64,000 bases of DNA from the NCBI RefSeq assembly GCF_023065955.2, contig NC_079873.1, forward strand, positions 101,656,128 through 101,720,127, in the 5' to 3' direction. This stretch comes from Ursus arctos (taxonomy: Eukaryota > Chordata > Mammalia > Carnivora > Ursidae). Position numbers and translations under genes: made by a program. Below the pieces are notes generated by a model. It ran no database searches. It was not told the origin of the DNA and saw only the letters and a list, made by a program, of their open reading frames with translations. Shown here in pieces: positions 1-64,000 of the stretch (position 1 is its first letter; every line of letters starts with the position of its first letter).

Positions 1-236
1 TGAAAATTCATGATCTCTGGATTTTGTACACTCTTCTGTATGTCTATTATATTTTATAACAAAAAGTTTTTTTTTTAAAAGAAGAAAATACCAGGTACTG
101 AGCAAAGAAGTACCAAGTAGTAACGTATAGAGGGAGCCAGGGATTGGTACTAGAATATGCAATTTTCAGTCTCAACAAAGAAGGCTTCCTGAACGACAGC
201 AATATCTTAGCTTTATTTTGCTTAAAAAAACAATTG
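1..236. other. non-genic flank
   Basis: AT-rich DNA with no supported gene. A short T-run lies near position 67. The last 12 bases (225-236, aaaaaacaattg) are the left copy of the duplication that flanks the L1 stub to the right. Confidence 0.6.
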
Positions 237-388
237 GTATTAAGGAGGGCACATATTGCATGGTGCACTGGGTGTTATACGCAAGTAATCAATCATGGAA
301 CTTTACATCAAAAACTAGGGATGTACTGTATGGTGACTAACATAATATAATAAAAAATATTTTTAAAAAAATCAACAAAAAAAGAAAA
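237..388 (+). mobile_element. young L1 3' stub, 152 bp, severely 5'-truncated
   Basis: This stub contains only the last part of the young L1 3' UTR: the 'ggtgcactgggtgttata' block, then the terminal 'atggtgactaacataatata' block and an A-rich tail. It is flanked by a 12-bp duplication aaaaaacaattg (225-236 and 389-400). The duplication shows it is an independent L1-mediated insertion and not a piece of the full-length L1 that starts 54 bases downstream. It has no coding capacity. The same terminal sequence ends every young L1 in the window. Confidence 0.85.
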
Positions 389-454
389 AAAAAACAATTG
401 TAAAACAAAGAACATTTGTAGGACAAGAAGAACCTCACTAGAGCTCTTCTGGTT

Positions 455-464
455 AAGATGGCGG
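455..464 (+). promoter_or_regulatory. YY1-like site at the L1 5' end
   Basis: The sequence aagatggcgg matches the YY1 core (AAnATGGCGG) and sits 13 bases inside the element. It is repeated at the same place in copy 2 (56841-56850), and a weaker 'aagatggc' lies at the start of the old L1-B (about 15186). In human L1 a YY1 site at the 5' end fixes the transcription start. A similar role here is inference from position and motif. Confidence 0.6.
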
Positions 465-611
465 AGGAGTAGGGGACCCCTTTTTCAGCCGGTCCCCTGA
501 GTCGAGCTGGATAGGTACCAGACCAGCCTAAATAACCACGGAATCAGCCTGAGACGCAGGATGATGCATCTGGATCTCTACAAATGAACATCTCCAGCGC
601 TGAGTATTGAG

Positions 612-1621
612 GTACGAAGAGGGGAGCTGTAAACCGTGCACAGATATCGGAAGATAAACGGAAGGGGGAGGGAGCCGCCGCGTTTGGGTGCCGGGAAGCG
701 GCAGCCACCTGCACGGGGGAGCGGGCGGACTCACAGAGGGCACCCACGAGAGAGCGGACTAACGCACAGCTCCAGGCATCTCCCGGAACACCGGAATCCC
801 GGTGTACTCACGGGATCCAGACTGAGACCGGGAACTCCCGGAGCGCGCGCGGGGCGGCTGGCGGGTGGCGGGCCACCTGCACGGGGGAGCGGGCGGACTC
901 GCGGTCTGCACCCACGAAACAGCAGACTGAGACCCTGAACCGGGTGCACGTGCCACCAGGCTTCTCATGAAACTCCGGAATCGAGGTGTGCTCACCGGGC
1001 ATAGACTGAGACCGGGAGACCTGGGAGCGTGCGGGGCGGCCCGGTGGCTGGCGGCATTAGAAACACAAAGGACAGAGACGCGCCGGCCCTGGAAGTGAGG
1101 GCAGGGACGCCGGGATGGTGCACACATCCCGGGACGCTGCAGGGTTGAGCAGCACCAACAGTAATAGAGTTAAAGTGGCCAGAACATCAGTGGAGAACGG
1201 GCCACAATCCCTCTGTTCTGTGACAATGCAGCCTCTGCTGCTCTGACTCTCAGAAGAGGCACAGCAGACCACCAGGGAAAGCCGCCAGAGAACAAAAGCC
1301 TGGAAATACCGGCTCAGAGAGTGCCCATCCCCATCCCCCCTCGCAGGGGACATGGAGACTCTAACCAAACAGGGTTGCCTGAGTATCTGTGCGGCAGGAC
1401 CCTCCCCCAGAACACAGAAGGCAGGCTGAAAAATCAAGAAGCCCACAACCCGAGGCGCCTGGGTGGCGCAGTCATTGAGCGCCTGTCTCCGGCTTAGGGT
1501 GTGATCCCAGCGTTCCAGAAAGGAGTCCCTCATCGGGCTCCTCCGCTGGGAGCCTGCTTCTTCCTCTCTCACTCCCCTGCTTCTGTTCCGTTCTTGCTGA
1601 CTGTCTGTCTCCCTCTCTCAG
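612..1621 (+). other. candidate intron in L1 5' UTR (GT...AG, 1010 bp)
   Basis: The left edge reads 'attgag|gtacga' (donor-like) and the right edge reads 'gtctccctctctcag|ataag', a long pyrimidine tract followed by CAG. In copy 2 the base after 'tattgag' (56997) is directly followed by 'ataaataaataaaatc' (56998 onward), which is the sequence just after this acceptor. The segment is thus missing between the predicted splice sites. The acceptor belongs to the CAN-SINE at 1448-1648. The junction is ambiguous by two bases, because 'ag' is present on both sides, so a plain deletion is not formally excluded. Confidence 0.75.
703..1045 (+). repeat. GC-rich tandem monomers in L1 5' UTR
   Basis: About two imperfect copies of a 170-185 base unit. 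The block 'gccacctgcacgggggagc' occurs at about 703 and again at about 872. The block around 'agactgagaccggga' recurs with an offset near 185 bases (about 817 and 1002), and 'ggggcgg' blocks recur near 851 and 1034. The region is rich in G+C and CpG, unlike its surroundings. Tandem promoter monomers are known at the 5' ends of mouse L1. A promoter role here is inference. The whole array is absent from copy 2. Confidence 0.7.
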
Positions 1622-1648
1622 ATAAGTAAATAAATAAAATCTTTAAAG
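1448..1648 (+). mobile_element. CAN-SINE embedded in the L1 5' UTR
   Basis: A tRNA-derived carnivoran SINE in sense orientation: head 'gcgcctgggtggcgcagtc', a middle with 'gtgatcccagcgttcc', a CT-rich stretch and an ataaataaat tail ending in tctttaaa. It has its own 12-bp duplication aagaagcccaca (1436-1447 and 1649-1660) inside L1 sequence, so it inserted into an L1. Copy 2 retains the SINE tail and the right-hand duplication in the same place (56998-57030), so the SINE was already present in a shared L1 ancestor. Its CT-rich part supplies the splice acceptor proposed at 1620-1621. Confidence 0.93.
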
Positions 1649-1750
1649 AAGAAGCCCACATCTCTAAGATCCCTATAAAACAAGGGGCACGGCCTGGGAC
1701 CCAGTCAATAATTTGGGCTCTGGACAACCCCGCAACCTCTCCTCATTAGA

Positions 1751-2655
1751 ATGACAAGAAGGAGAAGCCCCCCCCCCAGCAAAGAAAAGACAGTGAGTCT
1801 GTGGCGTCTGCCACAGAAATAACGGATATGGATGTAACCAAATTATCAGAAATGGAATTCAGAGTAACAATGGTCAAGATAATGAGTAGACTTGAAAAAA
1901 ATATTAAGGAAAATGTTACTGAGAATATAGAATCCCTAAGGGCGGAAATGAGAGTGAATTTGACAGAAATTAAAAATTCTATGAGCCAAATGCAGGCAAA
2001 ACTAGAGGCTCTGACGGCCAGGGTCACCAAAGCAGAAGAAAGGGTTAGTGAATTGGAGGATGGGTTAATAGAGGAAAAAATAAAAATAGAAGAGGGTCTT
2101 AAAAAAATCCACGCCCACGAATGTTGGCTATGGGAGATTACTGACTCAACGAAACGATCCAATGTTAGAATCATCGGCATCCCCGAGGGGGTGGAGAAAA
2201 ACAGAGGTCTAGAAGAGATATTTGAACAAATTGTAGCTGAAAACTTCCCTAATCTAGCAAGGGAAACAAAAATTCGTGTCCAAGAGGCAGAGAGGACCCC
2301 TCCCAAGCTCAACCATGACAGACCTACACCACGTCACGTAATAGTGCAATTCGCAAATATTAGATCCAAGGATACAGTATTGAAAATGGCCAGGGCAAAG
2401 AAATTTCTCACGTACCAAGGCAAAGGCATCAGAACTACGTCAGACCTGTCTACACAGACCTGGAATGAGAGAAAGGGTTGGGGGAGCATTTTTAAAGCTC
2501 TTTCAGAGAAAAACATGCAGCCAAGGATCCTTTATCCAGCAAGGCTGTCATTCAGAATTGATGGAGAAATAAAGACATTTCAGAATCAACAGTCACTAGC
2601 CAATTTCATAACCACGAAACCAGCCCTACAGGAGGTATTACGGGGGGTTCTATAA
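1751..2655 (+). pseudogene. L1 ORF1 (RNA-binding chaperone), copy 1, frameshifted
   Basis: ORF1 proteins form trimers, coat L1 RNA and act as nucleic acid chaperones in the L1 RNP. The ATG at 1751 is the start shared with copy 2 (57123). A run of ten C (1768-1777), against ccccaccc in copy 2, shifts the frame, so the long open frame begins only at GTG 1801 and runs 284 codons. In that frame, residues ~25-115 are charged and heptad-like (coiled coil), ~120-205 form the RRM starting at NVRIIGIPEG, and ~225-280 are the C-terminal domain with PRILYPARLSFR. An extra G near 2641-2646 ends the frame early at 2655. Without it, the frame would stop at 2738-2740, overlapping the ORF2 ATG. Both lesions lie in homopolymers. 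Confidence 0.9.
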
Positions 2656-2727
2656 AAGTAAAAAGGCCCCAAGAGTGATACAAAACAGAAAGTCACAGCC
2701 AATACAAACAAAGACTTTACTGACAAC

Positions 2728-5700
2728 ATGGCAGAATTAAAAGCATATCTCTCAGTACTCAGTCTTAACATTAATGGTTTAAATTCTTGCTTTAACGCCA
2801 CAGGGTTGCAGATTGGATAAAAAGAAATGACCCATCCATTTGCTGTCTACAAGAGACTCATTTTGAACCCAAAGATGCATTCAGACTGAGAGTAAGGGGA
2901 TGGAGTACCATCTTTCATGCAAATGGACCTCAAAAGAAAGCTGGGGTAGCAATTCTCATATCAGATAAATTGGATTTTAAACTACAGACTATAGTTAGAG
3001 ACGCAGAAGGGCACTATATTATTCTTAAAGTAAGTATTCAACAAGTGGATATGACAATTATAAATATATATGCCCCCAACAGGGGAGCAGCAAGATACAC
3101 AAGCCAACTCTTAACCAGAATAAAGAGACATATAAATAAAAATACATTAATAGTAGGGGACCTCAACACTCCACTCTCAGAAATAGACAGAACACCCTGG
3201 CAAAAACTAAGCAAAGAATCAAAGACTTTGAATGCCATACTCGACGAGTTGGACCTCTTAGATATATATAGAACACTACACCCCAGAACCAAAGAATACT
3301 CATTCTATTCTAATGCCCATGGAACATTTTCAAGAATAGACCATGTTCTGGGACACAAAACAGGTCTCAGCCGATACCAAAAGATTGAAATTATCCCCTG
3401 CATATTCTCAGACCACAACACTCTGAAATTGGAACTCAACCACAAGGAAAAATTGGGAAGAAACTCAAACACTTGGAGACTAAGAACCATCCTGCTCAGG
3501 AATGACTCGATAAACCAGGAAATCAAAAATCAAATTAAACAATTTATGGAGACCAATGAGAATGAAAATACAACAGTCCAAAACCTATGGGATATTGCAA
3601 AGGCGGTCCTAAGGGGGAAATACATAGCCATCCAAGCCTCACTCAAAAGAATAGAAAAATCTAAAATGCAGTTTTTATATTCTCACCTCAAGAAGCTGGA
3701 ACAGCAACAGAGGGACAGGCCTAATCCACGCACCAGGAAGCAGTTGACCAAAATTAGAGCTGAAATCAATCAAGCAGAAACCAGAAGTACAGTAGAGCAG
3801 ATCAACAGGACTAGAAGCTGGTTCTTGGAGAGAATCAATAAAATTGACAGACCACTGGCAAGACTTATCCAAAAGAAAAGAGAAAGGACCCAGATTATTA
3901 AAATTATGAGTGAAAAAGGAGAGGTCACGACGAACACCATTGAAATTGGAAGAATTATTAGAAATTTTTATCAACAGCTATATGCCAATAAACTAAGCAA
4001 TCTGGAAGAGATGGAATCCTTCCTGGAAACCTATAAACTACCAAGATTGAAACAGGAAGAAAATGATTTCTTAAACAGGCCAATTAATTATGAAGAAATT
4101 GAGTCTGTGATAAACAACCTTCCAAATAACAAAACTCCAGGCCCGGACGGTTTTCCTGGGGAATTCTACCAAACATTCCAAGAAGAAATAATACCTATTC
4201 TCCTAAAGCTATTTCAAAAAATAGAAACAGAAGGAAAGCTACCAAACTCATTCGATGAGGCCAATATTACCTTGATCCCCAAACCAGGCAAAGACCCCCT
4301 CAAAAAGGAGAATTACAGACCGATTTCCCTAATGCATATGGACGCCAAAATTCTCAACAAGATACTTGCTAATAGAATCCAACAGTTCATTAAAAGGATT
4401 ATCCACCACAATCAAGTGGGATTCATACCTGGGATGCAAGCGTGGTTCAATATTCGCAAATCAATCAGCGTGATACATCATATCAACAAGAAAAGACTCA
4501 GGAACCGTATGATCCTCTCAATCGATGCCGAAAAAGCATTTGACAAAATACAACATCCTTTCCTGATTAAAACCCTTCAGAGTGTAGGAATAGAAGGTAC
4601 ATTTCTCAATCTCATAAAAGCCATCTATGAAAAGCCTACTGCAAATATTATTCTCCATGGGGAAAAGCTGGAAGCCTTTCCCTTAAGATCAGGAACACGA
4701 CAAGGATGCCCACTCTCGTCACTATTATTCAACATAGTACTAGAAGTCCTTGCAACAGCAATCAGACGACAAAAAGGGATCAAAGGTATTCAAATCGGCA
4801 AAGAAGAAGTCAAAATGTCTCTCTTCGCAGATGACATGGTACTCTATATGGAAAACCCAAAAGAAGCCACTCCCAAACCATTAGAAGTTATAGAGCAATT
4901 CAGTAACGTGGCGGGATACAAAATCAATGCTCAGAAATCAGTTGCATTTCTGTACACGAATAATGAGAACGAAGAAAGAGAAATTAGAGAATCCATCCCA
5001 TTTACAATAGCAACAAAAACCATATGTTACCTTGGAATTAAGTTAACCAGAGACGTAAAGGACCTTTATTCTAGAAACTATAAATCACTCTTAAAAGACA
5101 TTGAGGAAGACATAAAAAGATGGAAAGATATTCCATGCTCATGGATCGGAAGAACTAACATAGTTAAAATGTCCATGCTACCCAGAGCAATCTACACTTT
5201 CAATGCTATCCTGATCAAAATACCGAGAACATTTTTCAAAGAACTGGAACAAATAGTCCTTAAATTTGTATGGAACCAGAAAAGGCCCCGAATCTCCAAG
5301 GAACTGTTTAAAAGGAAAAACAAAGCTGGGGGCATCACAATGCCAGATTTCGAGCTGTACTACAAAGCTGTGATCACAAAGACAGCATGGTACTGGCACA
5401 AAAACAGACACATAGACCAATGGAACAGAATAGAGAGCCCAGAAATGGACCCTCAGCTCTTTGAGCAACTAATATTTGATAAAGCAGGAAAAAACATCTG
5501 GTGGGAAAAAGACAGTCTCTTCAATAAATGGTGCCAGGAAAATTGGACAGCTACATGCAAAGGAATGAAACTTGACCACTATCTCACACCATACACAAAA
5601 ATAAACTCCAAATGGATGAAAGACCTTGATGTGAGACAGGAATCCATCAAAATTCTAGAGGAGAACATAGGCAACAATCTCTACGACATCGGCCAAAGCA

Positions 5701-6550
5701 ACCTTTTTCATGATACATCCCCAAAGGCAAGAGAAACAAAAGATAAAATGAATTTATGGGACTTCATCAAGATTAAAAGTTTCTGCACAGCCAAGGAAAC
5801 AGTCAGAAAAACTAAGAGGCAGCCCACGGAATGGGAGAAGATATTTGCAAATGACACTACAGATAAAGGACTGGTATCCAAGATCTACAAAGAACTTCTC
5901 AAACTCAATACATGAGAAACAAATAAATCAAAAAATGGGCAGAAGATATGAACAGACACTTTTCCAATGAAGACGTACAAATGGCTAACAGACACATGAA
6001 AAAATGTTCAAAATCATTAGCCATCAAGGAAATTCAAATCAAAACCACACTGAGATACCACCTTATGCCAGTTAGAATGGCAAAAATAGACAAGGCAAGA
6101 AACAACAATTGTTGGAGAGGATGTGGAGAAAGGGGATCCCTCCTACATTGTTGGTGGGAATGCAAGTTGGTACAGCCACTGTGGAAAACAGTGTGGAGGT
6201 CCCTTAAAAAGTTAAAAATTGAGCTACCCTATGATCCAGCCATTGCACTACTGGGTGTTTACCCCAAAGATACAGACGTAGTGAAGAGAAGGGCCATATG
6301 CACCCCAATGTTCATAGCAGCAATGTCCACAATAGCTAAATCGTGGAAGGAGCCGAGATGCCCTGCAACAGATGACTGGATTAAGAAGTTGTGGTCCATA
6401 TATACAATGGAATATTACTCAGCAATCAGAAAGAATGAGTTCTCAACATTTGCTGCAACATGGACGGCACTGGAGGAGATAATGCTAAGTGAAATAAGTC
6501 AAGCAGAGAAAGACAACTATCATATGATTTCTCTCATCTATGGAACATAA
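2728..6550 (+). pseudogene. L1 ORF2 (endonuclease / reverse transcriptase), copy 1, broken
   Basis: ORF2 protein nicks DNA and reverse-transcribes L1 RNA. The ATG at 2728 matches copy 2. A 1-base deletion near 2790 gives stops at 2793 (main frame) and 2818 (start frame). The main frame is then open from 2796 to a TGA at 5913-5915; from the TTG at 2970 it gives 981 codons. It holds the rest of the endonuclease ([16 protein letters not shown]), then the RT with D519 (IDAEKAF) and FADD at 619-622 (4824-4835). The TGA stands where copy 2 and the nested L1 have CGA, and a 4-base deletion follows. The C-terminal frame 5948-6550 carries the zinc-knuckle-like C-x3-C-x7-H-x4-C (C55, C59, H67, C72). 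It cannot make a full protein as read. Confidence 0.93.
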
Positions 6551-6839
6551 GAACTAGAATGATCAGTAGGGGAAGAAAGGGATAAAGAAATGGGGGGGGT
6601 AATCAGAAGAGGGAATGAAACATGAGAGACTATGGAATATGAGAAACAAACTGAGGGCTACAGAGGGGAGGGGGGTGGGGGAATGGGATAGGTCGGTGAT
6701 GGGTAGTAAGGAGGGCATGTATTGCATGGTGCACTGGGTGTTATACACAACTAATGAATCATCGAGCCTTACATCTTAAACTGGGGATGTACTGTATGGT
6801 GACTAACATAATATAATAAAAAATCATTATAAAAAAAAA
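6551..6839 (+). other. L1 3' UTR with G-runs and poly(A) signal
   Basis: Contains four G-runs of 3-6 bases at 6665-6687, a potential G-quadruplex, a feature known in mammalian L1 3' UTRs. AATAAA is at 6815-6820, followed by the A-rich tail. The same arrangement ends the other young copies. Confidence 0.8.
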
Positions 6840-6857
6840 AAGAAGAACCTCACTAGA

Positions 6858-8510
6858 AAGATGTACCTTGTAAAGCTAATTCAATATAACAATCACTGGA
6901 GCACTAAGAACACCCCTCCAAGGTTTTTACCCAACAAATATATCAAAGGAACCTGTTTATGGTATAATGCAGCTCTTCAAAATGGGCCCCAATGATCATG
7001 TTAGAATAAGACATAGATGTGTTTTGCCCATTTTTTTCTGAAAAACAATAATAGACTTAAATATTTCCAACTGGAATATGGCTAAACAAGATAAAACAAA
7101 GACATGCACAAAAGGGGTCCTTTCCCTTACACATCCCCATTTACATCAGTTAGACTCAGACAAAACTCTGAAAGTATTCTAAGAAATGGTACAGCCTCAC
7201 ATTTGCTAAGTAAATAAAACAGATTTGATTTAAGTCTTGATTGTATGAGTTTTATTTGTCTGTTTCCAGCAGGAGTAAAATGTGCCAAATTCTTACTTCA
7301 TTTTCACTCTGAGGTTTAAATATGAATAACCATTCATCTAAGTGTTGGACTACACCGTACAGAACCACTTAAAGCCCAGGAACAAGTCACTTGTGCTAAT
7401 GGCTTCCACTAGCCTATGAGGAAATGTTACTTGCATCTTGCTGACACCTTTGGATTGATGAAGATAAAGGGGGGAAAAAGCTATTTCAAAGGAAATTCAC
7501 CTCTGTCCTTAAAATGCATGGAGTCAGCATGTTGAGGAGTTTAGAAGCACATTTCATTAGGGAATCTTAAAAACCTACTGGGGACAAGCTCCCCATTAAA
7601 AACTAAATTTGTACTCTCAAGGAACCAGCCAAGAAATGTCACTACAAAGGACATTGGTAAGATAGTCGGCAACATTTGAATAAGGATTATAGATTAAATA
7701 ATCCTGTCAGTATTTATTTTTTTATTTTGATAATTGTACTATGGTTATATAAGAGATTGTCCTTGATTTTAGTAAACACAAACTGAATTTTTAGGGGTAA
7801 ATGGACATCATAACTTACTCTCAAACAGTTCAGGAAAAAAAGTCTATATGTATCTATGTACAGGAGGAGAGAAAGGTTTAGAGAGAACACATACAGTAAA
7901 ATGTCAACATTTGGGAAATCTGATTGAATGGTATTATGGAAACTTTTCTACTATTTTTACAACTTTTCTGTAAGTCTGAATTTATTTCCAAAATAAAGAG
8001 ATAAAAATGAATGACCTCATGATCCAAGATCTAGGGTTAAGAATCATGTGACTCTGATAGAAGAAAAGTATATGGGCTCAGGTCAATAACAAACTATACG
8101 ATTGTGGACAAACTACTTGATTTCCCTGTGTCTCAGTTACAGCACCTTTAATAAAAATGAGCTGATTAGATGGTGTTTGATTTCCATTCCAATTCTAAAA
8201 TGTCATGGTTCAATGTCCTCTTACTTGCCCTCCATAAACTCTTCCTCTTAACTAGCTGATTACCTCTCACAAGGAAATAAAGAAATAATGTCAATGCCTA
8301 ACATTTATTGAATAAGAATTCTGTGGCAGGAACCTTTCTAAAATTCTTAATATAAATTCATTTAATCTTCAAAGCTACCATATTAGTAGGTATTATTATC
8401 ATCCTCATTTTGTAGAAAAAGAAACTGAAGCATAGAAAATGACAAATATACCCCAGGTGATGGAATTGTTAAGTGGGCAGAGCTCAGACCAGATGCTGTG
8501 GTCACATCCC
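6858..8510. other. non-genic, old repeat traces
   Basis: No supported gene. The stretch around 7700-8005 ends with 'acttttctgtaagt' and 'ccaaaataaag', resembling the end of an old mammalian repeat whose family I cannot name. 8100-8200 ('tgtctcagtt') and 8290-8450 (antisense) look like weak MIR remnants. Confidence 0.4.
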
Positions 8511-8715
8511 TTATACCAAGGATCAGCAAACTTTTTCTGCATGTGGACAGATGGACAGATGGTAAATATTTCAGGCTTTGTGGACCACATAGGTCTCTAC
8601 TGTATATTCTTCCTGTTTTGTTTATATAACCCTTTAAAAATGTAATTAAAAAAATACTCTTTGATTGCGAGCAGTACAAAAACACATTTTGGGCCAGATT
8701 TTGCCCACAAATTGA
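8511..8715 (+). mobile_element. MER20-like hAT-Charlie remnant
   Basis: Contains 'atcagcaaactttttctg', 'gtaaatatttcaggctttg', 'ggaccacata' and, at the other end, 'gggccagattttgcccac', in the order expected of the short non-autonomous hAT element MER20. It is old and degraded. The family name comes from recalled motifs, not a search. Confidence 0.55.
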
Positions 8716-9251
8716 TATCTTACACTACCCTGCCTCTTAGAAAGGGACTAATTAGTCACCAAATGACACAACTGGAAAGAGCACTGAGTGATCACCTCAT
8801 CTAACTCCTTCATTTTACAGATGAGGCACTAAGATATCATCTCATTTGCCTAAGGCCATCAGATTAAAACCTTGGTCTTCTGGCTCCTCATATAGTTTAA
8901 ATTTTAGATGCATCCTGGGGAAACCCAAAGTATGTTATTAACTTATATTTGCATTTATGGCCACTGGTAACCAATAATCAACTTCAAAGCAAACTAGAAA
9001 GCAAAACTTATACAAGAGTTTTCAATGATAGCAAATGTTACACAAGAATATACTTAGCTATATTAAATTAATTCAAATAAATTCAATATTTTTGTGTCTA
9101 GCATTAGAGAAGAACAAAAAATATTAAGCAGACTCTGCCTTTAGAAGAAACTGTTGTGGAGAACCATAAAATTGTCAGCATAAGACATGAAATGAAGATG
9201 GAGAGGGATCAATGAGAGTTGCAGCTATCCCAAGAGTTTCCAAGAGAATTA
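8716..9251. other. non-genic
   Basis: No gene seen. A weak MIR-like core ('cattttacagatgagg', about 8811) is present. Confidence 0.4.
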
Positions 9252-9265
9252 GAACTGTAGATAGA

Positions 9266-9434
9266 CACCTGGGTGGCTCAGTCAGTTAAGCATCTGCCTT
9301 TGGCTCAGTTCAGGATCCCAGGGTCCTGGGATCAAGCCCCCGCATCGGACTCCCTTCTCAGAAGGGAGTCTGCTTCTCCTTCTCCCTCTGCCTGTTGCTC
9401 CCCCCATCTGTGTGTGTGCTCTCTCTCTGTCAAA

Positions 9435-9474
<40 letters not shown>

Positions 9475-9488
9475 CTTTAAAAAAAAAG
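9266..9488 (+). mobile_element. CAN-SINE with (aaat)n tail
   Basis: Sense SINE with head 'cacctgggtggctcagtcag', middle 'ggatcccagggtcctggga', a CT-rich part and an unusually long (ataa)n tail at about 9431-9474. A 14-bp duplication gaactgtagataga flanks it (9252-9265 and 9489-9502). The tail is a likely length-variable microsatellite. Confidence 0.95.
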
Positions 9489-9502
9489 GAACTGTAGATA
9501 GA

Positions 9503-12500
9503 GCTGGAGAGAATGAGGTAGGCCCTCTGGGGGAAGCCTTCTGTACTGCACTTGCATGGACTTCAACTCAACAAATATCAAACAAGGGCTAAGTGAAAGC
9601 ATGTGTTATGGGATACAGGATTAAGAAGACATTGTCTCTGCCCTCAAGGACCTTAAAATCTTGTGAAGATCACATGATTTCACTTGTGGCATCTCTAGAG
9701 ATTTGAACATATGCCTCACAGCAGTTCTCCCAAAAGCTATTAACTTGACATCTAACACAGAAGAAACAGAGAGCTAAAATAGGAATGAAATTTGGTGGTT
9801 GCATAGGAAAATGGTGACCTCAGGTGAGACTGATTAACTATGCTCTCAATAGCTCCCTCCAGGGTTACTTCTCTGAGTTATCTATAAGGCTATTTTCTCT
9901 GGGACAAGAAGAACAATGTTCAGATCTCAGAGAAGTCCATGTGAGCTAAAACTGTTCTCTTCGTCATTGTGTAAAATTCAATATGATGTATATTTGCTGT
10001 CTTGTTGTCAGTATAAACATCACTTAGTATATTAATATGTACCAATGCAACCTCTAACCATCAAAGTCCATAGGCTTTCTTCAGCCTTACTCTGTTCAAA
10101 ACTTTATCCCAAAATTATGAGATATTGTAATGCTAGCTATGAAACTGATGTGATATCAACTTCATTTAAATATTCATCAGTTGTTCATACTTACATATTA
10201 CTGTCATGTTCTTAAAGCAATATTTGTAAGCTATAGAGATGATAACAATATTTACAGAGTGTCACCAGAAACTAAAGGAGTTGATTTGGTAGGTAAAAGA
10301 GGGAGGGGATGAAAAAGTCTTAAGCTCTATGAAATGACTGCTATTGAAGTATGAGACTATAATACAAAAATTACTAGGTTTATGTTTAAGTTTTGTAATA
10401 CAAAAAAGATTCAGGTTTTGGTTTTTGGTTCTGCCACTGATAAGTTATGAGATGGTGACACAGTAACTTCTCTGACCCTCAATTTCTTCATCTGAAAGTA
10501 AAGGACTAGATGAAATGACCTCTAAAGGGTTTTTTAATTCTAACAGCATATTATTCAATGGATTGTACACATTTTGGTGTAAATATGAAATCTGAAAGAG
10601 AAATAAAACATGGTCTGTCCATTAAAACAATTATAAATCAACCAAGGACTAGAATAATAGACTGTCAACATTGAAAAGGACCTAACTGATCATTTATTCA
10701 GAGGACTGGCAAACTTTGGGAAGAGCTAGATAGCAAATATTTTAGGCTTTAAGGACCACCTACAGTCTTTCTCAAATATTTGTCTTTTTTTTTTAACAGC
10801 CCTTTAAAAGCTCTTCTTATCTTGCACGTTGTACAAAAAGACCAAAGTTGAGCTGTGAAATATATTTACCAATTCCTGGTTTAGTCTAACTTTCATTTTA
10901 CAGATGAACAGATTATGGTCTAGAGATGTCAAGTGACTTGTGTATAGTCACAAAACTAGTGAATAACAGTCAGGACTAGTTGTCAGGTCTCATAAATCCG
11001 TCTAGTGCTCTTTTCTGCCTCTCTAAAATATGACTTATCTTAGACTTTAAAAGCTCCTTATCATAGAATTTGTTAGGTCTTTTCTATACTCACCTTCCTT
11101 TTGGCAGATATCTTCATGACATATGAACTCATGATACTTTCTGACTACCTAAGGCCCCCATATGGTACCATATCCAAACCTGACATTTTCCAGACAATAC
11201 CTTTTGAATAAGACTTGTATTATTTATCTCTTACATTCTATCTAAATTTACCCACCCAGCATCTCTTTCCCTCAAGGTCCTATTTTCTATAAAAGGATAA
11301 ACTTAATCTTACCATTATGAAAATGTAGTTACTGAAACAAAGTTGTTCAGTTTCAGTTCGATCTATCTCTATAGTCATACTGGCAATTTTAACATACTGA
11401 CCTTATATCACCACACATCTAGAAATATCATCTCATTTAATACCTTACAAAACCATATTATGTCAATACTATTATTCTCATTTCACAGCTTAGAAAAAAA
11501 TAAATTCAGTCAATTGCCTAAAGTTACACAGCTAGTAAATGGTAGAACAATGATTTGAAACAAAAGTCTGACTTTAAGCCTCTTGAGCAGTAAAGTTGTA
11601 GATTCAGAACAATTCAGTGACAGAAGGGTAATACAGTATATCACAAGAGATAGGCTCTCCAGAACCCCAAAGTACATCAGAAGCAGTTCCAGTTTCCTTT
11701 CCTCAAGAAAAAATTAATCATGGGTCTAAAACTAAGGCATTACCATTTGCCTTGTCACCCATGCTTTCAGTCTGGATTTCTCAATCAATATGGCAGCTCC
11801 AACAATACTAAGTATCTCTAGTCTAATCCGAAACAGTGATAAATAGTGATGGCCTTTGGAAATGGAGTGCACTGGGCAGCCACATAATAGAATATCCATT
11901 AATTAAAACAGAGAGATTCTAGCCAATTCAGCATTTGGAAATGAAAAAAACCATTGAACAGGTGGTAAGAGGTACTTTATCACTCCCATCTAATGTCTAC
12001 ATTTAATCATCACCCCAGCTGGGCCACCCACAGTGGACACAGAATAGAAGGTCTTCTAGTTGCAAAGGAACACAGTGCCCTGTGGTACTGCTTTTCATCA
12101 AAGTAGTCACTACCAGACATTTGTTACCCCAAAAGCCTTCAGGAGTTACTCCTGAACATCTGTTAGCAAGGAATTCATCTGAATGAATTACTTTCATGTT
12201 TAAATCAGCATGTAACACCTAAAAATGCAAGTACCTTTGTCACTTTCTCACTTCATAATATAGCAGAAAATATAATGAGATAGTAATCAGAAAGTTTCAG
12301 TTTTCTCCATAGCTATGCCATAAACTGGCTGGGTAACCCTTGGGCAAGTTATTTTTCCTCCTTGTGTCTCAGTTTCCTCCTCCAAAAACAGGAGATGGAG
12401 GGTTAGGTTAAATGTCATCCAAAATCCTTGGGTAGGATTACCCATTACTTCACAAATGCACATCCTTCCCTTACTCCAGAATCTTGCTTTCTATGGTTAA

Positions 12501-12640
12501 AATGTAAACATGATATCCAAGCTTCTCTTGTGATTCAAGATAACCTTGTCTATCCTGTTCCATAACCCAACCTTTCTTAAAAACATATTGTCCATTTTCA
12601 TTAAGCTGGCTGTGAGATGGCCAAACACACTGCCCCTGTA
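9503..12640. other. non-genic with MIR and hAT remnants
   Basis: No supported gene. Degraded MIR-like pieces: 10431-10520 (sense, 'tctgccactgataagttatg'), 11400-11575 (antisense, 'acacagctagtaaatgg') and 12300-12420 (sense, 'tgtgtctcagtttcctcc'). The rest is AT-rich DNA in which I see nothing specific. Confidence 0.45.
10699..10885 (+). mobile_element. second MER20-like hAT remnant
   Basis: Contains 'ggactggcaaacttt', 'atagcaaatattttaggc', 'aaggaccacctacagtct' and 'cagccctttaaaa', the same motif order as 8511-8715. Strongly diverged. Confidence 0.5.
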
Positions 12641-13701
12641 CACTGCAGCCACAGCTCACCCCACCTCAACCAAGCTGGCCAACAACTCAGCCCCCATGCA
12701 CTGCAGCCATGGCCCACTCCACCACAGCCACTGGGCACACACAACCCACACAGGGGACACCCCTCGAGCATCTGGCTCTGGTGGCCAGAGGGGAATTGCA
12801 TTTCTCGGTCTCACAGAACTGAAACAATCAGAGAGACAATCCTTGTCAGGCTACCACCCCCAGGGCACTATACAAACAGTAGACTGAAAACCACCCCATG
12901 TTCATTTGAAAAAGGCCACAGGTGCCTGAGTGGCTCAGATGGTTAAGCAATTAAGTGTCTAACTCTTGGTTTTGGCTGGGGTTGTGATCTCAGGGTTGTG
13001 GGATCAAGACCTTCATCAGGGTCCACACTCAGCATAGAGTCTGCTTGTCCCTCTTCTTCCCCCTCCACCCTTTCCCCTGCTCATGCTCTCTCTCTAAAAT
13101 AAATAAATAAAATTAAAAAAAAAAGAAAAAGACCTATTTTATTGTTCTGGGGCTTCAATTGAGGGGCAGTCTTCAGGAGGCTTTTGCCATACATCAGGAG
13201 GCTACAGAGATACCCACAGGGAAGAAAGGAAGGGAGACACCATAATAGCACCCTCCCTTGGCCTTACCACAGCTCACTGATACTTCCCAGAAAAAAAAAA
13301 GTTTATATACATATCTAAAACCACAATTTTTGCAACTGTTGCCCAGGGGACACCTCCAGATCTCCTGGTCTGGAAGCCAGTAGGGTTTATGATTGCAAAC
13401 CTATAACACTATATATATTCACATACCTTGAAAGCTGCTGCCTGAGGATCTGACTTCTAATTATCCTAAATCTAGACACTGTATGAGATCCCTCCCTGTG
13501 GAACACTGACAGGACTTGACACATCCTCAAAAACTGAGACCCATCAAAAATAAATCAGGCTACTTAGACAATCATAAAAGTTTGAGAAACAACCACAGGC
13601 TAAGACAAGGTTGAATGAAAAGTTTTATCTCGTACCCCAGGCCATTCCTTAAAGATTGGCAGAAATAGCTGTTTTGTCTAAGACATCGGAACAAACACAG
13701 A
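12640..13701 (+). mobile_element. old L1 (L1-C), 5' UTR remnant
   Basis: This stretch leads directly into an L1 ORF1 remnant and contains 'gttctggggcttcaattgag' and further 5'-UTR-like sequence, so I read it as the 5' UTR of an old L1. The left edge is uncertain: the C-rich segment at 12640-12760 repeats 'actgcagccacagctcac'-like units and may belong to it. A SINE interrupts it at 12918-13124. Confidence 0.55.
12918..13124 (+). mobile_element. CAN-SINE in L1-C 5' UTR
   Basis: Sense SINE: 'ggtgcctgagtggctcag' head, 'gtgatctcagggttgtggga' middle, CT-rich stretch, aaataaataaat tail. Near-perfect 10-bp duplication gaaaaag(g/a)cc at 12908-12917 and 13125-13134. More diverged than the SINE at 9266. 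Confidence 0.9.
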
Positions 13702-14670
13702 GTGTCAAGCAAAACAAGGAGAGAGAGTAATATGTCCCAAATGAAACAAGAAGACAAAACCTCACAAAAAGACCTTAATGAAACTAAGGTAAGTAATCTA
13801 CCTGATAAAGAGTTCAAAGTAATGATCACAAAGATGCTCACCAAACTCAAGAGAAGAACAGATGAACACAGTAAGTACCTCAACAAAGAGAAGGAAAACA
13901 TTAAAAAGTACCAAACAGAAGTCATAGAGCTGAAAAATACAATAGGTAAACAGAAAAATATACTACAGGGGTTCAACAGTAGACCGGATGATGTAGAATG
14001 GATCAGTGAGCTGGCACACAAAGCAATGGAAATCATACAGACAAAGCAGCAAAAAGACAAAAAAACACTAAGTGAAGATAGCTTAAGAAACTTCGGTGTA
14101 TTGACTTATGTCTATTGCCATTAAGACAATATCAAGCAGAATAACGTTTGCACCATAGGGGCGCCAGAAGGAGAAGAGAGAGAGAAAGGGATAGAAAATT
14201 TATTTGAAAAAATAATGGCTGAAAATTTTCCTAACCTCGAAAAAGAAACAGACATCCAGTTCCAGAAAGCAAAGAACAGTCTCAAATAAAATGAACCCAA
14301 AGAGATCCATAATCCATAATCTAATGTTATAAGAACATTATAATTAAAATGCCACAAGTTGAAGCCAAAAATAATATTAAAAGCAGCAAGAGAAAAATAA
14401 CTTGCTACATACAAAGAAACTCCCATAAGACTATCAGCTGATTTTTTAGCAGAAACTTTGCAACCCAAAAGATATATAATATATTCAAAGCACTGAAAGG
14501 AAAAAAACTTCCAACCAAGAATACTCTATCTGGCAAGATTATCATTCAGAACTGAAGGAGAGATAAAGAGTTTTCCACACACACAAAAACTGAAGGAGTT
14601 TATCACCACTAAACCAGCCTTGCAAGAAATGTTAAAGGGATTTATTGATGCTGAAAAGAAAAAGCACTAA
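13702..14670 (+). pseudogene. L1-C ORF1 remnant
   Basis: The first 140 codons (13702-14124) are open and read as an ORF1 coiled-coil region with many K/E residues and the block LPDKEFKVMITKMLTKL. The RRM follows in other frames (around 14150-14300, with 'gaaaatttatttgaaaaaat'), and the C-terminal domain around 14510-14640 ('actctatctggcaagatt'). Frameshifts and stops throughout make it a fossil. It is much more diverged from copy 1 than the young L1s are from each other. Confidence 0.85.
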
Positions 14671-15182
14671 CTAGTAACAAGGAAACACATAAAAGTTAAA
14701 ACCTCACTTGTAAATGCAAATATATAGGAAAGGTAGTGGATTAACTAAAGAACTAATACAAAAGCTAAAAGACAAAAGAAGTAAAATTAACTATAACTAT
14801 AATAATGAGTTAATGGGTACACAAAGTAAAAAGATGTAAAATAGGACATCAAAAATAGAACATATGTTGGGTTCTAGTAAAACTGTTGAGTTTTTAGAAT
14901 GCACTCAAACGTATGATGCTATTAACTTCAAATAGATTGTTATATATACAGAACGTTATATCTGAACCTCATGGTAACCACAAAGCAAAAACCTATGGCA
15001 GATATACAAGAGAAAATGAGAAAGAAGTCTAAACATAACAGTAAAGAAAGTCACCAACCCACAAGGGAAGAAAACAAAAGGAGAAAAGAACAGGAAGGAA
15101 CTACAAAAACAGCCAGAAAACAATCAACAAAATGGCAATAAGTATATACCTATCAATAATTACATTATATGTGAGATATCCA
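14671..15182 (+). pseudogene. L1-C inter-ORF region and start of ORF2
   Basis: Old L1 sequence after ORF1. At 15131-15176 it reads like the ORF2 N-terminus ('atggcaataagtatatacct'). It is cut off at about 15182, where the 5' end of a different L1 (L1-B) begins. Similar ORF2 sequence resumes only at about 22735. Confidence 0.65.
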
Positions 15183-15456
15183 GTCTAAGATGGCAATGTA
15201 GGAAGACCCTGAATTCACCCCCTCCATGGAACACACCAAATTACACTTTACTTATAGAACAGTACCTAGAACTGAGGGCTGACTAAACAGATTCTGCACA
15301 ACAAAAGACAGAGAGAAAAACAAAAATGAACAGCAGGAGAGACAGAGATATGGTAACAAAGAGAACCTCTACCCAAGATCCTGGGGAAGGATAATACTGA
15401 GGGACCAGGAAAAGATTCTTCTATATTTGGACACATAAAAAAAAGAGTCATGGTTT

Positions 15457-15905
15457 TAAAGAGCAATTAGCAGATTAAAACATAGCACTAGAACTCTGCC
15501 AAATGGCAAAGAAACTATGGGAACGCTCTTCTGAACAGTGGGACTGAAGAATAACAGGTTTATGTTCCCCCTCCACCTTAAAAGCTCAGACCAGAGTGGG
15601 GTACAGTCACCACAGCCAGCTTGCCACTTTAGTGAGCCCCTGACCTACAAGCCCATGGTAGCCCTGGCTATGCTGGGGCACAGAAGAAATGCTGTAATTA
15701 AAAAGAGCAACTAGCATATAAAAGAGCCAGCCCCAGAACTCTGCCATTTGGGGGAAATGCTGGAACACTCTCCAGATGGGAGGGGCTGGCAGACACAATC
15801 TATGTTCCCCACCACCTTGAAAGCACGTATCAGTGAATAGTCCAAATTCCCTACAGCCTGCCACCTCAGTGAGCCCTGGGGCCTTAGCACACACCAGCCC
15901 AAGCG
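15457..15905 (+). repeat. two-copy ~240-bp tandem duplication in L1-B 5' region
   Basis: 'aactctgcca', 'tatgttcccc' (15561 and 15801, offset 240), 'ccaccttaaaagc/ccaccttgaaagc' and 'agtgagccc' recur in the same order. The two units are clearly diverged. Confidence 0.75.
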
Positions 15906-16029
15906 AAGCCACCAAGGCAGCCACAGGGTAGTCCACATGGAACACCCTGCTTAGAGATCACTACACTACCACCCTTGATGCCAAAGTGGCACAGGAGCAA
16001 AGCACCCTGGAACACTCCAGGCTCACAGC

Positions 16030-17465
16030 ACTTTGGCTCCAGATGTCTTGCTAGGGCACTCTTGATACAAAATACCAGAACGTCCTGGCTGATGTCTGCT
16101 TCAAGTCTAGCAGCCTGCCAGAGTACCCCACCAGGAACCCCCAGCCCATGCCTGCATCAGTTTCAGTCAAGTCACCAGGACACCCCCTGCACAGATAACC
16201 CCAGAACACTCCCACCTGCACTGGCCTCAGTTCTAACCACCCAGCCAGGGCACCTTGTGCTGAGCACACCTTCAGACACCCTGGCTTGCACCCAATTCAG
16301 CTTCAGCTACCCTGCCAGGTCATACTTATTGTGGAAAGCCCTGGGAAAACCCAGCTTCCAACCACTTCAGCTTTAGCTCTCCTGCCAGGACACATTTTGC
16401 ACAAAGAAATTTGAGACCACACCAACATGTGACCACTTTAAATTTAATTGTACTGCATGAAGCACCCCAGCACTTCCCAGCTGGTACCTTATCTTGGCTT
16501 CAACTGCTCCTTCAGAGAACCCTCTATGCAGAGAATCCTAGAACATCCCTGTTTACATCCACTTTAGCTTCAGCTATCCTGCAGAGGTCCCCTCTGTATG
16601 TATAACCCCACAACTTGCACTGACTTTAGTTTTAGTGATCTTGCCAGGGCACCCTCTGAACAGAGAGCTCAGGGACCTCCAACCCACACACTGCCTTAGC
16701 TCTAGCCACCCCACCAGGGGACATCCTATACAGATTGACCCCAAAACACTATTTTTACCAGTTCTAGCTTTATCTGACTTGCCAGGATGCTCTCAGCACA
16801 TAGAACACCAAAACACCCTAGCCTGCATCCACTTCAACTTTAGGTATTTTGACAGTGTGCTTGTTATGCAGAGAGCCATAGAATCATTGGCTTGCACTCA
16901 CTTAAGCTTTAGCCACCCTGCCAGGGTATCCTATGCATAAAGAACCCAAAGACCTCCTAGCCTGCACACCACCTCAGCTCCAGTGGCTCTGCCATGGTAC
17001 CCCCAATACAGAGCACCCCAGGATCCCCAAATCTTCACTCATTTCAGCTTCAGCTGTCCTTCTAGGTTACTCTCAGTACTTAGAACCCCGGGACTCCCTG
17101 ACATGCACCCACCTCAGCTTTAGCTGTCCTGCCAGGGTGCCCACTGTGTGGAAAGCCTCTGGACCTCCCAGCCCACATGCCACCTCAGCATCAACCACCG
17201 TGCCAGGGCACCCTCTGTGTGGTGGGACCCAGGACACCCTGGATAAAACCCACTTAAACTTGAACTATCCTGCCAAAGGGCATTCTGCATATAGACCCTT
17301 GTGATACCCCAGCTTGCACCCACTTTAGCCTTAGCTATCCTGCCAGGGCACCTGCTGTGTATGGGAACAGGAACCACACCAATCTGTGTCCACTGAGCTT
17401 TAGCTGTCCTACCAGGCTGTCTACCAAGTGGAAAGCTCCAGGACCCCCAACCTATGCCACTCATA
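16030..17465 (+). repeat. ~70-bp tandem array, about 20 degenerate units, L1-B 5' region
   Basis: A 'cctgccagggcacc'-like block recurs with a spacing of about 70 bases. I place it near 16050, 16115, 16176, 16244, 16314, 16384, 16643, 16713, 16781, 16851, 16920, 16991, 17062, 17131, 17202, 17272, 17341 and 17411, with weaker ones near 16452, 16510 and 16581. Each unit goes on with 'agagccccaggacacc', 'cagcctgcacccactt' and 'cagctttagctat'-like parts. The array lies between the L1 5' end and ORF1, where other L1 families carry promoter monomers. The open frames across it are just effects of the C-rich composition. Confidence 0.85.
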
Positions 17466-17599
17466 GGTCCATTCAGCCAGAAAATTCATCAGGTGCACAA
17501 TCCATATAGGGGATGACCATACACACCATCATTCCCTCAAGTTTAGAAGTAGTTGTTCCACCTACTCTATAGAAACACAGAAAGCCAAGTAAAAAATGG

Positions 17600-18460
17600 A
17601 GACAGAGAAATATGCTCCAAAAGAAAGAACAAGACAAAACCTCAGAAAAGAAACTAGATGAAATGGAAGATAAAAAATATGAAATGGAAGATAAAAAATC
17701 TAAAGTAATAATCATAAAGATGCTACTGCACTGGTGAAAAAGGTATAACTCAGTGAGATCTTCAATAAAGAGACAGAAAATATAAAAAAGAACAGAGTTA
17801 AAGAATATAACAGCTAAAACTTAAAAAGACACTAGAGGGAATCAATAGTAGACTATCAGATGCAAAAGAATGTACCCGGTAACTGGAAGACAGGGTAATG
17901 GAAAGCACCAAAGATGAACAGAAAAAAAAATTTAATGAATATAGGCTAAGAGATCTCTTAGACAAAATCAAGTGAACAAACATTAGCACTACAGGAACCT
18001 CAGAAGAATAAGAGAAAAAGAGGGATAAAACTTATTTGAAGAAATAATAGCTGAAAACTCCCCTAACCTAGGGAAAGAAATAGACATCCAGGTTCAAGAA
18101 CCACAGAGAGTGCCAAACAAGATGAACCCAAGGAGGACCACAACATGACACATAATAATTAAAATGTCAAAGATTAAAGATAAAGAGAGAATTTTAAAAA
18201 CAGCAAGAGAGAGGTAAAACAATTACCTACAGGGGAAAACTTAGAAGGCTATTGGCTGATTTTTCAGTAGAAATTTTGCAGGCCAGAAGAAAGTGGCATG
18301 ATATATTAAAAATGCTGAACAGAAAAAAACTATATCCAAGAACACTCTACCCAGCAAAGTTCTCATTCAGATTGGAAGGAGAGATAGTTTCCAAGATAAA
18401 AGATCAAAGAAGTTTATCACCACCAAACCAGCCTTACAACAAATGTTAAAAGTATTTCTT
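17600..18460 (+). pseudogene. L1-B ORF1 remnant
   Basis: Begins with K/E-rich coiled-coil-like sequence ('aaacctcagaaaagaaacta'), passes through RRM-like sequence near 18030-18110 and ends with a C-terminal domain at 18252-18449, where an open frame reads ADFSVEILQARRKWHDILK and later YPAKFSFRLEGE, matching the end of young ORF1 (YPARLSFRIDGE). Several frameshifts and stops. Not functional. Confidence 0.85.
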
Positions 18461-19548
18461 AAAGTGGAAAATAAAGGCATAATTAGAAGTACAAAAATTA
18501 GGAATAAAAAGATGTAAAATATTATAGCATATATATAAAAGACGAAGGAAAGAGAAAAAGAAAAAAGTTTTTCTTTTAGAATGTGTTTGAACTTAAATGA
18601 CCATCAACTTAATATAGAATGCTATATACTCAGGATGTTATATATGAAGCTCATACTAACCATGAACCCAAAATTTATACTAGGTATACAAAAAATAAAG
18701 AGAAAGAAAGCCAAACATAACATTACAATAAAAAAAACACACACACAAAGAAAGAGAACAAGAGAAGAAAGGAACAGAAAACTACAAAAACAACCAGAAA
18801 ACAAATAACAAAATGGTAATAAGTATATACTTACCCATAATTACTTGAAATGTGAATTGCTTAAATGCTCCAATCAAAAGACAGGGAAGCAGAATGAAAA
18901 AAAACAAAAAAACAAAAACAAAAAAACACCTATATGCTGCCAACAAGAGACTCACCTCAGACTTAAAGACGTATAAAGACTAAAAGCAAAGGGATGGAAA
19001 CACATTTATCATGCAAACACAAGTGGGAACAAAAGCCAGAGTAGGAAAACTTAACAACAGACAAAATAGACTTTAAAACAAAGACTATAACAAGAGACAA
19101 AGAAGGGCATTACATAATGATAAGGGGATCAATCCAACAAGTGGCTGTAATACTTTTAAATATCTATGCACCCAAAACTGGAGCACCTAAATACATAAAG
19201 GAAATATTAACAGACATAAAGAGAGATTGATGGTAATACAATAATAATAGGGAACTTTAACACCCCATTTGCATCAACGGAAGATCATCCAGGCAGAAAA
19301 TCAATAAGGATATGGTGTCTTTGAATGACACATAAAACCAAATAGACATAACAAATATATAGAGAACATACCATACACATTCATTTCAAGAGCACATGAA
19401 ACATTCTCTAGAAGAGATGACACATTAGGCCACAAAACAAGTCTCAATAAATTTAAGAAGAGTAAAATCATCGCTTGCATCTTTTCCACACACAATGGTA
19501 TGGAACTAAAAATAAATTTAAAAAATAAAAATATAAAAATAAATCACA

Positions 19549-19666
19549 GGGCACCTGTCAGTTAAGCATCTGCCTTTGGCTCAGGTCATGATCTCTGGGT
19601 CCTGGGATCAAGCCACACTGCTCATTCTCTCTCTCTCAAATAAATAAATAAAATCATAAAAAAAAT
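19549..19666 (+). mobile_element. short CAN-SINE in L1-B ORF2
   Basis: A compact SINE of about 118 bp with 'gggcacctgtcagttaagc', 'ggctcaggtcatgatctct', a CT-rich part and aaataaataaa tail, flanked by the 11-bp duplication aataaatcaca (19538-19548 and 19667-19677). The head and part of the body are shorter than in the other SINEs. Confidence 0.9.
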
Positions 19667-21026
19667 AATAAATCACAAGAAGAAAACTGGAAAAAAACAC
19701 AAACACATGGAGGCTAAAGGACTTGACACTAAACAATGGGTCAGTGAAGCAATCAAAGAAGAAATTTAAAAATTAAAAAATACAGAGACAAATGCAAATG
19801 AGAAAACAATGGTTCAAAATCTTTGGGACACAGTGAAAGTAGTTCTAAGTGGGAAATATATAGCAATACAAGCCCACCTCAAGAAATAAGAAAAAGCTCA
19901 GATAAATAATTTAACTTTATACTTAAAGAAACTAGAAAAAACAGAATAAACAAATCCAATGGTGAATAGAACAAAAGGAAATATTAAGATCAAAGCAGAA
20001 ATAAATGATTCTGACACTAAAGAAACAATAGAAAAAAATCAGTGAAACTAAGAGCTGGTTCTTTGAAAAGATAAACAAAATTGATAAACCCTTAGCCAGA
20101 CTTATCAAGAAAGAAAATTAGATAAAACAAATAAATAAAAATCAGAAAGAGAGAGAATAGCTGACACCAAACAAATATAAAGGATTATAAGAGAATCGTA
20201 TGAAAATTATATATACCAACAAATTGGACCACCTAGAAGAAATGGATAATTACTAGAAATATACAATCGTCCAAAACTAAATTAGAAAAAAAAACCCAGA
20301 AAATCTGAACATACCAGTTACTAGTAACAAAATTGAATCAGTCATCATAAAACTAACAAAAAATAAAAGTCTACAACAAGATGGATTCATGGGCAAATTC
20401 TACCAAACATTCAAAGAAGAGTTAATACTTATTCTCCTCAAACTACTCCAAAAATTAGAAGGACAGCTTTCAAATATATTCTACAAGGCCAGCATTACCC
20501 TGATACCAAAACTAGACAAAGATACCACAAAAAAAGAAAAAGAGAAAACTACAGACCAATATCCCTGATGAACACAGATACAAAAATGCTCAACAAAATA
20601 TAGCAACTAGCATTCGACAATACATTAAAAGGATCATTCACCATGATCACATGGAATTTATTCTGGAGATGCAAGGACAAGTAAATATTCACAAATCTAT
20701 CAACATTATACACCATATCAAAAAAAATGAAGGGTAAAAATCATATGATCATCTCAATAGATGTAGAAAAAGCATTTGACAAAATTCAACATCCATTCAT
20801 GATAGAAACTCTTAACAAAGTGAGTTTAGGGGGAACATACCTCAACATAATAAAGACTATATATCAAAAACCGCAGCTAACATCATACTTAATGGTGAAA
20901 AACTGAGAGCTTTTCCTCTAAGATCAGGAACAAGACAAGGATGTCTACTCTCACAACTTTTATTCAACATAGTACTGGAAGTCTTAGCCACAGCAATCAT
21001 ACAAGAAAAAGGAATAAGAAGCATCT

Positions 21027-21188
21027 GTATTAAGTGTCCAACTCTTAGTTTTGGCTCAGGTCATGATCTCAGGGTCAGCCCACACTGGGCTTCATGCTCG
21101 GTGTAGAGTCTGATTAAGATTCTCTTTCCTTCCTCTACCCCTTCTACTTGTTCTCTCTCTCTCAAATAAATAAATCAGTCTTTTAAAA
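21027..21188 (+). mobile_element. CAN-SINE replacing part of L1-B ORF2
   Basis: Starts inside the SINE body ('taagtgtccaactcttag'), with the usual head missing. Continues with 'ggctcaggtcatgatctcag', a CT-rich stretch and an aaataaataaat tail. No duplication seen. About 380 bases of ORF2 expected here are missing, so insertion was coupled to deletion, or a later deletion removed both. Confidence 0.8.
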
Positions 21189-22504
21189 AAATGCCCATGC
21201 TACCCAGAGGAATCTACAGATTCAATGCAATCCTTATCAAAATACCAATAGCATTTTTCACAAAACTAGAACAAATAATTTGAAACCTTGTATGGGACAA
21301 CAAAAGACCCTAAATAGCCTATGCAATCTTGAGAAATGAAAACAAAGCTGGAGCTATCACAATTCCAAATTTCAAGTTATATTACAAAGCTGTAGTAAAC
21401 AAAACAGTATGGTACTGGCACAAAAATAGACAGATCAACAGAACAGAATAGAGAGCCTAGAAATAAACCCACACTTAGATGGTCAATTACTCTATGATAA
21501 AAGAGGCAAGAATCTACAATGGGGAAAAATAGTCTTTTCAATAAATGGTGCTGGGAAAACTGGACAGCTACATGTAAAAGAATGAAAGTGGACCACTTTC
21601 TAACACCACACACAAAAATAAACTCAAAATGGATTAAGAGACAAGCAACCATAAAAATCCAAGAAAAGAACATGGGCAGTAATTTCTCTGACATTGGCCA
21701 TAGCAACACTTTTCTAGGTATGTCGCTAAGGCAAGGGAAACAAAAGCAAATGTAAACTATTGGGACTACACCAAAATAAAAAGCTTTTTACAGTGAAGGA
21801 AATAATCAACAAAACAAAAGGCAACCTACTGAATAGGAGAAGATATTCTCAAATGATAGATCCTATAGGGATTGATATTCAAAATTCATAAAGAACTCAT
21901 ACAACTCAATACCAAAAACACAAATCTAATAAATAAAATAATAAAATCTAATAAATCTAATAAAAAAATGGGCAGAGGACTTGAATAGAAATTTTTCCAA
22001 AGAAGACCTACAGATGGCCAACAGACAAAAGAAAAGATGCTCAACAATACTCATCATCAAGGAAATGCAAATTAAAACCACAATGGTATATCATCTTACA
22101 CTTGTCAGAATAGCTAAAATAAAAAAGACAAGAAATAACAAGTGGTGGGGAATGTGGAGAAAAGGAAGCCGCACATACTATTTGTGGGAATGTACTTGGC
22201 AAGACAGTATGGAGGTTCCTCAAAAAATTAACATTAGAAAAACATATGATCTAATAGCACCCTATGTTCATTGCAGCATTATTTACAATAGCAAGATATG
22301 AAAGCAACCCAATTGTCCACCAGTAGACGAATGGATAAGGAAAATGTAGTATATGAATTCAATGGAATATTACACAGCCATAAAAAAGGATGAGATTGTG
22401 CCATTTGCAGCAACATGGATTGATCTAGAAGGTATTATCCTAAGTGAAAAATCAAAGTGAGAAAGACAAATACCATATGATTGTACTCATACGTGGAATC
22501 TTTT

Positions 22505-22734
22505 TTAAAAAAAGAAAAGGAATAAATAAACGAAAAGCAGAATCAAGCCTATAAATACAGAGAACTTATGGTTGCCAGAGGGAAGAGGGTTAAGAGAATC
22601 AGTAAAGTGGGTTAAGGGGAGCAGGAGGTACAGGCTTCCAGTTATGGAATGAATAAGTAATGGGAATGAAAAGCACACCACAAGGGACATAGTCAATGAT
22701 GTTATAATAGTGTTGTATGGTAACAAATTTGTAA
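22505..22734 (+). other. L1-B 3' UTR remnant
   Basis: Typical old L1 tail words: 'acttatggttgccagaggg', 'gaatgaataagtaatggga', 'gacatagtcaatgatgtt'. The poly(A) tail is not recognisable; L1-C-like ORF2 sequence follows directly. Confidence 0.65.
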
Positions 22735-23507
22735 ATATTTATGTATCCAACACAGGAGCACCTAAATATATAAAGTAAATATTAACAGACCTAAAGGGAG
22801 AAATTGACAGCAATACAGTAATAGTAGGGAATTTTAATGCCCCCAGTTACATCAATGGATAGATCACCAGATAAAAAATCAATAAGGAAATACTGGCCTT
22901 AAAAGACACCTTAGACCAGATGGACTTAATAAGTATTACATAGAGTAGTCCATCCAAAAGCAGCAGAATACACTTCCTTCTCAAGTACACAAGGAACATT
23001 CTTCAGGAAAAATCACATTAGTCCACAAAACAAGTCTCAATAAATTTAAAAAAAATCCTATTAAATATCTTCTCTAATCACAATGGTATGAAACTAGAAA
23101 TCAATTATAAAAAGAAAACTGAAAAATTCACAAATAGGTGGAGATTAAACACACTACTGAAAAACCAGTGGGTCAATAAAGAAACCAAAGGAGAAACAAA
23201 ACAAAACAACGATAACAAAAAATAAAATAAAAAAATAATAACACCTGCAGACAAATGAGAATGGAAATACAACAGTCCAAAATTTATGGGATGCAGCAAA
23301 AACAGTTTTAAGAGGGAAGTTTATAGCTATGAACGCCTACAACAAGAAACAAGAAAAATCTCAAATAATCTAATTCTACACCTAAACAAAGTACAAAAAA
23401 AAAGGCCCAAAGTTAATAAAGGAAATAATAAAGATCAGAGCAAAAATAAATGAAATAGAGACAAAAAAATAGAAAAGATCAATGAAATTAAGAGCTGGTT
23501 CTTTTGA

Positions 23508-24471
23508 CTGGTATCCAAGATTTACAAAGAACTTCTCAAACTCAATACACGAGAAACAAATAAACAAATCAAAAAATGGGCAGATGATATGAACAGACAC
23601 TTCTCCAATGAAGACATACAAATGGCTAACAGATACATGAAAAAATGTTCAACATCATTAGCCATCAGGGAAATTCAAATCAAAACCACACTAAGATACC
23701 ACCTCATGCCAGTTAGAATGGCAAAAATTGACAAGGCAAGAAACAACAATTGCTGGAGAGGATGTGGAGAAAGGGGATCCCTCCTACATTGTTGGTGGGA
23801 ATGCAAGTTGGTACAACCACTGTGGAAAACAGTGTGGAGGTCCCTTAAAAAGTTAAAATTTGAGCTACCCTATGATCCAGCCATTGCACTACTGGGTATT
23901 TACCCCAAAGATACAGACGTAGTGAAGAGAAGGGCCATATGCATACCAATGTTCATAGCACCTTTGTCCACAATAGCTAAATCGTGGAAGGAGCCGAGAT
24001 GCCCTTCAACAGATGACTGGATTAAGAAGTTGTGGTCCATATATACAATGGAATATTACTCAGCTATCAAAAAGAACGATTTCTCAACATTTGCTGCAAC
24101 AAGGACGGCACTGGAGGAGATAATGCTAAGTGAAACAAGTCAAGCAGAGAAAGACAATTATTATATGGTTTCTCTCATCTATGGAACATAAGAACTAGGA
24201 AGATCGGTAGGGGAAGAAAGGGTTAAAGAAACAGGGGGTAATCAGAAGGGGGAATGAAGCATGCGAGACTATGGACTCTGAGAAACAAACTGAGGGCTTC
24301 AAAGGGGAGGGGGGTGGGGGAATGGGATAGACCGGTGATGGGTAGTAAGGAGGGCATGTATTGCATGGTGCACTGGGTGTTATACGCAACTGATGAATCA
24401 TTGAACTTTACATCAAAAACCAGGGATGTACTGTATGGTGATTAACATAATATATAAAAAACATTTTAAAA
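23508..24471 (+). mobile_element. young L1, 5'-truncated, 964 bp
   Basis: Contains the ORF2 C-terminal region from 'ctggtatccaag' on, the zinc-knuckle frame (23589-24191, 200 codons, open to the normal ORF2 stop), the 3' UTR with G-runs, and a short A-rich tail. An 18-bp duplication aagagctggttcttttga (23490-23507 and 24472-24489) made from the old L1 flanks it, so it inserted into L1-C. It is nearly identical to copy 1. The frame is a fragment without its own promoter or RT. Confidence 0.96.
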
Positions 24472-24962
24472 AAGAGCTGGTTCTTTTGAAAAGATAAACA
24501 AAATTAATAAATCTTCAGCTAGACTCACCAAGAAAAAGAAAGAGCCACAAAATAAATTAATTAAATAAAAAAAATAAATAAAATCAGACATAAAAGGAGA
24601 GGTCATAACATACCACAGAAATAAAAAGAATCGCAAGTTGCAACTACAAACAGTTATATGCCTACAAACTGGACAACCAGAAGAAATGGTTAAATTCCTA
24701 CAAACCTGCAACCTTCTAAGACTGAATCATGAAGAAATACAAAATCTGAATAGACTGATTACCAGCAGAAATTGAATCAGTCATCAAAAACCTTCCAACA
24801 AACAAAAGTGGAGGACCAGACAGCCTCACTGGTGAATTCTATTAAATAGTCAAAGAAGACTTAATACCTATCTTCAAATTCTTTCAAAAAAATTAAAGAG
24901 GGAATGCTTCCAAATTCATTTTTTTAGGCCAGCATTACCCTGACACCAAATCCATATTAAGA

Positions 24963-24963
<1 letters not shown>

Positions 24964-25012
<49 letters not shown>
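24964..25012 (+). repeat. (AC)n microsatellite
   Basis: About 25 uninterrupted AC units inside the old L1 ORF2 remnant, ending at the left duplication of the next insertion. Confidence 0.97.
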
Positions 25013-25014
<2 letters not shown>

Positions 25015-25023
25015 TACGGGCCA

Positions 25024-25371
25024 GGATGGAGCTGGAGAGTATAATGCTAAGCAAAATAAGTCAGTCAGAGAATGAAATCATATGGCATTTTTCTCTCATA
25101 GGTGAAATTTAAGAAACAAATCAAATAAGCAAAGAAAAAAGGGGGCGGGGCTAAACCAAGAAACTTAACTCTTAACTATAGAGAACAAATGGATGGTCAC
25201 CAGAAGGGAGGTGATTGGGGCGATGGGTGAAATAGGTGATGGAGATTAAGGAATACACTTGTTGTGATGAGCACCAAGTGATATGTGGAATTGTTGAATC
25301 ACTGTATTGTACACCTGAGACTAATATTACACTGTATGTTAAACAACTGGAATTTAAATAACTTTTTAAAA
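25024..25371 (+). mobile_element. older L1 3' end, 5'-truncated
   Basis: Starts with 'ggatggagctggagagta', the last part of ORF2, and ends 'aactggaatttaaataac'. It is a different, older tail family from the young L1s. An imperfect 11-bp duplication attac(g/a)ggcca flanks it (25013-25023 and 25372-25382). Confidence 0.8.
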
Positions 25372-25625
25372 ATTACAGGCCAATATCCTGAATGAATATA
25401 AATGCAAGTATCCTCAACGGAGTATTAGCAAACCTAATTCAATAATATGTTAAAAGGATCAGACACCGTGATCAAGTGGGATTTTTTCCAGTGATATAAG
25501 AATGGTTCATTACCCACAGATCAATCAACATCGTATACTACATTAACAAGATGAAAGATAAAAATCATATGATCATCTCAATAGATGCAGAAAAAGCATT
25601 GGACAAAATTTATGATAAAAAACCC

Positions 25626-25710
25626 ACCTAATGATGTACTATATGTTGGCTAATTGAACATAATAAAAAAATGAATGAATGAATGAATGAATAAATAAAT
25701 AAATCAAAAC
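25626..25710 (+). mobile_element. 85-bp L1 tail-only stub
   Basis: Only the last bases of an L1 ('gtactatatgttggctaat') and a tail that has become (aatg)n/(aata)n. The 9-bp aaaaaaccc occurs at 25617-25625 and 25711-25719, and the old ORF2 reads across once the stub is removed. Confidence 0.75.
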
Positions 25711-25924
25711 AAAAAACCCTCAGCAAAGTGGGGATAGAGGGAACATACCTCAGAAATCATAAAATATCTGAGTTCAAAGGATTCCTAGAGGTCTTCAAGT
25801 TAACATTCCCACCTAATGAAGGATCTCCTTGATAGACAGTCATCCTACCTCTACTTGACCTCTACTTAAATACTTACAGGGGTGGGAAACTCATATACCT
25901 GTAAATTATTAAATTTATTAATTC

Positions 25925-26480
25925 ATTAAACATATAATTATCGAGAACCAAGTATGTGTCAGGTACTATTTTAGGTATGATGGAGAGACAGTGGTAAGCA
26001 AGACAAACAAGATACTTACTCTCATGGAGCTTATATTCTATTTGTAAGGAAATAAATAACTATCAAGTAAATAAGTACATAAATAGGATAATTCCAGACC
26101 AAAATGCAATCAAGTAAAAAAGGGGTTATGTGATAAATAATTAAAAGTAGGAGGCATAGGGGTTAATAATATTAGATTGGTTGGTCAGGGAAGACATCTC
26201 TAAGGAGGTGACATTTGAGGTGAGATTTGAATAAAAGGAGCTAACCACGTAACTATTTTTGGGAAAAGTGATCCATGGAAGAAGAGAAAATAGTAAGTAA
26301 AAAGGCCCTGAGGTAAGACTGTGCCTGATGTGTACAAAGAACAGCAAGGAGGCCAATGTACTGTACTGCAGTGAACAAGGGGAAGTGGTAGGCAATGAGG
26401 TAAGAGAAATAGGCAGAAGCCAATCATGTAGGGCCTTGTAGGTCAGACTTAAGAACTTCATATTTATTCTAAAGGCAATG
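25925..26480 (-). mobile_element. L2 remnant, antisense
   Basis: Read in reverse this is L2 3'-end sequence: 'catggagcttatattctat' is the reverse of the usual 'aatgtaagctccatgag' region, 'gaggtgacatttgaggtgag' is the reverse of the 'tcaaatgtcacctcc' region, and 'gtagggccttgtaggtcag' lies further upstream. Old and non-coding. Flanks at 25756-25924 hold nothing I can name. Confidence 0.75.
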
Positions 26481-29400
26481 GACTGCTCTGCCTTCTAAGA
26501 TGACATACATCAATGTTACACTTCTTCTATATGAAAGTCCTTTACATATTTGAAGACCTTGCTTATATCCCTGCTGTGTCCTCTCTTCTGCAGACCAAAA
26601 GTCACTAAATTTCTTCAACCATTTCTCCCAGGTTGTTTTCAGATTTCTCACTATGTTCTTGCCTCCTTCAACCACATTTATGGACTGTCATCAATTTTGT
26701 TTCAAAAGATAATATACTAGAAGAACATGGTAGATGGATTGCAACAAATGGCTCAAATTCTTCACCTATCAGTGGATCCAGAAACTTTGCTATGGGACTT
26801 TGTGGTATTTTTCCACTCTAGGTGAGGTGTTATTCCCCATCCCTTCATTTTGGGCTTGGATATGTAACTTCCTTCCCCTAATTGAATGATAGCTAATATG
26901 ACATAAGCAGTCTTTGCTTGTTTATGCTTGCTCTGTTAGACTCCTCCCATCATTATACAAACACACCACAATACCCTGTTAGAGAGATGCAAAAGAATAT
27001 GGAGAAGAGCCAAGGAACCCAAGCTGAGGCCATCTTAAACAAGCCAGCCCCTAGGTGACTCACAGATGATTGTAAATTCATGAGCGAGACCAGACAAGAC
27101 CAGAAGAACTGTTCTACTAACTCACTGACTCAAAATCAGTAATACAAGGCTATTGTTTGAAGCCACTCATTTGTAAGGTGGTTTGGTAAGCAGCAATAAT
27201 TTACTGATACAAAGAACTTTCAGTCTCTAGTGTTCCTCCTCCTCCTGCACATGTATGTATATACATACATGTTCCAGCGGGAGAGTTTAAACTTTGTTGC
27301 AATGGCTTTGGTAGGTTTATGAGTATAATGGTGTTTTGTGTCTATGTAATATACATCATATTCATTTAGCTACCTAAATATCACCACCTTGTTTAGACTC
27401 AACTGAATCCTCACTCTACATAGCACAGGGCCTTGCATGGTATGCCAAATGCCAAATCAATCAAAACCCAGACTAAATGTCATATACACAAAGCCTACAC
27501 CTGCTTAAAATGTGCTTTTTCTCTATTTTCTCTCAGATCTTTATGAAATTATGGACCTACTGCAGAGCTAAACTGATTTCTTGGAAGAGCTGAGTTTCCT
27601 ATTGTGTCTAAGGTAATAGAAAGGATATTACTGCTCTTCTAAATCTTCTTGCGGTTGACTTGCTGTGAATTGCTACAGTAAAGTAAAAGGAAATTATTAT
27701 TAGCATTCAAAAAATAAGTTGTTTTAAATAAAGTTTATATTAATTTGCAGACATGACAAACCAAAAAATTCACTTACAATTCCCAATAATTGGTCAGGGC
27801 TTATTAGATGTTTGTATATTTGGATTTACACAGTTTAATATATTTTTTCTTTTGGTTGGTTATTTTTGTCTCATTGGAAAAGAAATTTAAAACAAATTAA
27901 ATTCAATCTTGTTGCCATTGATGTGTCTTGATGCAATAACTGACTTTTTAAAAACTACATATTACAAGAAAACAAAATAGCTCCATCTTGAAGAGTCTTT
28001 CTGGCTATAAAAATGTAGAATGTGCCATAGAGAAATAAGAACGTGTGTTCTCAAATTTTGTGAAAAGTACATACATTTTATTCTCTAGAACCTTAGGATC
28101 ACACAGAGGGTCGTGAGTATAATGCTGAGAGAGGCCTTTGAGAACAAAATAGAAGTAGAGAAATTATTGCTTAGTGTAAAGACATGGAGTGTGGAAAGGA
28201 ATACCTAGGCTCATTCTACTGCTCTCCTACCTCATATTGGTGAATCCTGGGAAAACATTATACAAGATGATGCAGTAAAATCAGGACATAATTCTACTTA
28301 GAATTCTACCAGGCATGACTAGTCTGGTTCCCTAGGCCACGCTCTACTACTCTTGCAAGCTCAATTCTGGGACCCAAGTTGTTCCTAATCAGGAAGGATT
28401 TATAAAGCCTAGTTTAGTATTCAAGCAGCCCATCATTGAACCACCTTTACTACTAGTCATGTTCTGATCACATGGTCCCATTCTAGTAACTGAACTTATT
28501 AAACTTCGCTGTGCTTCAGTTTCCTTATCAAAAAAATGGGATGATATGAGATTTAAGTAAAATAATGCATGTGCCTGACACATAGTAAGAATTTAATAAA
28601 TTCAATACCATAGCTGATATCAAACAACTAATGTGAAGTCACTAAACACGTGCTTAGGAAGAGAAGTACACACAGTCAGCTCTCATGAGATAATATGACC
28701 CTGCTCCACTACACCAATGGATGACCAAGACTTTACCTTATAACCCACTTCAAGTAATCACCCCTGTTATCTCCCCCTGTATCTTAACCCTGATAATCCT
28801 AAAACTTGGCCTTACCTTGCTCTCAAACTACAACCCCATTCCTGCACCCTAGAAGTGACCCCAGCACATTTCATCTACCAGTCCTCTCTGATAAGATGAT
28901 CTCCCTGTTCATCTGGGTCTTGGCATACCTCCTACTCCCAGAGTTTCTATCATCATGTCACAATGCCTGTCAAGCCACCCTGTCTTTGAGGGACCTCTCT
29001 AATTATATTCATCTGCATGAACTGCCACTGTCTTTAGTTATGGATATGGTTAGGGCTCTATCTGGGGTCAAAGAGAGCTTACTGAAACAGGAGTGCAGTT
29101 TATGACTATGAAACAAAGATTTCACTCACCCACAGAAACCAAATATATTTCCTTCTTCTAATTAGTACTGTATTTTCACTATCTGTATACCAAGCAGTAC
29201 TTCTAGGTACTAGTGGTTGAGTAGGCCACCATAAACATACCAGGAGTTTGAAGATGCTATAGACACAGCCCATTCATAAACAGAAAAGAGGTAACATCCA
29301 TTTAATGAACAACTTGCAACATATAATCACACCCAAACTATGAACTCTGAAGTTGGTCCATCATATAAAGTAAATCAGTGCCAATAATTTATTCATACTT

Positions 29401-30189
29401 TCATATGGCTATTGGGTACATTACTTGGTAGCTGGCGAAACTGCAGGCCCATTGATGCAATTACCTGTACAAGTGAGTAAGCAATCCAATTGTGTATATA
29501 ATTATGGCACAGCATTAATGCTGATAATGATGGGAAAGGTGATCTCATAATGACTATGCCAGAAAGAGAAAAAGGGTAATTTGATTTGGAAAACATGACA
29601 CCACTGAGAGCATCTGTAGGCAACTGATAGCTCGTAGATATTCATATGACAGGGGTCACAGGGCAAAGGAAAGGACTTGCCCAGTAAATTTTATTCAGTA
29701 AATAGAAAGGGAAGTATATACCTTACATAGATTATAAAATGACAAATATTTAGGATTGAAATCTATGCAGCAGAGAATCTAAATTTGATTATACAGTCTT
29801 GTTTTAACATCTCAAAAGATCTCAGCATCATCATATGCCTGTGAGTTTCTGCTGAACTATAACTGTGCAGAAATGCTGAGTGATTAAAAGGCTCCTGGAT
29901 TTCTATTCCTCATGGGAATATAATGCACATAATCAGCCTGGGACATCTCTTAAGACCCTACATTAAAAGACATGAAGTCACTGAAGTCTGCATAAAAAGG
30001 CTTCTATAGAAACACAACAACTAAGTCACACTCCAAAAATATCCAGCTTCTCTTATTTACACTACAATTTACTGTTTTCACATGGCCAATATCCCTCTTT
30101 ATTTATCTAGCTAGCCATCTTAGCCCTGAGGGTGGATCACTTGCTTGCTTGCTGATTCTTACATCTATTTTATTGTTTAAGAAATAATC
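26481..30189. other. non-genic with old repeats
   Basis: No supported gene. 26640-27210 ends in 'gtggtttggtaagcagcaa', a phrase common at the end of an old mammalian repeat that I cannot assign. 28500-28605 is MIR-like (sense). The open frames here are short and do not look coding. Confidence 0.4.
27249..27272. repeat. 24-bp perfect palindrome
   Basis: The stretch is its own reverse complement, centred at 27260/27261, and built from atgtatgtat and atacatacat. Probably chance in TA-rich simple sequence. Confidence 0.9.
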
Positions 30190-30870
30190 ATTATTGAACA
30201 TATACTATGTGGTAGACACTAATGTTTTGGGGATTAACCTACATACATACACAACAGGTTCTATGTCCTCAGAGCACACACAAATCTAATGCAAGAGACA
30301 GACCGGTAAACAGCCAAACATAAAAGAACGTGAGGAGTTTCATTTTTGTGTTATCATGGAGCAAAAGAGTAACCCAGAAGAAAAACATTAATCTAGACTT
30401 GGGGAGTCAGAAAAGATTTTCTGGAGGAAATAACATCTGAGACAAAGGACAAGTAGGAAGTAGCTAAACAGCAATAGAGCAGTAGACAAAGCAAAACCCT
30501 TGCTTCCCTGGATCTTCCATATTCGGAAAAACAAATAATAAAAATAATATGTATATATCAGTGTCTAGTGTGAAGAGAAATAGAGCAGAATGTGGAGAAG
30601 CATAATAGGGGTGCACTTTAGACAGATGTTCAAATAAGGCCTTGCTGAGATACTTGAGTAAACTTGAATAACATGAGGGAGCAAGACATGTGGATATCTG
30701 AGGGAGAAATGTTCTAGGCCCTGAGGCAAGAGCATGTTTAAAAAGTTCAAAGACTAACAGAAAAAGCAATGTAGCTAAAGCTGAATGTAGAAGGATCAGA
30801 GAGACAGGAAATTAAATCAGAAGGGAAGCCAAAAACCAGATCACATAGGATTTTGTAGGCTGTAGCAAGA
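30190..30870 (-). mobile_element. L2 remnant, antisense
   Basis: Same order of motifs as at 25925-26480: 'actatgtggtagacacta', then 'tggatatctgagggagaa', 'taggccctgaggcaagagc', then 'cacataggattttgtaggc'. Diverged, non-coding. Confidence 0.7.
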
Positions 30871-31007
30871 TGTTTATTGTTTTGGATTTTGCTTGAACCT
30901 CAGGTGTACAGAACTGAATTAATCACAACTCTTGGTTCAGGTTATACTATCACTGCTTTATAAATTATTCTTTTTATCTATTTACTTTAGTGTCCTAATA
31001 AACATTC

Positions 31008-31209
31008 ATGAACCCACTGCCCAAACCCCAAACTGGAATATTACCTATATTTCTCTATTATCCCATCCCCCCACGACTCCCTGGAAATAACCACTATCCC
31101 ATATTTTATGTTTATCATTCCCTTCCCTTTCTATTAATTTTATCAAGTATATATGCATATCTTAAAAATGTTTTGTTTCACTTGTTTAATCATATTACAA
31201 AATAAATGC
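31008..31209. other. old repeat, left part
   Basis: 'tgaacccactgcccaaac' to 'gttttgtttcacttgttt' resembles an old interspersed repeat whose other part is at 32040-32230. The insertion at 31210-32029 separates them. Confidence 0.45.
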
Positions 31210-32029
31210 CAAGTTTTTAAATAAAGAAACCTAGAGAGACTTTGCTACCAAAGATCACCGATGAAGAGTTTCACCTAAAAAAGCATTTGTAATCGAGTTT
31301 TCTAGTGACGTTGCTGCCACTCACACTCACGTAACATTTCAACCGTCTGCCTCTTGTGTGCGCACAGATAGATCTTCATAGATGGTGCTTTATTATTTAA
31401 CCGGGGATGATCTTATCAGCTATAAACAAGTTTTTGCAAGAAAGATCTCTTACACATTTTTGCTATAGTATTGAGCTGTCCCTTGGTGTCCAGCAAGCAG
31501 GTTTTGACCTAGTTACCGGATGTGGAAGAAGCAGCCCTGAGAGCACCGTCCCCGACAGACCCTCCATGAGCTCAGCCACCGCGCCAGACCTCACTCACCC
31601 TGAGAGGTTGCAGGGGGTGTTCGTCAGGCCCCCAGGACAGGCCGACCTTCAGTAGCGTCCAGAACCTCCAGATGAAAGGTTTGACCAGGCCTTGGGCTAG
31701 GTCTGCAGGACCTGAGCGTCTTGCAAGGTCCAGATCCCTGACTCACATTCTGGGGTGGTCTGGGAATATGGTGCAGAGAACAGCCAGGCAGCCTCATGCC
31801 CCCACGACTACGCTTACGAAGAGGGTGTGTTCCTGACTTCTAGAAGGAAGACTCGGCCATAGCAAAGAAAAGGAGGGAAGGTTGAATTCTACTTTTGTAA
31901 ACACATGAAAAATTATGGTCAAATCCTGTCAGAAATACTCCTAAGTTATTTAATGTCAATCCACACGTAACCAGATATTTTCACCTTGTCAATAATAAAT
32001 TCCTTTGTTTTCCAAAAAAAAAAAAAAAA
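31210..32029 (+). pseudogene. probable processed retrocopy of an unrecognised transcript
   Basis: An 0.8-kb block with higher G+C and many CpGs in its middle (about 31280-31860), unlike its AT-rich flanks. It ends with AATAAA at 31994-31999, 14 bases before a run of 16 A (32014-32029). This is the form of a reverse-transcribed mRNA end. Old repeat sequence seems to continue across it. The longest frame (31407-31655, 82 codons) has no domain that I recognise; most of the block may be 3' UTR. No clear target duplication was found. It could instead be a genomic exon or a SINE-like RNA copy. Confidence 0.5.
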
Positions 32030-33164
32030 CTTGTTCTTGTTTTTTTTTCACTCAGTATCGTATTAGTAAGGTTTATTCACATTATTGTTTGTAGGCATAG
32101 TTCATTCATTTTCACCAATAATAATATCCCATTATGTGAACATTCCACAGATCATTTACTCATTTTCTTATTCATGGCCATTTGGGTGATTCTCCAAATT
32201 TTGCTATTATGAACAATGCTACCACAAACAGTCTAATTAGTAAGTACATGTCTCCTTGCCTATTCCTGAATTTCCCATGCAGTGACTCCTCACTTAATAC
32301 CTGTGTCTGGAATTTCTGATACAGATTGCTCACCTGAATGCCAGAGTAGTACCTGTCTTTATACTTGCCAGATACCATACTTGCCACACCTCTGACAGTT
32401 CAGTCCTCTGGATACCTGCCACACACTATTGACATTTCATTCCATTTTCTAGACCATCTGTTCTCCCCCCCCCTCATTTGCAGTTGACCCTTATGTGGCC
32501 TCTAGTACCTCATCAATAAGATCTCCCCTTTTTAAATTTTATCACATTTGCCTCTTTTACTCTTTTTCAGCTAAAATAATCTTGCTCATTCTATATGGGA
32601 AGAAAAATGTCTTTGCCTATAAAATGATGAACCATTTATTTTCTTTAGGGAGCAAATGTAAATACATTGCCCTTTACTGTATTCAGAACCACCACCTACA
32701 GTTATGCAAAGAACAGCATATCCATCTGTAGAGGCCCTGAATCACCCACCAATACACTTGTGTGTTAATGTCCAACGGAACTAGCAAACCTCAGAGAGAT
32801 CATTGTGAAGACAGTTCTAATTAGGCAAGCAATTCCAAAGGACCACAGGCCATGAAAACACAAGATGACTGAGGCCCCCTGGTGCTTAAGTGAATGACAC
32901 GTTTAAATATAAAGTATCAAAATGGTTGATCACAGTAGGAAGTTCATTAAGTCTAATTAATTATATTTTGATGAGATTCTTAGAGGAATTAATTAACTGT
33001 AAGAGGACCCCAAAATACAACCAAATCGCAACTCCACTTATTAACTAATGTGTGTGGGACCCACCTGGTTCAGGCCATAAGTGGTATGAAATTTTGAAAG
33101 CATGGTTTATACAACACCCTTAAGAACCTCTCATTTAAAACTCTCTCCAGAATGTAGTCAAAAG
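32030..33164. other. non-genic
   Basis: 32040-32230 is the right part of the interrupted old repeat ('tttttcactcagtatcg', 'catggccatttgggtgat'). The rest shows no gene and no element that I can name. Confidence 0.4.
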
Positions 33165-33470
33165 GAACAAACTTCCAGTTATAAGATAAATAAGTACTAG
33201 GGTTGTAATGTACAACATGATGACTACAGTTAACCCTGCTATATGATATATAGGAAAGTTGTTAAGAGAATAAATTCTATGAGTTCTCATCACAACTTTT
33301 TCTTTTTTCTTTTCTTTTTATTTTATTTATGTGAAATGATGGATGTTAGCTGACACTATTGTGGTAATCACTTCACAATATATGTAAATCAAACCATCAT
33401 GCTACATAACTTACACTTATACAGTGACGATGTCAATTATTTCTCAATAAAACTGGAAAAAATCCCTTCT
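33165..33470 (+). mobile_element. old L1 3' UTR remnant
   Basis: Typical tail of old mammalian L1s: 'aaacttccagttataagat', 'gtacaacatgatgactac', 'atgatggatgttagctgac', 'cacaatatatgtaaatca'. No ORF2 sequence. 5'-truncated. Confidence 0.8.
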
Positions 33471-36437
33471 GAAAAAATCTTCCTTCCACCACCACCCCCA
33501 GGTCACATGGCTTTTATTTTCCCCCATATCCTGTCTCTCTCCAAGTCTTTTATCATATAGCTTGGTTTAACCTCCCTTGATAATGTATCCCCTCCTCCTC
33601 AGGTCTTTCTCATATCACTCTTCTTTCTATGCCCACTCTATGACTATGCCTCACAAACGTCTAGGAACCAGTCTACCAAGAGGGTATCCAGGAGGGTAGG
33701 GGGCTAAGAGGAAGAGGAAAGTATATGAAAACTCCTATGTCCATGACTTTTTTCTTCATAATACATGAAGGACAATTCAATGCATTTCTTACAGAATAAC
33801 TTTGCACTGTGTCTGCAAATAGCTGCTGGGCAAGCCTGGTCCTAATTAGGTTATTGTTGGTAGCAGCAGTCCAAATAACTATCCCTTGACCAAAGACAGT
33901 CTAGCATTTTATGTATTTCAAGTCTATTTGCTCCACAATAACTTTTAAAGAAGTTCAATGATTTTGCATAAATTTTTATACTATTAAAAAGCATTTAACT
34001 ATAAAATAAAGAGGTACTAAATGGCATCAAGCACAACCAAATTTTTATTTGAGGGGAAAATATTGATAACTAAACATACTTCCAGACTCACTACCATGAG
34101 AAGGTAGGATGACTTTTGATCTGGACAAATAATTCAAGTCTTGATTTTTTTCATTATAGAATATCAATTTTGCCATCTTTGGTCTTATGGCAGAGACTAA
34201 ATGTTCCCCAATATCCATTTCCCCTTCTTCCTTTAATACCTCTATGTTTTTTGCAGGTACATGGTGATCCAGAATTACAATTACATTCCTCGGACCCCCT
34301 TGCTGTCAACTGTGGCCATGCAACTACATTCTGGCTGAAGCATCTAAGCAAAAGTAATATAAGGTTTCACTAAGTGCCCTTGAAGGAAGGATGTTTCCTT
34401 CTTTCTCTGTTGCCTACTTCCTGCAGCCTAGAATGAGGATGCATTGTCTAGAACTAAAGCAGCTACCCAGAAATATGGAATGACCTTGGAAATAAATACT
34501 GCGCACAACTGAGCAACAAGATGGAAGGATCCTGGGTCTTGAGACTGTGGAGCATCCTAACAACACTGTAACACCTAGCTCCAATGTCTTATATGAGTAA
34601 GAAATAAGCTGTCTTGTTCAAACCCTATAGTTTGAATTTTCTGCCACTGGCAGCCAGACCTAATTCTAAATAAAACAACTCCCACTAACTAAAACTTCTA
34701 CATCTTGCTTCAATCAGCAATACAAAATCTCTGCAGTTGAGGCACTTGCCAGATATCTCAAGCTTAAATCAATAGCTATCCAGTTCTTGCCAAAAGCCAA
34801 GTTAAAGCAATTAATAGCAAAGAACTGAATAAATTCATTCATTCCTCAAGGTCTTCTACACTATCTACATTCATTTAAGTCACCAGAAAGTACTATAACA
34901 TGGCTGCAATTTTAGTTCTCTGACAAAACGTTTTAACTGAAGTATGAGTTGATATGTTCTCTCATCCAGGGGAACGTGGATCAAAAGGAACTGTGTAGGG
35001 CAAACACAATTGATTTTCCAAATCAGGGAACTTCTAAGGGTGAAAAAAGTTACTATTAATACATACATCAGGAAAACAACATAAGCCATAACTATGTTAG
35101 GCAAATAAAAATGTATGGTCACCCTGCATGGATAGTTAGCTCTCTTGGTTAAACAGACCAAGTGAGTATATGGGGGTTTTGTTTTGCTTTTTTTACTAAA
35201 ATTCCAATGACACTACCTTAAACACGATTTTAATTCTTACATCGTGACTAAACCATTGGAATCCAAAACTACCAGGAAAAGTGATCTGGTCAGTCAGCAA
35301 AGCTTAAGTTAGATAGATTTAACTACAATTGTTAAATATAAGGGAACTATTCCAAGGTTGAGAAAAGAGGCTTGCCATATGTATAACTGATGCAGTGTAC
35401 AGATTTGAACATTTATTATCTGCAACAAGGTATGTAAGTTCAAATAGTACATTCATTTAGTTGTTATTCATAAACTCATTCAGAAGTTATTTACTAAGAG
35501 CCTGAGCACATGGGTGGTCAATTCCATGCAGGATAAAATGAAGGGGGGGCACAGCTTTTGGCAGCTATACATGTTTATGAAGTAATCATTTCTTCTTTCT
35601 TCTTCCCCTTTCCCATTCTGCTCCTCTTCTTTCTCCTTCCTTTTTCCATTCTTCAAACAAGTCTAGTTTGAACTTGTTTTTTTTTTAATGCTATCTAGCA
35701 TTAATCTGTTTATGACTACTTATCACCTCTGTCTTCACAGAATAAATATAGGCTTATGGAATATGTTAGATGGATTATCTGACTTTGGACTTATGCCCAA
35801 GTAGGCTGGTATCCAACACTGTTCTCCTCTTATCCTCTAGCAGAACTCATTGATAGACACTGATGTGCATCTTTCTTCTGATGAACCTATCAACAACAGA
35901 AGTAGTTTTGTTGATTCTCATTCCCTATTATCAGCAGCCCTTGTTTTGATCCGTACCTCTTTGGTAACTATACTATCTAACACACACACCCCTTCTAAGT
36001 ATTCTGTGTGCACAATGTTTTTAATTAATTGAATTAATTGATTCTATATTTAAAATGATCTTTACATAGAGGCTTATAAAACATACGAAGGTGAACTCAC
36101 AATTCAAAGCACCAGTAGTTTACTTAGCCAATATTAATACTAAGTACTAACCCATTTGATAGATTATATTCACTATTTGGAAATAGAAGCCCTCATAGAG
36201 CTCAGGCTCCAGGTTCTGAGCAAGAGAATTTAATGAGAAGTATTTTCTGATGCTTTAACTTTAAAATGTTCTCCCTTCAACCCCAGCCTGTCAAGTTGTT
36301 AATGATCATAAACAAATGCTTGAATGCACTCGAAAGATTGCTATTTAAAGCAAAATACAGTCGATCTTCTGGTAGGGCAAAAATTTTTCTTGAAATGGTA
36401 ATAATCATCCTCTAATTTATATGTTTTGAAAAAGTTT
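33471..36437. other. non-genic
   Basis: No supported gene. 34240-34660 ('ctgtggccatgcaactaca', 'agcaacaagatggaaggat', 'agaaataagctgtcttgtt') looks like an old dispersed mammalian repeat of a family that I cannot name. A pyrimidine-rich patch lies at 35588-35655. Confidence 0.4.
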
Positions 36438-36453
36438 TAAACACACTGTTTCT

Positions 36454-36560
36454 CATGGAACATTACATCAAAAACTAAGGATATACCATATGGTGACTAA
36501 CATAACATAATAAAAAATTATTATAAAAAATTTAAAAAATTAAAATTAAAATTAAAAAAA
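36454..36560 (+). mobile_element. young L1 3' stub, 107 bp
   Basis: Only 'catggaacattacatc' to the L1 end plus an A/T-rich tail. Perfect 16-bp duplication taaacacactgtttct at 36438-36453 and 36561-36576. One of the shortest L1 insertions in the window. Confidence 0.93.
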
Positions 36561-36576
36561 TAAACACACTGTTTCT

Positions 36577-37084
36577 GAGTGTTTCACCCTTCCTTCAATT
36601 CAGGTCACCACATATTTACTAAGTACGTAGAAAAATTTTTCCTCCCTTTCTCATGTAAGTGCGCAGAGGAAATTTGCCCACCTCGGATCAGGGGCCAGTT
36701 CCTCAAATAATCCACTGTGGCCAAGAAGTGGGATTATATTGTACTAACGTGGTGATGACTGTGGAAACCATGTAGATGTGGGTAGAGTAAGGAGAAGAAC
36801 AGAACCTGGAAAAAGAGGTGAAGGGGTCTGGGCATAAAATAATAGGTGTCCACTATAGCATAACATACAAAAAAAGCCACTGAAAGCACAATGCTTACCT
36901 TTAAGAAACTTACAATTTCATTTTCCCATTCCAAAGATTTTAAAATTTATAAATCAGAGTAGAAAGAGGCAAGAATCTTGACCCTTCAATAAGGAGAATT
37001 AAGTTTAGTCTCTTCTAACTACTGAATAAGATGGCTATTTTCTCAAAGCAAGGAGGTTAAAATAGTTTTTTTTTTAATCTATCG
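36577..37084. other. non-genic
   Basis: Nothing identifiable apart from a T-run near 37065. Confidence 0.4.
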
Positions 37085-37443
37085 TATTTCCTACCAAAGG
37101 AAATTGCATCCTCATACATCCAATTGCTCAAGCCATAAATCTAGGAGGCACTCTGAATTCTTCCTTTTCCCTCACCCTCTAAATCTAATACCCTTCCCCA
37201 CCAAAACCACTGCTCCTAGTCTCCCTCATCTCAGTATATGGCAATTTTAATTCCTTCCAGTTGTTCAAACTATAGAATCGTCTTTGACTCCTTTCTTTGT
37301 CTCACAACTCACATGTAATTATTCAGTAAATTCTATCGACCTTACTTTCAAAATGAATACAGAATCCAACTACTTGATAATACCTTCACTACCACCACCC
37401 AAATCCAAACCATCATCTCTAGACTAGATTATTGAAATATCCT
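37085..37443 (+). mobile_element. L2 remnant, left part
   Basis: L2 ORF2/3'-end-like sequence ('atcatctctagactagatt', the place of the usual 'catctcttgcctggattac'), interrupted at 37443 by a young L1 and continuing at 39608. Confidence 0.7.
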
Positions 37444-39526
37444 GTTGATATGATCTGTCGCACTGATCAATTTGTGAATGTTGAACCACCCTTGCATCCT
37501 GGGGATAAATCCCACTTGGTCATGATGGATAATCCTTTTAAAGTACTGTTGGGTCCTATTAGCTAGGATCTTGTTGAGAAATTTGGTGTCCATATTCATT
37601 AAGGATATTGATCTGTAATTCTCTTTTCTAACGGGGTCTTTGCCTGGTTTGGGGATCAAGGTAATACTGGCCTCATAGAATGAGTTTGGTAGTTTTCCTT
37701 CTGTTTCTATTTTTTGAAACAGCTTCAGGAGAATAGGTATTATTTCTTCTTTGAATGTTTGGTAGAATTCCCTGGGGAATCTGCCAGGCCCTGGACTCTT
37801 GTTTTGGGGGAGGTTTTTGATCACTGCTTCAATGTCTTCATAATTAATCGGTCTGTTTAAATAATCAATTTCTTCCTGTTTCAGTCTTGGTAGTTTATAG
37901 GTTTCCAGGAAGGCATCCATTTCTTCCAGGTTGTTTAATTTATTGGCATAAAGCTGTTGATAAAAGATTCTAATGATCCTTCTTATTTCTTTGGTTTGGG
38001 TTGTGATCTCTCCCCTTTCATTCATAATGTTATTAATTTGGGTCCTTTCTCTATTCTTTTTTTTTAAAGATTTTATTTATTTGACAGAGACAGCCAGCGA
38101 GAGAGGGAACACAAGCAGGGGGAGTGGAAGAGGAAGAAGCAGGCTCCCAGCGGAGGAGCCCGATGTGGGGCTTGATCCCAGAATGCTGGGATCACGCCCT
38201 GAGCTGAAGGCAGATGCCCAATGACTGCGCCACCCAGGCACCCCCTTTCTCTATTCTTTTGAATAAGTCTGGCCAGTGGCTTATCGATCTTATTTATTCT
38301 TTCAAAGAACCAGCTTCTATTTTTGTTGATCTGCTCTACTGTGCTCCTGGTTTCTAATTCATTGATCTCTGCTCTAATCTTGATCAACTGCTTTCTTGTG
38401 CGTGGGTTAGGCCTGTTCTTCTGTTCCGGCTCCAGCTTCTTGAGGTGAGAATATAAAAACTGCATTTAAAATGTTTCTATTCTTTTGAGTGAGGCTTGGA
38501 TGGCTATGTATTTTCCCCTTAGGACTGCCTTTGCAGTGTCCCATAGGTTTTGGACCGACACTACAGATAAAACACTGGCATCCAAGATCTACAAAGAACT
38601 TCTCAAACTCAATACACAAGAAACAAACAAATCAAAAAATGGGCAGAAGATATGAACAGACACTTTTCCAATGAAGATATACAAATGGCTAACAGACACA
38701 TGAAAAAATGTTCAACATCATTAGCCATCAGGGAAATTCAAATCAAAACCACATTGAGATACCACCTTATGCCAGTTAGAATGGCAAAAATTGACAAGGC
38801 AGGAAACAACAATTGTTGGAGAGGGTATGGAGAAAGGGGATCCCTCCTACATTGTTGGTGGGAATGCAAGTTGGTACAGCCACTTTGGAAAACAGCGTGG
38901 AGGTCCCTTAAAAAGTTAAAAATTGAGCTACCCTATGATCCAGCCATTGCACTACTGGGTATTTACCCCAAAGATACAGACGTAGTGAAGAGAAGGGCCA
39001 TATGCACCCCAATGTTCATAGCAGCATTGTCCACAATAACTAAATTGTGGAAGGAGTCGAGATGCCCTTCAACAGATGACTGGATTAAGAAGATGTGGTC
39101 CATATATACAATGGAATATTACTCAGCCATCAAAAAGAACGATTTCTCAACATTTGCTGCAACATGGACGGGACTGGAGGAGATAATACTAAGCGAAATA
39201 AGTCAAGCAGGGAAACACAATTATCGTATGGTTTCACTCATTTATGGATCATAAGAAGTAGGAAGATCAGTAGGAGAAGAAAGGGAAGAATGAAGGGGGG
39301 GTAAACAGAAGGGGGAATGAACCATGAGAGACTATGGACTCTGGGAACCAAACTGAGGGCTTCAGAGGGGAGGGGGTTGGGGAATGGGGTAGGTTGGTGA
39401 TGGGTATTAAGGAGGGCACATATTGCATGGTGCCCTGGGTGTTATATGCAAGTAACGAATCATGGAACTTTACATCAAAAACTAGGGGTGTACTGTATGG
39501 TGACTAACATAATATAATAAAAAATA

Positions 39527-39565
<39 letters not shown>

Positions 39566-39590
39566 GCCAAAATATTAAGAATCAAAAAAA
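37444..39590 (+). mobile_element. young L1 with 5' inversion (twin priming)
   Basis: Perfect 18-bp duplications agattattgaaatatcct (37426-37443 and 39590-39607; the first A merges with the tail) enclose two L1 pieces in opposite directions. 37444-38555 is antisense and matches copy 1 from about 4490 back to 3576. From 38557 the sequence is sense and matches copy 1 from about 5853 to the end, with an (aaat)n tail. About 1.36 kb between the two pieces is missing. This is the known product of twin priming. The sense piece keeps the 200-codon zinc-knuckle frame (38652-39254). The antisense piece holds ORF2 frames (38025-37429 and 38465-38073, minus strand), the latter entering the SINE. Confidence 0.95.
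38061..38243 (-). mobile_element. CAN-SINE, antisense, inside the inverted arm
   Basis: Reverse-oriented SINE: T-run and 'aaagattttatttatttgac' tail at the left, 'gatcccagaatgctgggatc' in the body, 'actgcgccacccaggcacc' head at the right. Perfect 17-bp duplication cctttctctattctttt made of L1 sequence (38044-38060 and 38244-38260). It therefore post-dates the L1 insertion. Confidence 0.96.
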
Positions 39591-39607
39591 GATTATTGAA
39601 ATATCCT

Positions 39608-40255
39608 CTTAAATGATCTTTATGTTTCCTCTCTTTCCCCCTTACAGTCTATCATCAACATAGCAGCCAGAATGATCCTGTTGAAATATAAGCCATTATA
39701 TGACTCTTCTGCTCAAAATCCTCCAAGGGCTTCCCATCTTACTATTTTAAAAACCAAATCTCTTACAAGGGCCCAGCATGAGCTTTGCAGAACCACTCTA
39801 ATATTCCTTAGCAATCCCAGCCTCACATATTTTTCTCTAGACACACTAGCTTCTCCACTGTTCCTCAAACTACCAAGTACATCCCTGATTCCTGATATTG
39901 TATTACCTAAAATACTCTCCCCAATAAACATATAGGCTATTCCCTTATTTTCTTCAAGTATCTGTTCAAATGTGACCTTTTCTGGAAGCTTTTTTCTAAC
40001 CACTCTTTATAAAACAGGAAACCCAAACTTATCCCAGTAGTCCTTCATATCTTGCCCTGCTTTAGTACAGTCCATCACTCTTATCACCATTGGTCATATT
40101 ATATTTGATTTGTTTATTTATTGTATGTATCTTCTCATTAGACTACAGGCTCCATGAAGGCAGAAATTAAATTTGGTCACTGTCGTACCCTCAGTACCTA
40201 CAAAAATGCTTCACACAGAGGAGGTACTCAAATACTTGTTGGATGAATGAACAAA
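39608..40255 (+). mobile_element. L2 remnant, right part
   Basis: Continues the L2 of 37085-37443: 'tcaaaatcctccaagggctt', 'caaatgtgaccttttctgga' and 'gactacaggctccatgaagg', ending 'cttgttggatgaatgaac'. Short open frames are not coding. Confidence 0.8.
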
Positions 40256-40309
40256 TCCAGTTCATGAGCAATTCTTGTCAATTTCCTACCTGCAAAATAT
40301 ATGCCCAAT

Positions 40310-40960
40310 TGGTTTCTTTTTCTCCATCCCACTGTTGTTTCCTAAGTTTAAACCCATATAATTCTCTTCTGGACCTATCCAGTAGTCCTCTGCCTGGTCT
40401 CCCACCTCCATTCTCAGTCCCAACCCCTACATTTTTCACAGAGTGGTCTTCTAACAATGTATATCAGATCACATTCTCTCCTACATAAAACTCTCTAATG
40501 GCTTACCAGTGCTTTTAGGATCAAATTTAAACACCTTCAAAGTCCTACATGATCTAGTTTCTTCCAAACTTTCCAATCTCATTTTATATCACTCTTTTCA
40601 ACATTTAACTGTTTCCATTCCTTAGAAATAACCATCTCAGTGCTTTGCATGTGCTGTTCTGCCATGATATCTTCTTTCCTGCCTCTTGTTTCAGTTTGTC
40701 ATCTTCTCAAGAAATATCTTCAACTTCCTATATAAGCAAGACTCTTTTCATCATTGTCTCACAAAGAATCTTCCTCTTTTTCTTCTTAGAATGCATTAAA
40801 ATTTGTAATAATATTTGTATTTTTACTTAATGTCTGCCTTCACAGCTTCTCTAAGTTCTGTGAGGTCCCTGTTTGGAACTCATTTGTTTTGTTCACCACT
40901 GTATATCTAATGTTTAGCAAAGTGTTTAGAATATACTGAATAAATAAACATAAAATTATT
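40310..40960 (+). mobile_element. second L2 3' end, sense
   Basis: L2 motif order again: 'aaactctctaatggctta', 'aaagtcctacatgatct', 'gttcaccactgtatatct'. Directly follows the previous L2. Confidence 0.7.
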
Positions 40961-41238
40961 TTGTCTAAACCAATGAAATTTAAGTCTATGTTATTTGTTA
41001 ATGTATATAACTAAGTTTCTCATAAGGTTTCCAGTTTTGAGGTTCAGCTCCAGATAATATCTTACAAACCTAAAGGAAATATAACTTTCTTATTCAACCT
41101 GTTCTTTGCAGATAAAGACCCTTTTGGGAAATAAAGTGTAATATTGGGGGTAACAATTAGTCAAACTCTTAACTCTTCAGTCAGGGCCACTTTTGAGGTG
41201 GAGAAAAATATGAAAAAAAATCTTATGGGGCTCTTGTC
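40961..41238. other. non-genic
   Basis: Nothing identifiable. Confidence 0.4.
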
Positions 41239-41252
41239 TATATAAACAATTT

Positions 41253-41393
41253 TTTTTCATTCTTTCTTTTTTTTTAATAATATTTATTTTGTTATATTAG
41301 TCACTATACAGTACATCCCCAGTTCTTGATGCAGTGTTCCATGATTCATTACTTGCATATAACACCCAGTGCACCATGCAATATGTGTCCTCC
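41253..41393 (-). mobile_element. young L1 3' stub, antisense, 141 bp
   Basis: T-rich left end, then the reverse complement of the young L1 terminal sequence ('gtcactatacagtacatcc', 'aacacccagtgcaccatgca'). Near-perfect 14-bp duplication tatataaa(c/t)aattt at 41239-41252 and 41394-41407. Confidence 0.9.
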
Positions 41394-41428
41394 TATATAA
41401 ATAATTTGATTTAAAAATGGATTATAAA

Positions 41429-42467
41429 CTATTGGGACTTTATCAAACCAAAAAGCTTCTGCACAACAAAGGAAACAAGCAACAAAACTAAAAGGCGACC
41501 TATAGAATAGGAGAAGATATTTGCAAATGACATATCTGACAAAGGATCAGTATCCAAAATCTGTAAAGAACTTCTAAAATTCAGCACCCCAAAAATGAAT
41601 AATCCATTTTAAAAATGGATAGAAGACATGAATAGACATTTTTCTGAAGAAGACATTCAGATGGCCAACAGAGAAATAAAAAGATGCTCAAAATCACTCA
41701 TCATCAGGGAAATGCAAATCAAAACTATGAGATATCACCTCACACCTGTCAGTATGGCTAAAATCAACAACACAAGAAACAACGGGTGTTGGCAAGGATG
41801 TGGAGAAATGGGAACACTTTTACACTGTTGGTGGGAATTCAAACTGGTGTGGCAACTCAGGAATACAGTATGGAGGTTCCTCAGAAAGTTAAAAATAGAA
41901 CAGCAATTACATTACTAGGTATTTATCTAAAGGGTACAAAAATACTGATTTGAAGGGATCCATTCACCCTGATGTCCATAGCAGTATTATCTATAATAGC
42001 CAAGTTATGGAAAGAGTCCAAATGTCCATCAACTGATGAATGGACAAAGAAGAAGAGGTATATACATATACAATGGAATATTACTCAGCCAGAAGAATGA
42101 AATCTTGCCATTTTCAATGACATGGATGGAGCTAGAGAATATTATGCTAAGTGAAAAAAGTCAGAGAAAGACAAATACCATATGATTTCACTTATCTGTG
42201 GAATTTAAGAAATTAACAAATGAGCAAAGGGGGAATAAAGAGAGGCAAACCAAGAAACAGGCTCTTAACTATAGAAAATAAACTGATGGTTACTGGAGGG
42301 GCATGGGCAGGCAGGGGAGGAGGGAAGAGGATGAGTTAAATAGGTGATGGGAATTGCAGAGGGCATTTGTGGTGAACACCAGGTGTTGTATATAATCACT
42401 AAATTTTATACCTGAAACTAAAATTACACTTTATGCTAACTAACTGGAATCTAAATAAAAACATGAA
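41429..42467 (+). mobile_element. older L1, 5'-truncated, ~1.04 kb
   Basis: ORF2 C-terminal region ('gggactttatcaaaccaaaa' onward, open frame 41628-41918 with the [18 protein letters not shown] block, where the last knuckle cysteine has become F), then 3' UTR and tail 'ggaatctaaataaaaacatg'. Perfect 16-bp duplication aaaaatggattataaa (41413-41428 and 42468-42483). More diverged than the young copies and a different tail. Confidence 0.93.
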
Positions 42468-42483
42468 AAAAATGGATTATAAA

Positions 42484-44937
42484 ATTACTGGGTCCATGTG
42501 AAGTATAGTGACTTATCAATGAAGATTTAGAATGATAGGTAGAAAATAGGTACTTATATATTTGTCTCTTGTCTAATTTATGCACATGAAGATTCTTCAT
42601 AATGTTTGGGCTCCATCTCTTCATGTGCTTTATTGTCAAATATGACACTCTTGGCTAACTTCATATTGGCTACTATGAGGAAAACATAGCAATACTATTA
42701 TTATTCACAGTGCAATGGCTCTTCAGAATTTCCTTGTAATGAAATGATGCAGATCTTCTTGCCTCTACAGTTCCTTAATACTATTTATTTAATGGTGTTT
42801 ACATCATTATTCATGATGCTGTTTCATCCGTGGCCCACTCCCCATTAATGTTGGCTCCCAATTACTCCTTCAGAAATTGTTATTATGTTTTATTTATAAA
42901 GACCACAAATGGAAAGCTTGTCCAGGGTGTGCAGTAAAATGTGAATGATGATTTGTCTCCCGGTTATGTTAAAATTTTACCATTTGAGGTTTTATAGCAT
43001 AAATATAGAACAACATATCTTCCAACCACATCTGCTTTAGGCCACCATTATTACATTCCTAGAATATGATTGCTTTCAGTGTTGACTACACCCCTGCTTC
43101 TCATATACCCTCACTAGCTGGAAGGATAGGCACAGGACCAATAGGAAGAGTGAGAAGAGTTGTTCCATTCATGCAATCCCTCATCTGACATAGCTTAAGA
43201 TCAGCCTCAGAAAACATGACATCACCACATCAATCAGAGCCAAGAGAGGACATCAATAGGAAGAACGATTTTGCAGTGCACAACAATAGTCTCAAAAGTC
43301 CCGAGAGGAAATAGGTGTGACATTCCACAGAGGACATTGTGACACATGACACAGAGCCTGTGGAAAGAGATTGGGTGACTGTCTTGGGTTCCAGCAGTGA
43401 TGGAGGGGGTCAAAAGACGCCTGCAGCTACTCTTACTGCCCTCTGGTAATATAGGCAGAAAGCTGATTCATGGTTAAAATGCAGTTGGTAGAGAACCAAC
43501 ACTTAGGTCAACAGTGCTCTAAATTCATCCTGTGTTCAATGTTTGTGATAGTTGCCCCAAACCAACATTGCAGTACCAGTCTGGCAGCCCAATCTCACAC
43601 AATCCTGAGAAAGAAATATTTCACCAGCCAGAGGGAGCTTTTGGTTTCCAGGCCACCCTCTTATGATAGGGTTCTATTCACAGGTCTGTGAAAAGATTTC
43701 ATGAGAATGAGGAGTGGATAGTGCCCTAAAGTAGAGAACTAGGAACTGAGATCCACACAGGTAATAGCTTAATTTTCTCTATTCTTTGCCTCTCCCTATT
43801 TCCCAATGGCAATGATATTCTTCAGGGTGGCCAATTTCTTCAGCTAGTCCTTTGACTAGTATCCTAAAGCAAAGCCCAAACACTCTCACTGTCCCAGTTA
43901 GTTAGTAAAGAACAGCAATTTCCTGACTTTACATACATTATAAGCTATGCCCAAGAGAGCTTAGGGTTTAACTGTACATACGTATTACAGATCTTTTATA
44001 TTGTCTTTTAGAAAATATGCCAAAGGTGCTAATGAAATAACTGGCAATCACCAATATCTTCTTCATGTCTAATTTCCATGCCTTCTTTTCAGCCCTTAAT
44101 AGTTGGACTAGCAAAGTAGATTATTTGCTCATGAAGAGCTAAGGACATGGGAATGGTTTGGTGAAAGACATTTACTCCAGTTGAAAAAAAGTACAAAAAT
44201 AAAACAAACAAATTGAAAAGCTTGGGCATCCCAATTAGATTGCTTTCTATCAAAGATCATCGCCTTCACAGTAAACTTATTTTTATAAAATGTTAAGATT
44301 AGCAGAAAATCAAGCTGTCCTTTTGAGTGCATTTTCCCCTCTTGTCTAAAGCCTATGAATTAAAGACACTATTTTTGGCAGATTTGAAAATAGGATGTGG
44401 ATATTAGAAAAGATGCCATGGTTTTTCTTCTTGAACCATTTGAAAGGAAGTGCTGAGGATGGCATCATTTTTAGTGTGCTCTTTTGGTGACTTGGGAAGA
44501 ATTTGAATGCTTTACTGCTTGTGAACACACAGGCCCCAGGGCCCTATATTCTTAAGGTAAAATGAGCTTTGGGACCTGAGGAGCCTCCACAGAGGCCTCT
44601 TTTGTTGCTTAAAACTTCCTCTGTGATTAAGATCCATCCCAGACTTCAGCAGTTAGGTAGCACAGACCCCCACATCTGCATATCTGCTGGCCAACTTCCC
44701 CTCTGTTTAGGGGTTCTCAGACAAATGCTAGAATTGGTGGTTTTATTCCTTTTGAAAATGAATTTTAAGACTGATATCCAGAATCTATTATAATAAACAC
44801 CTTACGTCTGACAATGGTCCTTTGCAAAGTGGTTTCTCTTTCAGGCAAAAGCAGCTGTGGCTTTAGAAAGCTTTTTTCCTTCTGTATATATTCTTTAATA
44901 TACTATAAGGAGAGTAGAAAAATAGAAATCTTGTTTC
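42484..44937. other. non-genic
   Basis: No supported gene and no element that I can name. The short open frames lack any recognisable domain. Confidence 0.4.
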
Positions 44938-45705
44938 AATACAGTCAGAATGGCTAAAATTGACAAGACAGGAAACAACAAATGTTGGTGAGGTTGCGGA
45001 GAAAGGGGAACCCTCTTACGCTGTTAGTGGGAATGCAAACTGGTGCAGCCACTCTGGAAAACAGTATGGAGGTTCCTCAAGAAGGTAAAAATAGAGCTAC
45101 CTTATGACCAGCAATTGCACTACTAGGTATTTACCCCAAAGATAAAAATGGAATGATCCAAAGGGGCACACGTACCTCAATGTTTATAGCAGCAATGTCC
45201 ACAATAGCCAAATTATGGAAAGAGCTGAGATGTCCATTGACAGATGAATGGATAAAGAAGATGTGGTGAATATGTATACAATAGAATATTACTCAGCCAT
45301 CAGAAAAGATGAATACTTACCATTTACATTGACGTGAATGCAACTGTAGGGTATTATGCTGAGTAAAATAAGTCAATCAGAGAAAGACAATTAACATATG
45401 GTTTCACTCATATGAGGAATATAAGAAACAGCACAGGGAATCATAGAGGAAGAGAGGGAAAACCAAATGGGAAGTAATCAGAAAGGTAGATAACCCACGA
45501 GAGACTCTCAACTATAGGAAACAAACTGAGGGTTGCTGGAGGGGAGGTGGGCGGGGAGATGCGGCAATTGGGTAATGGACATTAAGGAGGGTGTGTGATG
45601 TGATGAACACTGGGTGTTATATGCAACTGGTGAATTACTGAACTCTACATCTGAAACTAATGATGTACTATATGCTGGCTAATCGAATTTAAATTGAAAA
45701 AAAAA
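44938..45705 (+). mobile_element. older L1 3' end, 5'-truncated
   Basis: Starts in ORF2 at 'cagtcagaatggctaaaat', includes the zinc-knuckle region and the end of ORF2 with several frame breaks, then the 3' UTR ('gtactatatgctggctaat') and a short A-run. I could not find a duplication. The tail resembles the stub at 25626. Confidence 0.85.
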
Positions 45706-46379
45706 CAAACGAAGAAGGGTGGCAGAGTGGTAGGGGAGGAGGATAGAGTCTATACTATCTCATACAAGCAACTGGATGCTGTAAAAATCACACACAGTAA
45801 AAAAAAGAAAGAAATTTTACATTTCACAAGAATTTCTATGTCTTACATGTGAGTCAAAGATAATAAGAGGTAACTGATTTCCTCGGGAAGGCAGATATAG
45901 CAGCAAATTTCTATAAAGGACTATTCAGAGATGAAAATGTTAACTGCATTTCATTAAAGAAAAGTAGAGTTCACTAATCTATGATTAAATTTTAACAAGG
46001 ATAGCCAACAGGTTTCTGATTTGATTGAATTATAAATTGAAAAGATCAACTCTCCTCCCTCAAACAATTTTTTTTCCTAGAATATGTCTACACAGGTACC
46101 GAGTCACTGTTTGCAAGGGTCATCAAAATAAGCCACAGGCCTTACTACTGTGATGCAGTCCCACTACAACAGCAGGAGAGCATTTGGTTGCATATGTATA
46201 CAAGACGCAAGTCTTATTCCTTTTTCCGAATTAACAGTAATCTCATCCCCTTTGCCAGTTGTAGAGCAGGACGGGTAGAAAGGTCAAGGCTCCATCTCAA
46301 CCCAAGCAACGTGGCTTTTGTCCTCACTTCTCCAATAAAGCAGCTCTGGGAAAGGTTCTCATTGTCCTAATTTCCAATT
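45706..46379. other. non-genic
   Basis: Nothing identifiable. Confidence 0.4.
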
Positions 46380-46758
46380 CCGTTGGACTTCTCAAGTACA
46401 TTTGAGATTACTTCCCTCTACCCCCTTGAAACTCTCATTCCTTAGTTCCAATAACACCCACCCTTAGTTTTGTTTACTTCATGCCCTTGACTATTCTTAC
46501 TAAGTTTTCTTACTTTGTCTTCCTCTGCCTACATTTAAATATGTTGGTGTCCTCAGGATTCTGTTCTCAGTCCTCTTTTCTTATAGTTTAACATTTTCCT
46601 TTTAGATAATCTCATCTAATACAATTTCATCTACTATATTTTCATCAACAACCACCTATCCCCATCTGTTTGCTAAATTAACATCTAGATAGAGATATAT
46701 CATTAAAACATACAAACTTGACAACACTTCCTAAAATAGATTCAACTTCCCCCCCCCA

Positions 46759-46801
46759 CACACACACAAAACAAAACAAAACAAAACAAAACAAAACAAA
46801 A
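46759..46801 (+). repeat. (AC)n / (CAAAA)n simple repeat
   Basis: A short AC run followed by about seven caaaa units, directly after a run of nine C. Confidence 0.95.
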
Positions 46802-47596
46802 CCCCCACACTCTGGTAATCCCCATTTCAGTTAAAGATATCACCATTCTCTCCAACTACTCAGAATCATCTATGATTCCATCTTTGACCATAATTATTCT
46901 TACCCCTATGGATCAAGAACTAAGAAGACAATCCTCTAAAGTCCATTGAACTCCATTCCCTCAGACCATCCTCATCTCCTTGTTAAGGAAAAGATGATTC
47001 TGACATTTGTCAATACAGTAAGGAAGACTATATTCAAAAGTACTGCAATAGTGGTATTGTAATAGAGGGGAAAGATAGGACTCAACTCCAAATACAGCAA
47101 ATACAGCTGGGTGTTTCTAGCTATGAGCAGAGTGAGGGGCTCAATGGATGAAAACTACTAAGACAAGACATCAAGTGTGGGAGAAATTCTTGCTGAAGGC
47201 AGGCCAGGGCAATCAGATATCAAGGGTGAGGGATTCTCTCTAAACTCACTTAGCAGAATTCCTGCTAAAACCAGATTCATCAAGGATAGACATGGAAGTC
47301 CAGGATCAAAGCCTAGTCAAGAACAGGATTCAGAGGAGCCTAACTAATGTTTGGTCAAGGAGAGAGTCTTTGTCACTCTGCCCCAATTTTGCCCAGACCC
47401 TTGTTATCTCTTTCCTTAACTGTTGTACCATTCTCCTGACTATGCACTCTACCTCTACTCTCTAACCCCTAAAATCTCTACTCCTCTCTCTAGTCAGAGT
47501 TTACATATCTGATCAAGTCACTCCCCTTCCCAAGAATCCAAGTTCAAGATCCCCACTGCCTACATATACAATTCGATTTCCTTTACATAAGAACAA

Positions 47597-47835
47597 TAGT
47601 TACAACTTATTGAGCGCTTATTATGTCTCAGGTCTTGTACCAAGCGCTTGACAATCATACGTGACCTAAATTAATCTTGTTATAATCTCATGAAGCTGAT
47701 ACAATTATCATTCCTATTTTACAGGTGAGAACCCAAGATACAGAGAGATTAAATAAGTTACCCAAAGTCACATAGGTAATAAGTGGCAGAGTCCAAATTT
47801 GAACCTATTCTATCTGATCCAGAGCCACAGGGTTA
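47597..47835 (-). mobile_element. MIR remnant, antisense
   Basis: 'cctattttacaggtgagaa', 'aaagtcacataggtaataag' and 'ggcagagtccaaatttgaac' are the reverse of the MIR core and tRNA-like parts. Inserted in the L2. Confidence 0.75.
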
Positions 47836-48269
47836 TATAGCTGCTATCCTTCACCTCCCCTAACCTGTCTTTCCAACCTCACTGTCCTGATGTTCCTTTA
47901 AATATTTTCAGCACTTCCAGACACCCAAACTATTCACCCCTTTTCAAGGACACAATATATCCATATTTCATGGTTCTGTGTCTTTATACCTGATATTCCT
48001 TCTGCCTATAATTTTTTTTTAATTTCATGGACTTGAAGAATTTCTTCTCATCCTCCCAGATCTAGCTCAAAAGTCATGACCATTGTGTAGACCTGCCTGA
48101 CCTTCCTAGTTAAGTCATTCCCTTGTGTTGGACCATACTGCCTTGTATGGAAGCTCAAAGAAGAAGGAGACTGCCTCCTTTATTCACTGCTATTTCTCTG
48201 ATATCTAGAGCAGTACCTGACATATGGTAGGCAGTCAATAACTATGTGTTGAATGAACTAATTAGAAAC

Positions 48270-48450
48270 ACTTTTCTCATAACACTTATAACAGTACATT
48301 GAAATTATTTTACCACTGCCCATATCTCATACTGTACTGTAAGCTTCTAGAGTGGAACTACATTTTATTATTGTCATATCTATTTTTCCTAATGTGATGC
48401 CTGACTCACAGTAAGCACGCATTAAATATTTATTAAAAGAATCAATGCCC
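48270..48450 (+). mobile_element. L2 3' end fragment
   Basis: 'ctgtaagcttctagagtgg', 'gatgcctgactcacagtaa' and 'attaaatatttattaaaag' match the L2 terminal region. Degraded. Confidence 0.6.
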
Positions 48451-51400
48451 AAAATTCATACCATAAAGAATCATTCCTTGGAAAATGGTTTGTGGTTTCA
48501 AAAATTTCCTTTTCAAATGCAAATATGCCTGAGCGAAAGGACAAAAGCCATATTTTGGTAATTATCAGGTATTAGAACCTTAGCAGAAATTAATTTGCCA
48601 GATTGATTTCCAACATGACAGCTGCCAGCAGGTAACAGATAGTTGGATAGGACAGAATATCATGCGGTTCAATAGATCCATAACCAGGGACACAGTAGAG
48701 GCCCCTGAGCTGTCTAAGGGTTGCCTAAAGGCACTCACTGTCTTGAAGAAGAAGAAAAGCTCATGTGCTTGTAAACGTCTCAATGTATAAGGTGCCTGAA
48801 AGTGGAAAGTGAAGCAGATGGTCAAATTCGTTGCTGGTTGGATGAGAAAAAAGTTAGTCGGGGATATCTACAGATGGAAAAAATTCTCCTAAGATTTTAC
48901 CATTCTGAACAGACAACTCTTACATGGAAACACATAGACAGCACACACTGAATAACATATAAGTGGATATTCTGAATAGAGAGTAAAATATCTCCATTTT
49001 GCTTAGCTGGCTCTGGATAAGGCTTTGTGCCACTTTAGACTCTGGAGATGATGAGCACTCAGGTCTGTGATTGTTGGCAAGGGCCCCAGACACTGCTTGA
49101 AACCAATAGGGCCACTGACATAGTCCCTACTCACTAGAAGATGCGTATCAAAAAAGCCTACCTTGACATTTACATTCCTTAGTGAGCACCTGAAATTCTT
49201 TGGCTGGGGGAAAGGAAATGGATAGAAAAACTCAGGTTTCAGCCTGTGCCAGAATTAGATTTATCTAATTATACAGTTTTTCATGCAGAGTTAAAACCAC
49301 TTAACGGGTCTATTTTCAAAGCTTCTTTTCATTGATTTTAGGGAGAAGTACCTTTCTAAGGTTCTTTCCAAGATTTAGCTTATTTATGCCTCAAGCAGGC
49401 TGGAGTATAAAGTTTCTGAGGAAGAGAAAAAATAACCACACAATTCACAGAGGCCTAAATAGATGGGCCACAGAGTAAAAACTCAAGAACATTCAAGTTG
49501 CTGTACCAAGAAATTTTGGGTGTCATTGCTTCTAGGCCACAGGGAACCAGGGCTCATTCTGAGTACTCTGGAAAACCGAATCAGGTTTGTGCCTCAGTGA
49601 AATCAGCAGCAGTTGTATGCCTTGCTGGTTTAATTTGAGGTCCAGGAAGCCTTTCCTTACTTTCCTTCCTCTACTCTAGAGCTTCCAATTCCCACTACTA
49701 CAGTTTTTTTTTTTCCTTTGGGGAAAGTGAAATGGAAAAACCCCTGGGAGCATGAAGACATTAACTTCTTATTAGATTTAACTACCTTAGCACCGATTCA
49801 CTTAATAGCTACCAGGGGAACACCCTGAGAAGAAGAGAGTAAGGCCCTGGAGGCAAAGAATCGGTGTTGGAGTAAGGGAAGGGAAAAGTTCAGAGCAGAG
49901 CCTGGCCAGAGTTTGGAGCAGGGCTGGTTACTATAAGCAGCCCTGGTAAAGAGAAGTGGCAGGAGGGCCCTAAACACTGTGAGGGCAGGCAGCAATGAGG
50001 CCACCTAGAGGAAAGACAGGGAAATACCAAGTACTGTGAACAATTCCTCCTATGTCACTATTTCTCAAGGCTGGCTCAGAGCGAAACCTAACAAAATGAG
50101 CTTGGCTCCTTCTCCACCCCCGGTACCCACCAGTACTTCTGAAAATACTCTTTTGTTTATATTCATACAAAGGCATTGGGAGGCACTGCCAAGCCACAGG
50201 GATAGGGAATCCGTCCATCACTGGAAATTGTATTGGGAAGACACTTTGCTCTTCTCCTTGAATAAAGGTCTTTGATGTAGGATGTCACAACTCAAAAAAG
50301 CTGTACTGTCATCATTGGTCAGGAGCCTAGATAAGCATATAGCAGCCTAAACTCCAGCACAGCCTTCAGTCTCACCAAGATTTCATGGGATATCTATTTA
50401 GCTCTTATCAATTATACCAGTTTCCTTCCTCCTAGGGCAGGAACTGCTTAACCCTCAACTGGGTCTGAGTTCGAAGTCTTGGTGTTTTGTGTCCTTCATT
50501 CCTATTACCAATAGTCTTGCTCACAGAATAAAACTGTTAAACCTAGTTTCGCTTACTTTATTTGCAACCATCTCCAACCTAGTCCATCCCCTTTTGTGTC
50601 ACACTCCTATGCTTTCTGTAGTTCCTCTGGTCTATTTCACTGTATCCTCTGGAGCCTTTCTCTATTGTCAGTAGCATTTTTTATATTTTCTACCTTTCCC
50701 CCGAGTACTCCCTCTGCCCTGTGATTTACCTACTGCCTGCTAGCTTCCCCCTGAGATCTCTGCTTCTCTTGTGACCATTCCAAGATTTCCCTCTTCCTTG
50801 TCTTCTCAGAGCCAAGACCACTGGGCTGCCTTCTCCTAATTTATTTCAGCTGCCTGCCCACCATTGTTCCATCACTTTCCTTCATCTACCACTTTTTGAA
50901 GTTCTTGCTGTAGTCAAAGTACACCTTCAGCCTCTCATCCTCCACATTAGCATCGCTCACTCCAAGTCCCTCCCCCATCCTGTGTTTCTAATATTTCCTT
51001 CCATGCAGACTTCTGTCCAGGGTGACATTTTCTATTTCTATATGTGTAATCACACCCTTGCCTAGAAACTCCGTAATTCATTTTACTCTAAAGATATTCA
51101 CTTCCACTTTTTTCAAACTTCACTCTCTCTTTTTTTTTTTTTTAAACTTCACTCTCTTTTGACCAAAATTTTTAACAGCCTCACCTGGAACTCTAAGAAC
51201 CCACCCTCTCCCTTCTAGGAACAACCTATTTTGCTCCCTCACTCCCACTAAGTCAGTCCTTAACCTGATCACGACTCCCATTCTCAACTTCTCCCCAATT
51301 TTCCAGCCTGAGGGTTCTCCTGCTTCCATTCTCCTCCCTTGCCAGCCTGATCCCCTAACCCTCCTGCTCCCAGGTAGCACAAATCAAAGAAATACCATAA

Positions 51401-52371
51401 GACAAATCCATGTTAACGTTCCTCAGGGGGACCCTCAGTGCTTTTGGTCACTTATTTTACTTCTTTCTTACTGCCTATCCCAACACTCCCAGCCCATGTC
51501 CCACATTTCTCAGGCTCCTGGTTTCACCTCTTCATCACACTTGCAAACAAAATAACAATATTTTAAAACTTCATTTGGACAATGCATTCTTCTCAAGTAA
51601 TTCCCCATTTCTCATTGCTGTTTCTGACAAAAATTGATGAGTAGATTTTGTTTTGTACATCTCTTCACAACATACTCTCTTGTTAACTCTTACCACTATA
51701 CTCAAATTGTTCAGAGGTAACTAATTATCTTCTAAGTGCCAAAAGCATCAGCATCTTCTCCAGCTTCATGCTACTGAATGTCTCAGCAGTATTTCATAGT
51801 TTATCACACCCATATCATCTCCTATTCTTCACCTCTCCCTTCCCTCTTTCCCACTAAAAGTATCCTTTGACATCATTAAGACAACAAGGCCTTCAGCTTC
51901 TCTTACCTCTCCCAGTTATTTAGTCCTTCTTCTTCTGCAGCCCACACCCCTTCATCAACCACATCAACAGCACTACCACTAGATCTTCAATTATTTTACC
52001 CCCTCTGTCTTCTTCTGTGTTTGCCTTGCCAAAACCCAAGCTTGGACAAACACAACTCTCCGTTTTCTTTGCTCCAGCTTCCAGGCTAAAAAGCATCACT
52101 GGCAAAAGTCATGCCATAGCACAAAACACCCCCATTATGCATGTGTTTTATGAAACAGCACTTAGGTTCTCAAGGTACTTCACCAGTTCTTTGATTTATC
52201 TCAAGTCAACCCTCTATATCAGCATTTCCCAAAGGGTGTTCCTTGGAACACCAAGGGCATAGAATATTGATAGGTTCTATGTGAAGAACTGACAAACTGA
52301 CTATGGATATGTAAGTTAGAAAATGCAAGACAAATAGAAGCAGGTAATTTCTCTGCTATAAAATTTATAAA
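48451..52371. other. non-genic
   Basis: No supported gene. About 51760-51880 has L2-ORF2-like words ('gtctcagcagtatttcatag'), and 50480-52240 is pyrimidine-rich. The open frames here lack known domains. Confidence 0.4.
51115..51157 (-). repeat. T14 run between a 14-bp direct repeat
   Basis: aaacttcactctct occurs at 51115-51128 and again at 51144-51157 with only C plus fourteen T between. It has the form of a tail-only retroinsertion, or of a slippage duplication. Confidence 0.85.
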
Positions 52372-52386
52372 AGTCCTCAATATTCT

Positions 52387-52979
52387 TTTTTTAAATTTTT
52401 AATTTCTATATTTTTATGTACAGTTCAATGATTCATCACTTGCATATAACACCCAGTGCACCATGCAATACGTGCCCTCCTTACTACCCATCACCAGCCT
52501 ATCCCATTCCCCCACCGCCCTCCCCTCTGAAGCCCTCAATTTGTTTCTCAGAGTCCATAGTCTCACACGCTTCATTTCCCCTTCTAATTACCCCCCCTTA
52601 CTTTATCCCTTTCTTCTCCTACTGATCTTCCTAGTTCTTATGTTCCATAGATGAGAGAAACCATATAATAATTGTCTTTCTCTGCTTGACTTATTTCACT
52701 TAGCATTATCTCCTCCAATGCCATCCATGTTGCTGCAAATGTTGTGTAATCATTCTTTCTGATGGCTGAGTAATATCCCATTGTATATATGGACCAAATC
52801 TTCTTAACCCAGTCATCTGTTGAAGGGCATCTCAGCTCCTTCCACGATTTAGCTATTGTGGACAATGCTGCTATGAACAATGGGGTGCATATGGCCCTTC
52901 TCTTCACTACGTCTGTATCTTTGGGGTAAATACCCATTAGTGCAATTGCTGGGTCATAGGGTAGCTCAATTTTTAACTT
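52387..52979 (-). mobile_element. young L1 3' part, antisense (outer element of a composite)
   Basis: T-rich left end, then the reverse complement of the young L1 3' UTR and ORF2 C-terminal region, back to the copy 1 position ~6203 ('gctcaatttttaactttt'). The minus-strand frame 52937-52638 is a fragment of ORF2. The left duplication agtcctcaatattct is at 52372-52386; its partner is at 55443-55457, after the nested L1 and an inverted piece. Confidence 0.92.
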
Positions 52980-55287
52980 TTGACAAAATACAGCATCCTT
53001 TCCTGATTAAAAACCTTCAGAGTCTAGGGATAGAGGGTACATTCCTCAATTTCATAAAAGCCATCTATTAAAAGCCTACAGCAAATATCATTCTCAATGG
53101 GGAAAAGCTGGAAGCCTTTCCCTGAAGATCAGGAACACGACAAGGATGCCCACTCTCGCCACTATTATTCAACATAGTACTAGAAGTCCTTGCAACAGCA
53201 ATCAGACAACAAAAAGGGATAAAAGGTATCCAAATTGGCGAAGAAGAAGTCAAACTGTCTCTCTTCGCAGATGACATGATACTCTATATAGAAAACCCAA
53301 AAGTCTCCACCCCCAAGTTACTAGAATTTATAGAGCAATTCAGTAATGTGGCGGGATACAAAATCAATGCTCAGAAATCAGTCGCATTTCTATACATGAA
53401 CAATGAGACTGAAGAAAGAGAAATTAGGGAATACATCCCATTTACAACAGCACCAAAAATCACATGTTATCTCAGAATTAACTTAACCAGAGACGTAAAG
53501 GACCTATATTCTAGAAACTACAAATCACTCTTGAAAGACATTGAAGAAGACACAAAAAGATGGAAAAATATTCCATGCTCATGGATCGGAAGAATTAACA
53601 TAGTTAAAATGTCCATGCTACCTAGAGCAATCTACACTTTCAATGCTATACCAATCAAAATACCCATGACATTTTTCAAAGAACTGGAAAAAACAGCCCT
53701 TCAATTTGTGTGGAACCAGAAAAGGCACCAAATTGCCAAGGAATTGTTGAAAAGGAAAAACAAAGATGGGGGCATCACAATACCGGATTTCAAGCTGTAC
53801 TACAAACCTATGATCACAAAGACAGCATGGTACTGGCACAAAAACAGACTCATAGACCAATGGAACAGAACAGAGAACCCAGAAATGGACCCTCTGCTCT
53901 TTGGGCAACTAATCTTTGATAAAGCAGGAAAAAAATCCAGTGGAAAAAAGACAGTCTCTTCAATAAATGGTGCTGGGAAAATTGGTCAGCTACATGCAAA
54001 AGAATGAAACTTGGCCACTCTCTCATACCATACACAAAGATAAACTCTAAATGGATGAAAGACCTTGATGTGAGACAGGAATCCATCAAAATCCTAGAGG
54101 AGAGCATAGGCAGCAACCTCTAGGACATCGGCCACAGCAACTTCTTTCAAGACACGTCTCCAAAGGCAAGGGAAACAAAAGATAAAATGAACTTGTGTGA
54201 TTTCATCAAGATAAAAAGCTTCTGCACAGCCAAGGAAACAGTCAAAAAAACTAAGAGGCAGCCCACGGAATGGGAGACTATATTTGCAAATGATACTACA
54301 GATAAAAGACTGGTATCCAAGATCTACAAAGAACTTCCCAAACTCAATACACGAGAAACAAATAAACAAATCATAAAATGGGCAGAAGATATGAACAGAC
54401 ACTTCTCCAATGAAGACATACAAATGGCTAACAGACACATGATAAAATGTTCAATATCATTAGCCATCAGGGAAATTCAAATCAAAACCACACTAAGATA
54501 TCACCCTACACCAGTTAGAATGGCAAAAATAGACAAGGCAAGAAACAACAATTGCTGGAGAGGATGTGGAGAAAGGGGATCCCTCCTACATTGTTGGTGG
54601 GAATGCAAGTTGGTACAGCCACTCTGGAAAACAGTGTGGAGGTCCCTTAAAAAGTTAAAAATTGAGCTACCCTATGATCCAGCCATTGCACTACTGGGAA
54701 TTTACCCCAAAGATACAGACGTAGTGAAGAGAAGGGCCATATGCACCCCAATGTTCATAGCACCTTTGTTCACAATAGCTAAATCGTGGAAGGAGCTGAG
54801 ATGCCCTTCAACAGATGACTGGATTAAGAAGATGTGGCCCATATATACAATGGAATATTACTCAGCTATCAAAAAGAACGAATTCTCAACATTTGCTGCA
54901 ACTTGGACGGCACTGGAGGAGATAATGCTAAGTGAAATAAGTCAAGCAGAGAAAGACAATTATCATATGGTTTCTCTCATCTATGGAACATAAGAACTAG
55001 GAAGATTGGTAGGAGAAGAAAGGGATAAAGAAAGGGGGGGTAATCAGAAGGGGGAATGAAGCATGAGAGACTATGGACTCTGAGAAACAAACTGAGGGTT
55101 TCAGAGGGGAGGGGGATGGGGGAATGGGATAGGCTGGTGATGGGTAGTAAGGAGGGCACGTATTGCATGGTGCACTGGGTGTTATACGCAACTGATGAAT
55201 CATCGAACTTTACATCAAAAACCAGGGATGTACTGTATGGTTACTACCATAATATAATAAAAAAACATTTAAAAAAACCAAAAAAAA
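52980..55287 (+). mobile_element. young L1, 5'-truncated, sense, nested in the composite
   Basis: Begins in the RT region at the equivalent of copy 1 ~4537 ('gacaaaatacagcatcc') and runs to the L1 end with an A-rich tail. It carries FADD (53264-53275), the open frame 53276-54007, and the frame 54187-54993 that spans the place where copy 1 has its TGA and deletion and reaches the normal ORF2 end with the zinc knuckle intact. Frame breaks exist near 53050-53120 and near 53930, and a TAG at 54121. No duplication of its own was found; the left junction shows a short 'ttt' microhomology. Confidence 0.92.
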
Positions 55288-55296
55288 AAAAACAAA

Positions 55297-55442
55297 GAAT
55301 GGCAAAAATTGACAAGGCAAGAAACAACAATTGTTGGAGACAATGTGGAGAAAGGGGATCCCTCCTACATTGTTGGTGGGAATGCAAGTCGGTATAGCCA
55401 CTCTGGAAAACAGTGTGGAGGTCCCTTAAAAAGTTAAAAAAG
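55297..55442 (+). mobile_element. short sense L1 piece at right end of composite
   Basis: 'aatggcaaaaattgacaagg' to 'cccttaaaaagttaaaaa' matches copy 1 from ~6079 to ~6219, i.e. ORF2 C-terminal sequence. It has no L1 tail and ends exactly at the right duplication agtcctcaatattct (55443-55457). Relative to the antisense L1 at 52387 this is inverted, as in a twin-primed 5' end. Confidence 0.88.
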
Positions 55443-55457
55443 AGTCCTCAATATTCT

Positions 55458-56817
55458 AATATATAATGTGAATGATCTACTATGATTAATTTCCCAATGT
55501 ATTTGTCTTAGAAACACTTTTTTCCCATTGTCTCTTGGAATAATATTCAGGGAGACATCATTTAATGACCAATGTAGAGCATCTGACATGTCATCATCAT
55601 CTACTCCTCCCAAGGCTTATAAAGTTCTGCTTTCTTTTAGTTGTTCCCTTAAATCCCTATGTACTTCTTTTCAATCTCCTTCACTGACTCCTCTAAATTG
55701 GCCCACTCCCTAAGCATAGTGGTTTCTCAAAGTTCTTTCCTTTGTTTCTTTATCTTCTCACTCTATCCTCCTCACCTAATTGTGCCCATTCTTTCTTATG
55801 CTGCTAGTCTTGATCCCTCTTCTGGTCTTCAGACATGACTTTCAAATAGTTACTAGGCATCTTAGTTAATTTGACCATAATTTTCTTAGTCATAGATGCT
55901 AACAATTTGCAAGTCATTTTTTTTAATTCTTCCTTACTTGGCCACACTCCAAACATTCTTCTGCCCACATACAATCCAAAAAGTCACTACATTCTACTAG
56001 TAGTTCTATCTCTGAAATGTCATTTGTATCTGGCCCTGAATTTCAAACCTATTTCCAGTGCTCTAGTTGAAGCTTCCATCATCTCTTGTATTATGTGAAG
56101 ACATCCTAATTCAGTTCCTAGTAATATGCCATACACATTATGTAGCTTAATCTAAATGCATTGCACAACATGATGAAACCACCCTGCAAAGAACAGCCTG
56201 TCCAGTTAAGATAATAGGCTTTGGAGCCAGACTTGTCTGTATTCATATTATAGTTGAACATGAAGTAATAAGTTACTAGCTTTTTATTTTCAGAAAGTGA
56301 AATAACTACTTATTTGTACTTCAGTTTCCTCATCTGTAAGATGAAGATAATAATGGTACTTACCTCATAAGCTTAAATGGATTAAATACGTTAATACATG
56401 AAAAATGCTATAGCATGTACTTTTATAAAAGTACATGGTAAACAGTAAGCAACCCAGACATGGCTATGGTTGTTATCATAATTACCTCCTGACACATTCA
56501 CTGCAATACAGTCTGAATCATAAAACATTTCCATGGACTTTCTAGTTCCCATTTTCCCTGACACGGGCAGGTACCAATCTGCTTTAACAGAAGATACCAA
56601 TCTGCTTTAACAGAAAAGGCTTTCTCTAGATAAAGCTAAGCAAAGACACTGTTTCTGTCAACAAATCACTTCAAGTGACAACATCAATGCTGATTTGAAA
56701 GCAAGATTTGGCCCAGATAGTTTCTAATCCACTGAAACTACCTCTAGAGAATTCAGTGTTAAATGTTGTTAGGGATGGTTATTCTTTGTGTGATGTTGTT
56801 TAATCACAGGCCAGATC
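55458..56817. other. non-genic
   Basis: No supported gene. 56205-56420 is a sense MIR remnant ('aggctttggagccagactt', 'cagtttcctcatctgtaag'). The rest holds nothing that I can name. Confidence 0.45.
56572..56615 (+). repeat. 23-bp tandem duplication
   Basis: taccaatctgctttaacagaa occurs at 56572-56592 and 56595-56615, separated by 'ga'. Written here in parts: taccaatctg then ctttaacagaa. Recent local slippage is the simplest reading. Confidence 0.95.
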
Positions 56818-56997
56818 AGGAGTTGGTCATAGGAGGAGTTAAGATGGCGGAGGAGTAGGAGACAACTTTTTCAGCCAGTCCCCTGAGTTGAGCTGGATAG
56901 GTACCAGACCAGCCTGAACATCCACGGAATCAGCAGGAGATACAGGAAGATACATCCAGATCTCTACAAATGAACTTCTCCAGCGCTGAGTATTGAG

Positions 56998-57023
56998 ATA
57001 AATAAATAAAATCTTTAAAGAAG
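56998..57023 (+). mobile_element. CAN-SINE tail retained at the splice junction
   Basis: ataaataaataaaatc then tttaaag, followed by the aagaagcccaca segment that flanks the SINE in copy 1. It shows that the L1 source of copy 2 carried the same SINE at the same site. Confidence 0.85.
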
Positions 57024-57122
57024 AAGCCCACATCCCTAAGATCCCTAAAAAACAAGGGGCACGGCCTGGGACCCAGTCAATAATTTGGGCTCTGGACAAC
57101 CCCGCAACCTCTCCTCATCAGA

Positions 57123-58116
57123 ATGACAAGAAGGAGAAGCCCCACCCAGCAAAGAAAAGACAGTGAGTCTGTGGCCTCTGCCACAGAAATAATGGATATG
57201 GATGTAACCAAAGTATCAGAAATGGAATTCAGAGTAACGATGGTCAAAATGATGAGTAGAATTGAAAAAACTTAACAAAAAGGTTACTGAGAATATAGAA
57301 TCCCTAAGGACTGAATGAGAGGGAATCTGACAGAAATTAAAAATTCTATGAGCCAAATGCAGGCAAAACTAGAGGCTCTGACGACCAGGATCACCGAAGC
57401 AGACGAACGTATTAGTGAATTGTAGGATGGGTTAATAGAGGAAAAAACGAAAATAGAAGCTGGTCTTAAAAAAATCCACGCCCACGAATGTAGGTTACGG
57501 GAGATTACTTACTCAATGAAACGAGCCAATGTCAGAATCATCGGCATCCCTGAGGGGGTGGAGAAAAATGGAGGTCTAAAAGAGATATTTGAACAAATTG
57601 TAGCTGAAAACTTCCCTAATCTAGCGAGGGAAACAAACATTCATGTCCAAGAGGCAGAAAGGACCCCTCCCAAGCTCAACCACAACAAACCTATGCCACG
57701 TCACGTCATAGTGCAGTTCGCAAATATTAGATCCAAGGATACAGTATTGAAAGCGGCCAGGGCAAAGAAATTTCTCACGTACCAAGGCAAAGGCATCAGA
57801 ATTACGTCAGACCTGTCTACACAGACCTGGAATGAGAGAAAGGGTTTGGTGGGCATTTTTAAAATTTTCTCTGAAATTTTCAGAGAAAAACATGCAGCCA
57901 AGGATCCTTTATCCAGCAAGGCTGTCATTCAGAATTGATGGAGAAATAAAAACATTCCAGAATCGCCAGTCATTAACCAATTTCGTAACCACGAAACCAG
58001 CCCTACAGGAGATATTAAGGGGGTTCTATAAAGGTAAAAAGGCCCCAAGAGTGATACAGAACAGAAAGTCACAACCAATACAAACAAAGACTTTACTGGC
58101 AACATGGCATCATTAA
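57123..58116 (+). pseudogene. L1 ORF1, copy 2, broken
   Basis: The ATG at 57123 starts the expected frame without the C-run expansion seen in copy 1. An in-frame TAA at 57273-57275 ends it in the coiled coil, after a small frame change, and another TAG lies near 57423. RRM and part of the C-terminal domain read in 57516-57938, and the C-terminal end in 57832-58116 (PRILYPARLSFR). That last frame stops at 58114-58116, 13 bases into ORF2. Not functional as read. Confidence 0.9.
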
Positions 58117-61100
58117 AATTCTCTCTCTCAGTTCTTAGTGTCAATGTTAATGGCTTAAATGCTCCCATAAAGCGCCACAGGGTTGCAGATTGGATAAAAA
58201 GAAATGACCCATCCATTTGCTGTCTACAAGAGACTCATTTCAAACCCAAAGATGCATTCAGACTGAGAGTAAGGGGATGGAGTACCATCTTTCACGCAAA
58301 TGGACCTCAAAAGAAAGCTGGGGTAGCAATTCTCATATCAGATAGATTGGATTTTAAATTAGAGACTATAGTTAGAGATGCAGAAGGGCACTATATTATT
58401 CTTAAGGGAAGTATTCAACAAGTGGATATGACAATTATAAATATATATGCCCCCAACGGGGGAGCAGCAAGATACACAAGCCAATTCTTAACCAGAATAA
58501 AGAGACATATAGATAAAAATACATTAATAGTAGGGGACCTCAACACTCCACTATCAGAAATAGACAGAACACCCTGGCAAAGACTAAGCAAAGAATCAAA
58601 GGCTTTGAATGCCATACTCGACGAGTTGGACCTCATAGATATATATAGAACACTACACCCCAGAACCAAAGAATACTCATTCTATTCTAATGCCCATGGA
58701 ACATTCTCAAGAATAGACCATGTTCTGGGACACAAAACAGGTCTCAACCAATACCAAAAGATTGAAATTATCCCCTGCATATTCTCAGACCACAATGCTC
58801 TGAAATTGGAACTCAACCACAAGGAAAAATTTGGAAGAAACTCAAACACTTGGAGACTAAGAACCATCCTGCTCAGGAATGACTTGATAAACCAGGAAAA
58901 CAAAAATCAACTTAAACAATTGATTGAGACCAACGAGAATGAAAACACAACAGTCCAAAACCTATGGAATACTGCAAAGGCAGTCCTAAGGGGGAAATAC
59001 ATAGCCATCCAAGCCTCACTCAAAAGAATAGAAAAATCTAAAATGCAGTTTTTATATTCTCACCTCAAGAAGCTGGAACAGCAACAGAGGGACAGGCCTA
59101 ATCCACGCATGAGGAAGCGGGTGACCAAGATGAGAGCAGAAATCAATGAATTAGAAACCAGAAGCACAGTAGAGCAAATCAACAGGACTAGAAGCTGGTT
59201 CTTTGAGAGAATCAATAAAATTGACAAACCACTGGCAAGACTTATCCAAGAGAAAAGAGAAAGGACCCAAATTATTAAAATTATGAATGAAAAAGGAGAG
59301 GTCATGACCAACACCAATGAAATTGGAAGGATTATTAGAAACTATTATCAACAGCTATATGCCAAAAAACTAAGCAATCTGGAAGAGATGGAGGCCTTCC
59401 TGGAAACCTATAAACTACCAAGACTGAAACAGAAAGAAATTGATTTCTTAAACAGGCCAATTAATTATGAAGAGATTGAGTCAGTGATAAACAACCTTCC
59501 AAATAACAAAACTCCAGGCCCGGATGGTTTTCCTGGGGAATTCTACCAAACATTCAAAGAAGAAATGATACCTATTCTCCTTAAGCTATTTCAAAAATAG
59601 AAACAGAAGGAAAGCTACCAAACTCATTCTATGAGGCCAATATTACTTTGATCATCAAACCAGGCAAAGACCCCATCAAAAAGGAGAATTACAGACTGAT
59701 TTCCCTAATGAATAATGACGCCAAAATCCTCAACAAGATCCTTGCTAATAGAATCCAACATACATTAAAAGGATTATCCATCACGATCAAGTGGGATTCA
59801 TACCTGGGATGAAAGCGTGGTTCAATATTCGCAAATCAATCAGCGTGATACATCATATCAACAAGAAAAGACTCAGGAACCATATGATCCTCTCAATCGA
59901 TGCCGAAAAAGCATTTGACAAAATACAGCATCCTTTCCTGATTAAAACCCTTCAGAGTGTAGGAATAGAAGGTACATTTCTCAATCTCATAAAAGCCATC
60001 TATGAAAAGCCTACTGCAAATATTATTCTCAATGGGGAAAAGCTGGAAGCCTTTCCCTTAAGATCAGGCACTCGACAAGGATGCCCACTCTCGCCACTAT
60101 TATTCAACATAGTACTAGAAGTCCTTGCAACAGCAATCAGACGACAAAAAGGGATCAAATGTATCCAAATCGGCAGAGAAGAGGTCAAAATGTCTCTCTT
60201 CGCAGATGACATGATACTCTATATGGAAAACCCAAAAGAATCCACGCCCAAACTATTAGAAGTTACAGAGCAATTCAGTAATGTGGCGGGATACAAAATC
60301 AATGCTCAGAAATCAGTTGCATTTCTATACACGAATAATGAGACTGAAGAAAGAGAAATTAGGGAATCCATCCCATTTACAATAGCACCAAAAACCATAC
60401 ATTACCTTGGAATTAACTAAACCAGAGATGTAAAGGACCTATATTCTAGAAACTATAAATCACTCTTGAAAGACATTGAGGAAGACATAAAAAGATGGAA
60501 AAATATTCCATGCTCATGGATCGGAAGAATTAACATAGTTAAAATGTCCATAGTACCCAGAGCAATCTTCACTTTCAATGCTTCCTGATCAAAATACCCA
60601 GGACATTTTTCAAAGAACTGGAACAAATAGTCCTTAAATTTGTATGGAAACAGAAAAGGCCCCGAATCTCCAAGGAACTGTTGAAAAGGAAAAACAAGGC
60701 TGGGGGCATCACAATGCCGGATTTTGAGCTGTACTACAAAGCTGTGATCACAAAGACAGCATGGTACTGGCACAAAAACAGACTCATAGACCAATGGAAC
60801 AGAATAGAGAGCCCAGAAATGGACCCTTGGCTCTTTGGGCAACTAATATTTGATAAAGCAGGCAAAAACATCTGGTGGAAAAAAGACAGTCTCTTCAATA
60901 AATGGTGCTGGGAGAATTGGACATCTACATGGAAAAGAATGAAACTTGACCACTCTCTCACACCATACACAAAAATAAACTCCAAATGGATGAAAGACCT
61001 TGATGTGAGACAGGAATCCATCAAAATTCTAGAGGAGAACATAGGCAGCAACCTCTACGACATCGACCAAAGCAACCTTTTTCATGACACATCCCCAAAG

Positions 61101-61928
61101 GCAAGAGAAACAAAAGATAAAATGAACTTATGGGACTTCATCAAGATAAAAAGCTTCTGCACAGCCAAGGAAACAGTCAAAAAAACTAAGAGGCAGCCCA
61201 CGGAATGGGAGAATATATTTGCAAATGACACTACAGATAAAGGACTGGTATCCAAGATCTACAAAGAACTTCTCAAACTCAATACACGAGAAACAAATAA
61301 ACAAATCATAAAATGGGCAGAAGATATAAACAGACACTTTTCCAATGAAGACATACAAATGGCTAACAGACACATGAAAAAATGTTCAAAATCATTAGCC
61401 ATCAAGGAAATTCAAATCAAAACCACACTGAGATACCACCTTACGCCAGTTAGAATGGCAAAAATAGACAAGGCAAGAAACAACAATTGTTGGAGAGGAT
61501 GTGGAGAAAGGGGATCCCTCCTACATTGTTGGTGGGAATGCAAGTTGGTATAGCCACTCTGGAAAACAGTGTGGAGGTCCCTTAAAAAGTTAAAAATTGA
61601 GCTACCCTATGACCCAGCCATTGCACTACTGGGTGTTTACCCCAAAGATACAGATGTAGTGAAGAGAAGGGCCATATGCACCCCAATGTTCATAGCAGCA
61701 TTGTCCACAATAGCTAAATCGTGGAAGGAGCCGAGATGCCCTTCAACAGATGACTAGATTAAGAAGTTGTGGTCCATATATACAATGGAATATTACTCAG
61801 CTATCAGAAAGAACGAGTTCTCAACATTTGCTGCAACATGGACGGCACTGGAGGAGATTATGCTAAGTGAAATAAGTCAAGCAGAGAAAGACAACTATCA
61901 TATGATTTCTCTCATCTATGGAACATAA
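58104..61928 (+). pseudogene. L1 ORF2, copy 2, endonuclease intact, RT broken
   Basis: Opens with ATG 58104 and stays open for 498 codons. The apurinic-type endonuclease looks complete, with active-site residues at N14, E43, Y115, D145, N147, D205, D229 and H230, the same numbering as known for human L1, which supports this start. A 1-base loss in an A-run gives a TAG at 59598-59600. RT motifs follow in frame 59791-60420 with [16 protein letters not shown] and FADD (60199-60210). Further breaks: TAA at 60418, a small deletion near 60583, TAG at about 61551 and TAG in the C-terminal frame near 61755. The zinc-knuckle block lies near 61480-61540. Confidence 0.93.
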
Positions 61929-62229
61929 GAACTAGGAAGATCGGTAGGGGAAGAAAGGGATAAAGAAAGGGGGGGTAATCAGAAGGGGGAATGAAACATG
62001 AGAGACTATGGAGTATGAGAAACAAACTGAGGGCCTCAGAGGGGAGGGGGTGGGGGAATGGGATAGACCGGTGATGGGTAGTAAGGAGGGCACGTATTGC
62101 ATGGTGCACTGGGTGTTATATGCAACTAATGAATCATGGAGCTTTACATCGGAAACCAGGGATGTACTGTATGGTGACTAACATAATATAATAAAAAATC
62201 ATTAAATTAAAAAAAAGGAGTTGGTCATA

Positions 62230-64000
62230 AAGGCGCATAAGCCAGTTTTAAGGCATGAAGGATGGAAATTAAGGACAAGAAGCCCAGTGATGTAGTGCTA
62301 AGTTTGTCCAAGGCCAGAGGCAGAGCCTGAGGGCAGAAAGATAAATCTAGTACTAGGGAAGCAGTGGAGATTACTAGTTAGAAGTGGGCTCTGAATTCAG
62401 ACTACCTAGCTCAAATTCTTCCTCTTCCATTTGCTAAAGTGTGACACTGAAGAAGATACTTCACTTGAGACCCAATGTCCTTGTCTAAATCATGGGATTA
62501 TGATACAATAGCACCTCCTTCATAAGGTAGTTGAGAGGATGAAATGACACAATCTATGAACAAAGCTTGGCACAGTACCCAGCACAACTATTACTTTTAG
62601 CATCATCATTATTCTTATTAACAGAGCTTAAATCCAAAATACCAGCCTATAGCTAGAGACCCCAATCAGAGTCCCAGGCAAGGAGCAGTTGTAGGGTTGC
62701 TATGACAGAACATCTTAAGTAAGACTGTATTTGACTTCCTTTATCCTGCTTTGTTCCCTGCTCCACTCCACTCCCATTTCTTTCTCCTAGAAGTTAGGAT
62801 CTTGTCCCCATGAATGCCTATTTGGATTTGTTCTCCAAAGTGGAACTACAGAGAGTGCAAGTGCCTTAACAAGGTTCTCCATAACCTGTACACTCTTTTC
62901 CTCTTCAGTCTCATTTGCCATCATCTCATTCTTACATTTTATCTTCTAGGTACACTGAATTGTTCATAGGCTTCACATACTCTCTTGTGCCTCTGTGCCT
63001 TAGTTCAAATTGTTCCATCTGCTTAGGAAGCCCTCATTCATGCAGCAAATAATTGAGAATGTCTGCCAGCACTGTTTCAGATTCTGAGGAGACAGCAGTG
63101 TCCACAACAGATAGAATTCACTTACCTTTGTGGCACTTATATTCTAGTGGGGGGATTGATAATAAATGTGTAAATAAAACAAAAAATACAATGACAGATT
63201 GTGACAAGTGCTAGGAAAAATGAAGAAAGAGTAATGAAATAGAAAAAAGGTATTATTTTCAACAGAGTAGACAGGAAAGTCTTCTCTGAAAGATGTCATG
63301 TGACTTATTATTAGTATTTCTATCCTGCCCATCCTTCAGGTGTCTGCATCCCTCTTCACCTCTCCAGGAAGCCTGCTCTGAATCACCAGATCAGGAAAAA
63401 TACTTTTCTTCTGGGCTCTCACATCACCCAGTATATGCTGCACACAGTGTCTGACTCATAATAGGCACCCAGTAGAAAGCAGGGTGCTCTAGATATTTAG
63501 GGAATCTACAGGAAGACTAACTTGAATTCAGAAGTTAGTATACTCGTGCATTCATGTATCTTTCTAGAGCAAGTGTTTAGCGATTTTATCATATTCTCAA
63601 AGAATAAATGACCTCATCAAAGGGTAAAACCTACTGCTGAGTTGATGGTCAGTGAGCCATCAAATTTCACTGCCTCCTTATGAGTACTGCATTAGCTCTC
63701 CTTGGATGCTCTGTCTCAGAGGTATGTATGGCTTTATGCTGAATTAGTACCCACAATAATTCATTTCTTTAATGTATTTAATTCTCCTTTATTAAGTAGC
63801 AAAAATATACCAGCCACCATGTTAAGCACAGTGGGGGGGGGGGGGCTAAAGGGATGAGGTCCAAACATAGAGCAGAGCAAAGGCCTCATGCTATTTCCTC
63901 ACATGTATCCATTCTCCTCTATTTGGTCATAAACTCCTATAAAGACAGAACCCCTTGCTGTGTTTTCTCCTTTATCTCCCTTTAGTTCTTAATGTGAAAT
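62230..64000. other. non-genic with MIR and L2 remnants
   Basis: No supported gene. 62380-62600: sense MIR ('gtgggctctgaattcagact', 'ttgagaggatgaaatgaca'). 63040-63310: antisense L2 ('tggcacttatattctagtgg'). 63320-63480: sense L2 ('caccagatcagg', 'tgtctgactcataataggc'). Confidence 0.5.
63833..63845 (+). repeat. G13 homopolymer
   Basis: Thirteen G in a row within 'cagtg...ctaaa'. Length is likely variable between individuals and between assemblies. Confidence 0.9.

Follow-up and report, generated by a model that had tools for sequence, protein, structure and literature searches.

Spliced, re-integrated L1s (SpIREs) are, as a kind, already known from human, where SpIRE97/622, 97/790, 97/976 and 97/853 have been described (Larson et al. 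2018, PMC5860796). The accessible portion of that paper puts human SpIREs at 131 of 6,609 (about 2%), with SpIRE97/622 at ~1.8%. Host sequence can also become joined to L1s: in the human RAP1GDS1/L1PA2 and other mRNA–L1 chimeras, as presented in the available part of PMC13174262, host exons lie 5′ of a near full-length L1 and several of them end at splice donors; a SpIRE is among the source L1s, and re-mobilisation from a host promoter has been proposed for RAP1GDS1/L1PA2. CAN SINEs, according to the accessible sections of PMC9599045, carry a polypyrimidine TC motif of 45–60 bp before AATAAA repeats.

The window studied here, a 64,000-nucleotide stretch of the Ursus arctos genome, contains an L1 (copy 2) that we take, with a probability of roughly 95%, to be a SpIRE that used a SINE-supplied acceptor and to represent a form made repeatedly from spliced L1 RNA. 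Set against what the available part of PMC5860796 says of human SpIREs, the resemblance lies in a single donor in the 5′ UTR, close to the beginning of the L1, in the use of several acceptors, in the hallmarks of L1 insertion and in a low frequency. The differences are that the genome is non-human and the L1 5′ UTR another one, that, of the acceptors found, the most frequent belongs to a captured SINE and that one pattern match joins the donor to the ORF2 start.

Two L1s of one family, copy 1 and copy 2, lie in the window in the same orientation, both with exact target-site duplications (TSDs); their identity is 94% downstream of the junction in copy 2 and 89% upstream of it. Their relevant features are as follows, with a slash marking a joint.

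443..6840, plus strand: copy 1, same-family L1 with the intron present (TSDs at 426-442 and 6841-6857)
611..612, plus strand: predicted splice donor GAG/GTACGA (rank 3 of 90 GT sites in 440-2900)
612..1621 of copy 1, plus strand: intron gone from copy 2 (1,010 bases)
~1448-1648, plus strand: CAN-type SINE in the L1 5′ UTR (own 12-bp TSDs at 1436-1447 and 1649-1660)
1597..1601, plus strand: CTGAC, candidate branch point (21 bases from its A to the acceptor)
1621..1622, plus strand: predicted splice acceptor CTCTCTCAG/ATAA, supplied by the SINE (rank 1 of 217 AG sites; join in 21 copies)
56818..56831, plus strand: 5′ TSD of copy 2, AGGAGTTGGTCATA (exact 14-bp repeat)
56832..62213, plus strand: copy 2, near full-length L1 without the 5′ UTR intron (spliced L1)
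56839..56997, plus strand: exon 1 of the spliced L1, TTAAGATGG...TATTGAG (89% identity to copy 1 over 163 bases; exact donor 20-mer)
56997..56998, plus strand: splice junction GAG/ATAA in copy 2 (same join in 21 genomic L1s)
56998..57020, plus strand: 3′ tail of the CAN-type SINE kept in copy 2, the start of exon 2
57021..57032, plus strand: 3′ copy of the SINE's own TSD kept in copy 2, AAGAAGCCCACA
62216..62229, plus strand: 3′ TSD of copy 2 (exact)

The join in copy 2 (56997/56998) reads TATTGAG/ATAAATAAATAAAATC; in copy 1 the same two words are separated by 612-1621, which begins with GTACGA and ends with CTCTCTCAG. A GT–AG interval is exactly absent from an otherwise continuous L1, as the earlier note had claimed. 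Because copy 2 retains the A-rich tail of the SINE and one copy of the SINE TSD, its ancestor had the SINE. The tail is one ATAA unit shorter than in copy 1 and in most other spliced copies, which we take as tandem-repeat slippage separate from the splice. The intron also contains overlapping tandem units (window 686-871 and 856-1054, ~71% identical), and their number may be the source of the intron lengths of 836–1037 bases seen among relatives. Elsewhere in the window, at 52416-55440, L1 3′ pieces adjoin in opposite orientation; their element coordinates overlap, so they are probably separate insertions and not one twin-primed insertion.

The earlier note had further argued that, the TSD of copy 2 being intact, the loss preceded integration. 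This does not follow, since a later internal deletion also spares the TSD; the order of events is settled instead by recurrence of the junction. A 25-base junction pattern (at most two mismatches) finds 22 genomic sites, and the reversed-pattern control finds none. Twenty of these sites were fetched, and 19 are L1s with the junction; the other (L050) was excluded from the junction set, as no L1 5′ end surrounds it. Together with window copy 2 and a copy on C103 (L007), this makes 21 junction-bearing L1s. An independent similarity search likewise found the junction spanned by 21 of the 40 sequences scored (1,827 candidates).

These copies bear the marks of target-primed insertion, an A-rich 3′ end and a TSD. 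The sharing of this exact junction among copies with intact TSDs, for which the earlier note had proposed to look, extends to 17 of the 21, whose TSDs are at least 12 bp long and all different (those of L040 and L046 with one mismatch). Weaker cases are L039, with a TSD of 7 bp, L031, whose 3′ end is missing, and the C103 copy, whose 3′ end lies outside the sequence read; no TSD was found for L047. Breaks additional to the junction occur in L031, L033 and L047, and the L1 5′ ends of L032 and L045 are shortened with the junction still present. In L048, ~120–140 bases lie between the L1 3′ end and the 3′ TSD, likely a 3′ transduction.

The exact CAG form of the acceptor has 819 genomic occurrences, and all six that were read are unspliced L1s with the donor 836–1037 bases upstream. 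Fourteen spliced copies have exactly the tail that was searched after CAG, giving a spliced rate of 14/833 (1.7%), which is rough because the sites read number 6 of 819 and because 5′-truncated copies, or copies spliced at other acceptors, may be counted among the 819. Could each locus instead have lost the interval by its own DNA deletion after integration, for example through replication slippage or recombination? Intact TSDs alone say nothing against this, and exon 1 and the intron do end in the same two bases, AG. We nevertheless consider such independent deletions extremely improbable, because 21 copies have the same joint with only those two bases common to both edges, because the edges lie that far apart in copy 1 and in the six unspliced relatives, and because the interval ends are GT and AG.

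The splice sites of 440-2900 were scored with an approximate human weight matrix, not a trained model. On that scale the two sites that the earlier note had put forward for scoring, 611/612 and 1621/1622, take the third and first ranks given above. The donor, ~158 bases into the L1 element, is moreover joined to other acceptors elsewhere. A search with the donor 20-mer (at most two mismatches) returns 4,924 genomic sites; among the 100 matches listed, 79 are collinear with copy 1 and 21 are not. The non-collinear joins listed comprise nine at the SINE acceptor, five at an acceptor followed by AGGCTG, four at the acceptor at 1347, one near the ORF2 start, one near the ORF1 end and one small deletion without AG. 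Three of these acceptors can be placed in copy 1 as follows.

1346..1347, plus strand: second acceptor, CCCCCCTCGCAG/GGGACA, joined elsewhere to the same donor (rank 2 of 217)
2623..2624, plus strand: weak acceptor near the ORF1 end, ACCAG/CCCTACAGG (rank 51 of 217; at least one site among the matches listed)
2803..2804, plus strand: acceptor near the ORF2 start, CGCCACAG/GGTTGCAG (rank 3 of 217; ORF placed by eye)

By pattern alone, there are 12 matches genome-wide for the AGGCTG acceptor, 12 for the 1347 acceptor (three of them with three mismatches) and one for the ORF2-start acceptor, with no match in any of the controls. The single donor-to-ORF2-start join lies at G000:C1:101,150,881, ~560 kb from copy 2, and would omit ORF1. 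At all five acceptors, one or more unspliced references show the preceding AG: the AG of the SINE site is present in copy 1 and missing from L051–L055, and that of AGGCTG is present in L051–L055 and missing from copy 1, where it is therefore unranked. The first three ranks among the 217 AGs of copy 1 belong to three of the five acceptors. Five of the six distinct joins end in AG, a motif that occupies 8.8% of positions in copy 1 612-2900; the chance probability is 3e-5, rising to 6e-3 when the join may slide over three positions. Two points count against splicing, namely the rank of only 51/217 for the acceptor at 2624 and the one donor join without AG. The earlier note had held that a simple deletion would explain copy 2 better if no other insertion shared the junction and breakpoints other than GT–AG were equally frequent. 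For breaks that start at the donor, the side held constant in the pattern searches, joins without AG are the rarer kind (1 of the 21 non-collinear among the 100 of 4,924 matches listed); this part of the comparison favors splicing. An apparent spliced rate of 20/100 among the donor matches was rejected as an artefact: the final pattern letter, H, bars G at +15, and as many unspliced copies have G there, spliced sites are listed first and no rate can be drawn from the listing.

The best-scoring of the 217 AGs falls within the SINE at 1448-1648, which supports the proposal that a CAN-type SINE inside the L1 5′ UTR supplied the acceptor. The SINE has a TC motif, an A-rich tail and its own TSD, and has relatives elsewhere in the window; we presume that it belongs to the CAN family. 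An Rfam search of 440-1850 gave only a match below the family cut-off. Scores of the acceptor are 9.0–11.8 in copy 1 and the six copies chosen by the exact CAG pattern. In the five unspliced relatives chosen otherwise (5 of the 19 similarity-search rows that match only after the joint), the score is −5 to −6 in all five, with no AG, and GCCAC or GTCAC stands before the A-rich tail. The polypyrimidine tract before that tail is a likeness to CAN SINEs as portrayed in the accessible sections of PMC9599045; unlike the elements described there, the region here has CAG and a branch-point candidate, and appears to act inside an L1 on L1 RNA.

A second account by deletion is that one L1 master lost 612-1621 from its DNA and the deleted form then spread as a subfamily. 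It would readily explain one junction common to many copies, and two of the spliced copies, L031 and L037, do have a common source. It predicts, however, a single spliced lineage. A tree built from exon 1 together with 1.5 kb of exon 2, covering 20 spliced rows and 12 unspliced ones (L033, with an internal deletion, was omitted), rejects a single spliced clade (p-AU 6.33e-29, log-likelihood 314 lower). Window copy 2 pairs with the unspliced, acceptor-bearing L080 (support 100/93) and L043 with the unspliced L081 (99/92), and the supported branches force at least six changes. Gene conversion among L1s may blur this tree, in which the unspliced rows number 12. The tail variants after the junction, ATAAG in 5 of the 21 spliced copies and ATAAA in 16, both occur among CAG-form sites as well, and four further AG sites share this donor. 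We therefore regard a deleted master as very unlikely; in the tree, the spliced copies are recurrent independent insertions and not one deleted lineage. As an intron would not be regained without recombination, the forced changes can be counted as splicing events, and we read the 21 copies found as the outcome of at least six that were independent. The claim of the earlier note that copy 2 is a spliced, re-integrated L1 is thus supported by the recurrent GT–AG junction, the distinct TSDs and the non-monophyly of the spliced copies.

For a SpIRE arising in this manner, the sequence of events would be that a full-length L1 of the copy 1/copy 2 family is transcribed, that the spliceosome joins its donor to the SINE acceptor where the CT tract meets the A-rich tail, and that the spliced RNA, with the downstream ORF1 and ORF2 regions, is reverse-transcribed into a new site; splicing and re-integration would have happened repeatedly. 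We infer the existence of the spliced L1 RNA from its putative DNA copies. The removed intron probably holds the promoter, because it is the CpG-dense part of the region (66 of the 74 CpGs counted over exon 1, the intron and exon 2 up to 1800).

Of the 20 spliced copies with an examined 5′ flank, five begin with host sequence from elsewhere (L031, L037, L038, L040 and L045; the flank of the C103 copy is outside this count). Three of them are located as follows.

G000:C1:96,067,717-96,074,741: L031
G000:C115:28,550,224-28,557,248: L037
G000:C351:1,355,458-1,362,482: L045

Host exons fused 5′ of an L1, some of them at splice donors, are also seen in the human chimeras in the available part of PMC13174262; what differs here is that the fusions make up this share of the spliced copies and come from four host loci, that sister insertions differ in host exon choice and that the one source site read, on C26, is without L1 in this assembly. 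For L031, L037, L040 and L045, the genomic sequence shows the host exons ending at GT donors. L037, L038, L040 and L045 have a TSD placed 166 to 622 bases 5′ of the L1, enclosing host part and L1 together; the fusion in L031, which has no TSD, is known by shared exons only.

The 370 host bases of L037 match four separate blocks that lie in the same order along 36 kb of contig C26; each of the first three blocks is followed by GT, and each of the last three is preceded by AG. L031 carries only the first and fourth blocks, two host exons being skipped relative to L037, and has the same host–L1 joint. Where the fourth block is joined to the L1 5′ end, the C26 sequence runs on with no splice site, so the joint resembles the flank of an L1 formerly inserted there. 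No L1 is present in the 501 bases read at the C26 site, which lies at about 4,732,236 on the minus strand, and the source L1 is thus absent from this assembly. The host part of L045 maps to the same contig at a distance of 56 Mb, ends GCAGG/GTATGTG and is joined to a second L1 acceptor, TTTTTCAG/CCGG (CAG/CCGG), ~35 bases into the L1. That of L040 ends GCTGCG/GTGAGA, followed by ~25 unplaced bases and then the L1, and that of L038 consists, by sequence match, of four blocks joined in order and spread over 139 kb on C296.

The unspliced controls are 16 donor-collinear copies (copy 1 + 10 + 5), 10 of which have a usable TSD; L079 was left out of the control pairs, as no L1 end was seen in its 3′ piece (L061). 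The extra 5′ sequence exceeds 100 bases in the controls L076 and L058 and amounts to 29 in L062. Part of the extra sequence of L058 is masked, and it depends on a TSD match of 12 bp; the ~165-bp addition of L076 is repeated sequence, not unique exons (40 of 841 candidates scored). Extra 5′ sequence as such is not enriched in spliced copies (4/17 vs 2/10 unspliced, p=1), and neither is the host-exon type significantly so (5/18 vs 0/10, p=0.13).

Two routes to the fusions can be envisaged: (i) transcripts from host promoters could read into an L1 and be spliced in both places, or (ii) promoterless spliced copies could be re-mobilised from host promoters. Under the second, several spliced copies would be second-generation elements, driven by host promoters after landing in a gene. 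As L031 and L037 have the same host–L1 joint and different host exon combinations, one L1 in the C26 gene probably gave two RNAs, both lacking the L1 intron. The vacant C26 site makes the splice state of that source unreadable, however, and the fusion rate is not significantly above that of unspliced copies; we therefore consider a second-generation origin possible but somewhat doubtful. With similar reserve, we suggest that a SINE captured in the L1 5′ UTR may have evolved a strong acceptor and founded a splice-prone lineage, in which host-promoter transcripts might splice in, shed the CpG-rich 5′ UTR and retrotranspose as fusions, and spliced copies might be re-mobilised and not be dead on arrival.

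A SINE inside an L1 as the apparent source of a splice acceptor seems to be new and is supported by the sequence; we found no earlier report of it in the open-licence literature, and the accessible part of a canine L1 preprint (PMC12458276) contains no splicing terms. Nor did that literature yield, for carnivores, a report of SpIREs of this type, of a SINE-borne acceptor or of host-exon fusions of spliced copies. The copies described here indicate that splicing and re-integration of L1s are not confined to human, arising also in a different 5′ UTR and at a roughly similar low frequency. They also indicate that one mobile element can give another a working splice acceptor, leaving fossils in the genome. 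Finally, the fusions with host exons offer a means of testing whether L1s without a promoter avoid extinction by borrowing those of the host.
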